From: Bacteroidota bacterium
GTDB taxonomy: Bacteria; Bacteroidota; Bacteroidia; CAILMK01; JAAYUY01
Length of the DNA stretch: 46,576 nt
Direction of reading: 5' to 3'
NCBI GenBank assembly: GCA_018698135.1
Contig: JABINZ010000002.1
Span: 1-46,576 of the forward strand
Shown: positions 1 to 46,576 of the stretch, piece by piece
Position numbering within the stretch: position 1 is the first letter of the stretch
Layout: the number at the start of each line of letters is the position of its first letter
Translations under genes and position numbers: made by a program
Notes under the pieces: generated by a model
The model's input: the letters and a program-made list of their open reading frames with translations, nothing else
Database searches by the model: none
What the model was told of the DNA's origin: nothing

Positions 1-120
1 AATGGGGCTTATTTAACAGAATTAAGGCGTACTTTTATAGGAGATTATGCTGTAAGCGATGCACTTTCGATTCAAGAATTTGAGGTAAAAATTGCAGCTG
101 CTCAAGAGGTGATATTATAA
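1..120 (+). CDS. truB: tRNA pseudouridine(55) synthase TruB, C-terminal end (partial)
   Basis: Only the last 39 codons are in the window, reading in frame from base 1 to TAA at 118-120. The tail AYLTELRRTFIGDYAVSDAL matches the conserved TruB block (L-LRRT-IG-F-V-DA-), which closes the catalytic domain. TruB isomerises U55 in the T-loop of tRNAs in the cytoplasm. The stop codon shares its final A with the ATG of ribF (TAATG), so the two genes are probably translationally coupled. The truB-ribF order is common in Bacteroidetes and supports both calls. Nothing can be said of the catalytic aspartate, which lies upstream of the window. Confidence 0.85.
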   Translation, partial: NGAYLTELRRTFIGDYAVSDALSIQEFEVKIAAAQEVIL

Positions 121-1055
121 TGAGAGTATTTAGAAAAATATGTGAATATAAAGGAGTAATAAGTCCGGTTGTAACAATTGGCACTTTTGATGGTGTGCAC
201 AGAGGTCACAGACAGGTACTGCAACAGTTAAAGAATATCGCCAAAGAGCTTGATAAAGAAACTCTTGTTATTACCTTTTGGCCACATCCACGACAAATTC
301 TAAGTCCATTGGATGACAGACCTAAGTTGTTAACTAATCTGGACAATAAAATAAAACATCTGCAAGAATTAGGGATTGACAATTTACTAATCATACCTTT
401 TGATAAAGAATTTTCAAAGCAAAAACCAGATCAGTTTATAGAGGAATTAATCGTTAATCGAATTAAGGCAAGTGCTGTTGTGATAGGTTATGATCATCGT
501 TTTGGTCAAAATAGAGCGGGTTCATTTTCTTATTTAAAGGAAAAAGCAGATATTCATAATTATCAGGTATTTGAAGTTTCTGCATTGCAAGTTGGAGGTC
601 TTTCTGTGAGTTCTACAAAAATCAGGAAAGCCTTGAAAGAAGGAATGGTAAACAAAGCCAATGAGTATCTGGGCTATACATATTCTATTGAGGGCACTGT
701 TATAAGTGGATTAAAATTAGGAACTAAACTCGATTTTCCAACTGCTAATATCAAACAGGTCGAAGATGAGAAGTTACTTCCCTTTGATGGTGTATATGTG
801 GTGGAGGTTAAAGTAAATAATGAATTGCATTATGGAATGCTGAACAATGGGGTTAATCCAACCGTGCCTGAAAAGGGCAGATCTATTGAAGTTTTTATAT
901 TTGATTTTGAAGGGGATATTTACCAGCAAGCAATTGAAATTGGTTTTTTAATACGCTTACGCGATGAGATGTTTTTTCCTGATTTACAAAGCTTGAAAGC
1001 TCAATTGGAGATAGATAAAATGAATGCTTTGCGTTTTCTTCAGCAAATGAAATAA
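120..1055 (+). CDS. ribF: Bifunctional riboflavin kinase / FAD synthetase RibF
   Basis: A 311-residue protein of the normal length for bacterial RibF. The N-terminal half is the FMN adenylyltransferase domain, with the nucleotidyltransferase motif TIGTFDGVHRGH at about residues 19-30 and the later GYDHRFG and SSTKIR blocks. The C-terminal half (from about residue 185) is the riboflavin kinase barrel, with GTKLDFPTANI carrying the PTAN ATP/metal-binding motif. It phosphorylates riboflavin to FMN and adenylates FMN to FAD in the cytoplasm. The ATG overlaps the truB stop by one base, which fixes the start. The yraN-type gene follows 8 bases later, so the three genes look like one transcript. I saw no FMN riboswitch. 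Confidence 0.96.
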   Translation: MRVFRKICEYKGVISPVVTIGTFDGVHRGHRQVLQQLKNIAKELDKETLVITFWPHPRQILSPLDDRPKLLTNLDNKIKHLQELGIDNLLIIPFDKEFSKQKPDQFIEELIVNRIKASAVVIGYDHRFGQNRAGSFSYLKEKADIHNYQVFEVSALQVGGLSVSSTKIRKALKEGMVNKANEYLGYTYSIEGTVISGLKLGTKLDFPTANIKQVEDEKLLPFDGVYVVEVKVNNELHYGMLNNGVNPTVPEKGRSIEVFIFDFEGDIYQQAIEIGFLIRLRDEMFFPDLQSLKAQLEIDKMNALRFLQQMK

Positions 1056-1063
1056 ATGTATTA

Positions 1064-1432
1064 ATGGCTGAGCATAATGAATTAGGGCGAAAAGGAGAAG
1101 AACTTGCTGCCAACTATTTGCAAGCAAAAGGCTATAAAATCTTACACAGAAATTGGATTTTTGAGAAAGATGAACTTGATATCGTTTGTTTATTCCAAAA
1201 TACTATTGTTTTTGTCGAAGTAAAAACAAGAAGTTCCGATTCCTATGGACATCCTGAAGAAGCAGTTGGAAAAGCGAAGCAGGAAAAACTTCTTCGGATT
1301 ATTGATACTTATTTAAATCAGTTTCAACTCGATTTGGAAATAAGGATTGATATTGTTTCCATAATACTTACTGCTAATGAGCAAAAAATATATCATATTG
1401 AAGATGCTGTAACTCCTTTTTTTGAAAATTAA
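1064..1432 (+). CDS. YraN/UPF0102-family nuclease-like protein
   Basis: A 122-residue protein of the usual UPF0102 length. It opens with GRKGEELAANYL and carries the restriction-endonuclease-like core: D39 in DELDIV, then E52-V-K54 in FVEVKTR, followed by GHPEEAVGKAKQEKL. These are the residues expected of a PD-(D/E)xK nuclease fold. The family is widespread and its cellular role is poorly defined; links to Holliday-junction or recombination functions are suggestions from family membership only. It lies 8 bases after ribF, probably in the same operon. The ATG at 1064 is the only sensible start, because the conserved GRKGE motif begins at residue 8. Confidence 0.9.
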   Translation: MAEHNELGRKGEELAANYLQAKGYKILHRNWIFEKDELDIVCLFQNTIVFVEVKTRSSDSYGHPEEAVGKAKQEKLLRIIDTYLNQFQLDLEIRIDIVSIILTANEQKIYHIEDAVTPFFEN

Positions 1433-1460
1433 TTTTATCCCGCATAGAGAATTGAAAACT

Positions 1461-1468
1461 TATCTTTG
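1461..1468 (+). promoter_or_regulatory. Bacteroidetes -7 element TATCTTTG before prfB
   Basis: TATCTTTG matches the Bacteroidetes consensus TAnnTTTG and lies 15 bases before the prfB ATG. No TTTG stands at the usual 19-20 base spacing, so only the -7 half is convincing. If used, it gives a leader of only a few bases. Confidence 0.45.
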
Positions 1469-1483
1469 CAAAAACAAAATGAA

Positions 1484-2561
1484 ATGACGCAGGAAGAACT
1501 TAAAGATTTGCGTGAGCGCATACTAGCGCTGAGGAGGTATCTTTGACATCGACAATAAAGAAGTCAAAATACAGGAATTAGAAATCATTACACAAAATCC
1601 CAATTTTTGGAACAAAGCTAGCGATGCAGAAGAAGTGCTTCGTGAAATAAAAGGACTGAAACGATGGGTTGATAAATGGGGAGTTGTTAATTCCTCCATT
1701 GAGGATACAGAAGTTTTATATGAGTTTTTTCAGGAAGGCGAATCTGAGGAAACCGAAGTCAATAAATCCTTTAGTATTGCATCAAGGCAGTTAGCAAATC
1801 TGGAATTCTTAAAAATGCTTTCCAAGGAAGAGGATGTATTGGGAGCTGTCATAGAATTAAATTCAGGTGCAGGTGGAACAGAAAGTCAGGATTGGGTAGC
1901 GATGCTTTTGCGTATGTATAGTATGTGGGCTGACAAGCATAAATTCAAAGTATCACAAGTTCATGCAGTTACAGGAGAAGAAACTGGATTAAAATCAGTA
2001 ACAATTGAAATCGAAGGTGATTATGCATTTGGATACCTCAAAGGAGAAAATGGTGTCCACAGATTGGTGCGAATTTCCCCCTTTGATAGTGGTAACCGCA
2101 GACATACTTCATTTGCTTCGGCCTATGTTTATCCTTTGGTAGACGATAGCATTCATATTGAAGTTAATATTGCTGACATTACTTGGGAGACCTTCCGAGC
2201 TAGTGGAGCAGGGGGGCAAAATGTAAATAAAGTCGAAACAGCTGTCCGGCTGATTCACAAACCAACGGATATTGTTCTGGAATGTCAGGAAGAACGCTCG
2301 CAACAAAAGAATAAGGATAAGGCTATCAAATTATTGAAATCTCGTTTGTATGAAATGGAGATTCAGAAGAGAAATGAAGAAAGGGATGTGATTGAAGCTT
2401 CTAAAATGAAGATTGAATGGGGAGCACAAATTCGAAATTATGTGATGCATCCTTATAAATTGGTCAAAGATTTACGCACGAATTTAGAAACCTCCAATGT
2501 TAATGCTGTAATGGATGGTGACCTGGATGATTTTATGAAGGAATTTTTGATGCAGAGTTAG
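1484..2561 (+). CDS. prfB: Peptide chain release factor 2 (programmed +1 frameshift)
   Basis: RF2 reads UGA and UAA stop codons and triggers peptide release. Translation from ATG 1484 gives [20 protein letters not shown], typical of the RF2 N-terminus, and then meets TGA at 1544-1546. A +1 shift moves reading to GAC at 1545 and continues as [13 protein letters not shown] to TAG at 2559, giving about 358 residues, a normal RF2 length. The catalytic motif [11 protein letters not shown] and the UGA-specificity tripeptide SPF (in [15 protein letters not shown]) are both present. The downstream frame alone contains a GTG at 1635, which an automatic caller would wrongly take as the start. An earlier ATG at 1479 stops after two codons. 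The gene is intact and autoregulated, not broken. Confidence 0.97.
1532..1547 (+). promoter_or_regulatory. prfB programmed +1 frameshift site
   Basis: The sequence AGGAGGTATCTTTGAC contains a Shine-Dalgarno-like AGGAGG three bases before the slippery CTT-TGA-C. This is the classical RF2 recoding signal, in which the ribosome slips from CUU to UUU when RF2 is scarce. It is notable here because Bacteroidetes rarely use Shine-Dalgarno sequences for initiation, yet this internal one is kept intact. Confidence 0.96.
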
Positions 2562-2582
2562 TTCCCAAACAATATCTTTTCT

Positions 2583-3170
2583 TTAGTATGGAATTTTTTC
2601 AATTTCAAGTTGTCTGTCATTTTCAGAAATGAAGATAAAACAATGGTTGTAAATATCAACTCTCAAGTCATCCAGATTTTGATAGGTTTTTATTTTCTGA
2701 AGATCGCTTCCTGTTTTATGACACGTCCATAAACTGTGTTTCTTTTCAATGAAAGAATAGGTTACAATAACTAGTTTCTCAGATATTTCTCGTTTGGGGA
2801 TTTCAAAATTATTTCTGATGATGTTTTGAGAATAGATGCTGGTATTATTGAAATCAATGGAAGCATCTATATCCAGATAATTTGATTCGAAAAAGAAACT
2901 AACAATGGCTTCTTCGTTTGCCAAATCAAATAGATAAGAAGTTGAATCTTTATCGATATTATAAATAGCAACATTCACAGTTGCAATACTGCTTTTTTCT
3001 TTATCCTTATCATTCATATAAATTAGGGTGTCACTAACACCACTATAATACAGATTAAAGGATCGTTCAAAATGATCTATTGTTTTGCGATTGTAGCCAT
3101 TTCGGGGGCCACCATCTGCAAACAACGTTAAAGACAACAGGGTTAGGAATACGAGAAGTAAATTTTTCAT
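2583..3170 (-). CDS. Secreted hypothetical protein, 195 aa
   Basis: I do not recognise the family. The N-terminus MKNLLLVFLTLLSLTLFADGG is a typical Sec signal peptide, with probable cleavage after LFA or near it. The mature part is about 175 residues, acidic, and rich in short beta-strand-like segments (ATVNVAIYNI, LVIVTYSFI, HCFIFISE). It has one cysteine in WTCHKT and another in YNHCF. There is no lipobox and no T9SS sorting domain, so a periplasmic location is most likely. It converges on prfB, with 21 bases between the stops. A well-formed Bacteroidetes promoter lies 27 bases before the ATG, so it is probably monocistronic. Confidence 0.7.
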   Translation of the reverse strand: MKNLLLVFLTLLSLTLFADGGPRNGYNRKTIDHFERSFNLYYSGVSDTLIYMNDKDKEKSSIATVNVAIYNIDKDSTSYLFDLANEEAIVSFFFESNYLDIDASIDFNNTSIYSQNIIRNNFEIPKREISEKLVIVTYSFIEKKHSLWTCHKTGSDLQKIKTYQNLDDLRVDIYNHCFIFISENDRQLEIEKIPY

Positions 3171-3196
3171 TTTTTTAATAGTTTTGAATTTTTATT

Positions 3197-3227
3197 CAAA
3201 TCTAGCCATTAATGTATGATTTTCAAA
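3197..3227 (-). promoter_or_regulatory. Bacteroidetes promoter TTTG-N19-TAGATTTG
   Basis: On the minus strand, TTTG (3227-3224), 19 bases, then TAGATTTG (3204-3197) match the -33/-7 consensus with ideal spacing. It points at the secreted hypothetical gene starting at 3170. Confidence 0.7.
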
Positions 3228-3502
3228 TAAGAGGAGTTTTAATGATTATATAAGGGGTTAAATCATCTTTTTTTCATAATCCGGTTACTGATTTTATAAT
3301 CCTTCGCATTCAAGCGAGAATGTTGGCATCATAAAATTCTTGAAATATTTCATTGCAAGCAAAGACCTTTCAAATAATTATTTCATATGTAACTAATGAT
3401 GAATTTCCGAGTTGGTCTTACTGAAGAAAAATCTGGATTCTGCGCTTTCTTTTTTAAGATTAGCAATGGTTTGAAATCACGTTAAAAGCGCTTAGTCGTT
3501 CG
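3228..3502. other. Intergenic stretch with no recognised feature
   Basis: Together with the promoter just before it, this makes up a 332-base gap between genes. I see no RNA gene, no good terminator and no mobile-element end. A 29-codon open frame at 3396-3485 (+) has no recognisable product and is not supported. Confidence 0.5.
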
Positions 3503-4192
3503 TTAATCTGCCTTGATTATTTTCTTTGTAATTATTTGATCGTGCAACTTACAGGAAAGCATATATAATCCTGATGGGAAATGGCTGATATCAATTTGTT
3601 CGTAAGAACCAGATCGGTCGAGAATTAGTTTATTATTAATATCAAAAATTCTTATGTAATCGACTACTGCATGCTCTTCTTGAATGATATAGAGCTTTGA
3701 GCGAACAGGATTTGGATAAAGTTGTATCGATTTCTCATTATTTAACTCTTGTTCAACTCCACTTAAACCATTGAAAGTAATATGAAAGCTTAATAGTGAT
3801 TGATCAAGGCTATCCTTATTATTGATGACCCGATATTGAATGTTTAATCCCCCATCGATGTCATACGACCAAACATGAAATCGAATAAAAGCAGTTGTGT
3901 CATTTTCACCGTATTCGCCTACAAAATTACTTGTTTGAGGCCTGTCGTTCCAGCAATCTCCATTGAAACAGCTATGAACCAACCAACGATTATCTACTGA
4001 ATCGATAACTTTCTCCCATCTGTAATCATCGACTTCATGCGTACCTGTGTGAAACAGAATTTCTGTTTCGAGGTATAAATAATTGAGGCTTGTATTTAAA
4101 TTTAATGTGTTTCCATTTGGAAATGTTAGCTGAGCAATTGAATTAAAACCCACTGAAAATAGTAAAATAGTGATGATAAAATAACTTTTCAT
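3503..4192 (-). CDS. Small T9SS-sorted secreted protein, 229 aa
   Basis: The N-terminal signal peptide (MKSYFIITILLFSVGFNSIAQ) is followed by a middle domain of about 120 residues that I do not recognise. It contains WLVHSCFNGDCWNDRP, where a cysteine pair could form a disulfide, and a beta-rich stretch. The last 70 residues form a T9SS type A sorting domain: LYPNPVRSKLYI, then IRIFDINNK, then FPSGLYMLSCK and a lysine-rich end. The expected fate is export by Sec, then T9SS transport and surface anchoring or release. It is the most distal gene of the run that starts with the beta-helix proteins, but a separate -7 element (4224-4231) suggests its own transcription. Confidence 0.85.
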   Translation of the reverse strand: MKSYFIITILLFSVGFNSIAQLTFPNGNTLNLNTSLNYLYLETEILFHTGTHEVDDYRWEKVIDSVDNRWLVHSCFNGDCWNDRPQTSNFVGEYGENDTTAFIRFHVWSYDIDGGLNIQYRVINNKDSLDQSLLSFHITFNGLSGVEQELNNEKSIQLYPNPVRSKLYIIQEEHAVVDYIRIFDINNKLILDRSGSYEQIDISHFPSGLYMLSCKLHDQIITKKIIKAD

Positions 4193-4223
4193 TAAAGTAA
4201 TTAATTACTAAATTAATTGAAAT

Positions 4224-4231
4224 CAAATATA
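4224..4231 (-). promoter_or_regulatory. Possible -7 element TATATTTG
   Basis: TATATTTG on the minus strand lies 32 bases before the ATG of the small T9SS protein (4192). There is no clear TTTG at the correct upstream spacing, so this is tentative. Confidence 0.35.
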
Positions 4232-4293
4232 AGTCAAAATTATTGAATGGGCTAAGTGAATTCGTTTTAGGATAATTTGAAAATGTATAGAAA

Positions 4294-4725
4294 TTATTTG
4301 GGATCAAGATCAATATCAAGTTTGGCTGTCATATCGCTCCCATATATTGAATCTGATTCAAATGTTACGGGAATGGTTTTATCATAATAACTTCCGTTAT
4401 TTTTTCCATCAACATCAGCTATTTCCATATCATAACTAGATTTAGGATAACTATCAAATGAAATACTGTAATTGCCAAACATATTCGTATAGGCTGTGTC
4501 GTTTTGCATAACTACACGTATTCCCTCTATAGCTTTATTTTTGTCAGATGATTTTATTTTGCCTTTTGCTTCAAACTTAACAATTTGAATAGCTCCATAC
4601 ATTGGCATAATCAAACCATTTGGGTCTGTATCTTTTTCGCACGAACTAAGCAAGCCCATCACCGATAAAATCAATGTTAGCATAGCAGAATAAGATTTTA
4701 CTATTGATTTTTTTAGTAGTTTCAT
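4294..4725 (-). CDS. Lipoprotein of the rSAM/lipoprotein-system type, copy B
   Basis: A 143-residue predicted lipoprotein. The lipobox is GLLSSC, with the lipidated cysteine near residue 29. The mature domain reads FEAKGKIKSS...AIEGIRVVM...YTNMFGNYSISF...MEIADVDGKNNGSYYDK, ending in a DxxLDPK-like tail. This resembles Bacteroides lipoproteins found beside a radical SAM enzyme (the family I recall as TIGR04134). The core looks like a carboxypeptidase-regulatory/Ig-like beta sandwich. It is paralogous to the next gene upstream (shared SFPxxxxY, DxDGxxNG, YGSD/AGSD blocks) and 10 bases from it. No radical SAM gene is visible in the window. It probably sits on the periplasmic face of the inner or outer membrane; its function is unknown. 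Confidence 0.75.
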   Translation of the reverse strand: MKLLKKSIVKSYSAMLTLILSVMGLLSSCEKDTDPNGLIMPMYGAIQIVKFEAKGKIKSSDKNKAIEGIRVVMQNDTAYTNMFGNYSISFDSYPKSSYDMEIADVDGKNNGSYYDKTIPVTFESDSIYGSDMTAKLDIDLDPK

Positions 4726-4735
4726 TTTAACCTTC

Positions 4736-5164
4736 TTATTTTCTGTTTAGCTTGGTATCAACCTGTCTTTCTGTATCAGATCCTGCCCATATACCATCTC
4801 TGAAGGTTGGATTGTCAAATTCAACTAAAGTATCCTTATCCAGATATCTGCCATTAATGGATCCATCAATATCATTGAACTGAATCAGGTAATCATGTTT
4901 TTCTGGAAAACTGTATATTTCTGCTGAGTAATGTCCCAGATGATCTGAGTAGGTTGTGTCCCAATTACTAAAAACAACTTGAATACCTTCAATTGCTTTT
5001 AAACTATCTGAAGAAAGGATTGTGCCTTTGGCAATAAATTTAGCCGATGGGCTTCCATATTCAACCGCTATTGAATTGCATGAGCTACCAATGCCTAAAA
5101 TAGTTAATATCGCAGTTAAAAAAAGACTGTAATTTTTAAGAGCATGTAGTTTTATTTTCTTCAT
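4736..5164 (-). CDS. Lipoprotein of the rSAM/lipoprotein-system type, copy A
   Basis: A 142-residue lipoprotein with lipobox GIGSSC (cysteine near residue 29). The mature part is VEYGSPSAKFIAKGTI...AIEGIQVVF...YSDHLGHYSAEIYSFP...IQFNDIDGSINGRYLDKD, then IWAGSDTERQVDTKLNRK. The YG-P-A-F--KG start and the DIDG--NG block are closest to the Bacteroides rSAM-associated lipoprotein family as I remember it. The ATG overlaps the stop of the 691-aa beta-helix gene by four bases (ATGA), so the two are translationally coupled. That coupling is the best evidence that the lipoproteins work with the T9SS beta-helix proteins rather than with a radical SAM enzyme here. Confidence 0.78.
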   Translation of the reverse strand: MKKIKLHALKNYSLFLTAILTILGIGSSCNSIAVEYGSPSAKFIAKGTILSSDSLKAIEGIQVVFSNWDTTYSDHLGHYSAEIYSFPEKHDYLIQFNDIDGSINGRYLDKDTLVEFDNPTFRDGIWAGSDTERQVDTKLNRK

Positions 5165-7236
5165 TGTTTTATGCTTTTAAATTGTCCCAAAAGAGATTGA
5201 TGATGATATATTTTAAAGATGTAAATACCATTAGGAAGGTTGCTTACATCAATTAAGTTATTATTTTGCTTAATTGTATTTTTCATGACCTCTTTTCCCA
5301 TACTATTATATACCAAAAGCTGATAAGGAGGCAGAAACATAGCTTCATTAATGCTAATGAAAATCGTATTTGAGCTTGGATTTGGGCCATAGCTTATATA
5401 AGCACTTTTATGTTCATCAATTCCAACGCATTGAATGAAATGAATTAAAGAAGTATCGCTTCCTGAACATCCATTGCTGTCAACAACCGTCAAGTAAACC
5501 TGAACATAGCCGGTATCATTTGGTTTTGTGAGCTTGAAAATACTATCCTGACTGTTATCGCTCCATAAATAAGATGGATAATCTGTGGGGCCAGAAATCT
5601 GATAGTTTGTGAATTTATTTAAGCAGAATTGGGTGTCGGCATCCAGTTTAAATTCAGGATTAGCTAGGAATTCTGTATGAATAGTATCGCTGAACCAACA
5701 ACCCTTCTTACTTACCTGAATAATAAATGTGTCTTTTTCGTATTTGTTATTCGAGGCTTTATGATTATAAAAACGATCAGAAGAAAAATCCTGCCAGAGG
5801 TATGCATCAAAAACACCAGCATCCAATATAATGGAATCTGAAGCACAAGCAGATCTATCTGGCCCAATTGAATAGAAAAAACTAGTTGACTCATCAGCTC
5901 CTATATCGGGAGGATTGTTTCGTGTGTCTCCATCAATATCCAAATTCAATGAGCTTATGTAAACGCCTTTCATATTTAAGGAATCACTGAAGGTATGTAA
6001 GTTTGAATCGGTACAAAACTGTGGATAAACCGACAACGAACCACTAGCTTGTTGGCTGACAGTTTTAAGTTCTGTTAAATCCTTGATAAGTGTTCCATCA
6101 AAATCTCCAAGATTTGATCCGTTGAAATAATGGTTGTTATGGTCATTAACCATATTTTGTGCACCAGTCTGTAGAATTGTATAACCATTAGCTGAGTTAG
6201 CAAAAATGTTATTCTTTACAGTGCTGTACTTTCCGAATATATATGAAATACAAGCACTTCCAGTTGCGTAACCGGTGAGATGTACACTGTTGTGATAGAT
6301 GTTAGTGAAATCAGAAGTTGTAATATTTATACCAACACACCAATTGTAGGTATTTTGGTAAATAAAGTTATTGCCAATTATTACCTCATCACCTAATGTT
6401 CCACTCGATTTGAATAATCGTATCCCGAAACTATTAATGCCAATATTAGACAAAGTAATGTTATTGTTTAATATTTTAGTCGAACCTGAGCAATTGTCAA
6501 ATTTCAACCCACAATATCCGCTGGCATTAATTGTATTAATGATTGTATTTCCTTTTACATAAGCCTCTTTGTGATTTTTAAGATAAGATCCTGAAATACT
6601 TTGATTCACAAATACATTGTTCTCAATAAAAGTATTAATATCCGGTAGCTGTCCTCCCTGACACATACTAATTCCTTGCGATCCATTTAAGAATAAACTG
6701 TTCCGAATCATCATGTATTGATTAGAAGCACCATCGAGGCAAGGTGCAGAAACCAATGCATTTCCATCTACTTTCCCAATAAACTGGCAATTTAATAATT
6801 GGATGTTCATGCATCCTCTTCCAAACTCAACTATGCGACCGCTTGTCGTATCTGTGCCAAGGCTTAAATTTCGGAAAACAATATGTCGTGTATTTTCAAA
6901 AGCAACAGTATAAGCAATGCTATCAACAGTGGGTTTGAATGTAATTAATACACTAGAGCTATCTCCATCTGCAGATTCAAAAAAAACAGGACTGTATACT
7001 TCAGCACCCAGAATATAGGGAAAGTATAACTGTTCTTCATAAACACCTGGCGATATCTTAAAGAATACAGTATTAGAAATACCCTTATTAATAATGGCGT
7101 TTACGGCAGCCGACACGCTGGAATAATCTTCTGTGCCTGATTTTCCAATGGTATATGTTCCATATAATTGTGCAAATAAGCCATTGCTGAAGAATAGGGA
7201 AATGATTAGGGCAAAAAGGATATTTTTAAACTTCAT
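5161..7236 (-). CDS. T9SS-secreted parallel beta-helix protein, 691 aa
   Basis: The signal peptide ends at GLFAQ. Residues of about 23-450 form a right-handed parallel beta-helix (pectin-lyase-like) with many Asn-ladder repeats such as IRNSLFLNG, IENNVFVNQ, VKGNTIIN and ILNNNITLS, closing with the frequent DIGADES motif. Then come two short Ig/PKD-like segments (IGPDRSACASDSIILDAG, and NPEFKLDADTQFCLNKF). The last 80 residues are a T9SS sorting domain (YGPNPSSNTIFISI, LPNGIYIFKIY). No catalytic residues for a polysaccharide lyase can be identified, so an adhesin or glycan-binding role is equally possible. Its start lies 2 bases after the stop of the larger paralogue, and its stop overlaps lipoprotein A. 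The N-terminus (AQLYGTYTIG) mirrors that of the upstream gene (AQMNGTYTIG), indicating tandem duplication. Confidence 0.9.
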   Translation of the reverse strand: MKFKNILFALIISLFFSNGLFAQLYGTYTIGKSGTEDYSSVSAAVNAIINKGISNTVFFKISPGVYEEQLYFPYILGAEVYSPVFFESADGDSSSVLITFKPTVDSIAYTVAFENTRHIVFRNLSLGTDTTSGRIVEFGRGCMNIQLLNCQFIGKVDGNALVSAPCLDGASNQYMMIRNSLFLNGSQGISMCQGGQLPDINTFIENNVFVNQSISGSYLKNHKEAYVKGNTIINTINASGYCGLKFDNCSGSTKILNNNITLSNIGINSFGIRLFKSSGTLGDEVIIGNNFIYQNTYNWCVGINITTSDFTNIYHNSVHLTGYATGSACISYIFGKYSTVKNNIFANSANGYTILQTGAQNMVNDHNNHYFNGSNLGDFDGTLIKDLTELKTVSQQASGSLSVYPQFCTDSNLHTFSDSLNMKGVYISSLNLDIDGDTRNNPPDIGADESTSFFYSIGPDRSACASDSIILDAGVFDAYLWQDFSSDRFYNHKASNNKYEKDTFIIQVSKKGCWFSDTIHTEFLANPEFKLDADTQFCLNKFTNYQISGPTDYPSYLWSDNSQDSIFKLTKPNDTGYVQVYLTVVDSNGCSGSDTSLIHFIQCVGIDEHKSAYISYGPNPSSNTIFISINEAMFLPPYQLLVYNSMGKEVMKNTIKQNNNLIDVSNLPNGIYIFKIYHHQSLLGQFKSIKQ

Positions 7237-7238
7237 GT

Positions 7239-10200
7239 TTAGTGAATTAGAACTTTGGTATAATAGAAATTACTTTGGTCTTGAATATGTAAAAAATAAA
7301 CACCCGCTGCGATATTTGTCAGACGTAATTTTACAGTTGTTTCGTTGTATGGAATTTGTATTTTTTTGAAAATATGAATTTTACCATTTAGATCAAGCAA
7401 GCTAATACCAATTTCACCTGCAGATAAATTGACTGGTAAATATAAATGAATCCACTCCTGAGCGGGATTTGGATAAACGGTCAAATTATTTTCAAAGTGT
7501 GCATTAGGAATTGATAAACAGCTGTCTAAGCCAACACGTATTGTATCGTAATTAGTACATGTATTTAGTGAAACTTCAATCCAAATACCGATACTGTCAG
7601 CAGGGATATTACTGCTATCAATTGTTATTGAAGAAGAAGTATCGCCAGTACTCCACAACCAGGAATCAACATTTGGATTTGCATAAAGCTGAATAGACTG
7701 GTTTATACATATGCTGGTGTCATTCCCTAAATCAATGATTGGTAATTCTTTTGCCTGAATTTCAATGGTATCGAAGTTGGAACAATTATTTGAATCGGTT
7801 CCCATTAGCCAAATGCTGGAGTTATTATTTATCTGAACAACTGTTTGTGCAGAACTATCTCCATTACTCCATATATAGTTTAAATTTCCGTTTGCATTTA
7901 AATTGATAGGTTGATTCTTACAGATTGCGGTATCATTGCCTGCAAAAACATAGGGCAAACTGTATACTTCCAATTTTAAACTATCCGAAGAAGAACATCC
8001 TGAGGCATTGAAAACCTGAACGGAAATAAACTGTGATATACTGGCAGTGAAATCAATTGTTTTTGAGCTATCTCCTGTTATCCAAACGTATTGGATGCCT
8101 CCAAAAGCAGACAGTGAAATCTTTTCAGCTAAGCAACAGAATGTATCTGATCCGGCTTCTGCATAAGGTAATTGAAGAGCTGAAATAAAAACGCTATCGG
8201 TATTTCTACATCCTTCTGGAGATTGTGACGTCAGAATAAGCATTTGACTTTTGGAACATACAAGCTGAAGAATTTGCGTACTATCTCCTGTGCTCCAATA
8301 AAATGAATTCCCACCTGTTCCAGATAATCGAATGGTATCGTTCAGACATACAGCTGTATCATTGCCTGCAAATGTTGAAGGAATGGGATGAAATCGAAAG
8401 TTAAAAGTATCTCTATTCTTCCAACCGAATGTATCGCTTATGGTTAGCATATAAATACCAGAATCAATCAAAGTTAGCTGGTTTGAATTGCTTAAAGTGT
8501 CATTTTTGTTAATATTTTGCCAGTAATAAAATTGATTTAATTGTGGTGAAATAGTGATAGTAACTGAATCGCCTGCACAGGCAACAGTATCACGAATATT
8601 TGGGATTTTGGGTAAGTCTGCAACAACTATACTATCTAAATCAAAATAGTTCCTGTTCAAATTTTCTGAGACTATTTTGAATTTTAAATTGAGATAACTA
8701 CCTGAGTATTTGGATACTGGTAATTGAATTTGTCTCATCTCATCTGTAGCAATATGATTGATACTATCCACAATCAGTAGAGTGTCGTAGTTCGATCCAC
8801 AATTGGCAGATGCTAAAATAATGAGCGAATCATATGCGCCAATAGTCATGGCTGCAAACGGATATTCGTTGTGTACGATTCTGTATTGAAATAATAGATT
8901 TGACTTGTCTGAAATCGGGCCAATCTTTCTTTTAAAACTAGCTATCGCAACCGAATCGATTGCCCATATACTATTCGAAAGTGTCCATGAATTAACATTA
9001 TGAGCGCCAGGGTAGGAAACCCACATGTTTTTAGTATTCCAGTTTTTTAGAGAGTCAGCTCCTTCGAAACTTTCAATTATGGGCAATTCAAGTGGATTAA
9101 TGAAAGTAATGGCATATTGAAAAGTGTCATTTTGACGACATATGCTATCTTCATTAAAAGCAGTGTAGAACTTGAAAAAATAATCTCCTTCTGTTTTTGT
9201 GTTAATAAATCCAAGATTGATGGTGTCAGTTGTATTGGCTGCTAAAATGCGATGGAAAGTATCTCTTAAAATGATTTTACCCCAGGGGGCCTGTACCTCT
9301 GCAAAAACAGGAATATGAGTTTGACTAGCATAACCAAAGTTTTTGATGACAGCAACAACTGGACTATTCACTTCTCCGCAATGGGGTTTTATCGGACTTT
9401 GCAATTCTACAACACCCACATCAGACTCTGGTGGTACAAAAATTTGAATATCATCGATAAATACATTATCTCCCTCATTGTAATATTTATCTAATACCTG
9501 ACTGGACGTTTGAAAAGCTATCTTAAATTCATCACCACAAAATGATGACAAATCAAAATAAAGAAGTTCAAAAGTATCCTTATTACTGTTTGGGTTAAAA
9601 TCAGAAATGCCATTCATATCTGATAATTGAATGCTGTCATTGGCCAGAATTCTAAACCAATTCGACTTTAATCCATAGCTGTAGGTCATTCTCATTCGAA
9701 AACATAATCTGAGATATGTTTGGTTTTTTGCATCAATAATACAACTTGTTGCTTGGGTAAAATGTCTCCAGTTATTATGCCAAGCCTGATAAGTATTGGT
9801 AGAATTTCCTCCACCTACCCAACCAATATTTTGTGAACGACCTTGGCTATGCATTCCGAAATTACCCCGATATGCAGCCCTGTTATCAATTGATATGCGA
9901 GCTTCTGATTCATGTGTTAAATTGAAATAATCTGTATAGGATTTTTCAAAATCTTCCATGAATGGAAAACTTTGAATCGGATGTAAATTGTGCATTACAG
10001 CATGAATTAAATTGTTTCTTTCGTTTTGGTCAAATGAATCAATCATACTGATTTCCAAGGTGGAAAATCCATTCTGTGATAAATCAAAAAAAGAAGTAGA
10101 GGTGTAATAGAAAGAATCAAGAGAAATAATGGTATCGGTAATCATTTCTGTAAAACTATCAATTCCGGGAAGTTTGAAATGAACAAATAGCTTAGAACAA

Positions 10201-11717
10201 GATTGTAAGCCCTTGTTGATAATTAAGATTGATACATGCTGACTGTCTGATAAATGGCAGTTGCTATTTTTGTTCGGATACAGAAGTTGAATATCCTGAT
10301 CATTTGATAATGGACTGAATTCATCTGCTCCAATATCAGGTGCAAGTGAGTCTCTGACAGTATTATCAATATCATTAGTTACTAATGCTAATTTAATTCC
10401 CTTGTTATTCAAGTAAATGGAATGAGTATGTAAATCTGATTTTGATATAAAATCAGGATCAAACGAAATAGAGGACTGATCGTATTTTGTATTGGCAATC
10501 CATTCATTTGTCAAGTATAAGCTATCATTATACCGAATACTATGTGAGGATGAGAAGTAGTTATTATAATTCAACTCAATGTTCATTGAATCCCAAGGAT
10601 CGATAATTTCAAGACAAACACCTCCTGCACTATTGACAACATTGTTATTTATGAGTGAGGTAAAGTTACTTATAGGGGATATTAATACAGCCGTACTTAA
10701 ATAGTAATCGCCTGTTAAATGAATGCTGTTGTGAAATGCATTGATATTTTCAGCGAACGCAAGTTGCAAGGCAGCCTGATTATAGTTATATACATTCACC
10801 GAATCGACAGCGTTTACACGAATGAAATTGTTAGCAATCAATGCTTTATTAGTGCTGTCTCCTTTACAATTATCGATGTTAATACCAAAACCACTAAAGC
10901 AAAAAGGAATATTGATTTTGTTTGAGGAAAGCTGAAAATTGCCATGGCATAGGTTTAGAAAAATGCCTGTAAAATAGTCATATCGGTTATTGAAAATGTA
11001 ATTATTGTGAATAATGACATCTTTCTGATTGGAAAGATATATGGCCGAAGAATACTGATTGAGAAAGTAATTGTCTATAATAATAGTTCCTTTTTCATCA
11101 CTCAAATTGCTGCCATGGTAATCCAATGCAACTAATCCATGCTTGAATAAATTGTTTTTGAATAAATTATTATGATCATTTCCATTGTATGCATTGGAGG
11201 AATAAACCAATGCCAAATCCGATGAGAAAGCAATGTTTTTAATAGGCGGAGCACGACCAATAATCTGATTTGAAATAAACTCATTGAAATTGGCCATTGC
11301 TTCAAGTTGGATTACTCGTGCATAAGTTGTTCCTCCACTTGTAATGCTTATGTGTTTGAAAGTTATGAAATCTGCACCTGACAAATGAAGCGTAAAATTC
11401 GCATAACCGCTTGTAGGTGAATGTGTTAAATTAACCGAAGCGGAGTCTTTATCAAAAGATTCAAATGTAATTCTGTTTGCTAATGAGGCTCCTGGGATTT
11501 CATGAATAACTACTTGTTCAGCATACGTGCCAGCTTTCACTTGTATTAATACAGAACCACTAATGCCCTGACTCTCTAATGAATCAATTGCTTCTGAAAA
11601 ACTTGAGAAATTATCTGATAGGGAAGAACCAATTGTGTAAGTACCGTTCATTTGAGCATGAACAGTTAAACCAAAAATTAGCAGAATAATAGATAGTATG
11701 TGTTTGAAAGCTTTGAT
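7239..11717 (-). CDS. Giant T9SS multidomain beta-helix surface protein, non-canonical start
   Basis: The first ATG (11651) gives 1470 residues but lies just after a perfect in-frame signal peptide, KAFKHILSIILLIFGLTVHAQ, encoded at 11714-11652. Between the upstream in-frame TAA (11741-11739) and that peptide there is no ATG, GTG or TTG. The codon in the start position is ATC (11717-11715), with ATT just before it. I extend to 11717, giving about 1492 residues. Domains: beta-helix (about 1-440, ending DIGADEF), CARDB-like (450-560), MAM/jelly-roll-like (565-730), second CARDB-like (735-850), second jelly-roll (860-1020), four or five PKD/Ig-like repeats (AGNDTAVCLNDTIRL, AGNDTAICKNQPINL, LGNDTSICINQSIQL) and a T9SS sorting domain (VYPNPAQEWIHLYL, AAGVYFLHI). 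It is probably a surface adhesin or binding protein; no enzyme motif was found. Confidence 0.85.
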   Translation of the reverse strand: MKAFKHILSIILLIFGLTVHAQMNGTYTIGSSLSDNFSSFSEAIDSLESQGISGSVLIQVKAGTYAEQVVIHEIPGASLANRITFESFDKDSASVNLTHSPTSGYANFTLHLSGADFITFKHISITSGGTTYARVIQLEAMANFNEFISNQIIGRAPPIKNIAFSSDLALVYSSNAYNGNDHNNLFKNNLFKHGLVALDYHGSNLSDEKGTIIIDNYFLNQYSSAIYLSNQKDVIIHNNYIFNNRYDYFTGIFLNLCHGNFQLSSNKINIPFCFSGFGINIDNCKGDSTNKALIANNFIRVNAVDSVNVYNYNQAALQLAFAENINAFHNSIHLTGDYYLSTAVLISPISNFTSLINNNVVNSAGGVCLEIIDPWDSMNIELNYNNYFSSSHSIRYNDSLYLTNEWIANTKYDQSSISFDPDFISKSDLHTHSIYLNNKGIKLALVTNDIDNTVRDSLAPDIGADEFSPLSNDQDIQLLYPNKNSNCHLSDSQHVSILIINKGLQSCSKLFVHFKLPGIDSFTEMITDTIISLDSFYYTSTSFFDLSQNGFSTLEISMIDSFDQNERNNLIHAVMHNLHPIQSFPFMEDFEKSYTDYFNLTHESEARISIDNRAAYRGNFGMHSQGRSQNIGWVGGGNSTNTYQAWHNNWRHFTQATSCIIDAKNQTYLRLCFRMRMTYSYGLKSNWFRILANDSIQLSDMNGISDFNPNSNKDTFELLYFDLSSFCGDEFKIAFQTSSQVLDKYYNEGDNVFIDDIQIFVPPESDVGVVELQSPIKPHCGEVNSPVVAVIKNFGYASQTHIPVFAEVQAPWGKIILRDTFHRILAANTTDTINLGFINTKTEGDYFFKFYTAFNEDSICRQNDTFQYAITFINPLELPIIESFEGADSLKNWNTKNMWVSYPGAHNVNSWTLSNSIWAIDSVAIASFKRKIGPISDKSNLLFQYRIVHNEYPFAAMTIGAYDSLIILASANCGSNYDTLLIVDSINHIATDEMRQIQLPVSKYSGSYLNLKFKIVSENLNRNYFDLDSIVVADLPKIPNIRDTVACAGDSVTITISPQLNQFYYWQNINKNDTLSNSNQLTLIDSGIYMLTISDTFGWKNRDTFNFRFHPIPSTFAGNDTAVCLNDTIRLSGTGGNSFYWSTGDSTQILQLVCSKSQMLILTSQSPEGCRNTDSVFISALQLPYAEAGSDTFCCLAEKISLSAFGGIQYVWITGDSSKTIDFTASISQFISVQVFNASGCSSSDSLKLEVYSLPYVFAGNDTAICKNQPINLNANGNLNYIWSNGDSSAQTVVQINNNSSIWLMGTDSNNCSNFDTIEIQAKELPIIDLGNDTSICINQSIQLYANPNVDSWLWSTGDTSSSITIDSSNIPADSIGIWIEVSLNTCTNYDTIRVGLDSCLSIPNAHFENNLTVYPNPAQEWIHLYLPVNLSAGEIGISLLDLNGKIHIFKKIQIPYNETTVKLRLTNIAAGVYFLHIQDQSNFYYTKVLIH

Positions 11718-11733
11718 AATACAGGGCTTTGCA

Positions 11734-11741
11734 CAAATTTA
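11734..11741 (-). promoter_or_regulatory. -7 element TAAATTTG for the beta-helix/lipoprotein operon
   Basis: TAAATTTG on the minus strand exactly fits TAnnTTTG. Its first bases are the in-frame TAA that closes off any upstream start. Transcription would begin only about 7-10 bases before the ATT/ATC codons, suggesting an almost leaderless mRNA. No TTTG at the -33 position was found. Confidence 0.5.
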
Positions 11742-11769
11742 GAGAATATGGATGTATTCTGGTTATAAA

Positions 11770-12441
11770 TTAGTGAAGCTTTTCGAGCGTAATGACCAAA
11801 CCTTCTTTTCCTTTTTTGTGAAGTTTTTTAAGTTTTCGTTCAGCTTGTTGTCTATTATCGTATGGCCCTAAAATAAGTCGATATACGCGCAAACCTTTAA
11901 CAATGCTGGCGTGTACCATTGGTTTTTGCTTGTATTCTTCTTCTATTCTCAGAATTTCATTAAACAAATTATCAATATAATGAAAAGAATAAACTTGAAT
12001 TCCAAAGCCAATCCCCTGAATTTTATTTACATCAACTTCAAATAAATCTTTTGCATTAGGCGCTTGTTTAGCAATATCTTTTGATTTATCGTCTTTGATA
12101 ATTTCAACTTCTACTTCAGCCGTTCCTGATACCAACATATTTAATTCAACTGCAGCCGCTTTTGTCAAATCAATTATTCTATTTTTTGCAAAAGGCCCTC
12201 TATCGTTAATCTTAACAATGACCGATTTCCCATTATCAATATTGGTCACTTTCACCATGGTGTTAAAAGGCAGGCTATTGTGGGCTGCAGTGAATTTTGA
12301 ATTATCAAACACCTCACCACTAGCAGTTTTCCTCCCATTGAATTTGTCAGCATAATAAGAAGCCTGTCCTCGTTCTGTTTGAGCAAAAAGAAAATTCCCT
12401 AGTGAAGAGAATAAGACTAAAAATGTAATCAATTGCTTCAT
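11770..12441 (-). CDS. RlpA-like lytic transglycosylase/septal protein with SPOR domain
   Basis: The signal peptide ends at NFLFAQ. Residues of about 25-115 form the RlpA double-psi beta-barrel: GQASYYADKFNGRKTASGE, AAHNSLPFNTMVKVTN and VKINDRGPF. The putative catalytic positions E43, H54 and D80 are all present. Residues of about 145-223 resemble a SPOR domain (FGIQVYSF...YRLILGPYDNRQQAERKL...), which binds denuded glycan at the septum. The family either cleaves such glycan or acts structurally. There is no lipobox, so it should be soluble in the periplasm, unlike the lipoprotein RlpA of E. coli. It is transcribed away from the DUF1684 gene, from its own promoter. Confidence 0.9.
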   Translation of the reverse strand: MKQLITFLVLFSSLGNFLFAQTERGQASYYADKFNGRKTASGEVFDNSKFTAAHNSLPFNTMVKVTNIDNGKSVIVKINDRGPFAKNRIIDLTKAAAVELNMLVSGTAEVEVEIIKDDKSKDIAKQAPNAKDLFEVDVNKIQGIGFGIQVYSFHYIDNLFNEILRIEEEYKQKPMVHASIVKGLRVYRLILGPYDNRQQAERKLKKLHKKGKEGLVITLEKLH

Positions 12442-12457
12442 AGATGTTAATTTGCAT

Positions 12458-12485
12458 CAAAAATAAACCACTTTGAAAGATCAAA
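12458..12485 (-). promoter_or_regulatory. Bacteroidetes promoter for the rlpA-like gene
   Basis: On the minus strand, TTTG (12485-12482), 16 bases, then TATTTTTG (12465-12458). The spacing is slightly short of the usual 19, but the -7 element is perfect and lies 16 bases before the ATG. Confidence 0.5.
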
Positions 12486-12512
12486 TTCATTAAGTTTTTC
12501 ACAACAATAGAA

Positions 12513-13109
12513 ATGAAAGCAATTTTAACTGGAACATTATTTATTATTTTCCTTAACAGTTTCGCACAGAATAGTTATATGGAAATCATAGAGGCAGAAA
12601 GAGATACAATCAATATGGAGTTTTCTGATCCTGAAACCTCCATTTTAAAAGAAGAGGATTTAAAGTTGTTTTCAGGTTTAAAGTTTTATCCGCCAAATGA
12701 AAACTATAAAGTAGAAGCCGTTTTTAAGAAAATTAAAAATGGAAAAGAATTCAAAATGAAAACAAGTACAGATCGTTTGCCTGTTTATTATCCTTATGGC
12801 AAACTAAAATTTAGCATTGATGGAAATAAATACAAACTAACGCTTTACAAGAACGCGAATGCTAAACCCGAATATGCTGATTATCTATTTCTACCATTTA
12901 CTGATCTGACAAATGATGATGACACCTATGGTGGAGGACGATATTTGGATATGGAAATACAGGATTTAGAAAATCCTGTTATCGATTTTAATCAGTGTTA
13001 CAACCCATATTGTGCATATAACGACAGATATTCTTGTCCTATTCCTCCTGAAGAGAATTTCTTAAACCTAAGAATTGAAGCAGGGGTGAAGAAATTCAAA
13101 AATCACTAA
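12513..13109 (+). CDS. DUF1684-family secreted protein
   Basis: A 198-residue protein with a signal peptide (to SFAQ). The mature part carries the DUF1684 hallmarks: KLFSGLKFYPPNENYKVEAVF, LPVYYPYGKLKFSI, LFLPFTD, GGGRYLDMEI and the C-terminal block DFNQCYNPYCAYNDRYSCP followed by PPEENFLNLRIEAGVKKF. Family members occur in many bacteria and lack an established function. This copy is short but not truncated, since both conserved ends are present. Mature cysteines cluster in the C-terminal block. It is read toward the efflux operon but is separated from it by a palindrome and a promoter. Confidence 0.87.
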   Translation: MKAILTGTLFIIFLNSFAQNSYMEIIEAERDTINMEFSDPETSILKEEDLKLFSGLKFYPPNENYKVEAVFKKIKNGKEFKMKTSTDRLPVYYPYGKLKFSIDGNKYKLTLYKNANAKPEYADYLFLPFTDLTNDDDTYGGGRYLDMEIQDLENPVIDFNQCYNPYCAYNDRYSCPIPPEENFLNLRIEAGVKKFKNH

Positions 13110-13122
13110 AAACAAAATACCC

Positions 13123-13136
13123 TTTTTCTAGAAAAA
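13123..13136. repeat. 14-bp perfect palindrome TTTTTCTAGAAAAA
   Basis: It lies 13 bases after the DUF1684 stop. It is loopless and AT-rich, so it is a poor terminator; it may be a weak one or a protein-binding site upstream of the tetR promoter. Confidence 0.4.
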
Positions 13137-13150
13137 TTCGTTAATCAAAA

Positions 13151-13181
13151 TTTGGCAGTTAATAATTTATTTTTAAATTTG
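13151..13181 (+). promoter_or_regulatory. Promoter of the TetR/efflux operon, TTTG-N19-TAAATTTG
   Basis: TTTG at 13151-13154 and TAAATTTG at 13174-13181, with a 19-base spacer, match the Bacteroidetes -33/-7 consensus exactly. The start codon is 57 bases downstream, leaving room for operator sites. Confidence 0.75.
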
Positions 13182-13197
13182 ACCAACTGGTTAAACC

Positions 13198-13209
13198 GTT
13201 TAATTAAAC
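13198..13209. promoter_or_regulatory. Possible TetR operator, palindrome GTTTAATTAAAC
   Basis: A perfect 12-bp palindrome about 10 bases beyond the expected transcription start. Just upstream (13182-13191) ACCAACTGGT forms another near-palindrome (ACCA/TGGT). TGGTTAAA occurs at 13187 and again with TTGGTTAAA near 13226. The arrangement suits autoregulation by the downstream TetR protein, but the true operator is not established. Confidence 0.45.
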
Positions 13210-13237
13210 TCAATAGTTAATCTTATTGGTTAAAAGC

Positions 13238-13861
13238 ATGTCAAGTCTTACAGAAACAGAACTAAAAATACTAAATGCAGCAAAAAAAGTGTTTGTTGCA
13301 AAAGGTATGAGTGGTGCAAGAATGCAAGAAATTGCTGATGAGGCAGGAATTAATAAATCTTTACTTCATTATTATTTCAGAACAAAAGAAAAGCTATTTG
13401 AAGCGGTATTCAAATCCTCACTAGGTGAATTTTTCCCGAAAATAATTGGCGGGATGCTTTCAGATGATTCGTTGGAGGAGAAGATTAAATTATTTGTGAA
13501 AGAATACTCTCAGGTTCTAAAAGATAATCCCTATTTACCAACATTTATATTGAGTGAAGTAAATAGAAATCCTGAAACTATCCTTCAATATTTCAAACAG
13601 AATATCGGTATGTTGAAAAATTCAGGTATGCCTGCATTTCAACTTAAGACAACGGAACTTGCTAAATCAGGTGAAATAAATGACATTAATCCTTTGGATT
13701 TAATTCTAAACATGATTGGGATGATATTGTTTCCTGTATTAGCCAAACCAATTCTTAAAGAAGTTCTGTTTGATGGAAATGAACAAGCTTTTGACGCATT
13801 TATGCGTAAGCGAGAAGAACATATTTCATCATTTATTATTAATTCAATTAAAAAGTCATGA
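13238..13861 (+). CDS. TetR/AcrR-family transcriptional regulator of the efflux operon
   Basis: About 207 residues. The N-terminal TetR helix-turn-helix is clear: TELKILNAAKKVFVAKGMSG, then MQEIADEAGINKSLLHYYFR, then TKEKLFEAVF. The C-terminal ligand domain is all-helical and not assignable to a ligand. An upstream TTG at 13226 is in frame, but ATG 13238 gives the normal spacing to the helix-turn-helix and is preferred. The stop overlaps the ATG of the TolC-like gene (ATGA), so the regulator is first in the operon it most likely represses; ligand binding would release the promoter at 13151-13181. Confidence 0.93.
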   Translation: MSSLTETELKILNAAKKVFVAKGMSGARMQEIADEAGINKSLLHYYFRTKEKLFEAVFKSSLGEFFPKIIGGMLSDDSLEEKIKLFVKEYSQVLKDNPYLPTFILSEVNRNPETILQYFKQNIGMLKNSGMPAFQLKTTELAKSGEINDINPLDLILNMIGMILFPVLAKPILKEVLFDGNEQAFDAFMRKREEHISSFIINSIKKS

Positions 13862-15123
13862 AGAGGATACTTTTAATTTCGTTTTTGACTCTTTTCTTAA
13901 TTGATGCAAATGCTCAGGAAAGTGTAAAATTATACGATTGTTTACTTGCTGCTGAGAAAGTATTTCCAGGCGTAAAAGCACCTGAATACTACAAGCAAAT
14001 CAATGACTTAAAACAAAAGTTATATAGAGCATATTGGTATCCTCAAATCGGATTAAATGCACAAGCTACCTATCAGTCAGACGTAACTGCAATAGACTTG
14101 AGTGGTTTGCCTTTTACAGTGGATGTGCCTAGTCCAACAAAAGATCAGTATAAAGCGACAATTGATGTGAATCAAGTGATTTGGGATGGAGGTGCATCAA
14201 AAAAGCTGCAGGAACTTTCTACTTTGGAGATGACTCTTAATGCACAAGAGAATAGTATACAGCTATATAAATACAAAGAGAATATCTGCAATCTCTACTT
14301 AAATATAGCTTTGCTGCAACAACAGGAAAGGGTAATTGAATTAGGGAAGACTACACTTCGGGAACAGCAAAAGAAACTCGAATCAGGGGTGAAGAATGGT
14401 ATTATTTTACCTTCACAACTAGATTATATTAAAGCTGAATTATTGGAGCTTGAAAAATCGCATTTAGTAATTTTTTATCAGCAAGAAGCGCTTATTAAAA
14501 GTCTAAATTTATTGACAGATTTGCAACTATCTATTAATGATAAGTTTGACGATATCTATTATCCAGTTAAAAGAGGTGTCAGAGGGCGACCCGAAATCCG
14601 AAGCTTTAACATACAGGAGAGTTTAATCGATAAGAAAGCTGAATTAAGTAAAACGAAAAGAATACCTAAAGTTTATGCTTTTGGACAAATAGGCTATGGC
14701 AAACCCGGCTTAAATTTTTTGAATGATGAATTCAGCGAGTTTTACATTGTTGGAGCTGCACTCAGTTGGAATATTTGGGATTGGAACCAAAATAAAAATG
14801 AAAGAGAAGCCCTTATCATGCAAAAGCAACTGATCCGAATTCGAGAGTCCAGTTTTAATCAAATTACAGCAATTGAATTAGAAAATCAAAATACAAATGC
14901 TGAAATGTATGAAGATTTGATTGCAAACGATATCGAGATCATTGCCTTTAGAGAAAAGATAAGTAAAACAGCTTCAAAGCAATTGGAAGAGGGTATAATC
15001 ACTTCAAGCGAATATGTTAAGGTATTTAATGAAGAAAAAGCTGCACGCTTGAGCTTGGAAATAAATAAGGTGAAAGAGCAGCAAACTGTTTTAAAACGCG
15101 AAATCCTTTTGGGTAATTTATAA
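13858..15123 (+). CDS. TolC-family outer membrane efflux protein
   Basis: A 421-residue protein with a signal peptide (to DANAQ). The two-fold TolC layout is visible: long helical coiled-coil segments (about 140-220 and 310-415) alternate with beta segments such as YWYPQIGLNAQATYQ and KVYAFGQIGYG. The motif NQVIWDGGASKKLQE matches the conserved TolC strand-turn region (Q-IWDGG). It should form the trimeric outer membrane duct for the ABC pump encoded downstream. It is translationally coupled to tetR by the ATGA overlap and followed 9 bases later by the adaptor gene. Confidence 0.93.
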   Translation: MKRILLISFLTLFLIDANAQESVKLYDCLLAAEKVFPGVKAPEYYKQINDLKQKLYRAYWYPQIGLNAQATYQSDVTAIDLSGLPFTVDVPSPTKDQYKATIDVNQVIWDGGASKKLQELSTLEMTLNAQENSIQLYKYKENICNLYLNIALLQQQERVIELGKTTLREQQKKLESGVKNGIILPSQLDYIKAELLELEKSHLVIFYQQEALIKSLNLLTDLQLSINDKFDDIYYPVKRGVRGRPEIRSFNIQESLIDKKAELSKTKRIPKVYAFGQIGYGKPGLNFLNDEFSEFYIVGAALSWNIWDWNQNKNEREALIMQKQLIRIRESSFNQITAIELENQNTNAEMYEDLIANDIEIIAFREKISKTASKQLEEGIITSSEYVKVFNEEKAARLSLEINKVKEQQTVLKREILLGNL

Positions 15124-15132
15124 TTAGGAAGT

Positions 15133-16011
15133 ATGAGAAAGCTAATATTAATAGTTCTGGTAACATCAGTTTTTATTTCTTGTAATAGAAATCAAGATAA
15201 AGCAGATGCCTATGGAAATTTTGAAGGAAATGATGTAATTATTTCTGCTGAAAGCTCGGGGCAACTCATTGAATGGCAAGTTAATGAGGGATCAGTCTTG
15301 AAAAAAAATCAGATAATAGGATTGATTGATACTTTATCAATTTCTTTGCAAATTGAGCAACTTCATGCAAAGAAAATTGCTGTATTGAGCAATCAGGCTA
15401 AAATTCAATCGCAGGCAGCAGTTAGCGAAGAGCAATTGATTAATTTACTTATCGAGCAAAATCGAATTACGAAGTTGTTGAATGATGGAGCTGCTACCAA
15501 ACAGCAATTTGACAATATTGATGGACAAATCAATGTAGTACACAAGCAAATTGCTTCAATCAAAACACAAATTAGAATCATTGAAGAAGAGGCAAAAGTT
15601 CTTGATAAACAGATGGGATTATTGCTATTACAGAAAGAAAAGTGCAGCATAATCAATCCCATGAAAGCTACTGTTTTAAACACATTTGTAAAACAGAATG
15701 AAATGGTTATGATTGGAAAACCGCTCTATAAAATTGCAAATTTAAATGAGATGCATTTACGGGTTTATGTAGGTGCTAAACAGCTTGCATCTGTTGAGCT
15801 TGGACATGAAGCAGAAGTGCTGGTAGATAACACTGATGGAGGTTTAGATTCCTATACTGGAAAAGTCAGTTGGATTTCTGAACAAGCTGAGTTTACACCG
15901 AAAGTAATTCAAACGAAAGAAGAGCGAGTGAATTTAGTTTATGCGGTTAAACTAATTGTTAAAAATGATGGCAAGTTGAAAATTGGAATGCCTGCAGAAG
16001 TAAATTTTTAG
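15133..16011 (+). CDS. HlyD/AcrA-like periplasmic adaptor (membrane fusion) lipoprotein
   Basis: 292 residues. The lipobox VFISC places an acylated cysteine near residue 17, instead of the single transmembrane helix of E. coli YbhG. The order is typical of membrane fusion proteins: a lipoyl half (GNDVIISAESSGQLIEWQVN, LKKNQIIGLIDT), a helical hairpin of about 110 residues, the second lipoyl half (IINPMKATVLNTFVKQNEMV) and a beta-barrel (LRVYVGAKQLASVELGHEAE...). It bridges the ABC permeases and the TolC-like duct. It lies within a tightly spaced operon. Confidence 0.93.
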   Translation: MRKLILIVLVTSVFISCNRNQDKADAYGNFEGNDVIISAESSGQLIEWQVNEGSVLKKNQIIGLIDTLSISLQIEQLHAKKIAVLSNQAKIQSQAAVSEEQLINLLIEQNRITKLLNDGAATKQQFDNIDGQINVVHKQIASIKTQIRIIEEEAKVLDKQMGLLLLQKEKCSIINPMKATVLNTFVKQNEMVMIGKPLYKIANLNEMHLRVYVGAKQLASVELGHEAEVLVDNTDGGLDSYTGKVSWISEQAEFTPKVIQTKEERVNLVYAVKLIVKNDGKLKIGMPAEVNF

Positions 16012-16023
16012 TCCTTTTTAAGC

Positions 16024-16950
16024 ATGAACAATCCAAATCTTTTAGCCGTTCAAATCAGTAATCTTTCTCGATCTTTTGGTCAGGTGAAGGCGCTTGACAT
16101 GCTCAGTTTTCAAATTGAAAAAGGAGAATTGTTTGGTTTTATTGGCCCCGATGGAGCAGGAAAAACAACCTTATTTCGAATTATTACTTCTCTATTGCTT
16201 CCAGACGAAGGTTCTGCTCGTGTTTTTGACTACGATGTGGTTAAGGATTTTAAGGAAATTCGAAAAATCACTGGCTATATGCCGGGGCGTTTCTCTCTCT
16301 ATCATGACTTAACAGTTGAAGAAAACCTGAATTTTTATGCAAGTATTTTTGGAACTTCGATAGAAGAAAATTACGATCTGATAAAAGATATTTATTCGGC
16401 TATTGAGCCATTTAAAAAACGTAGGGCTGGTAAGCTATCAGGAGGAATGAAACAAAAGCTTGCCTTATCTTGTGCGCTGATTCATAAACCTGAAATCCTG
16501 ATTTTAGATGAGCCAACAACGGGTGTTGATGCAGTATCTCGAGTTGAGTTTTGGGAGATGCTCAGACACCTTAAAACAATGGGAATTACCATATTAGTTT
16601 CTACACCCTATATGGATGAAGCCAGCCTTTGCGATCGTGTAGCACTGATGCAGAAAGGACAAATTTTAAGCATTGATAAACCGAAAGCGATTACAGGAAA
16701 CTTCAAGAAAGAAATTGCAGCAATTCGTTCAAATAATGTTTATCAACTCATCAAAGACTTAAGAGCCTATCAAAAAACAGAAAGTGTTTATGCATTTGGA
16801 CAAGATGTTCATTTTATTGAGAAAGGAGGGATGATAAATAAAAAAGAATTGGAGGAATATTTAAAACAAATGAACCATAAACAAATTGAGATAAAAAATA
16901 TTGCTGCAGGAATTGAGGATTGCTTTATGGATTTAATGAAGGAAGAATGA
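16024..16950 (+). CDS. ABC transporter ATPase, first of an asymmetric pair (YbhF N-half type)
   Basis: 308 residues. Walker A is GPDGAGKTT (41-49), the signature is LSGGMKQKLAL and Walker B is ILILDEPTTGVD with the catalytic Glu kept. The H-loop His is missing: the motif reads STPYMDEASLCDR, with Pro where the switch His normally stands. A C-terminal extension of about 80 residues follows the ATPase core. It corresponds to the N-terminal ATPase domain of E. coli YbhF; the C-terminal half is the next gene. It probably pairs with that protein to drive drug or xenobiotic export through the two permeases. A 123-base gap holding a palindromic repeat follows, unlike the tight spacing elsewhere in the operon. 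Confidence 0.93.
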   Translation: MNNPNLLAVQISNLSRSFGQVKALDMLSFQIEKGELFGFIGPDGAGKTTLFRIITSLLLPDEGSARVFDYDVVKDFKEIRKITGYMPGRFSLYHDLTVEENLNFYASIFGTSIEENYDLIKDIYSAIEPFKKRRAGKLSGGMKQKLALSCALIHKPEILILDEPTTGVDAVSRVEFWEMLRHLKTMGITILVSTPYMDEASLCDRVALMQKGQILSIDKPKAITGNFKKEIAAIRSNNVYQLIKDLRAYQKTESVYAFGQDVHFIEKGGMINKKELEEYLKQMNHKQIEIKNIAAGIEDCFMDLMKEE

Positions 16951-16978
16951 AGATGATTCGTGAAATTAATAATGTTAG

Positions 16979-17057
16979 CGTCATTGCGAGCGAAGCGAAG
17001 CAATCCAATCTTTTCATAAATAGAGATTGCTTCATTCGTACCTCATTCGCAATGACG
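16979..17057. repeat. 79-bp palindromic REP/MITE-like element inside the efflux operon
   Basis: The outer arms CGTCATTGCGA (16979-16989) and TCGCAATGACG (17047-17057) are perfect 11-bp inverted repeats. Inner arms GAAGCAATC and GATTGCTTC add a 9-bp perfect stem, with CGAA/TTCG pairing between. The core CGTCATTGCGAGCGAAGCGA belongs, from memory, to an intergenic repeat type found in many unrelated bacteria. In the mRNA it would fold into a long hairpin between the two ATPase genes and could stabilise or reduce downstream transcript. It has no ORF and no U-tract, so it is not a typical terminator. Confidence 0.85.
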
Positions 17058-17073
17058 AATTAGATATTTAATT

Positions 17074-17820
17074 ATGCAAAAACCAAACATCATAGAAGTT
17101 AAAAACCTTGTCAAGAAATTCGGAAGCTTTGTGGCTAATGATAATCTGAACTTTGAAGTGAAGGAAGGGGAGATCTTTGGATTTTTAGGAGCTAATGGTG
17201 CAGGAAAAACAACAGCTATGCGAATATTATGTGGTTTGTCGTTTCCCACATCCGGAGATATTAAAATTGCAGGTTATGATATTTACAAGGATAGAGAAAA
17301 GATCAAACGCAACATTGGCTATATGAGCCAAAAGTTTTCGCTTTATCCCAATTTAACGATCAAAGAGAATATCACTTTTTTTGGAGGAATTTATGGATTG
17401 AGCAAAGCAGATATCAAATCAAGGATGCATAATTTGTTGGAACAACTTCAGTTTTCGCATGCAGCAAATAAGCTGATTCGGGATATTCCTTTAGGTTGGA
17501 TGCAGAAGCTGGCTTTTTCAGTGGCGATTTTTCATCAGCCTAAAATTGCATTTTTAGATGAACCTACTGGAGGAGTTGATCCGATAACAAGAAGGCAGTT
17601 TTGGGAAATGATATATGAGGCTGCAGCGCAAGGAATTACCATATTTGTTACTACCCATTATATGGATGAAGCAGAGTATTGTGATCGGGTTTCCATCATG
17701 GTCGATGGACGAATTGAAGCACTGGACACGCCACAATTGTTGAAAGAAAAATACGAGGCAGATAGCATGAATGATGTTTTTTTAAAACTAGCTAGAATTC
17801 AAATGCATGAATCGGTTTAA
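17074..17820 (+). CDS. ABC transporter ATPase, second of the pair (YbhF C-half type)
   Basis: 248 residues. Walker A is GANGAGKTTAM, Walker B is IAFLDEPTGGVDP with Glu, and the H-loop is a normal TTHYMDEAEYCDR. The signature is degenerate, IPLGWMQKLAF, instead of LSGGxxQ; a PLGW form also occurs in the second half of YbhF-type proteins. Its weak signature and the partner's missing H-loop His are complementary: one composite ATP site (this Walker/H-loop plus the partner's LSGG) can be fully functional and the other degenerate. It overlaps the first permease gene by 14 bases. ATG 17074 is the first start after the palindromic element. Confidence 0.94.
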   Translation: MQKPNIIEVKNLVKKFGSFVANDNLNFEVKEGEIFGFLGANGAGKTTAMRILCGLSFPTSGDIKIAGYDIYKDREKIKRNIGYMSQKFSLYPNLTIKENITFFGGIYGLSKADIKSRMHNLLEQLQFSHAANKLIRDIPLGWMQKLAFSVAIFHQPKIAFLDEPTGGVDPITRRQFWEMIYEAAAQGITIFVTTHYMDEAEYCDRVSIMVDGRIEALDTPQLLKEKYEADSMNDVFLKLARIQMHESV

Positions 17821-18913
17821 AGGTTTTGTCATAAAAGAATTCTTTCACATACTGAGAGATCCAAGGACATTGCTCATCCTGATTGGAATTCCTGTGGCTC
17901 AAATCATGATTTTTGGTTTTGTTATTTCAAACGATATTAAAGATGTGCATATTGCTATTTATGATCAATCGAATGATGAAGTTACAAGAGAAATTACCAA
18001 TAAAATTATTTCTTCTGGCTATTTCATATTAGACGAACCCATTACGCATCACAACCAAATCGAGAAAAGATTTAAAAGAGGAATTGTACGGGAAGTGATT
18101 GTTTTTGAGCAAGATTTTGCAGAGAAACTTGAAAGAGAGGGTAATGCTGATTTGCAAATTATTGCCGATGCTTCAGATGCCAATACGGCAAATCTGATAA
18201 GCAATTTCACACAGGCAATTGTCAGCGATTATTTAAGAAAACTCAACGTGAATAGCCAGGTTCCATTAAAAATTGAAACCGAAGCTCGTATGCTATTCAA
18301 CGAAGAAATGAAAGGAGTTTATATGTTTGTGCCGGGAACAATGGCTCTTATTCTGATGCTTATTTCCACCATGATGACTTCCATCTCTATAGCCAAAGAA
18401 AAAGAATTTGGAACCATGGAAGTATTGTTGGTTTCCCCATTAAAACCTATTCAGATTATCATAGGTAAAGTAGCACCTTATGTTGCCTTGGCTTTTTTGG
18501 ATGCCGTATTAATTTTAATAATGGGAATTTATGTATTTAAAATGCCATTATTAGGAAGCACCCTTTTACTTCTATTAGCAAGTTTGCTATACATACTCAT
18601 GGCTTTATCGTTAGGGATATTGATTTCAACTATCGTTAAAACACAACAAGTCGCCATGTTTATTTCGCTAATAGGCTTGTTGCTTCCAACCATGTTGCTT
18701 TCAGGCTTTATTTTTCCAATTGAAAACATGCCTTTAGTATTGCAATGGGTAGCCAATATCTTACCTTTTAAATACTTTATTGTCATGATCAAGGATATAA
18801 TGCTGAAAGGAGTTGGAATGGCCTATATCTGGAAAGAAGTTTTAATACTAATTGGTTTTACGGTGTTCTTTATAGTTGTAAGTGTCAAAAAATTCAAACT
18901 GCGTCTGGAATAG
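17807..18913 (+). CDS. ABC-2 type permease, first
   Basis: 368 residues. The layout is YbhS/YbhR-like: an N-terminal transmembrane helix after FFHILRDPRTLL, a periplasmic domain of about 140 residues (VHIAIYDQSNDEVTREI...), then five transmembrane helices from about residue 175. The conserved motif EKEFGTMEVLLVSPL lies after the second helix and is the usual coupling element of ABC-2 exporters. It forms the membrane channel with the next gene product. Its start lies inside the 3' end of the ATPase gene, consistent with translational coupling. Confidence 0.94.
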   Translation: MNRFKGFVIKEFFHILRDPRTLLILIGIPVAQIMIFGFVISNDIKDVHIAIYDQSNDEVTREITNKIISSGYFILDEPITHHNQIEKRFKRGIVREVIVFEQDFAEKLEREGNADLQIIADASDANTANLISNFTQAIVSDYLRKLNVNSQVPLKIETEARMLFNEEMKGVYMFVPGTMALILMLISTMMTSISIAKEKEFGTMEVLLVSPLKPIQIIIGKVAPYVALAFLDAVLILIMGIYVFKMPLLGSTLLLLLASLLYILMALSLGILISTIVKTQQVAMFISLIGLLLPTMLLSGFIFPIENMPLVLQWVANILPFKYFIVMIKDIMLKGVGMAYIWKEVLILIGFTVFFIVVSVKKFKLRLE

Positions 18914-20031
18914 TGAAAACAATATTATACATATTGCGTAAAGAGTTTATTCAGGTTTTTCGAGATAAAACCATGCTCCCCATGATCTTTTTCATGCCCA
19001 TAGTGCAATTGATTATTTTGGTAAATGCAGCTACTTTTGATATGAAACGCATTGATATGGTGGTTGTAGACAAGGATCTTAGTTCCAGTTCGCGAGAATT
19101 GGTGAATAAGTTTGTTGGATCAGAATTTTATCATATAACAGATTACAGTTTTTCACTAAAGGAAGCTGAAGATTTGGTGCTGCACCGAAAGGCTGATGTT
19201 ATCTTGCATATACATAAAGGATTTGAACGTGATTTAATTGTTGAAAACAATGGTAAGCTGCAGTTGTTGGTTAATGCCATCAATAGCACGGTAGCCGGAT
19301 TAATTAATGCTTATACTGGAACAATCATCCAGTCGTATAATCAAAATTTGAGAGCTGAAATGATTAATATATTGCAGCCTCAGCGAATGAAGCAAATTAG
19401 TATAACTACCTCATTTTGGTACAACCCGGAAATGAATTATAAAACCTTTATGTTGCCTGGTATATTGGTTATTTTAGTTACTGCCATTGGAATGATATTA
19501 ACAGCCATTAATTTAGTCAGGGAAAAAGAAATGGGCACTATTGAGCAAATTAATGTAACACCCATTCGTAAACATCATTTTATTATTGGCAAGCTGTTGC
19601 CTTTCTGGTTTATCGCTCTTTTCGAATTGGCTTTTGGATTGGTCATTGGAAAGTTACTTTATCAGATACCTTTTGTGGGAAGTATCGCATTGCTTTTCTT
19701 ATTTGCCTCTATCTATATATTGGTTGCACTGGGAGTTGGCTTATTGATTTCAACTTTAGCCAATAGTCAGCAGCAAGTAATGTTTATTGCTTTCTTCTTC
19801 CTGATTGTATTCATCCTTATGTCAGGAATATTTACACCCGTTGAGAGTATGCCACATTGGGCACAGAAAATCAACATCATCAATCCATTTTCCTATTTCA
19901 TGAAGGCTATCCGTATGATTATGCTGAAAGGTTCGGGATTCTTTGATGTATTGAAGGAAATGATCTCTTTGTCTATTTATGCTGTGGTGGTTTTAAGTTT
20001 AGCTGTTTGGAGGTATCGAAAGGTAGCCTGA
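18913..20031 (+). CDS. ABC-2 type permease, second (GTG start)
   Basis: 372 residues and paralogous to the preceding permease: EFIQVFRDKTMLPMIFFMP at the N-terminus, a periplasmic domain (IDMVVVDKDLSSSSRELVNK...), then EKEMGTIEQINVTPI and a block of five transmembrane helices. The start codon is GTG at 18913, whose G is the last base of the previous TAG (TAGTG), so translation is directly coupled. It is the last gene of the efflux operon and converges, 11 bases away, on the beta-barrel gene at 20043. No strong terminator is visible between them. Confidence 0.94.
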   Translation: MKTILYILRKEFIQVFRDKTMLPMIFFMPIVQLIILVNAATFDMKRIDMVVVDKDLSSSSRELVNKFVGSEFYHITDYSFSLKEAEDLVLHRKADVILHIHKGFERDLIVENNGKLQLLVNAINSTVAGLINAYTGTIIQSYNQNLRAEMINILQPQRMKQISITTSFWYNPEMNYKTFMLPGILVILVTAIGMILTAINLVREKEMGTIEQINVTPIRKHHFIIGKLLPFWFIALFELAFGLVIGKLLYQIPFVGSIALLFLFASIYILVALGVGLLISTLANSQQQVMFIAFFFLIVFILMSGIFTPVESMPHWAQKINIINPFSYFMKAIRMIMLKGSGFFDVLKEMISLSIYAVVVLSLAVWRYRKVA

Positions 20032-20042
20032 TTTTAAAGACA

Positions 20043-20648
20043 TCAATCTGCAGCTAAATTCAAACTAATTCCTGTAGTGATTAAATATCCACTCAAATCC
20101 TTAAATTGAAATGCGTGTTTCTGGTAATAATCATATGTTAGGTTGATGGAAAAAGCAAAAGTTTCAGAAAATCTCTTTCTGTATCCAAGCGATAAAATGA
20201 GTCCAAAATTGTCAGCCTGCATCTTTTCAAAACTTTCGTTTACAAGATTATAAGACAAGCCACTTTGTATGATAATGAAATTATTATCTGTAATCTTTAA
20301 AGGGATTTCAATTCCAAATGCCAACTGCTTTTTTCTTAAAATTAATAAGCTGTCGTTTGGTGTGAATGCTTGAAAAAGTGTATCCACTTTGGCTTGTGTA
20401 TGCGAAAACTTTAGCCAAGGAAAAGCGCCTCCATTCATATCTCCAAAAGTGGTGCCTATGTTCCAATTGAAAGTTGACTTTGTTTGATAATATGATTGAA
20501 AATAGTTGCTTTGAGGAAAAAATACGCCAATTCCCAGATTTAAATCAATACGTGGTATAGTTTCTTTTTCAACTTGACCAAAAAGAAAATTTGAAAATGA
20601 GCTTATAATTATCAGTGAAAATATAAATAGTTTTAGTGTCTTTTTCAT
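20043..20648 (-). CDS. Outer membrane beta-barrel protein, 201 aa
   Basis: The signal peptide ends at NFLFGQ. The mature part alternates amphipathic strands (RIDLNLGIGVFF, STFNWNIGTTFG, FIIIQSGLSYNLV, NFGLILSLGYRKRF, FAFSINLTYDYY) and ends in LITTGISLNLAAD, the pattern of a small 8-stranded barrel of the PorT/OmpW-like shape. No specific family is recognised. It has no T9SS domain. It converges on the efflux operon but nothing ties it functionally to the pump. Confidence 0.75.
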   Translation of the reverse strand: MKKTLKLFIFSLIIISSFSNFLFGQVEKETIPRIDLNLGIGVFFPQSNYFQSYYQTKSTFNWNIGTTFGDMNGGAFPWLKFSHTQAKVDTLFQAFTPNDSLLILRKKQLAFGIEIPLKITDNNFIIIQSGLSYNLVNESFEKMQADNFGLILSLGYRKRFSETFAFSINLTYDYYQKHAFQFKDLSGYLITTGISLNLAAD

Positions 20649-20744
20649 ATGAGGATTTAAGTAGTTATAAAGTTTGTCATATTAATTCAGGTACAATTTA
20701 CATGTTTTATATAGGTCATTCTTATTCGAAAATCTCAAATTCAG

Positions 20745-21587
20745 CTAATTGTTTATTAAATTCTTTACCCAGTTTAAATTAGGATATTGGATTTTTAAAT
20801 CTTTAAATAGCATTTCATCATAAATTGGCATATTCAAATTATTTATTTCAGTCTGCATCCATTTTTGCAAATCATTTTTTGCAACACTTACAGTCTCAAT
20901 TGTTATTTTTTCAGCATGTTTGTTGATTACTTTAAGTATTGAAAAACTATAATCACTTTCTATAATTTCAGGGTAGATCTGATTTAATTCAAGTGAGTTG
21001 GCAATTTGAAAAATACCCTGTTCAGCCGTTATTGTATCTACAACATATTGCAGCAAAGAGTCTGAGGCTATCAGCTCATATGAGCTTCCGGTTTGTGCCT
21101 GTTGAAAAGCTTTTTGAATAGCTCCTATAGGCAGTACATGGAATTCTTTTTTTAAATAAAAATACTGATTTAACTTTTGTGTAACAACAATAGGCCGAAA
21201 GAAAAGCTGATTCAATGAGTTTGTATCCTCTTCAAAAATGTTTTGAATTTGAGTTAACAATTCAGGAGCTTTTGAGCTAGCGAATGTGTGGTTTTTTAAT
21301 TCTTGTAATTCATAAGCTAAAATGTCTAAATTTTGTTTTCTTAAAAGTGCATATTCAATCATTTCATTGGTCAACATAACACATGCTTGTAGTCTATTAA
21401 TTGAATTGTTTCCATAGACTTTTTCAATTGCTACTTTATAATCAATGTCACGTTCAGAAATTGATAGATCCTCAATTTTCAGGATTATTTTTGAATCAGT
21501 TAATTCTTTTTCATTCTCTTTCTTATTGTTTGAATTACACGAAAGGAATAGGAAAGCTAATAATGCAATGCTTACTATATTTTTCAT
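20745..21587 (-). CDS. Lipoprotein with weak SurA-like architecture
   Basis: About 280 residues. ATG 21587 is chosen because it begins MKNIVSIALLAFLFLSC, a clean lipoprotein signal with the acylated Cys at 17. A longer frame to 21644 would translate through a terminator hairpin. The mature protein is helical and charged. The block SERDIDYKVAIEKVYG...ACVMLTNEMIEYALLRK resembles the N-terminal helical core of SurA/PrsA-type chaperones, but no parvulin PPIase domain is seen. It could be a periplasmic folding factor; that is inference. It starts 7 bases after the terminator of the upstream kelch gene, so its promoter is unclear. Confidence 0.7.
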   Translation of the reverse strand: MKNIVSIALLAFLFLSCNSNNKKENEKELTDSKIILKIEDLSISERDIDYKVAIEKVYGNNSINRLQACVMLTNEMIEYALLRKQNLDILAYELQELKNHTFASSKAPELLTQIQNIFEEDTNSLNQLFFRPIVVTQKLNQYFYLKKEFHVLPIGAIQKAFQQAQTGSSYELIASDSLLQYVVDTITAEQGIFQIANSLELNQIYPEIIESDYSFSILKVINKHAEKITIETVSVAKNDLQKWMQTEINNLNMPIYDEMLFKDLKIQYPNLNWVKNLINN

Positions 21588-21593
21588 TCGGCT

Positions 21594-21625
21594 AAAATAA
21601 AAAGACCTCCCTAAACAGGAGGTCT
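21594..21625 (-). terminator. Rho-independent terminator after the kelch gene
   Basis: On the minus strand, an 8-bp perfect stem AGACCTCC / GGAGGTCT with a 7-base loop is followed by TTTTATTTT. It lies 20 bases past the kelch gene stop. It also ends only 7 bases before the ATG of the next lipoprotein gene, which is unusual. Confidence 0.85.
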
Positions 21626-21644
21626 CCAGAAATAATTTTTCCAT

Positions 21645-23426
21645 TTAATTCTTACGGTGAATATAAAAGAAATTTGGATTCATTTCATAAACGGTTGTTA
21701 AATAACTTGGTGATGTAGTACCTCCCCCAATTGCGTAAATTTTATTATTGCAAAGTGTAGCTCCAAACATTTGTAAACCTCCGGGCATCTCAGTACTTGC
21801 GCCCCAGCTATTGATTTTGGGATCATAAACTTCGTTGATGTCATAAACAACAGATCCATTATCATTAATGCCCCCAATTGCATAAATTTTATCCTCCAGT
21901 ACTACACATTCATGGTTCATTCGGCTCGATGGCATTTCTTTTTTGGATACCCATGTGTTGGTCGTGGGATCATACATTTCATTTTTATCAGAATTGTATG
22001 ATCCAGTTTTTCCTCCAATTGCATAAATATTACCATCATGAGCTACACAAATTACTGTATATCTTCCGGTTGGAATGGATGCTTTTGTTGACCAAGAATT
22101 GGTAAACGGATTATACATCTCATTCTTTGTTAATGTAGAACCTGTATTTGATTGACCACTGATAATATATATTTTATTATCGACTACCGCACAACCATAA
22201 AGTGTTCGAGCTGTTGGCATAGCTGCATTGGTCGTCCAATTATTAGAAGTTGGATCATATGATTCATTCACACTTAGTTTTGAGGTATTGTTTCCGCCAA
22301 TCACATAAATCTTATTATTGATTACTGCTGCTTTTACACCTTGTCTTTTTGTGTTCATAGAGGCTTTCGTAGTCCATGTGTTTGTCACGGGATCATACAT
22401 TTCGTTGACTGACAGATCGCCAGAACTATTTCTGCCACCAATTACATATATTTTATTGTTTACAGTTGCAACAGCGCAAAACCGTCTGGCTGTGGTCATA
22501 TTAGCTTTTGTATCCCAAGTTGGTATCCCATCCAAATGTGTGCCTGCATAAGTGTAACCTGCCGGTGGAGTGAAATCTTGAGTCATGATGCAAGCTCCTG
22601 ATGGCAATGCTGTGCCCGATGATTGAGAAGGCAAAACAACATAATTCCCCTTACTTAGAAATAATGTGTCGGTAGAAATACTTAAAAGTTGCAATTCATT
22701 CTGATCGTCTGTATCAATTTTTACCTGATTTCCATCACTAATTCCTAAACTATCTCCATTTAACTGAAGAATTTGCAATTCGTTAGTTGAATCTGCATCT
22801 GCATCATCAATTTCATCCGGTAAAGTAATGGTGTTCCCATCGCTGATTGTCAACTCATGATTTGTTATGGCCAAGGTTTGCAATTCATTTGTTTTATCAG
22901 CATCAGCATCTTCAACTTCATCGGTAACGCTACCTCCTCCATTTGAGAGTTCAATATTATTTCCTGTTTTGGAAATAGTTTGCAATTCATTGGTAGAACT
23001 TGTATCGCCTCCAGTAGAATTTCCTGCACTTTTAGCATACAGGGCAAAGGGTACCGACAACAATTGACTACTTCCCATGAGAACGAAATTTGTTCCTCCG
23101 GCAATGTCAATTTCTATTTTCGTAAAATAGGTGTCACTACTCCAATCAATTGTTTTAAAATCTCCTGCTGTAACAGTTCCTTTACCAATTTGTAAATTAA
23201 TTAAGCCAAAGCCGTTTGCTGTTGGCTGATGCAATTCCGAATAAACAGCAAATCCAGTAGCAGATCCTTTTAATAGTGATATTTTCACGGAAACACTCTG
23301 ATTTTTAACAACTATCCCGCTGGCATCTCTAACAATAGCCTGATAGTTGAACGCTTCGGGACTTTGTGAATAAGCAACACTAAACAAAGTGCAAATGGCA
23401 ATAATCGATAGTATAGTCTTTTTCAT
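21645..23426 (-). CDS. Secreted kelch-repeat protein with repetitive stalk
   Basis: 593 residues. After the signal peptide (to AYSQ) comes a conserved Bacteroidetes N-terminal domain (FNYQAIVRDASGIVVKNQSV ... SVPFALYAKSAG, about 25-135). Residues of about 140-270 are four degenerate tandem repeats of the form TNELQ-L...L--S-GN-V-LPDE-DDADAD, acidic and beta-solenoid-like. Residues of about 300-585 are six kelch repeats (MYDPVTNTWTTKASM, NNKIYVIGG), predicting a six-bladed propeller. The C-terminus (FFYIHRKN) is not a T9SS sorting domain. Its ATG directly follows the stop of the small T9SS gene upstream, so the two are co-transcribed. Its partner or ligand is unknown. Confidence 0.87.
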   Translation of the reverse strand: MKKTILSIIAICTLFSVAYSQSPEAFNYQAIVRDASGIVVKNQSVSVKISLLKGSATGFAVYSELHQPTANGFGLINLQIGKGTVTAGDFKTIDWSSDTYFTKIEIDIAGGTNFVLMGSSQLLSVPFALYAKSAGNSTGGDTSSTNELQTISKTGNNIELSNGGGSVTDEVEDADADKTNELQTLAITNHELTISDGNTITLPDEIDDADADSTNELQILQLNGDSLGISDGNQVKIDTDDQNELQLLSISTDTLFLSKGNYVVLPSQSSGTALPSGACIMTQDFTPPAGYTYAGTHLDGIPTWDTKANMTTARRFCAVATVNNKIYVIGGRNSSGDLSVNEMYDPVTNTWTTKASMNTKRQGVKAAVINNKIYVIGGNNTSKLSVNESYDPTSNNWTTNAAMPTARTLYGCAVVDNKIYIISGQSNTGSTLTKNEMYNPFTNSWSTKASIPTGRYTVICVAHDGNIYAIGGKTGSYNSDKNEMYDPTTNTWVSKKEMPSSRMNHECVVLEDKIYAIGGINDNGSVVYDINEVYDPKINSWGASTEMPGGLQMFGATLCNNKIYAIGGGTTSPSYLTTVYEMNPNFFYIHRKN

Positions 23427-23969
23427 TTAATTGTGTTTTATTAGTTGATAGCTGCTAAGTAATTCCTGGTTTTGGGAATGGATAGTTATTAAATAAGTAC
23501 TAGCTGCTAAATTTTTTAAATTGATGGTAATTTCATTTGCTGAAAAATCCTCCAGAATAATCAAATTACCTTGTAAATCAAATATCCTTATTTCCCTCTT
23601 TTGTGGATTTAGTGAATTGGCTCTAATCTTAACAAAATCGGATGCAGGATTTGGGTAAACATCAAAATCGAATGTAAAATTATTCAATTCGCTAATTGAC
23701 ACGATGGAATAATTTGGTTGATGAAAACCTTGTGTTAGGACAACACTTGCATTGGATTCTGTTTCAATAATTGTTTCTCCAATGGTCCATGATATAGTTG
23801 CTGTGGCATTTGAAAAATGATTTCCAGAGGAAGATATAATTTCAGGGCCATTAGTTTGCGCTATTGAATATTGAAAAAACAAAGTGACAAGTAAAACTAG
23901 GAACCCTGTTTTTTTTAGCTTTATGTCTGATGAATCCTGAAAATGAGAAAACAGATGTAATTTATTCAT
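23427..23969 (-). CDS. Small T9SS-sorted protein upstream of the kelch gene
   Basis: 180 residues. The N-terminus has a longer cytoplasmic lead (about 20 residues) before the hydrophobic core GFLVLLVTLFFQYSIAQ. The mature domain is short: NATATISWTIGETIIETESN...LTQGFHQPNY, a segment often found in small Bacteroidetes T9SS proteins. The last 75 residues are a sorting domain (VYPNPASDFVKIRA, IRIFDLQGN, LAASTYLITI). With almost no other domain, it is nearly a signal peptide plus a sorting tag, and may act as an anchor or partner for the abutting kelch protein. ATG 23969 is the only good start. Confidence 0.85.
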   Translation of the reverse strand: MNKLHLFSHFQDSSDIKLKKTGFLVLLVTLFFQYSIAQTNGPEIISSSGNHFSNATATISWTIGETIIETESNASVVLTQGFHQPNYSIVSISELNNFTFDFDVYPNPASDFVKIRANSLNPQKREIRIFDLQGNLIILEDFSANEITINLKNLAASTYLITIHSQNQELLSSYQLIKHN

Positions 23970-24085
23970 GAAAGAAAAGTTTAATGAATTAGAAGTGTAA
24001 ATTTAACAAATTAAAATATAATTGCAATATGATCAGAAAGAGTTCATTAATCTAATTTTTTGCAGATATGAAATAGAAAGTTCAA

Positions 24086-24559
24086 TTATTCCAGAGTATT
24101 TCTTTCTATTATTAAACCAAACTCCATCACATTGGGAAGATAATCCAATGGCATATCATTTTCGATCTGAAAAACATAAGTTCCTAATTCATTAAATTTA
24201 TAGTTTTCTTCAATCAGTACTTCCAAATCACAAATATCTTCAGCACAATCGCTCAAATACTCTTTATTAGGACCGCTAAGCTGTAGGGTATACTTATTAT
24301 CTGTAATTTTTCCAGAAGGAGATGTCATGTGTACATTTACCCGCATGAATTCAAATTGAAAACCATAAACATGTCTCAGTGCCAGGAAAATTTTATGTTC
24401 AGAAATGGTATCTGAAATCTCGGGTTTGAATTTTAATACTTTACTCTTTTGCCAACGGTAATCCTTGAAATCCTTATGATGAGATTCGTAAATCCGATCG
24501 GGGTTACAGGCAAATAAAGTGAATAGTGCAAAAATTGAAATGAGTAGGAATTGTTTCAT
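24086..24559 (-). CDS. gldH: Gliding motility lipoprotein GldH family
   Basis: 157 residues. The lipobox LFAC gives an acylated cysteine at 18. The mature part follows the GldH pattern: a Y-W-K segment (YRWQKSKVLKFKPEISDTIS), FLALRHVYGFQFEFMRVNVH, TSPSGKITDNKYTL and FNELGTYVFQIENDMPLDYL, ending in MEFGLIIER. GldH is an outer membrane lipoprotein needed for gliding in Flavobacterium, but homologues are common in non-gliding Bacteroidetes. No other gld gene lies nearby. It is 43 bases after the VanX-like gene and may share its transcript. Confidence 0.82.
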   Translation of the reverse strand: MKQFLLISIFALFTLFACNPDRIYESHHKDFKDYRWQKSKVLKFKPEISDTISEHKIFLALRHVYGFQFEFMRVNVHMTSPSGKITDNKYTLQLSGPNKEYLSDCAEDICDLEVLIEENYKFNELGTYVFQIENDMPLDYLPNVMEFGLIIERNTLE

Positions 24560-24602
24560 AATTTATTATTAATGTTATTAGTATAACTATTTAGCGCTTT
24601 AC

Positions 24603-25271
24603 TTATTGTATTTCAGAAAATTGAATATTCTGAATCCGATATGATTTCCAATCTTTATAGTTAAAATGCCACCATTCGAATTCATAAACGTCAAAATTAT
24701 GGTTTTTCATTTTGCGTATTAATAAATCCCGCATTTTTCTTTGTTTAGCAGTTCCACCAACATAGTCTGCATAAGACCGCTCAGTCATTTCATCATATTC
24801 TCCAGTCATAGGAACAATACTACCAGAAGATAGTTTATAGAGACCAACATCAACTGCACAACCCCTGTTATGCTTGGAGCCATCTTTTGGGTCGGCTACA
24901 AAATTTCGGTCTTCCTCTGGCGTTATATCCCAAAAAAGTTTAGTGACACTCCATGGCCGGTATCCATCATAAATAACCAATCCATACCCAAGATTACGGA
25001 GTTCTTTATTTACTTTTATGAGTGCTTCAGCTGCAGGTTTTTGTAAAAATGCTCTTGCTTCCGGATAAACTACTTGTCCTGCAAAGTTGTTTTTAGTTGC
25101 ATATTTGATATCTAATTTAAAGCTCGGATCCAGTTTAATCAATTCCACTAAATCAGATTCTTTGAATTCGCCTTTTTCGTAAGGAGGTTTTGGTTGACAG
25201 CTTAAAAATAATAGCAAACAACTTAAAGATAGTATTCCAATACTCATAGCAATTTTATTTCTTAGATTCAT
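24603..25271 (-). CDS. VanX-like D-Ala-D-Ala dipeptidase (M15D) lipoprotein
   Basis: 222 residues with lipobox LFLSC (Cys about 25), so it is envelope-anchored, unlike cytoplasmic VanX. All hallmark residues are present: R105 in YDGYRPW, the zinc motif SKHNRGCAVD with H134 and D141, and E199/H202 in EFEWWHF. It should hydrolyse D-Ala-D-Ala or related D,D-dipeptides from peptidoglycan turnover. As no vanH/vanA ligase genes surround it, a nutrient or recycling role is more likely than glycopeptide resistance. GldH follows it. Confidence 0.92.
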   Translation of the reverse strand: MNLRNKIAMSIGILSLSCLLLFLSCQPKPPYEKGEFKESDLVELIKLDPSFKLDIKYATKNNFAGQVVYPEARAFLQKPAAEALIKVNKELRNLGYGLVIYDGYRPWSVTKLFWDITPEEDRNFVADPKDGSKHNRGCAVDVGLYKLSSGSIVPMTGEYDEMTERSYADYVGGTAKQRKMRDLLIRKMKNHNFDVYEFEWWHFNYKDWKSYRIQNIQFSEIQ

Positions 25272-25415
25272 GTTTTGCCTAGTGTAATCTACATGTTAAC
25301 TGACAGGATTGGAATTTCCTTCATCGAAAATAACCACTGGAAATATCAGGATCGGGCTGCAATGCTCCATTTCTTGCTTAATCTAATTTCAGCAATATTA
25401 AATAAACAGAAGCCT

Positions 25416-25862
25416 TTATTTTATTCTTTTCCAATGTGTAGTTAGCCCAAGGGCTGGAATTGCAATATATCCTTTCAAATCAAGTTGATTGGAATTACTC
25501 ATTCGAATTTGTGCATGATAGGTTTTACCGGTTTCCGGATTGTAAATGCGACCATTACTCCATCTTCCATTTCCAGCATACTGAAAATCTTTTAAGAGTT
25601 CAATTCCAAGTGTTGGACGATCTCTTAATTTTGAATCAGGGTTTTTCAAGTCTTTTAATGGCTGACCATATTTGTCGTTAGGTTCTTCAAGCCAAACAAC
25701 TTTTCCGTAATAGGTAGCATTTCGCTCATAAATTTGAATTTTGCATTCTCCTTTGGAAGTGAGCCAAATACCAGTTATCGAATTCTTATTTATCTCTTGT
25801 GTCCAAGCAGATGAGAGAATCCAGATCATTGAAAGAATGAAAACAGTTTTTAAAGTCGACAT
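25416..25862 (-). CDS. DUF2147-family secreted protein
   Basis: 148 residues, signal peptide ending around SSAWTQ. The mature domain matches DUF2147: ITGIWLTSKGECKIQIYERN, YYGKVVWLEEPND, LGIELLKDFQYAGNGRWSNG and the Asp/Asn-Pro-Glu-Thr-Gly-Lys segment RIYNPETGKTYHAQIRMS, ending GLTTHWKRI. The fold is a small lipocalin-like barrel by family precedent; the function is not known. It is a single gene with 305 bases of repeat-rich DNA on its downstream neighbour's side. Confidence 0.9.
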   Translation of the reverse strand: MSTLKTVFILSMIWILSSAWTQEINKNSITGIWLTSKGECKIQIYERNATYYGKVVWLEEPNDKYGQPLKDLKNPDSKLRDRPTLGIELLKDFQYAGNGRWSNGRIYNPETGKTYHAQIRMSNSNQLDLKGYIAIPALGLTTHWKRIK

Positions 25863-26167
25863 ATTAGTATCTTATCAGTAATATTCGTGTTTTATTTGGC
25901 AAAAAATAACAAAAAAACAAGGATCAAATATCAAACAATTACCAAACTGCAATGTCTAAAATTCTAAACTGGATTGCCTACAAATAGTCGTTTTTTTATA
26001 AGTAACTTGTTTGTGTTTAGCATCAGGTTTGATATTTTCATTTTTTTTTTAAATTGGAATTTATTTGTTATTCATCTTTTATTATTTGTCTTTTCCAGTT
26101 TATCTGGTTAAGGTAAATTCATTTCATCATTTCTTGGTGCCTTCGTGCCTTAGTGGTTAAACCTTAA
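25863..26167. other. Intergenic region, low complexity with a repeat
   Basis: A 305-base gap between the DUF2147 gene and the outer membrane barrel gene. It contains AT-rich low-complexity DNA, a run of ten T beginning at 26041, degenerate TTTATTATTTG-like words, and the dispersed-repeat-like block at 26133-26163. I see no gene, RNA or clear promoter consensus. Confidence 0.55.
26133..26163. repeat. Dispersed-repeat-like block (GTGCCTTCGTGCCTTAG core)
   Basis: The block contains two overlapping GTGCCTT units (GTGCCTTCGTGCCTTAGTGG). Very similar CTTCGTGCC...GTGGTTAAA strings are, from memory, frequent intergenic repeats in many environmental bacteria. There is only one copy in this window, so its repeat nature rests on recollection. 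Confidence 0.45.
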
Positions 26168-27511
26168 TTAAAAATGATAAACCACTTTCATAAACACTTC
26201 ATCTTTATCTTCAACCAGAGCAAACAGATTTCCTCCTTTGCCCTTAATCCATCTATATCCTAGGCTAATTTCTGTATTATCGTTGGGAAAGTAGGTGATT
26301 GTTGGATTGTAAATAAAAGCATAGTTATTTGAAATATCTTGCCATTCACCAATAATAAAAGCTCCTGAAATTGGTTCTAATTGCAGTTTGTCAGCCCAAA
26401 ATTTCTTTCTGTAATTTATGAAAAAATAATCATTCAATTCGCTATTTCCTCTTTCGTGAAAAAATCCATGCAAATATTGAAAATTGATATAGGATGCATC
26501 TGAAAAAGTATAATCCAATCCGAGCACATATTTAATATAGGCTTTGTTATCAAGTAGTATTGAATCCATATTAGGGATACCAAATGCAGAAAGATCGGTT
26601 GTCATAATAACTTGACTTGTAGGTTTATGAAGTGCTGCTTCTCCCCAAATGCCCATGTTGCCTAATTGACCGGAGAAATCTAAACCGGCTGTGTGTTGTC
26701 TGAAAAATCCAAGTTTGGCCAGTATGTTAATTTCCGTCAAGCTAGCCAGACTAATTACATTTCGTTGTCCAACAGGAAAAGGATCATAGCTATATGCATA
26801 ACTTGCTGAATAATCAAATCCCTTTAACATTCCGCTAAATTTAAATCCATAGCTCGAGCTTTCTTTTAAACTCAAAGCAGGCATAAACAGGCTGTCTGAG
26901 TAATTTTTCAATGCCATACCAGCTGGTAATTCAATTTCCGGTTGAAATATTTGAGACCAATCTCCGGCAGGTAATGTGGCCGGTCGGAACAAAGGCATCC
27001 AAATCACTTCCCATTTTAAGTCTTTCCAATAGTAGTTTAGTTTAATGGCATCAGAACCATTGTAACGTCCATAGTCCCACATATCTTCCAAATCCAGTGG
27101 ATTCAATACATTAGTTGGATTGATTTTATCTGCTTTGCCCCAATCGAATTTTTGTCTTCCAATTCGTACATCCAATCTAGCTATAAGAAAATCAAATAAG
27201 TCCACATAACCTTCTCTGAAATCAATAGAATAGGGTGAAACAAGATTCTTATTGTATAAATGATCCGTACTTGAAATTAATGGAAAACCAAAACTTCGGA
27301 ACCAGATATTACCATAAAAGCGTGCATTATTTCCAAGCTTATTTTTGATATTGAAATCAAAACGGTTTTCATTCCAACTCCATTGGGTTTGATCTGTTGT
27401 CCTGAGCCGCTGATCAGTCATAAACGAACCGGATATAGTGGTTTTATTATCTTGTGCATATACTTGCAAAATGCTAAGAACTATGATGATGCTTGTTATT
27501 AGTTTTTTCAT
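26168..27511 (-). CDS. Outer membrane beta-barrel (porin-like) of the MMPL operon
   Basis: 447 residues, signal peptide to QVYAQ. Many amphipathic strands span the whole length (NRFDFNIKNKLG, ARLDVRIGRQKFDWGKADK, KWEVIWMPLF, SYGFKFSGMLKGFDYS, ASYINFQYLHGFF) and the protein ends DEVFMKVVYHF, a typical barrel C-terminus with terminal Phe. The RIGRQKFDWG...NPTNVLNPLDL motif resembles DUF1302-type barrels that accompany MMPL and LolA-like genes in Proteobacteria. It probably provides the outer membrane component for the exporter. It lies 70 bases after the LolA-like gene, with a palindromic repeat in the gap. Confidence 0.82.
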   Translation of the reverse strand: MKKLITSIIIVLSILQVYAQDNKTTISGSFMTDQRLRTTDQTQWSWNENRFDFNIKNKLGNNARFYGNIWFRSFGFPLISSTDHLYNKNLVSPYSIDFREGYVDLFDFLIARLDVRIGRQKFDWGKADKINPTNVLNPLDLEDMWDYGRYNGSDAIKLNYYWKDLKWEVIWMPLFRPATLPAGDWSQIFQPEIELPAGMALKNYSDSLFMPALSLKESSSYGFKFSGMLKGFDYSASYAYSYDPFPVGQRNVISLASLTEINILAKLGFFRQHTAGLDFSGQLGNMGIWGEAALHKPTSQVIMTTDLSAFGIPNMDSILLDNKAYIKYVLGLDYTFSDASYINFQYLHGFFHERGNSELNDYFFINYRKKFWADKLQLEPISGAFIIGEWQDISNNYAFIYNPTITYFPNDNTEISLGYRWIKGKGGNLFALVEDKDEVFMKVVYHF

Positions 27512-27532
27512 GTTTGTATTTTACTTTTTCCT

Positions 27533-27564
27533 ATGCTGGGCTTCGACTCCGCTCAGCCCAGCAT
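27533..27564. repeat. Palindromic repeat ATGCTGGGC...GCCCAGCAT
   Basis: A perfect 9-bp inverted repeat (27533-27541 and 27556-27564) encloses TTCGACTCCGCTCA. The GGCTTCGACTCCGCTCAGCC core is, from memory, a common interspersed repeat in Bacteroidetes. It sits between two genes of the MMPL operon and would form a GC-rich hairpin in the mRNA, possibly protecting upstream message or lowering expression of the barrel gene. Confidence 0.8.
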
Positions 27565-27581
27565 TGTGCTAATGAAAATGC

Positions 27582-28322
27582 TTATTGCACTAATTTTCTC
27601 ACCGTAAATTCATCATCTGAAAGCCCTGAATCGAAAACTGCTTTTGTAATATTCATCGTTGTTTTATGATTCTTAAGCAGGTTGTTCATTTCAGCAGAAA
27701 TTGCAACCCAATACTGCCCTTGTTTCTCAACTACACTTTTAAGCTGTTTGAACATCACACCACCTTTGTTATAATAAGTTGTTTGTTTGCCTGTATAATT
27801 TGATTTATTAATAACAAGAATGGCTTTTGAGTATTCTGATTTTTTTGGATTAATGGGTATGAGTTCAAGGTAGTAGTAAGTATCAGTGGTTTTAATTAAC
27901 TTAGCGTTATACTTATCACTTAATGGAACAGATTCCATATCGTCATAAGAAAAGTCAGTTCCTGCAAAAGTTTGATTTTTTACATGAGAAGCTATTCGCC
28001 TTTCTTTGCCATAGGCAGGCAGGTAAATATACATAATGTCATTTGGTAATGATAAAAAACCAATTCCTGCTTGTGAGGCCGGATAAGTAAATCGTGTTAA
28101 ACGCATATTTCTGCCTTTTTGGAGCATACTTGCCTTTCGTGTTTTAGTATTCCCTTTTTTATCAATCACACTAATAGTTAGTTCCGTTTGTTGATCTTTT
28201 GGGGCAAAGGTTACAGCATCATGTTTTTTAAGAATGTCTTCAGCTGTTTGAGCATGTAAGATAAATGCAAAAGCAAGGAATGCAATGCATAGTGTTATTA
28301 GTTTTAATCTTTTCGTTTTCAT
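27582..28322 (-). CDS. LolA-like outer membrane lipoprotein-sorting protein
   Basis: 246 residues, signal peptide to ILHAQ. The mature part matches the LolA-like family that accompanies MMPL transporters: AEDILKKHDAVTFAPKDQQT, MLQKGRNMRLTRFTYP, GIGFLSLPNDIMYIYLPAYG, FAGTDFSYDDMES and YSKAILVINKSNYTGKQTTYY. The fold is expected to be an open half-barrel binding a hydrophobic ligand. It probably carries lipid or another apolar molecule across the periplasm between the MMPL pump and the barrel. Its ATG overlaps the stop of the MMPL gene by four bases (ATGA). Confidence 0.9.
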   Translation of the reverse strand: MKTKRLKLITLCIAFLAFAFILHAQTAEDILKKHDAVTFAPKDQQTELTISVIDKKGNTKTRKASMLQKGRNMRLTRFTYPASQAGIGFLSLPNDIMYIYLPAYGKERRIASHVKNQTFAGTDFSYDDMESVPLSDKYNAKLIKTTDTYYYLELIPINPKKSEYSKAILVINKSNYTGKQTTYYNKGGVMFKQLKSVVEKQGQYWVAISAEMNNLLKNHKTTMNITKAVFDSGLSDDEFTVRKLVQ

Positions 28323-30571
28323 TTTCTATTTTGTTTATGTTTTTCTTTTAATACAAGTATGGCGGGCAATAGAGTCATGGCTCCTAATCCGGAAGCAAGC
28401 ATGGTTACTGCTACCAATATTCCAAATCTTTGAAGGGGAACAAGACTCGACAACAGTAATATTAAGAAGCCTAGACTAACTGCCACAACATTGATGAATA
28501 TTGACTTCCCACTAATTCCGATAGCAGAATATATTGCTTCATTTAAAGTGTTATTGTTTTTCAATTGATGATTGATATGAGAAATCATATGTATGGAGTA
28601 GTCGATACCAATACCAATGGATATACTGCCAACTAATACTGTGGCTAAATCAAGAGGAATATGAACCAAACCCATAAAACCATATAAAATAATAAGGGTA
28701 GAAAGTATAGGGGTAATAGCCAGTAATCCTTTGCCAAATGAACGACTCAAAAGGGAGATAGCTATTAGTACAAGAATAATAGCAATGGCCAAACTTTGAA
28801 ACTGGCTTTTAACAATACTTTCATCAAATCGTAACATGAGGGAGGGCATCCCTGTCATTTGAAATTGTATGTCAGGCGTTTTATGTTGTTCAAAGTAGGA
28901 ATCCATTTTAGTAACAAAATCACTCATTTCATCCATGTCGTTAGAACCAAATGTTGCCTGAATAATAGCTTCATTCTGATCATAACTAATTAGTCTTTCC
29001 AGAATATCCTGTCCTTCCAACAAAAACCATAAGTTTTCAATTTTTTGTTCGTCTTTAGGGATAATGCGTCCTTCTCCCATCACATCGCTCATTTCAATAA
29101 TTAGGTCGGCTATAGATTGTGTTGAAACAATTCCATCGAATTTGAGCATATAGTCCTGGGTTTCCCTGATTGAGTTTAGAACATTGGGCTTCAGAATATC
29201 TCCTTTTATGGATACATAAACAGGGGAGGTGCCACCAAGTTTTTCCTGTAATATCTTTTCGGTTATTCTATTGGGATTGTTTTTTTTGAAATAATCAAGA
29301 ATATCCACACTACGGTCAATCATAAAAATGCCTGATGTAAAAAGTAAGATGACAGTACACCAGATAGCAAGAACTCTTTTTGGATGATTGATAACCACTT
29401 GGCTAATTGATGTAAGAAACTTATTAGTAGTTGTTTTAGATTCTATATCGGTTTCTGAACCCTTGGCCTTTTTGTCAGGAAAAACTGCAAATAAAGCTGG
29501 GATAAATGTAACAGATAGTATTAGTGAAAAAGCTATACCTAAGGAAGTGAATAATCCGAACTTGGAAATCATGTCGAGGTATGATCCGAATACAAAAGAT
29601 AAAAATCCGAAAATGGTTGTAATAGATGCAAAGAAAACAGGAACAATGATATAGGCAAGGGCTTTCTTCAGATCAGTTTGATTGAAATTACCACCATTTT
29701 TATAGATGCGGTTTATGACGTGTAAAGTATATGCGCTTCCTATCGCAATGAGAAGTATGGGAATAACACTGGTAATAATAGATATCTCAATTCCAAGCAT
29801 GCCCATCAATCCAAAAGTCCAGATGCACGATATAAGAATAGTTAATATGGGGAAGATAACTGCTTTAAATCTGCGAAAACCAATGAACAAAACCAACAAA
29901 ATAAATAGGAAACTAAGTGGACCGATGAAAAGTAAATCTCGACTGATAATATGGCCAAACTCAGTGGTAACAAATGCCTGTCCTCCAAAGTAAAGTTTAC
30001 TTTCAATGTTTAATGATTTGATTTTTTCCTTTAAGGTATTGGCCACTTTAATTTTATCAACTCCCTCCTCAATGCGAGCCATGATTATGGTCATACTGGC
30101 ATCTTCCGAAACCAATCCCCCTTTATAAAGGTTTTTTGAGAGCACATATTTTTTGAGTTTTTGTAGCTCGGATTTGGTTTTTGGTAAATTGTAGGGATCA
30201 ACAAGATTGCCCACATCCATGCCCCAATCACTTCCTTTAATGTCAATAATATTGGTTAAGCTACTAACGCTTGCAATTCCGGAAACATTCATGGAGGAAT
30301 CGGTGATTTGCTTAATTTCTTTCAAAACTGCATGGGTAAAAACATCTTTGCTTTCAAGCCCAATGATGCAGATGTAATTGCCTCCAAACTCTTCTCCAAC
30401 CGTATTGAATAGCTGAGCCGTTTTGTCTTCCTTGGGGAGGTTAGAGAAAACATCGGGATTTACTTTTATTCGGGGAATAAAGAATAGGAAAAATACAGTA
30501 ATAACAATTATTGATGTAATTACTGCCTTTCTATAGTCAATAATTTTGGATGTAAACTGTTGGATATTCAT
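28319..30571 (-). CDS. MMPL/RND-family exporter
   Basis: 750 residues with the RND layout: TM1 after KAVITSIIVITVFFLFF, a periplasmic domain (about 35-200), TM2-6 (LFIGPLSFLFILLVLFIGF ... FSLILSVTFIPALFAVFP), TM7 at about 395, a second periplasmic domain (about 420-570) and TM8-12. The TM10-11 block SISIGIGIDYSIHMISHINH is the MMPL proton-relay signature. Size and genes resemble hopanoid/lipid exporters (HpnN type) more than multidrug AcrB. It is first in the MMPL/LolA-like/barrel operon, which lacks a periplasmic adaptor. The substrate is unknown but probably hydrophobic. Confidence 0.93.
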   Translation of the reverse strand: MNIQQFTSKIIDYRKAVITSIIVITVFFLFFIPRIKVNPDVFSNLPKEDKTAQLFNTVGEEFGGNYICIIGLESKDVFTHAVLKEIKQITDSSMNVSGIASVSSLTNIIDIKGSDWGMDVGNLVDPYNLPKTKSELQKLKKYVLSKNLYKGGLVSEDASMTIIMARIEEGVDKIKVANTLKEKIKSLNIESKLYFGGQAFVTTEFGHIISRDLLFIGPLSFLFILLVLFIGFRRFKAVIFPILTILISCIWTFGLMGMLGIEISIITSVIPILLIAIGSAYTLHVINRIYKNGGNFNQTDLKKALAYIIVPVFFASITTIFGFLSFVFGSYLDMISKFGLFTSLGIAFSLILSVTFIPALFAVFPDKKAKGSETDIESKTTTNKFLTSISQVVINHPKRVLAIWCTVILLFTSGIFMIDRSVDILDYFKKNNPNRITEKILQEKLGGTSPVYVSIKGDILKPNVLNSIRETQDYMLKFDGIVSTQSIADLIIEMSDVMGEGRIIPKDEQKIENLWFLLEGQDILERLISYDQNEAIIQATFGSNDMDEMSDFVTKMDSYFEQHKTPDIQFQMTGMPSLMLRFDESIVKSQFQSLAIAIILVLIAISLLSRSFGKGLLAITPILSTLIILYGFMGLVHIPLDLATVLVGSISIGIGIDYSIHMISHINHQLKNNNTLNEAIYSAIGISGKSIFINVVAVSLGFLILLLSSLVPLQRFGILVAVTMLASGLGAMTLLPAILVLKEKHKQNRK

Positions 30572-30593
30572 AATAAAAGAAATGATTTGGGAT

Positions 30594-30601
30594 CAAATCT
30601 A
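30594..30601 (-). promoter_or_regulatory. -7 element TAGATTTG for the MMPL operon
   Basis: TAGATTTG (minus strand) lies 22 bases before the MMPL ATG and is a perfect -7 match. The expected -33 TTTG is absent, which would suit a promoter needing an activator such as the AraC-type regulator encoded just upstream. Confidence 0.55.
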
Positions 30602-30683
30602 GTATGCAGGAAGCTGAGTAGCGCCCAAGCTTAGGGGCATGGGTGTTTTAGTTGTTCAGACTTGGCGGTTTGGTCGAGTTTGG

Positions 30684-31820
30684 CTAAGATGATTTTTCTG
30701 AAAACTTTAGCCGAAAAGCTGTTGGTGTAAATCCTGTTGCATTTTTAAAAAGTGTATTGAAAGATGATTTTGAATTAAAGCCTGAATCGTATGCAATAGC
30801 CAATAAGGTGTAGTGTCTATATTGGACAGAAAGCAAGCGTTCTTTCGCTTCGGCAATGCGGTATTCGTTAATAAACGTATAGAAGTTCTTCTTCAATTGC
30901 TCATTGATTATTTGTGTAAGATGATGTCGTGGAATTAGAAGTTTTTCTGCAATATCTTGTATACAAAGTTTTGGATTTAAATAGAGCTTTTCATCCTGCA
31001 TTAGCTGAAGTAAAAGTTTCAACTGTTTTTCCCCCTCACTACTTTTCAATCCTGATTTTTGATATTTTATTTCCTGCATGTTTTTTTCCTCAGCATTCTT
31101 TGTTACAGGGTCAGAATTTTGATTCAAAACGGCATAAATACGGTGCTGCTTAATTCCATAAAAACTAAAGGCGAAAGCAAAAAAAGTTAAACCGATAAAC
31201 GAGAAAATTGTGGGATCAGGAGTGGGGGAATAAATAAGTATTTTAATTCCTCCAGCAATAAACATGACTAAATATCCAACAAAAAAGCTAATGGAAACTA
31301 TCTTGAGCCAGTTTAGTGTTACTTTTTGTGAGATATAGGAAAACAAATTTCTGACTTCTTTTTGATGCTTATCTATTTTAACAAAGGTGAGGATACTATA
31401 GGTTAAGATGGAAATAAAAAAACTAATCGAATAAATCATTCGTAGCGAAATGTAGGTGTCATCAACAAAAAATTCATTCAGGTTCATCACCGGTTTTTCT
31501 CGGAATCCGATAGAAAGTCCGAGCAAAATGAAAAATGGAATGAAGTGTAAATAGTAAACAAGTTTAAAGATAAACTTTTCTTCAATCAGCGACTTTGTGT
31601 ATAGGTAAAGTAAAGGACCATAAATGAACGGAAAAACCACAAAAGCAGTCAGTTCATAAATACTGATATTGATCAAGGTAATCAACATGGCAATGCCAAT
31701 CAGAAACAGCCAGGCAGCCAGAATTTTGTCCGACATATTTTGCGGTCGCTTTGACGCAATTAAGATTCCGGCAAAAATAGATTGTGTGATTCCTATGTAT
31801 AGTATGGGTTCCAAAATCAA
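30684..31820 (-). CDS. Membrane-anchored AraC-family regulator (TTG start)
   Basis: 378 residues. The N-terminal part has seven or eight hydrophobic helices (LYIGITQSIFAGILIASKR, LFLIGIAMLITLINISIY, YYLHFIPFFILLGLSIGF, ISFFVGYLVMFIAGGIKIL, FIGLTFFAFAFSFYGI). The C-terminal 110 residues are an AraC DNA-binding domain with two helix-turn-helix motifs (CIQDIAEKLLIPRHHLTQII and LLAIAYDSGFNSKSSFNTLF), ending in the family motif FKNATGFTPTAFR. TTG at 31820 is used because the first membrane helix begins at once and no ATG precedes it. It probably senses an envelope signal and controls the MMPL operon 112 bases downstream; that link is inferred from position. Confidence 0.9.
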   Translation of the reverse strand: MILEPILYIGITQSIFAGILIASKRPQNMSDKILAAWLFLIGIAMLITLINISIYELTAFVVFPFIYGPLLYLYTKSLIEEKFIFKLVYYLHFIPFFILLGLSIGFREKPVMNLNEFFVDDTYISLRMIYSISFFISILTYSILTFVKIDKHQKEVRNLFSYISQKVTLNWLKIVSISFFVGYLVMFIAGGIKILIYSPTPDPTIFSFIGLTFFAFAFSFYGIKQHRIYAVLNQNSDPVTKNAEEKNMQEIKYQKSGLKSSEGEKQLKLLLQLMQDEKLYLNPKLCIQDIAEKLLIPRHHLTQIINEQLKKNFYTFINEYRIAEAKERLLSVQYRHYTLLAIAYDSGFNSKSSFNTLFKNATGFTPTAFRLKFSEKSS

Positions 31821-31830
31821 AGTATATAGT

Positions 31831-31838
31831 CAAAGATA
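31831..31838 (-). promoter_or_regulatory. -7 element TATCTTTG before the araC-type gene
   Basis: TATCTTTG on the minus strand is a perfect -7 match 10 bases before the TTG start, implying a very short leader. No -33 partner is seen. Confidence 0.45.
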
Positions 31839-31896
31839 ATGAATGTTTGCTATTTCGTAAGAGGAAAGTTTAATTTAAGACTTCCAGAAATGTGCG

Positions 31897-33366
31897 TTAT
31901 TGAATAAGCACTTTTTTAATATAAAAATCTTCATCAATTTGAACTAATACTGTATAAATTCCTTTTGAGAATGAAGTCGTATTTATTTGGATAATTTCTG
32001 ATCTCAGTTCAGTTGCATGGCGTTGGAATTTAACTTTTCCATCAATTGTATAAAGCATCAGTAGGCTTGGTGTTTTAGATATGCGTATATCCAGTAATCC
32101 ATTAGTAGAATTGACTATTTGGATATGTACTTTTTTTGCTTTTTCCTGAATATTGCTACTTGGCTCTAATACTTTAATCTGAAACGCTCTTGTTACACTT
32201 CCTTGTACATAACAGGGTGTTCGTAAGGATACACTAAAAGAATAGGGAATATCGCTAAGCATTGACTGATCTGGTTGCCAGCTAAAAATACCACTTGGAT
32301 GATTCGTTTGTCTATAATTATCTGTCCATATGGCTCCTTCAATATCTCCATAGTACTTAAAAATAAGGGTGTCCTGCGGATCAGGATGCCATGAGTTCAC
32401 TTCAATTGTCAAGGTCGAGTCAGGATTCACTTCATAGTAATACGAGTCTGTTATTATTTTGGGGCTGTGACTAAAGGTGTCAGGAATAATGTAAACTGCC
32501 TTTTCTACATGCATTTCTCCAATTAAATTTCCATTTCGGTATTCTCCAATTTTAATGGCATATGCATATAAACCAGTATTAGTGGGTGTAAATGTTATGT
32601 TTCCTGTTTCGTAGTTAACTTTCAACCCTTTTGGAGGATCAAGAGCATGATCAGGAAAACCGATAAAATCAATGAATCGATAAAAATTATAATTGGTTAG
32701 AAATGATACATCACCATCCATTGTTTTGGGAGGTACAATGGTGAAAAGAACTGAATCTAATAGCCCTCCTGTTGCCGATACATCTATATCAAAATAACCC
32801 TGATTTAAAGATGAATTTAGATTATTATATTTCATTGAAATTTCTCGTGATGAAATTTTTGGAGAATTATCAAATGGATAAACACACCTATTGAGTATAG
32901 AATGAATATGAAAGGACTGATTTGGGATTATATTTTTAAATAAACTACTTCGGCAACAGTTTTCGTAGACTAGCCGGATTTTGCATGTACTGCTATATTC
33001 AGATGTTACTAGAAGAGTTGTATAGGTATACAGTTCAAAACCTAAAGGATATTCACAATCTGATGATTGACATTTTGTACATGCAAAGGCATTGAATTTC
33101 CTGCAACTGGGTGTAATATCATAGACTGATCGCTTTTTAATGACAATTGTTTTAAGCAATTTATTTGTTTGATGATTATAAACTAAGATCTCAGCATCCG
33201 TAAATTCTGCAGCAGTACAGTCTCGATAAAGTTCCATTTTTATTATAAAACTATCTTGTCCAATGCAAGTCCAGCTAATTGCACCGGCTAAAATATTATT
33301 ATTACTAAACAAGCTGTTTGAAAGTATAAGAACAAAGAAAACAATAGCTAATGGTTTTTTCATCAT
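31897..33366 (-). CDS. Cysteine-rich T9SS surface protein
   Basis: 489 residues. After the signal peptide the protein begins AGAISWTCIGQDSFIIKMELY-RDC, the start of a common Bacteroidetes surface family usually found on long gliding-associated proteins (G-ISW-C...V-L-LYRDC). Cysteines are dense in the first third (PSCRKFNAFACTKCQSSDCEYP, ENCCRSS), predicting several disulfides. A cadherin-like/PKD region follows (about 240-395: VNYETGNITFTPTNTGLYAY, SYSVSL-type strands, FSWQPDQSM). The last 70 residues are a T9SS sorting domain that lacks the usual YPNP motif but keeps YTIDGK, FSKGIYTVLVQ and KKVLIQ. Its ligand is unknown. ATG 33366 or 33363 are equally possible starts. Confidence 0.85.
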   Translation of the reverse strand: MMKKPLAIVFFVLILSNSLFSNNNILAGAISWTCIGQDSFIIKMELYRDCTAAEFTDAEILVYNHQTNKLLKTIVIKKRSVYDITPSCRKFNAFACTKCQSSDCEYPLGFELYTYTTLLVTSEYSSTCKIRLVYENCCRSSLFKNIIPNQSFHIHSILNRCVYPFDNSPKISSREISMKYNNLNSSLNQGYFDIDVSATGGLLDSVLFTIVPPKTMDGDVSFLTNYNFYRFIDFIGFPDHALDPPKGLKVNYETGNITFTPTNTGLYAYAIKIGEYRNGNLIGEMHVEKAVYIIPDTFSHSPKIITDSYYYEVNPDSTLTIEVNSWHPDPQDTLIFKYYGDIEGAIWTDNYRQTNHPSGIFSWQPDQSMLSDIPYSFSVSLRTPCYVQGSVTRAFQIKVLEPSSNIQEKAKKVHIQIVNSTNGLLDIRISKTPSLLMLYTIDGKVKFQRHATELRSEIIQINTTSFSKGIYTVLVQIDEDFYIKKVLIQ

Positions 33367-33382
33367 CTGAGCATTGATTGTA

Positions 33383-33404
33383 TTAGGATGTATTAGTATC
33401 CTAA
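33383..33404. repeat. Inverted repeat TTAGGAT-N8-ATCCTAA
   Basis: A perfect 7-bp inverted repeat lies 17 bases before the ATG of the cysteine-rich T9SS gene. No T-run follows on either strand, so it is more likely an operator or 5' leader hairpin than a terminator. Confidence 0.4.
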
Positions 33405-33438
33405 CTTTATTAAAAGTAACCTATTTATTAATGGATCA

Positions 33439-33963
33439 CTAAACAATCGATAATTCATCAAGACTATTTGCAATTGTGAATAGTTCATGACTTGAGGAAT
33501 CCGAAAATTTAAAATTAACTATTTGCTCGAAAAATTGAATAAGAAGATCATAATAACCATGAGTATTGAAGATGATTACTTTTTTCTTTAAATAAGCAAG
33601 CTGGTTGAGTGTAATAATTTCCAACAATTCTTCCAACGTTCCAAAGCCTCCCGGCAAGGCGATAAATAAATCAGCCATTTCAAACATAATCGCTTTTCGC
33701 TCAGCCATTGTTTTGGTCACAATAGTTTCCTCATCATTTTCTCTGACAATACCTTTTTGATTCAGTTTTTCAGGTATAACTCCAATTACCTTCCCTTTAT
33801 TTAACTGGACATGGTCAGCCACTTTTCCCATCAAACCTTCTTTTCCTCCTCCATGAATTAATGTATGTCCTGATTGACCAATTAAATTTCCTAATTCAGC
33901 AGCGGTGTCAAAATACTTTTGATCGATATGTTTACTAGATGAGGCAAAAAGACAGATGTTCAT
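33439..33963 (-). CDS. LOG-family nucleotide 5'-monophosphate phosphoribohydrolase
   Basis: 174 residues, a full-length LOG/TIGR00730-type protein. The nucleotide site is intact: HGGGKEGLMG near residue 37, MAERK with R89, and PGGFGTLEE at 104-112. Family members release a base from nucleoside monophosphates (as in cytokinin activation or nucleotide salvage) in the cytoplasm. The bacterial substrate cannot be told from sequence. Its ATG overlaps the stop of the secreted hypothetical gene by four bases, so a cytoplasmic enzyme is translationally coupled to two secreted proteins, which is odd. Confidence 0.93.
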   Translation of the reverse strand: MNICLFASSSKHIDQKYFDTAAELGNLIGQSGHTLIHGGGKEGLMGKVADHVQLNKGKVIGVIPEKLNQKGIVRENDEETIVTKTMAERKAIMFEMADLFIALPGGFGTLEELLEIITLNQLAYLKKKVIIFNTHGYYDLLIQFFEQIVNFKFSDSSSHELFTIANSLDELSIV

Positions 33964-34835
33964 TTAGTTGCTTTGATATATGTTTTTGTGATACGCTTAA
34001 AATCCCGTTTTGTTAATTTGCCCATCCCACTTAGCGCATAATACGAATAGCATAAGCGAGTATGCTGCAGGTCAATAATTTGAATGCTTTTATCATAGGA
34101 ATTTGTGTTAACCAAATAGCAATAATCTGATTCATTTGAACTAATGGCTGTTTTAATCCAATTTTTATTTGAAATGATAAAAGGGAATGGATAAACACCC
34201 TTAATTTTCTCTTCACTAAGTTTAGGGGACAACATATCCGGATCAATCAGTAATGTTTTTGTTTTAATGATGTTGACTTTTCTGTTATAGTATTCTGACA
34301 AGTGTTGATTAATACTTAGTTCATTTCCTCTTATCCCATTAATACGCAGAGCATGTAAAGATTTTTGGATAGAACTAACCATTAACTTTAATCGATAAGC
34401 AGCCTGCATTCTGTCTTGTTCCAAACCATAAAAGTCGAATGGAGAGAACGCAACTAAATCGCTGAATTGGTATCTCGAAAGTTTATTTCGACCTCCATTA
34501 ATCAGGCATAAATAATGTCGCGTTTCAATATTTACAGAAATATCATTATTACGGGTAAATTCAAAATTATGTGCTAAGAGGAAAGAAAAAGAATCATTGG
34601 AAATGTATTGCTGGATTTCGTTTTTACTGATGAATTTATAGGGTGTTGTAGTCCATTGTTCTTTGATCGCTTTTACGAATGCTGAATCAAATTCGGTATG
34701 GTTTTGCAGTACAACCAAGGTTGTTGTTTGATGAAAGTTTTTCACTTCCTTGGAATTGCTTGAATTCGGAGAGTATTGGCCATAAACACAATGAGATAGA
34801 ATCAGAAGAAAGCTTATTATTGAGTAGTATTTCAT
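33960..34835 (-). CDS. Secreted hypothetical protein, 291 aa
   Basis: I do not recognise the family. The signal peptide is MKYYSIISFLLILSHCVYGQ, with cleavage near YGQ. The mature part has a recurring alpha/beta pattern: TTLVVLQNHTEFDSAFVKAI, YKFISKNEIQQYIS, SFSFLLAHNFEF, then a helical stretch (DRMQAAYRLKLMVSSIQKSL) and a basic C-terminus (GKLTKRDFKRITKTYIKATK). It has no T9SS domain, so it should be periplasmic. It overlaps the M28 peptidase stop by one base and the LOG start by four, indicating a tight three-gene operon. Confidence 0.72.
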   Translation of the reverse strand: MKYYSIISFLLILSHCVYGQYSPNSSNSKEVKNFHQTTTLVVLQNHTEFDSAFVKAIKEQWTTTPYKFISKNEIQQYISNDSFSFLLAHNFEFTRNNDISVNIETRHYLCLINGGRNKLSRYQFSDLVAFSPFDFYGLEQDRMQAAYRLKLMVSSIQKSLHALRINGIRGNELSINQHLSEYYNRKVNIIKTKTLLIDPDMLSPKLSEEKIKGVYPFPFIISNKNWIKTAISSNESDYCYLVNTNSYDKSIQIIDLQHTRLCYSYYALSGMGKLTKRDFKRITKTYIKATK

Positions 34836-36592
34836 TATAATACAATCATTTTGAGTGTTTGACTAATTTGATTTCCTATCACCACAGAGTAGGTATACAG
34901 ACCTTTAAATTCTCCATTATTAGTGAAAATATACGTATTGATTCCGCCATGTAATTGAATCCTTTCAGTAAATACAATTTTCCCAGTTATATCTCGAATG
35001 ACAATAGAGGCGTTTTTATTTTCAATTTTTGGTTCTGCAATGATTTTAATTTTGCTTGTTTTGAAGAATGGATTTGGACTATTTTGTAACAATGAAAAGG
35101 TCTGTTCATGATACTCTTTTAGCGACACTTTGTATTCGAATGAAAATTCTTCGGAAAACAAACTTGATATTCCATTTTCAACATTTGCAACACTAAAAAA
35201 ATATGTTTTGCCAGCATCCAGTTTATTAATATGAATTTTTGAATTTCCAGTAAAAGACATGACCGTATCAAAATATAAAGTGCCTGATCCTTTTGATCGA
35301 ATTCCAACACGGTAGTTTTTAAACAAGCTATCCTTATCTTTCATTAAAATATCAATACCTGTCCATACAGGTATGAATTCAGGATTTGGCACAAGAGGAG
35401 AGTTTGCAATTAAACCTACATTTATGCCATTCGATAGTGCATTTCTTCTCAAGTAATTCAGGTTAACAAAAAAACTATCAATACTTCCATCTGGTGGTTG
35501 GGTTGTATCAACTCCAATTATATCAGTAGATGTATGAGTCCTGTCAGGCAAAATACCTTTCCCATTTCCATGCTCATTGGCAGCACAATAACGTATAGCA
35601 GCATAACCTTTTTTTCGAAAAGGAATATGATCACCACCTCTTCCTGTACGATCTTCCATAATCATTAAATTAATAATTAAGGGGTACAAAAGCTTGGGAT
35701 TTATTTTTTCTTCCTGATTCATTTTAATATATCGAGCCAACTGTTTGTGTGATGAATTTCGAAATGAATCGTTTATTTGAGAATAGGAGAAAATACGAAC
35801 ATGAGTGCTGTCGGTATGTCCTGCATAAGGGCATGAAGGTAGCGAAGATGTATATCCACAATAAATTCCTCCAACAACATCATTGTTAAAAACAGCTTTA
35901 ACCAGCAAAGCCTTGTCGGCACAATATTGAGCAAATGCAGTAGCACCATGTAAGCCCTGATCTTCACCAGTTGTTGTCGTAAAAACAATGGTTTTATTGA
36001 AAGCATACTTACTCATGACACGAGCAAGTTCCATAACCAAAACGGTTCCCGATCCATTATCATCCATGCCTGGTGTATAACAAGTAGTATCGCAACCACC
36101 TTCACAACGGGTATCAAAATGCCCTTCTACTATCAAAATCTCATCACTTGTTGGATCAAGTCCGGGTAGTACTGCCATAACATTTTTATGACTCCCCATA
36201 CCACAAACCGATTTGTTAAAGTCAAGATAGGAAGTGATCAGTCTGTTTTCATTTTGTTCACTGAATTGTTGAAATTTAGCATAAATCCATCTTCTACAAG
36301 CTCCTATTCCTGTATTGTTTGAATGTGTATCTGAGGCCGTATTTCTATTGTAAAAAGATTCCAATTTTCGCAGATAACTGAATAATGAATCGTTTGAAAT
36401 CTCATTAATAAGTCCATTAATCAGCGAGTCTTGATTTTTAATGAATAGAGTAGGCTGATAATCCCCTCTGTTGTAGTTGCCTGTTAAAATGTTTTCAACA
36501 AGCTGATTGCTGACTTGAATGTTTGTTTGCGCAAAGTTGAATTGCGGAATAAATGCAAAAACTATGAACAGCAACTTAAATTGAGGATTCAT
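34835..36592 (-). CDS. T9SS-secreted M28-family metallopeptidase
   Basis: 585 residues, signal peptide to FNFAQ. The M28 catalytic set is readable: H158 and D160 in GHFDT, D178 in MDDNGSG, E210-D211 in TGEDQGLHG (Asp replaces the more usual second Glu), D238 in NNDVVGG and a late His in GGDHIPF. Extra cysteines (CEGGCDTTCYTP) sit next to the metal site and may form disulfides. Residues of about 385-490 form a fibronectin-III-like segment. The last 80 form a T9SS sorting domain (LQNSPNPFFKTSKIKI, GLYTYSVVIG). It should act as an extracellular aminopeptidase or carboxypeptidase. It heads the operon with the hypothetical and LOG genes and has its own promoter. Confidence 0.93.
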   Translation of the reverse strand: MNPQFKLLFIVFAFIPQFNFAQTNIQVSNQLVENILTGNYNRGDYQPTLFIKNQDSLINGLINEISNDSLFSYLRKLESFYNRNTASDTHSNNTGIGACRRWIYAKFQQFSEQNENRLITSYLDFNKSVCGMGSHKNVMAVLPGLDPTSDEILIVEGHFDTRCEGGCDTTCYTPGMDDNGSGTVLVMELARVMSKYAFNKTIVFTTTTGEDQGLHGATAFAQYCADKALLVKAVFNNDVVGGIYCGYTSSLPSCPYAGHTDSTHVRIFSYSQINDSFRNSSHKQLARYIKMNQEEKINPKLLYPLIINLMIMEDRTGRGGDHIPFRKKGYAAIRYCAANEHGNGKGILPDRTHTSTDIIGVDTTQPPDGSIDSFFVNLNYLRRNALSNGINVGLIANSPLVPNPEFIPVWTGIDILMKDKDSLFKNYRVGIRSKGSGTLYFDTVMSFTGNSKIHINKLDAGKTYFFSVANVENGISSLFSEEFSFEYKVSLKEYHEQTFSLLQNSPNPFFKTSKIKIIAEPKIENKNASIVIRDITGKIVFTERIQLHGGINTYIFTNNGEFKGLYTYSVVIGNQISQTLKMIVL

Positions 36593-36622
36593 ATGTAGTA
36601 ATTTAAATAATTCATATTGCTA

Positions 36623-36652
36623 CAAAGATATAAGTTCTTTTAATCTCACAAG
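36623..36652 (-). promoter_or_regulatory. Promoter of the M28 operon, CTTG-N18-TATCTTTG
   Basis: On the minus strand, CTTG (36652-36649), 18 bases, then TATCTTTG (36630-36623). The -7 is perfect, the -33 has one mismatch. It lies in the 157-base divergent region between the M28 and Omp28-like genes. Confidence 0.6.
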
Positions 36653-36749
36653 AATGATGTTATATGAAATCAGAACTGATAATTAGTTCAATTATTTTAC
36701 TAAATTGTGAGTCATAAAAACTAACCAAAACACAATTAAAATCTATTTT

Positions 36750-38894
36750 ATGAAAAAGCGTAGCATTACTGTATTATTTGCTTGTTTTATAAGTTTCATT
36801 GGGTTTTCACAAACCATTGTTACTACAGATGTACAAATGAGAAATGTTGTTCTTGAAGAATACACAGGTATTCATTGCGGATATTGTCCTGATGGACACG
36901 CCAGAGCAGAAGAGTTAAAGACCAACAATCCGGGACGAATTGAATTGTTAAATATACATGCCGGTGCTTTTGCAGTTCCTGCTGCTGGAGAACCTGAGTT
37001 CAGAACCATCTTTGGGGATAGTTTGGTTGCTCTGGCAGGGGTAAGTGGTTATCCTTCTGGAACGGTTAATCGACATATTTTCCCTGCAGTAGACGCCACT
37101 AAAACAGCATTAAGCCGTTCAGCATGGGCTGCTGTTGCTCCAGAAATACTTGCAAAGCCTTCGCCTGTAAATATTGGATTCAACTCAACTTTTGATTCAG
37201 CATCAAGGCAATTAACTATAGTAGTTGAAGCATACTATAGCATGAATAGCCCAGAAAGCAGTAATTATATCAATATTGCACTATTGGAAAATCATGTTAT
37301 TGGTTATCAGTCCGATTATGCCAATGGAACACATACTGATTATGACCACAAACACATATTGAGGCATTTAATTACTGGTCAGTGGGGTGCAAAAATTACA
37401 CAAACCAGCAAGGGATCCTTGTATACCAATACGTTTAATTATGTAGTTCCTGCAGAATGGGTCGCTTCTAATTGCGATGTGATGGTTTATATTTCAGAAA
37501 GCAAGCAGGAGGTTTATACCGGTTTTACTGCTCCAGCAGATGGCGGATCAGTAGATGGCACAACTGCCTTATTTATTGGTGATCTGGAACAAGCCGGAGT
37601 TGCTTTTGTAAAGGGAACTGAGGGAGCAAAGACAAGCTTTGATTTAGATGCATATAGTGCTTTAACAGGCACATCAGATTTTAAATTTGTTTTGACAAAT
37701 GATGCGCCTCATGGTTGGATATCATCTTTTACAATTGATGGAACAGATTATTCTGATTCGACAATAATATCTCTGACTGATGCTCAAGCAAAAACCATTA
37801 CTATCAATGTTACACCTGATGTAGCCGCTGCAATTTCAACTTTTACATTAAGCATGAAATCAATGGCAAATCCATTAATTGAAGAAAGGATTCAAAAAGT
37901 GTATGTGATTTCTGGAGTTACTGATTTGGTTCTTAACAATTCAGCTGCTTGGGGAAATGGAGATGAAGTACGAGCAAAAGACTTCGACAATGTAATCAAG
38001 GATGGTTTAACTTATGCTGGGAATTCATCATTTGCATCAGCTGAGTCGGAAGTAATAAAATTGATTAGCAGTGCCGATGTATTAAACGAAGTGCTGAATA
38101 TTTATTACAATGTTGGCTGGTCATTTCCATCGATGAATGATGACTTGTGTAATTTCTTTGCATTATTCCTTGATAGAGGAGGAAATCTATTCGTAAGTGG
38201 GCAAGATATTGCCTGGGATAATTTTGATGCAGGTGGTTATGGAACAGCAACAACTTCAAGTTTTGTCACTAATTATTTGCATGCAGGTTATGTTATTGAT
38301 GGAGATCAATCGCATTCTCAATTAACTGCAAATGGTGATGATGGTATTTTTAAAGCGGTGAACTCATCAGCCATTGAAAATAAATATGGCGTTAATCCAG
38401 ACAACGGACAGCCCTATTTCTATCCTGATCAACTTTCAGTTGGTAGTCAAGGACAATCCGTATTTTATTACAATGGAAATACATCTAAAACGGCTGTGGT
38501 AAGAAGTCGGGTTGAAGATTATAAAACATTGTTTATGGGTGTTAGTCTTGAAATGATTGCTGATGTAGCCGTTCAAAAAGAAATCATGAAACTGACCTAT
38601 GATTGGTTTAGTGGTTTATTATCAAATGAAGAATTCGATAGTAAGATGTTAGCAATTTCAGCTAATTATCCAAATCCGGCCAATCAGTATACCATGATTC
38701 CAATTCATGGTCAAAAGAAAGGACAAGTTGAGATTTATGATTTAGGAGGAAAAATCATTCAAAAATTATCCTATGCAAAAGGAACTAAAGAATTGAAACT
38801 GAACACATCCGATATGCAGGATGGATTGTATGTTTATAAAATTGTGGAGGATGGAAAAATAGTAAAATCCTTACTTTTTCAAATTATTCATTAA
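36750..38894 (+). CDS. Omp28-like thioredoxin-fold T9SS surface protein
   Basis: 714 residues, signal peptide to GFSQ. Residues of about 30-270 match the Omp28 family: MRNVVLEEYTGIHCGYCPDG with a thioredoxin-like C43-x-x-C46, then RIELLNIHAGAFAVP, GVSGYPSGTVNR with the cis-Pro-type YP, and NIALLENHVIGYQSDY. Residues of about 280-400 are an Ig-like segment and 410-620 form a Rossmann-like/ThuA-type domain (LFVSGQDIAWDNFDAG, FMGVSLEMIAD). The C-terminal 75 residues are a T9SS sorting domain (ANYPNPANQYTMIPI, MQDGLYVYKIV). A surface oxidoreductase or adhesin is plausible; the CxxC function is unproven. A hairpin follows the stop. Confidence 0.9.
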   Translation: MKKRSITVLFACFISFIGFSQTIVTTDVQMRNVVLEEYTGIHCGYCPDGHARAEELKTNNPGRIELLNIHAGAFAVPAAGEPEFRTIFGDSLVALAGVSGYPSGTVNRHIFPAVDATKTALSRSAWAAVAPEILAKPSPVNIGFNSTFDSASRQLTIVVEAYYSMNSPESSNYINIALLENHVIGYQSDYANGTHTDYDHKHILRHLITGQWGAKITQTSKGSLYTNTFNYVVPAEWVASNCDVMVYISESKQEVYTGFTAPADGGSVDGTTALFIGDLEQAGVAFVKGTEGAKTSFDLDAYSALTGTSDFKFVLTNDAPHGWISSFTIDGTDYSDSTIISLTDAQAKTITINVTPDVAAAISTFTLSMKSMANPLIEERIQKVYVISGVTDLVLNNSAAWGNGDEVRAKDFDNVIKDGLTYAGNSSFASAESEVIKLISSADVLNEVLNIYYNVGWSFPSMNDDLCNFFALFLDRGGNLFVSGQDIAWDNFDAGGYGTATTSSFVTNYLHAGYVIDGDQSHSQLTANGDDGIFKAVNSSAIENKYGVNPDNGQPYFYPDQLSVGSQGQSVFYYNGNTSKTAVVRSRVEDYKTLFMGVSLEMIADVAVQKEIMKLTYDWFSGLLSNEEFDSKMLAISANYPNPANQYTMIPIHGQKKGQVEIYDLGGKIIQKLSYAKGTKELKLNTSDMQDGLYVYKIVEDGKIVKSLLFQIIH

Positions 38895-38902
38895 GCACAT
38901 CT

Positions 38903-38951
38903 TTGAACACCAGACTAATCATTATTTTATCTAGTTTTGGTGTTCAATTTT
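38903..38951 (+). terminator. Hairpin after the Omp28-like gene
   Basis: TTGAACACCA (38903-38912) pairs perfectly with TGGTGTTCAA (38938-38947), extended inward by ACTA/TAGT with a small mismatch, and is followed by TTTT. It is probably a terminator. The right arm also contains TAGTTTTG (38932-38939), a match to the -7 consensus for the next gene. Confidence 0.65.
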
Positions 38952-38954
38952 AAC

Positions 38955-40034
38955 ATGTTTGATACCGAAAGTTTGAAAAAAATAACATTCATATTTGCCT
39001 TCACTTTATGGGGTTTATTCTTGCTAGCTCAAAAACAAGCTATTAAAAAGGACTCTTATCAAGCTATCATTAAATATGTATTTCAAACGGAAGGAAAAGT
39101 ATATTCTTCACCGATTGCGACACAAGATACTATCATTGTAATTGGTTCAAATGATAAATGCATTTATTTCCTATCAGCCAAAGGTAAACTGAAAGCTAAG
39201 TATAAAACCGAAGGAAAAATTCATGCAAGTCCGTCAATAATAGGGAAAGGTTTTATTACATGTGGTTCCTACGATAACCACTTTTATGTTTTCAAACCTG
39301 ATTTGTCTCTTCACCAAAAACGTTCTGAAGAAAGTGGGATTTTTACAACTACAGTTGATGTAGCCAAGGACACATTCATGTATGCTGTTGGAAAAGTAAT
39401 CAAATTCATTAATAATTTTGACACAATTGTTCATGAAATAAAATTAGAAAAGTTAACACACGCCAGCCCTACACAAATGAGGGATGGAACCATAGTTATT
39501 GGCTCAAACGACAAATATGTGTATTTCCTGAACCGTGATGGGACGATAAAAGCCAAATATAAAACGGGTTCATGGATCATGCATTCAGCCCCCTTGGAAT
39601 TACCTGATGGTACTATCGTTGTGGGCTCTTATGATAAAAAACTCTATTTCTTAAATCCGGATGGAAGCTTAAGAAATACATTTAAATGTGATGGCAGAAT
39701 ACATGCTAACCCTTTATTATTAAATGATACAACCATCGTTGTAAGTTCTTTCGATAAACACATCTATTTTATTTCCACAGATGGCAAGCTGATGAATAAA
39801 GTTGAAACAAATGGTTTGGTCTTTTCATCTCCTGCCAAATATAACGATGAAATTATTGTTTGTGGATCTTACGATAAACATCTTTATTTCATCGACCTGC
39901 ATGGAAATATAGTTGAGAAAGTTAAACTCAATGGGAAAATATTTTCATCACCACTTGTACTTCCTGATAAAACTGTGGTTGTAGGATGTAATGACTACAA
40001 TGTTTATTTTATTAAGCTTGAAGATAATTTATAG
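38955..40034 (+). CDS. Eight-repeat PQQ-like beta-propeller protein
   Basis: About 359 residues. ATG 38955 is chosen; in-frame TTG/GTG codons at 38937/38940 lie inside the upstream hairpin. A signal peptide (FIFAFTLWGLFLLAQ) is followed by eight repeats of about 40 residues of the form GKIHASP...TIVVGSYDKHLYFL..DGKLK-KYKT. Repeat 3 is divergent (YAVGKVIKFIN); the rest are strikingly uniform. This predicts one eight-bladed propeller of PQQ/BamB-like shape, but there is no lipobox or T9SS domain and no cofactor residues can be assigned. It lies between the Omp28-like and EFR1 genes, so a role near an envelope redox system is possible but unproven. Confidence 0.88.
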   Translation: MFDTESLKKITFIFAFTLWGLFLLAQKQAIKKDSYQAIIKYVFQTEGKVYSSPIATQDTIIVIGSNDKCIYFLSAKGKLKAKYKTEGKIHASPSIIGKGFITCGSYDNHFYVFKPDLSLHQKRSEESGIFTTTVDVAKDTFMYAVGKVIKFINNFDTIVHEIKLEKLTHASPTQMRDGTIVIGSNDKYVYFLNRDGTIKAKYKTGSWIMHSAPLELPDGTIVVGSYDKKLYFLNPDGSLRNTFKCDGRIHANPLLLNDTTIVVSSFDKHIYFISTDGKLMNKVETNGLVFSSPAKYNDEIIVCGSYDKHLYFIDLHGNIVEKVKLNGKIFSSPLVLPDKTVVVGCNDYNVYFIKLEDNL

Positions 40035-40055
40035 TATACATTAAAACGTATTCGT

Positions 40056-41147
40056 TTGACTGCCTATTCAAATTTACTTATCTATTATTTGTCGGGTACA
40101 GGAAATGCTATGCAAGCTGCAAAGTGGATTGCAGAGGATTTTGGAAATTCAGGAATTAAGTCTCAGGTGTATTCAATTGATAGGAACATCTCTTCGATTA
40201 AGCCAATTGCTGCTAACACATTGCTTGGATTTTGTTTTCCAACCCATGGTTTTAGTCTGGCTCCCTATATGCTAAACTTCATCCTGAAATTCCCTAAATG
40301 TACTAACAAAACGCATGTTTTTTTATTAAACACTCGAGCAGGTATGAAGCTTAGTAAGCTATTTCTTCCTGGTTTAAGTGGTCTTGCTCAAATTTTACCA
40401 GCGCTAATTCTATTACTTAAAGGTTACAAAATAAGATATATGCAGCCACTTGACCTGCCTTCAAATTGGATATCTATTCATCCTGGAATTAAGGCTAAAG
40501 TAGTTGCATCAATTTTTGAGCGTTGTAGAGGAATTGTCGGCAGGATGTCAAATCGATTATTGACAGGTAAAAGAAGATATCAGGCTTTCTGGTCCTTGCC
40601 TTTCGATTTAGCTGTGGCTCCAATCAGTGTGTTGTATTACTTTATTGGTCGTTATGGATTGGCAAAAACATTTTATTCTACCAAAGAATGTAATCAGTGT
40701 AATTTGTGCATTGATTTATGTCCTGTTCAAGCCATTTCATATAAGCGAAATCATCCCTTTTGGTCTTATAAATGTGAGAGTTGTATGCGCTGTATGAATA
40801 TTTGTCCTGAGCGTGCCATTCAAACTTCTCATGGATATTCTATCCCCTTGTGGATTGCCATTTCAGGCATTATTGAGTCATTTGTTTTCTCAGAAATTAA
40901 CAAAATCTCGGATGTTCTCTCTCAAAAAAATATCTGGACGACTATTCTTGATTTCCTAATTCAGGGAATCACTTTTCTATTGGTTATTTTTATTGCTTAT
41001 TTCTGTACACATTTCCTATTAAAAATAAAGGTTGTTGACATCTTCTTTCGCTATACTTCACTCACATATTTCAAATTCTGGAGACGGTATAGAAGCCCTG
41101 ATACAAAAATAAGTGGGTATAAAAAAGATCGGATTCAAACTACTTGA
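40056..41147 (+). CDS. EFR1-type flavodoxin/ferredoxin membrane protein (TTG start)
   Basis: 363 residues. The flavodoxin-like part starts at once (YLSGTGNAMQAAKWIAED, the FMN-phosphate loop, then FCFPTHGFSLAP). Residues of about 205-265 carry two [4Fe-4S] motifs, CNQCNLCIDLCP and CESCMRCMNICP. Two hydrophobic helices follow (WIAISGIIESFVF and FLIQGITFLLVIFIAYFC) and a basic tail. Family members are membrane-bound electron carriers of unknown partner. TTG 40056 is the only usable start: the previous gene's in-frame stop is 21 bases upstream and no ATG lies before the FMN loop. The 3' end overlaps the convergent XRE gene by 8 bases. Confidence 0.9.
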   Translation: MTAYSNLLIYYLSGTGNAMQAAKWIAEDFGNSGIKSQVYSIDRNISSIKPIAANTLLGFCFPTHGFSLAPYMLNFILKFPKCTNKTHVFLLNTRAGMKLSKLFLPGLSGLAQILPALILLLKGYKIRYMQPLDLPSNWISIHPGIKAKVVASIFERCRGIVGRMSNRLLTGKRRYQAFWSLPFDLAVAPISVLYYFIGRYGLAKTFYSTKECNQCNLCIDLCPVQAISYKRNHPFWSYKCESCMRCMNICPERAIQTSHGYSIPLWIAISGIIESFVFSEINKISDVLSQKNIWTTILDFLIQGITFLLVIFIAYFCTHFLLKIKVVDIFFRYTSLTYFKFWRRYRSPDTKISGYKKDRIQTT

Positions 41148-41673
41148 TAAATTCTATGCAAAATGGGTATTTATAATCCTGATCCATTGTGGCTTTGATG
41201 GCATTTATAATGGAAATGGCCGTTATAAAAACGCCCATAATAGGGAGAACTAAAAATCCAATTACGACAAATATGAGCATTGAGGCTGCAAATAAATAGA
41301 TGCAAAAACTTATTTGAAAGTTTAAAACAGCTTTGGCATGTTTATCAAAATCAGGAATCTCATCTCGCTTAAATAGCCAAATTAATAAGCCAATAAGTAC
41401 AATGGGCATGATGCTACTCACATGCAAAGCTGCAATCCAAAATTTGCTGTAATCCTTTTGAATAGGTGTATCCATATCTATAAATTCATTGATGTCGACA
41501 TCAAGTGCTTTAGCAATTGCTTTAAGCGTGTAAGCACGTGCAACTACATCTCCTCTTTCGAGACGCTGAATAGATCTGATATTAAGTTTTGAAGCTAATG
41601 CTAATTCATTTTGAGTTAAGCTTTTTACTTTTCTTAATTCAGCTATTTTTTTTCCAATGAGTTGCGAATGCAT
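41140..41673 (-). CDS. XRE-family regulator fused to a DUF4870 membrane domain
   Basis: 177 residues. Residues 5-60 are a Cro/C1-type helix-turn-helix (IAELRKVKSLTQNELALASK, then NIRSIQRLERGDVVARAYTL). Residues of about 75-175 are a DUF4870-like region with three or four hydrophobic helices (IMPIVLIGLLIWLF, ISFCIYLFAASMLIFVVIGF, VFITAISIINAIKA), preceded by the DUF4870 hallmark DKHAKAVLNFQISFCI. The protein is therefore a membrane-tethered transcription factor. Two 11-bp-spaced direct repeats upstream could be its operator. Its 3' end overlaps the EFR1 gene on the other strand. Confidence 0.9.
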   Translation of the reverse strand: MHSQLIGKKIAELRKVKSLTQNELALASKLNIRSIQRLERGDVVARAYTLKAIAKALDVDINEFIDMDTPIQKDYSKFWIAALHVSSIMPIVLIGLLIWLFKRDEIPDFDKHAKAVLNFQISFCIYLFAASMLIFVVIGFLVLPIMGVFITAISIINAIKATMDQDYKYPFCIEFIK

Positions 41674-41690
41674 GTTAATTGATTAGGATT

Positions 41691-41698
41691 CAAATGTA
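41691..41698 (-). promoter_or_regulatory. -7 element TACATTTG before the XRE gene
   Basis: TACATTTG on the minus strand lies 17 bases before the ATG and matches TAnnTTTG. There is no evident -33 box. Confidence 0.5.
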
Positions 41699-41729
41699 AA
41701 ACAGCAAAGTATGATAGATGAAAAATAGA

Positions 41730-41748
41730 TACGACATTTGTACGACAT
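41730..41748. promoter_or_regulatory. Direct repeats TACGACAT at 11-bp period upstream of the XRE gene
   Basis: TACGACAT occurs at 41730-41737 and 41741-41748, in helical phase, about 32-50 bases upstream of the -7 element. This is a plausible binding site for the XRE regulator or an activator. Confidence 0.45.
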
Positions 41749-41782
41749 ATCTTATTATTCGATATTTTATGGTGTTTTCAAG

Positions 41783-41977
41783 CTATTCTTTTTGGTCAGT
41801 ATCTTTCTTTTTTTTCTTTCGAATAGCTGTTATAATGTAAAAGCATGAAAGACCAATAAGTATAATACCTAATGGTGCTTTTTTTGGACCCAAATACAAT
41901 AAAATGACACCCAAAGGAATCATCACCAGACCCAACATCCACATTGCCTTATAATTTGGTTCTTTTTTATCAGTCAT
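41783..41977 (-). CDS. Small two-helix membrane protein, 64 aa
   Basis: ATG 41977 gives MTDKKEPNYKAMWMLGLVMI, then two hydrophobic helices (MLGLVMIPLGVILLYL and PLGIILIGLSCFYIITAI) and a very basic C-terminus (RKKKKKD). An in-frame TTG at 42040 would add 21 residues without membrane or family sense and is rejected. I do not recognise the family. A possible -7 element (TAATTTTG, 42012-42005) lies 28 bases upstream. Confidence 0.65.
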   Translation of the reverse strand: MTDKKEPNYKAMWMLGLVMIPLGVILLYLGPKKAPLGIILIGLSCFYIITAIRKKKKKDTDQKE

Positions 41978-42046
41978 TTTAATTTCTTTATTCAAATTAT
42001 ACTTCAAAATTACCGAATGCAATTTGATTGTGTTTGTCAATTGAAT

Positions 42047-42080
42047 AATAAAAAAAACCGTTTCAATTGATGAAACGGTT
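42047..42080 (-). terminator. Rho-independent terminator of the NHL-repeat gene
   Basis: On the minus strand, AACCGTTTCA / TGAAACGGTT form a 10-bp perfect stem with a 5-base loop, and a T-rich tail follows (TTTTTTATT). It starts 29 bases after the NHL-gene stop. Confidence 0.9.
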
Positions 42081-42108
42081 TCTCATAAGTACATAATAGA
42101 CAATAGCT

Positions 42109-43614
42109 CTATTTCTTCATAATTTTTTTGGAAATACGACCTTCTTCAGAATCAATAGTTAGGAAATAAAGTCCGGTTTTTAAGTTTGATAAATCAATAA
42201 CTTTATTTAGATTTTGAATTTTACCCGATTCAAGTCGCTCAATTTCTTTTCCTGTAATGTCTTGAATGGAGATGCTAACTTGTATTCTTGAATTTAATTC
42301 AATTTTCAGATGTAATTTGTCATCAGCTGGATTTGGATAATATTCCAGATGTTTTAAGAAAGTGATTTCATTAATTGAAACGTAATTGATGTATGTTTCA
42401 GTTGATGTAGCCAAACAACCATCGTTGTTTTCAACTACCACTTTATAATTTCCTGTTGAGCTTACAGTATAGGATTGGCTCGATGCTCCTGAAATTTCAT
42501 TGCCATCTTTAAACCATTTGTATGACTTCCCATTATTGGCTGTAAGCAGGTATCCGTTAGTTGAAATGCTGGCACTCCACCCGCCACAATCAGTAATCCT
42601 GCGAATTACATGGTTTTCCATATCCGCTACAAATAATGAATTTCCATTTCCGGTAATTCCATTAACATTTTTAAAACGGGCGTCAGTACCATTTGCATCC
42701 CAAAACCCTGAAAGCGACCATTGTGTACTACCTGCAAAAGCTTGATCAAATTTCCATATACGATGTAAATCAATAATATATATGTCATTATTATTATCAA
42801 TGTATAGGTCAGTTGGTGTCCATAAACCACTTACTACAGTTGTTACCTGACCTCCTGATATTTTCCTGATACTGGAGTTTAGTTTGTCAGCAACATAAAC
42901 ATCGTTACCCTTAACGAAAACACCGTCTGGATAGTTGAATGTAGCAGAAAGGGCAGGGCCATCTGCACTTCCAGAAACACCCTGTTGCCCAGCAAAAGTA
43001 CTTACTGTGCCACTTGGGTCTATTTTCCTGATCACATTGTTTCCCCTGTCAGAAACATATACATTACCACTTGCATCTACTGCAACATCTGAAGGAAACA
43101 TAAACAATGCATTATCTTTATCTCCATCATTGTATCCTGAATAGGAAGTATATGATCCGGCTTTAACATCATGTTTACCTGCAAAAACATTCACAGATTG
43201 TGCATTTCCAAGATTTTGATAAGCACTGATTACTCGTATTACATGATTGTCAATATCAGCAACATAAATTTCGTCATTTGGTCCGACAGCAATTCCTGCT
43301 GGTTGATTGAATCGTGCAACTGTTGCACTGCCATCCATAAAACTGGCCAATCCAATACCACCAACTCGAATTCGTACCTCATCATTTGCTGCAATTATCA
43401 TCGTAATAACACAATTGCCTTTTTCTGAAATCCACATATTCCCTTTACTGTCAAATGCAACACCATGGGGATTGTAGAATTTGGCTGATAATCGATTTGC
43501 AGGCACAGATGTATTGCCTGAAGATTGAGGTGTTCCAGCATAAGTTGAAACGGTCTGTGCCGATAATGAAAAGGATAATACGGTAAGAAAAAATAGTGTA
43601 AAACGTAATTTCAT
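42109..43614 (-). CDS. NHL-repeat T9SS-secreted protein
   Basis: About 501 residues. ATG 43614 (MKLRFTLFF) is preferred over 43620 as it gives a normal signal peptide (to LSAQ). Residues of about 30-340 are six NHL repeats (FYNPHGVAFDSKGNMWISEK, FNQPAGIAVGPNDEIYVAD, FPSDVAVDASGNVYVSD, FNYPDGVFVKGNDVYVAD, plus a degenerate fifth and a sixth GNSLFVADMENHVIRRI), predicting a six-bladed propeller. Residues of about 345-410 are Ig-like (YKWFKDGNEISGASSQSYTV). The T9SS domain is YYPNPADDKLHLKI, ITGKEIERL, LKTGLYFLTI. It likely binds carbohydrate or protein at the surface. It has its own promoter and terminator. Confidence 0.92.
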   Translation of the reverse strand: MKLRFTLFFLTVLSFSLSAQTVSTYAGTPQSSGNTSVPANRLSAKFYNPHGVAFDSKGNMWISEKGNCVITMIIAANDEVRIRVGGIGLASFMDGSATVARFNQPAGIAVGPNDEIYVADIDNHVIRVISAYQNLGNAQSVNVFAGKHDVKAGSYTSYSGYNDGDKDNALFMFPSDVAVDASGNVYVSDRGNNVIRKIDPSGTVSTFAGQQGVSGSADGPALSATFNYPDGVFVKGNDVYVADKLNSSIRKISGGQVTTVVSGLWTPTDLYIDNNNDIYIIDLHRIWKFDQAFAGSTQWSLSGFWDANGTDARFKNVNGITGNGNSLFVADMENHVIRRITDCGGWSASISTNGYLLTANNGKSYKWFKDGNEISGASSQSYTVSSTGNYKVVVENNDGCLATSTETYINYVSINEITFLKHLEYYPNPADDKLHLKIELNSRIQVSISIQDITGKEIERLESGKIQNLNKVIDLSNLKTGLYFLTIDSEEGRISKKIMKK

Positions 43615-43641
43615 AAACATAGGTTTAGGTTAATTATTATG

Positions 43642-43672
43642 CGAAGATATTTTTTGCATATAACCTACCAAA
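43642..43672 (-). promoter_or_regulatory. Promoter of the NHL gene, TTTG-N19-TATCTTCG
   Basis: TTTG (43672-43669), 19 bases, then TATCTTCG (43649-43642), one mismatch from TAnnTTTG. The spacing is ideal, and the -7 lies 28 bases before the ATG. Confidence 0.55.
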
Positions 43673-43702
43673 ATGAAACAATCAACAATTCAAGATGAGG
43701 AA

Positions 43703-45178
43703 TTAAATGAGTACCATTCGTTTTATTGTGTAAAAGCCAAATAATCCTTTTGTTTTGCTAATAATTAATGGTCGTGAGAAGATATTAGATTCATTTTTCA
43801 AAAGTATTTTGGGTTCCATACAATCAGTATAATCGATTTTTAACTCCTCCTTGGGAATCGATTTTGCCAGTTGTTGAATTTCATCTCTATTCAGTCTTTC
43901 TGATGGGTGTAAATTATAATAATTGGCTAGTTCTTCAAAAGATGCATTTGAAATTTTACAAACTTTGACCATAGTAGTATAGGCATCCATGTTTTCATAA
44001 TATACCTTTTCAATTTGATAGAAAGACGTATCGGTGTCTTTTACAGGGATTATTTGATTTAATAATAGAATCAGGAAAGTGAACCATATTCCAAATCCAA
44101 TGAGGTTGTATCCTACAAAATGAATGATACCAGGCCAATAATTCTTCTTGAAATAATTGTATTGAAAGACGGCTCCAGTAATGGCAGACAACAATATTAG
44201 TAAAAAAATATGTGGCGTAGAAATAAGCATATTATCGATTATATAATAAATGAATAATATGCCGGGAAAGATTGATGATAAGATAATTGAGTATGACCAA
44301 TGCCATCGTCTGTTTAAAAAATTACGTTTAATATGGTGTACTTCCTTTGATGCTTTTGCCAAGGAATAATCGCCATATTCGTTTAATGGATCCTGATTTA
44401 AGAGCGTACATAAGCGGTAGTATAAATTAGGAGCTTTATTTATAAAAGTGCGTGGATCTTCAAAAAAATGCTCAACTGACACTGCAAAAAATTCATGAAT
44501 ATTGGCCTTAGCATATCGTCTTAGAAAATAGTCTTTATCCATGACCATTTTCTCAAATTCAATTTCTTCCATATCTGCCCAGCTGTCATAAAAATCAGCA
44601 AAAAGATAATCATAGTTATCGCCAAAGAGATAATTGAACTCCAAGGCATGAGTCATTTCGTGTAAACCCAGATTGATTCTATCTTTTCGAGTTCCAAACC
44701 CTTCTAAGAAATGTTTGTAAGAAAGATTAATAAAATCCTGAGTTCCTGCATTTCCTTTATGATATTGGCCTGTTTGCCTGAAATAAAACGAGTCGGGGTA
44801 AACAAATATTTTTTTGAAAGAGGCAAAGAAATAGTTTTTCAAACCAAATGTTAACTGAATGGCAGCAGCTGAAATTAGAACTTGCGTATCCAGTGTAACC
44901 TCAAAGCCTTCCTTTCCAATAAATTTTTTTGAGTAAATAAATCGATTTATTCGATTCAGGAATTTCGCTTTTGAAGCTGGTTTCAATTTTCGATAATAGG
45001 GAATATGCTCCAGAAGTAGTTCGTCATAGTATTTCGCATCACCTTTTAATCTAAAATCTTCAGGAGATTTACTTTGCCTATTTACCCGATACCAGAATGC
45101 TATTTCTATTACTTTGTAATATATATATCTGGAAGGTTGATAGAAAATAATAATTACTAAAAAGACAATAATTTCCAT
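43703..45178 (-). CDS. M90/MtfA-like zinc peptidase with C-terminal membrane extension
   Basis: 491 residues, about twice the size of E. coli MtfA (265). An N-terminal membrane helix (EIIVFLVIIIFY) is followed by the M90 domain: FLNRINRFIYSKKFIGKEGF, LISAAAIQLTFGL, FKKIFVYPDSF, the zinc motif HEMTHALE (H183-E184-xx-H187) and HEFFAVSVEHFFEDP supplying the third ligand region. From about residue 300 come three hydrophobic helices (YSIILSSIFPGILFIYYII, IFLLILLSAITGAVF, LIGFGIWFTFLILLL) and a C-terminal domain of about 100 residues that I do not recognise. MtfA regulates the glucose PTS repressor Mlc in E. coli; no Mlc context exists here. It is 20 bases after the cyclophilin lipoprotein gene. 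Confidence 0.88.
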   Translation of the reverse strand: MEIIVFLVIIIFYQPSRYIYYKVIEIAFWYRVNRQSKSPEDFRLKGDAKYYDELLLEHIPYYRKLKPASKAKFLNRINRFIYSKKFIGKEGFEVTLDTQVLISAAAIQLTFGLKNYFFASFKKIFVYPDSFYFRQTGQYHKGNAGTQDFINLSYKHFLEGFGTRKDRINLGLHEMTHALEFNYLFGDNYDYLFADFYDSWADMEEIEFEKMVMDKDYFLRRYAKANIHEFFAVSVEHFFEDPRTFINKAPNLYYRLCTLLNQDPLNEYGDYSLAKASKEVHHIKRNFLNRRWHWSYSIILSSIFPGILFIYYIIDNMLISTPHIFLLILLSAITGAVFQYNYFKKNYWPGIIHFVGYNLIGFGIWFTFLILLLNQIIPVKDTDTSFYQIEKVYYENMDAYTTMVKVCKISNASFEELANYYNLHPSERLNRDEIQQLAKSIPKEELKIDYTDCMEPKILLKNESNIFSRPLIISKTKGLFGFYTIKRMVLI

Positions 45179-45198
45179 GGAGTAGTTTGATATGAAGA

Positions 45199-46017
45199 CT
45201 AAGGAATAATAAAGCTAAATTGTGTTTCAAGTTCAGAAGCTGTGTAACTGACAACTGTTACTTCTTTCATAACAACATCGTTTACAGGCCTGTCTGATAC
45301 TCCTGTGGCTACATCTGCAATGCTATGAACTGCATTAATTCCATTTACTACGATACCAAAAACAGTATATAAGTTATCCAAGTGTGGGGTTCCATTTTTA
45401 TTTTCGACTATATAAAACTGACTTCCATTTGATTTTTTCTCTGGATTGTTATTTCTGGCAGCACCAAGAGAACCTAATTCATGTTTGATCGTGGGTAAAA
45501 TTTCAGCAGTAATGTCATAACCGGGGCCGCCCATGCCTGTTCCCAAAGGATCTCCACCTTGTATCATAAATTCATCAATCACACGATGAAAAATTAAACC
45601 ATCATAAAAGCCATCTTTACTAAGTTTTAGGAAATTGGCCTTGTGAAGAGGAGTTTGGTCGTATAACCATATCAGAATATCGCCAAAATCGGTTTCAATT
45701 TTAACTAATTCATGGAAATAAGTGAGCTCAACAGTTCCCTTTAATTCATCCAAATTGGCATCAGTAATGGTATAAGAATAGGTGCCAATTGCCAAGGATT
45801 CAAGGTCTTCAGTTACAGCACTTGTAGACCAAACTATTGAATAAGGGGCCGTTCCGCCAACAATTGTCAGGTCAATACTGCCATCATTACATGTTTGGCA
45901 GCTAGGATCAGTTTTACTGGCTGTTGCACTGAGTGGTAATTCATTTTTTTCATTGCAATTAATAAGGCCAAAACCTAGTATGGCAATGATTAGGGTTAAT
46001 CCGATAAAATTTTTCAA
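45199..46017 (-). CDS. SprB-repeat/cyclophilin fusion lipoprotein (TTG start)
   Basis: About 272 residues. The signal ends in lipobox FGLINC. Residues of about 30-98 form one SprB-type repeat (CQTCNDGSIDLTIVGGTAPY, SIVWSTSAVTEDLESLAIGTY, TITDA). Residues of about 108-265 form a cyclophilin PPIase: GDILIWLYDQTPLHKANFLK, FHRVIDEFMIQGGDP, SNGSQFYI and VFGIVVNGINAV. FHR and MIQGGD are the catalytic blocks. The lipoprotein anchor places it in the envelope, where it could fold exported proteins. There is no ATG; two in-frame TTG codons (46023, 46017) are possible and 46017 (MKNFIGLTLI) gives the standard signal N-region. It is divergent from the SlyD-like gene. Confidence 0.9.
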   Translation of the reverse strand: MKNFIGLTLIIAILGFGLINCNEKNELPLSATASKTDPSCQTCNDGSIDLTIVGGTAPYSIVWSTSAVTEDLESLAIGTYSYTITDANLDELKGTVELTYFHELVKIETDFGDILIWLYDQTPLHKANFLKLSKDGFYDGLIFHRVIDEFMIQGGDPLGTGMGGPGYDITAEILPTIKHELGSLGAARNNNPEKKSNGSQFYIVENKNGTPHLDNLYTVFGIVVNGINAVHSIADVATGVSDRPVNDVVMKEVTVVSYTASELETQFSFIIP

Positions 46018-46112
46018 AGTCAATTATTTTTTATTCATGTAAAGATAATATTTTCTATAAATCCTTGTGCATGGTATTTGCATAAATGCCTTTCTAATAA
46101 AATCAGTTTGCT

Positions 46113-46120
46113 TACTTTTG
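46113..46120 (+). promoter_or_regulatory. -7 element TACTTTTG before the slyD-like gene
   Basis: TACTTTTG fits TAnnTTTG and lies 56 bases before the ATG. The -33 region is weak (TTTC near 46091). Confidence 0.45.
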
Positions 46121-46176
46121 CCAGCTGATTAATAAAAATTTTATTGTTGTTTAATTTAAGATTGAAAAAAGGAAAA

Positions 46177-46576
46177 ATGAATATAACAAAGGACAAAGTA
46201 ATTGCTGTAACATACGAGTTGAAAGTAAATGGAACTAATGAAGTAGTTGAAATAGTTAAGGATGAAAATCCACTTTCATTTATCTATGGTTCAGGAACTC
46301 TTTTAAAAAGTTTTGAAGAGCATTTGAATGGATTAAATGTTGGAAATAAATTTGACTTTGTACTAAAATCGGATGATGCTTATGGTCCATTAAACGATCA
46401 GGCAATTATGGATTTGCCAATTGCCTCTTTCATGATAGATGGTAAGCTGGATACAGAAATGATTAAGTTAGGCAATAGTGTGCCTATGAAAGATAGCCAC
46501 GGTCGACAATTCAATGGAAAAGTAATTGCCATAACCGAGGAAAATGTAGAAATGGATTTCAATCACCCCATGGCAG
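46177..46576 (+). CDS. SlyD-like FKBP-type peptidyl-prolyl isomerase (partial, 3' cut)
   Basis: 133 codons are present before the window ends. The reading is MNITKDKVIAVTYELKVNGT, then FIYGSGTLLKSFEEHLNGLN, VGNKFDFVLKSDDAYGP, and VEMDFNHPMA at the edge. The arrangement (FKBP strands with an inserted flap domain, closing with D-NHP-AG) is that of SlyD rather than of secreted FKBPs. There is no signal peptide, so it should be a cytoplasmic prolyl isomerase/chaperone. The metal-binding His-rich tail of E. coli SlyD, if any, is outside the window. Confidence 0.9.
   Translation, partial: MNITKDKVIAVTYELKVNGTNEVVEIVKDENPLSFIYGSGTLLKSFEEHLNGLNVGNKFDFVLKSDDAYGPLNDQAIMDLPIASFMIDGKLDTEMIKLGNSVPMKDSHGRQFNGKVIAITEENVEMDFNHPMA

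Follow-up and report, generated by a model that had tools for sequence, protein, structure and literature searches.

Two lipoproteins of a radical SAM-associated family in a T9SS surface-protein operon of a Bacteroidota bacterium, and a YGxP tag common to candidate substrates of the enzyme

The closest described system to the locus reported here is a pair of NCBIfam families, TIGR04133 for radical SAM/SPASM enzymes and TIGR04134 (lipo_with_rSAM) for lipoproteins that are usually encoded adjacent to such an enzyme. No paper naming either family was found in the literature searched, most subscription papers being outside its coverage. The nearest published idea is that of the DAG-RiPPs, e.g. DybA, which are RiPP-lipoprotein hybrids modified by an MNIO and lipidated via the lipoprotein pathway (Chen et al. 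2025; PMC12636315). The likeness is that a motif-bearing peptide or protein on varied scaffolds is modified in the cytosol and then lipidated, the modification being a proposal in our case. However, DAG-RiPPs depend on an MNIO and a C-terminal CPxCGxG motif, which is absent from both lipoproteins of this study, whereas a radical SAM/SPASM family and a YGxP motif are concerned here; the comparison is one of mechanism and carries no claim of membership. Neither "radical" nor "type IX" occurs in the text of that paper. The present locus is an unusual setting for members of a known family; the tag and the T9SS route described below are additions of this work, for which no prior description was found.

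The window, i.e. the whole stretch of 46,576 nucleotides that was analyzed, carries on its minus strand, in the order of transcription, two genes for T9SS cargo proteins (bhelix1 and bhelix2, homologous with 33% identity), two lipoprotein genes (lipoA and lipoB) and the gene of a small T9SS protein (Table 1). There is a 2-base gap between bhelix1 and bhelix2, a 4-base ATGA overlap between bhelix2 and lipoA, a 10-base gap between lipoA and lipoB and a 101-base gap before the last gene, which bears out the order and spacing given in an earlier note on this DNA; the close packing of the first four genes argues for a shared transcript. Scans for promoters and terminators did not rise above shuffled sequences, i.e. 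the chance level, and Rfam gave no match. The sorting domain Por_Secre_tail lies above its cut-off in bhelix1, bhelix2 and the small T9SS protein, and the translocon protein SprA is encoded in the genome (2497 bits); neither lipoprotein has a T9SS sorting domain as judged by TIGR04183 and PF18962. By HMM the beta-helix label is the weaker one, since bhelix1 falls short of the PF13229 cut-off of 25.9 bits and bhelix2 has no beta-helix match in the HMM search. The signal peptide (IIKAFKHILSIILLIFGLTVHAQ) of bhelix1 is encoded ahead of the first ATG, the frame reading on to about 11720, and positions 11651-11741 of the window hold no in-frame ATG, GTG or TTG before that ATG; the true start is probably a rare codon (ATT) near 11720, or else the sequence contains a base error. 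A gliding lipoprotein, GldH (PF14109, 74 bits), is encoded elsewhere in the window at 24086-24559.

Table 1. Features of the locus, with positions in the window.
Feature	Position	Strand	Evidence
bhelix1, T9SS type A cargo, 1470 aa from first ATG	7239..11651	-	TIGR04183 42.3 bits; PF13229 20.3 bits (below cut-off)
bhelix2, T9SS type A cargo, 691 aa	5161..7236	-	TIGR04183 38.9 bits; orthologues in three same-family relatives
Lipoprotein A (lipoA): LGI-motif signal peptide, lipid Cys29, YGSP at 36-39, transthyretin-like domain	4736..5164	-	TIGR04134 69.3 bits; AlphaFold2; fold matches
YGSP motif of lipoA, residues 36-39, proposed recognition or modification site	5048..5059	-	family conservation; YGxP enrichment beside enzyme
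Lipoprotein B (lipoB), tandem paralogue of lipoA, degenerate motif MYGAIQ (proline lost)	4294..4725	-	TIGR04134 62.5 bits
Small T9SS type A protein, 229 aa, ancestral bhelix2 neighbour, without YGxP	3503..4192	-	TIGR04183 40.6 bits; 57% orthologue adjoining bhelix2 in G001

Both lipoproteins score above the curated TIGR04134 cut-off of 39.8 bits, and their assignment to the radical-SAM-associated family, suggested in the earlier note, is upheld by the profile; they are members by profile only, as the adjacent TIGR04133 enzyme of the usual neighborhood is missing. They are paralogues with 46.7% identity. LipoA has the lipid cysteine and the YGSP motif and, with EYGSPSAKFIAKGTI, fits the consensus [EM]YG[TSV]PxAx[YF] in full; lipoB keeps the lipobox cysteine and, with MYGAIQIVKFEAKGKI, has lost the motif proline. 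In the AlphaFold2 model of lipoA (pLDDT 90.3), a signal helix is followed by a linker with YGSP (block 31-40, pLDDT 66) and a beta-sandwich (strands 41-139). Foldseek related the model to carboxypeptidase D transthyretin-like domains, which are among its best matches, and to teneurins (E from 2e-4 to 7e-4); with TM-scores by query of 0.41-0.45 against 5aq0 and 1qmu, both carboxypeptidase D transthyretin-like domains, the likeness to transthyretin-like/CarboxypepD_reg domains is one of fold and assigns no function; a PDB search with the lipoA sequence gave no match. The lipoprotein tree is poorly resolved, and places lipoA and lipoB in a starred set of four together with a Marinifilum and a long-branched Fermentibacterota lipoprotein.

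The earlier note described the operon as one without a radical SAM enzyme, which holds for the window but not for the genome. One clear TIGR04133 enzyme (526.5 bits, cut-off 425) is encoded on another contig, C266, far from lipoA and lipoB; it has a CX3CX2C motif and C-terminal cysteines. Its gene overlaps that of a lipoprotein of its own, distinct from lipoA and lipoB, with the lipobox context EACYGVP and a TIGR04134 score of 34.3 bits, i.e. below the cut-off. LipoA, lipoB and the enzyme score in the families of the described pair, with which the lipid cysteine, YGxP and the transthyretin-like domain are shared; the differences are that lipoA and lipoB belong to a T9SS surface-protein operon at a distance from the enzyme, and that the lipoprotein on C266 stays below the cut-off. 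The closest solved relatives of the enzyme by sequence are SkfB (6efn), cytosylglucuronate decarboxylase, BtrN, 5v1q and PqqE (6c8v), of which SkfB, 5v1q and PqqE are radical SAM/SPASM peptide maturases; the similarity is weak (best E 7e-11), and these relatives are too distant for a reaction to be named or transferred.

In 80 loci around enzyme relatives, proteins of less than 330 residues from runs of genes that precede the enzyme in the same direction were set against those elsewhere in the same loci. Of 167 such proteins in the enzyme-led runs, 97 contain YGxP, compared with 12 of 588 controls, and an LG[FILY] motif is found in the signal peptide in 51 of 78 cases against 7 of 146 rough controls, both counts being descriptive because they come from related, not independent, sequences. 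Shifted or substituted variants such as FGxP, YAxP and GYxP show no comparable enrichment. By an automatic walk, 63 of 79 loci score for YGxP; inspection of 15 misses showed that four (L070, L073, L125 and L131) do hold a YGxP protein which the walk had dropped, and that five more (L061, L087, L096, L100 and L116) hold a YG variant. The consensus of the tag is [EM]YG[TSV]PxAx[YF]x[IV]KGxV, with YGxP just after the lipid cysteine. Among 59 aligned lipoproteins with 24% mean identity, G24 in the signal peptide, C29, Y36, G37, P39, G47 and D98 are at least 90% conserved and G77 is invariant; since most of these rows were picked for holding YGxP, its conservation there is partly by selection and the independent test is given by the YGxP counts against controls above. 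In three loci (L066:7455-7970, L071:7458-7964 and L073), transthyretin-like lipoproteins upstream of the enzyme have a second, C-terminal YGxP (e.g. MYGVPSTEY). Pattern searches of DNA for AQYGxP proteins found none in the source genome and mostly chance matches in other genomes, those after a signal peptide being already known. A YGTY near the N-terminus of bhelix2 was rejected as a motif, as the same place reads QMNGTYTIG in bhelix1 and QLHGTYTIG in bhelix2 of the genus-mate G001.

Three scaffolds carry the tag, namely transthyretin-like lipoproteins, lipoproteins of about 50-110 residues, and signal-peptide proteins that are not lipidated. The small lipoproteins upstream of the enzyme have YGxP near the C-terminus (L055, L057, L059 and L060); together with those of L061, this group, mostly of 50-115 residues and with YGxP or a YG variant close to the C-terminus, resembles lipidated peptide precursors. 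Moreover, proteins with a YG motif and a T9SS sorting tail occur in six genomes and lie directly beside the enzyme in three, one of which is a Fibrobacter. Both profiles, TIGR04134 and TIGR04183, are passed by the 286-residue L169 (46.7 and 34.5 bits), of which L170 is a near copy; the corresponding scores are 39.8 and 51.8 for L171 (306 aa, YGVW) and 39.2 and 41.4 for L176 (261 aa), which adjoins an enzyme gene. In the same-family relative G003, a protein with AQYGAP scores 42.3 bits with TIGR04183 (L028:3170-3682), the enzyme operon there (L028:2562-3682) consisting of this T9SS-tailed protein, an ACYGTP lipoprotein, an 80-aa LYGPP lipoprotein and then the enzyme. Outside Bacteroidota, a Fibrobacter MAG (L116:7237-9083) encodes a 250-aa YGMG protein with 30.0 bits for TIGR04183 (cut-off 23), whose gene overlaps the start of the enzyme gene (520.8 bits). 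TIGR04133 relatives were also seen on MAG contigs recorded under the names Spirochaetes, Kapaibacterium, Fibrobacteres and Sabulitectum (L063, L100, L110 and L119), where binning errors are possible. As judged from these proteins, the T9SS link is real and runs through the motif, not through beta-helix neighbors. The earlier note had proposed a second, T9SS-related role of the lipoprotein family, and this part of its interpretation gains from the TIGR04134-type proteins with T9SS tails and from the T9SS-tailed proteins beside the enzyme in three genomes, though not in the form of dedicated partners of beta-helix proteins.

Regarding the neighborhood in relatives, the genus-mate G001 (92% complete) shares the release factor gene (91% identity) on one side and the DUF1684, TetR, efflux and ABC genes on the other. 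Between them it has the small T9SS protein (57%) and bhelix2 (about 60.5-61% over the full length), 137 bases apart with no lipoproteins between, and bhelix1 and RlpA are absent between bhelix2 and DUF1684. At the site equivalent to C266, where the source genome has the enzyme and its lipoprotein, an ankyrin gene of G001 lies 7 bases from an M28 peptidase gene with nothing between; both empty sites have intact flanks. In this single comparison, compatible with either gain or loss, the source genome has the enzyme-lipoprotein pair as well as lipoA/lipoB, G001 has neither, and bhelix2 stays; co-absence with bhelix2 retained indicates that the occurrence of the lipoproteins follows that of the enzyme and not that of the beta-helix genes. 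In the relative G002 the bhelix1-bhelix2 pair is retained (~35% identity) and the 410 bases left before its contig ends hold no lipoprotein, and in G003 bhelix2 lies 18 bases from the release factor gene, again with no lipoproteins there; G003 has the enzyme, adjoining the same M28 gene as in C266. By tblastn no remnants of lipoA or lipoB were found at the bhelix2 loci of these three relatives, and the family profile found no YGxP lipoprotein in G001 or G002. TIGR04134 matches below cut-off in the relatives fall mostly within long open frames, which is what CarboxypepD_reg-type domains would give. The sensitive family profile yielded further weak matches in each of the four genomes, of which the small ones that were looked at (L228, L231, L229 and L244) were set aside as CarbopepD_reg-type without YGxP. 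Another M28 peptidase, at 34835-36592 of the window, is ~33% identical over 116-123 residues to the enzyme-adjacent ones of C266 and G003.

At the level of the class, TIGR04133 was found in 3 of 295 genomes and TIGR04134 above cut-off in 2, both among those 3, a co-occurrence that rests on three enzyme-bearing genomes; the third is G003, whose adjacent lipoproteins are divergent. In a set of 40 genomes selected because they encode the enzyme, TIGR04134 exceeds its cut-off in 31, with lipoprotein copies on contigs away from the enzyme in several. Cultured commensals with the enzyme-lipoprotein pair include Parabacteroides goldsteinii and P. gordonii (L091 and L111). On the whole, we consider it rather likely that lipoA and lipoB are substrates served in trans by the TIGR04133 enzyme of C266, which ride with surface-protein genes.

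The placement of the two genes may nevertheless be accidental, the arrangement being found in one genome only. That they came by a chance insertion behind a conserved operon, are co-expressed with it and have no functional relation to it is a serious possibility, and one compatible with substrates modified in trans: the insertion falls exactly between genes that are neighbors in G001, but two paralogues have been kept open at 46.7% identity, with tight translational spacing behind bhelix2. It is unlikely that lipoA and lipoB, as paralogues that have decayed or been put to another use, are no longer modified and act as plain transthyretin-like lipoproteins; the lost proline of lipoB would agree with this, and modification may indeed be missing in that protein, but lipoA fits the consensus and the enzyme is retained in the genome. 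Somewhat less credit still is due to the proposal that they serve the T9SS beta-helix proteins as dedicated partners in the periplasm or outer membrane, with no dependence on a radical SAM enzyme. The tight operon spacing with its ATGA overlap and the presence of T9SS speak for such partners, but the beta-helix orthologues of G001, G002 and G003 lack the lipoproteins (with the contig of G002 ending 410 bases downstream), the enzyme is encoded in the genome, and at the lipoprotein loci away from the enzyme that were inspected in other genomes the operon includes neither a beta-helix gene nor another T9SS gene. The recurrence of the pairing, by which the earlier note would have its proposal judged, is not seen; its observation is confirmed and its interpretation is supported in part. 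Finally, a BSAP-5i-type immunity role of lipoB, prompted by a weak NF053773 match (E = 0.0081), is highly improbable, as the match has 16.2 bits against a cut-off of 150 and no MACPF-type toxin was recognised among the neighboring window proteins scanned.

If lipoA and lipoB are substrates in trans, as we favor, each preprotein would be made with a Sec/lipoprotein signal peptide bearing an LG[FILY]-type motif, and the cytosolic enzyme would recognise the region of this motif, YGxP, or both. From the motif and the co-occurrence we infer that the YGxP segment would be modified before export, this order of steps, the site and whatever chemistry is involved being parts of the proposal. The protein would then be exported and lipidated on Cys29, and its transthyretin-like domain would be displayed on a short modified linker as a tether. 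Being placed behind a conserved T9SS surface-protein operon, the pair would be made together with those proteins, beside which any role of the lipoproteins is conjectural, and in other genomes the same motif is carried by T9SS-exported scaffolds. A broader and more tentative reading, to which we give somewhat less than an even chance, is that TIGR04133 enzymes are general maturases of protein surfaces, which put one modification on the YGxP tag of unrelated exported scaffolds (transthyretin-like proteins with a lipid anchor, lipopeptides of 50-110 residues and proteins secreted by T9SS) and serve substrates scattered over the genome in trans. If true, proteins decorated by radical SAM chemistry would reach the surface of Bacteroidota cells via two export routes. 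The common tag, the candidate substrates including T9SS-secreted ones, and the presence or absence at the level of the genus make the enzyme-lipoprotein pair a directly testable system of surface-protein modification.
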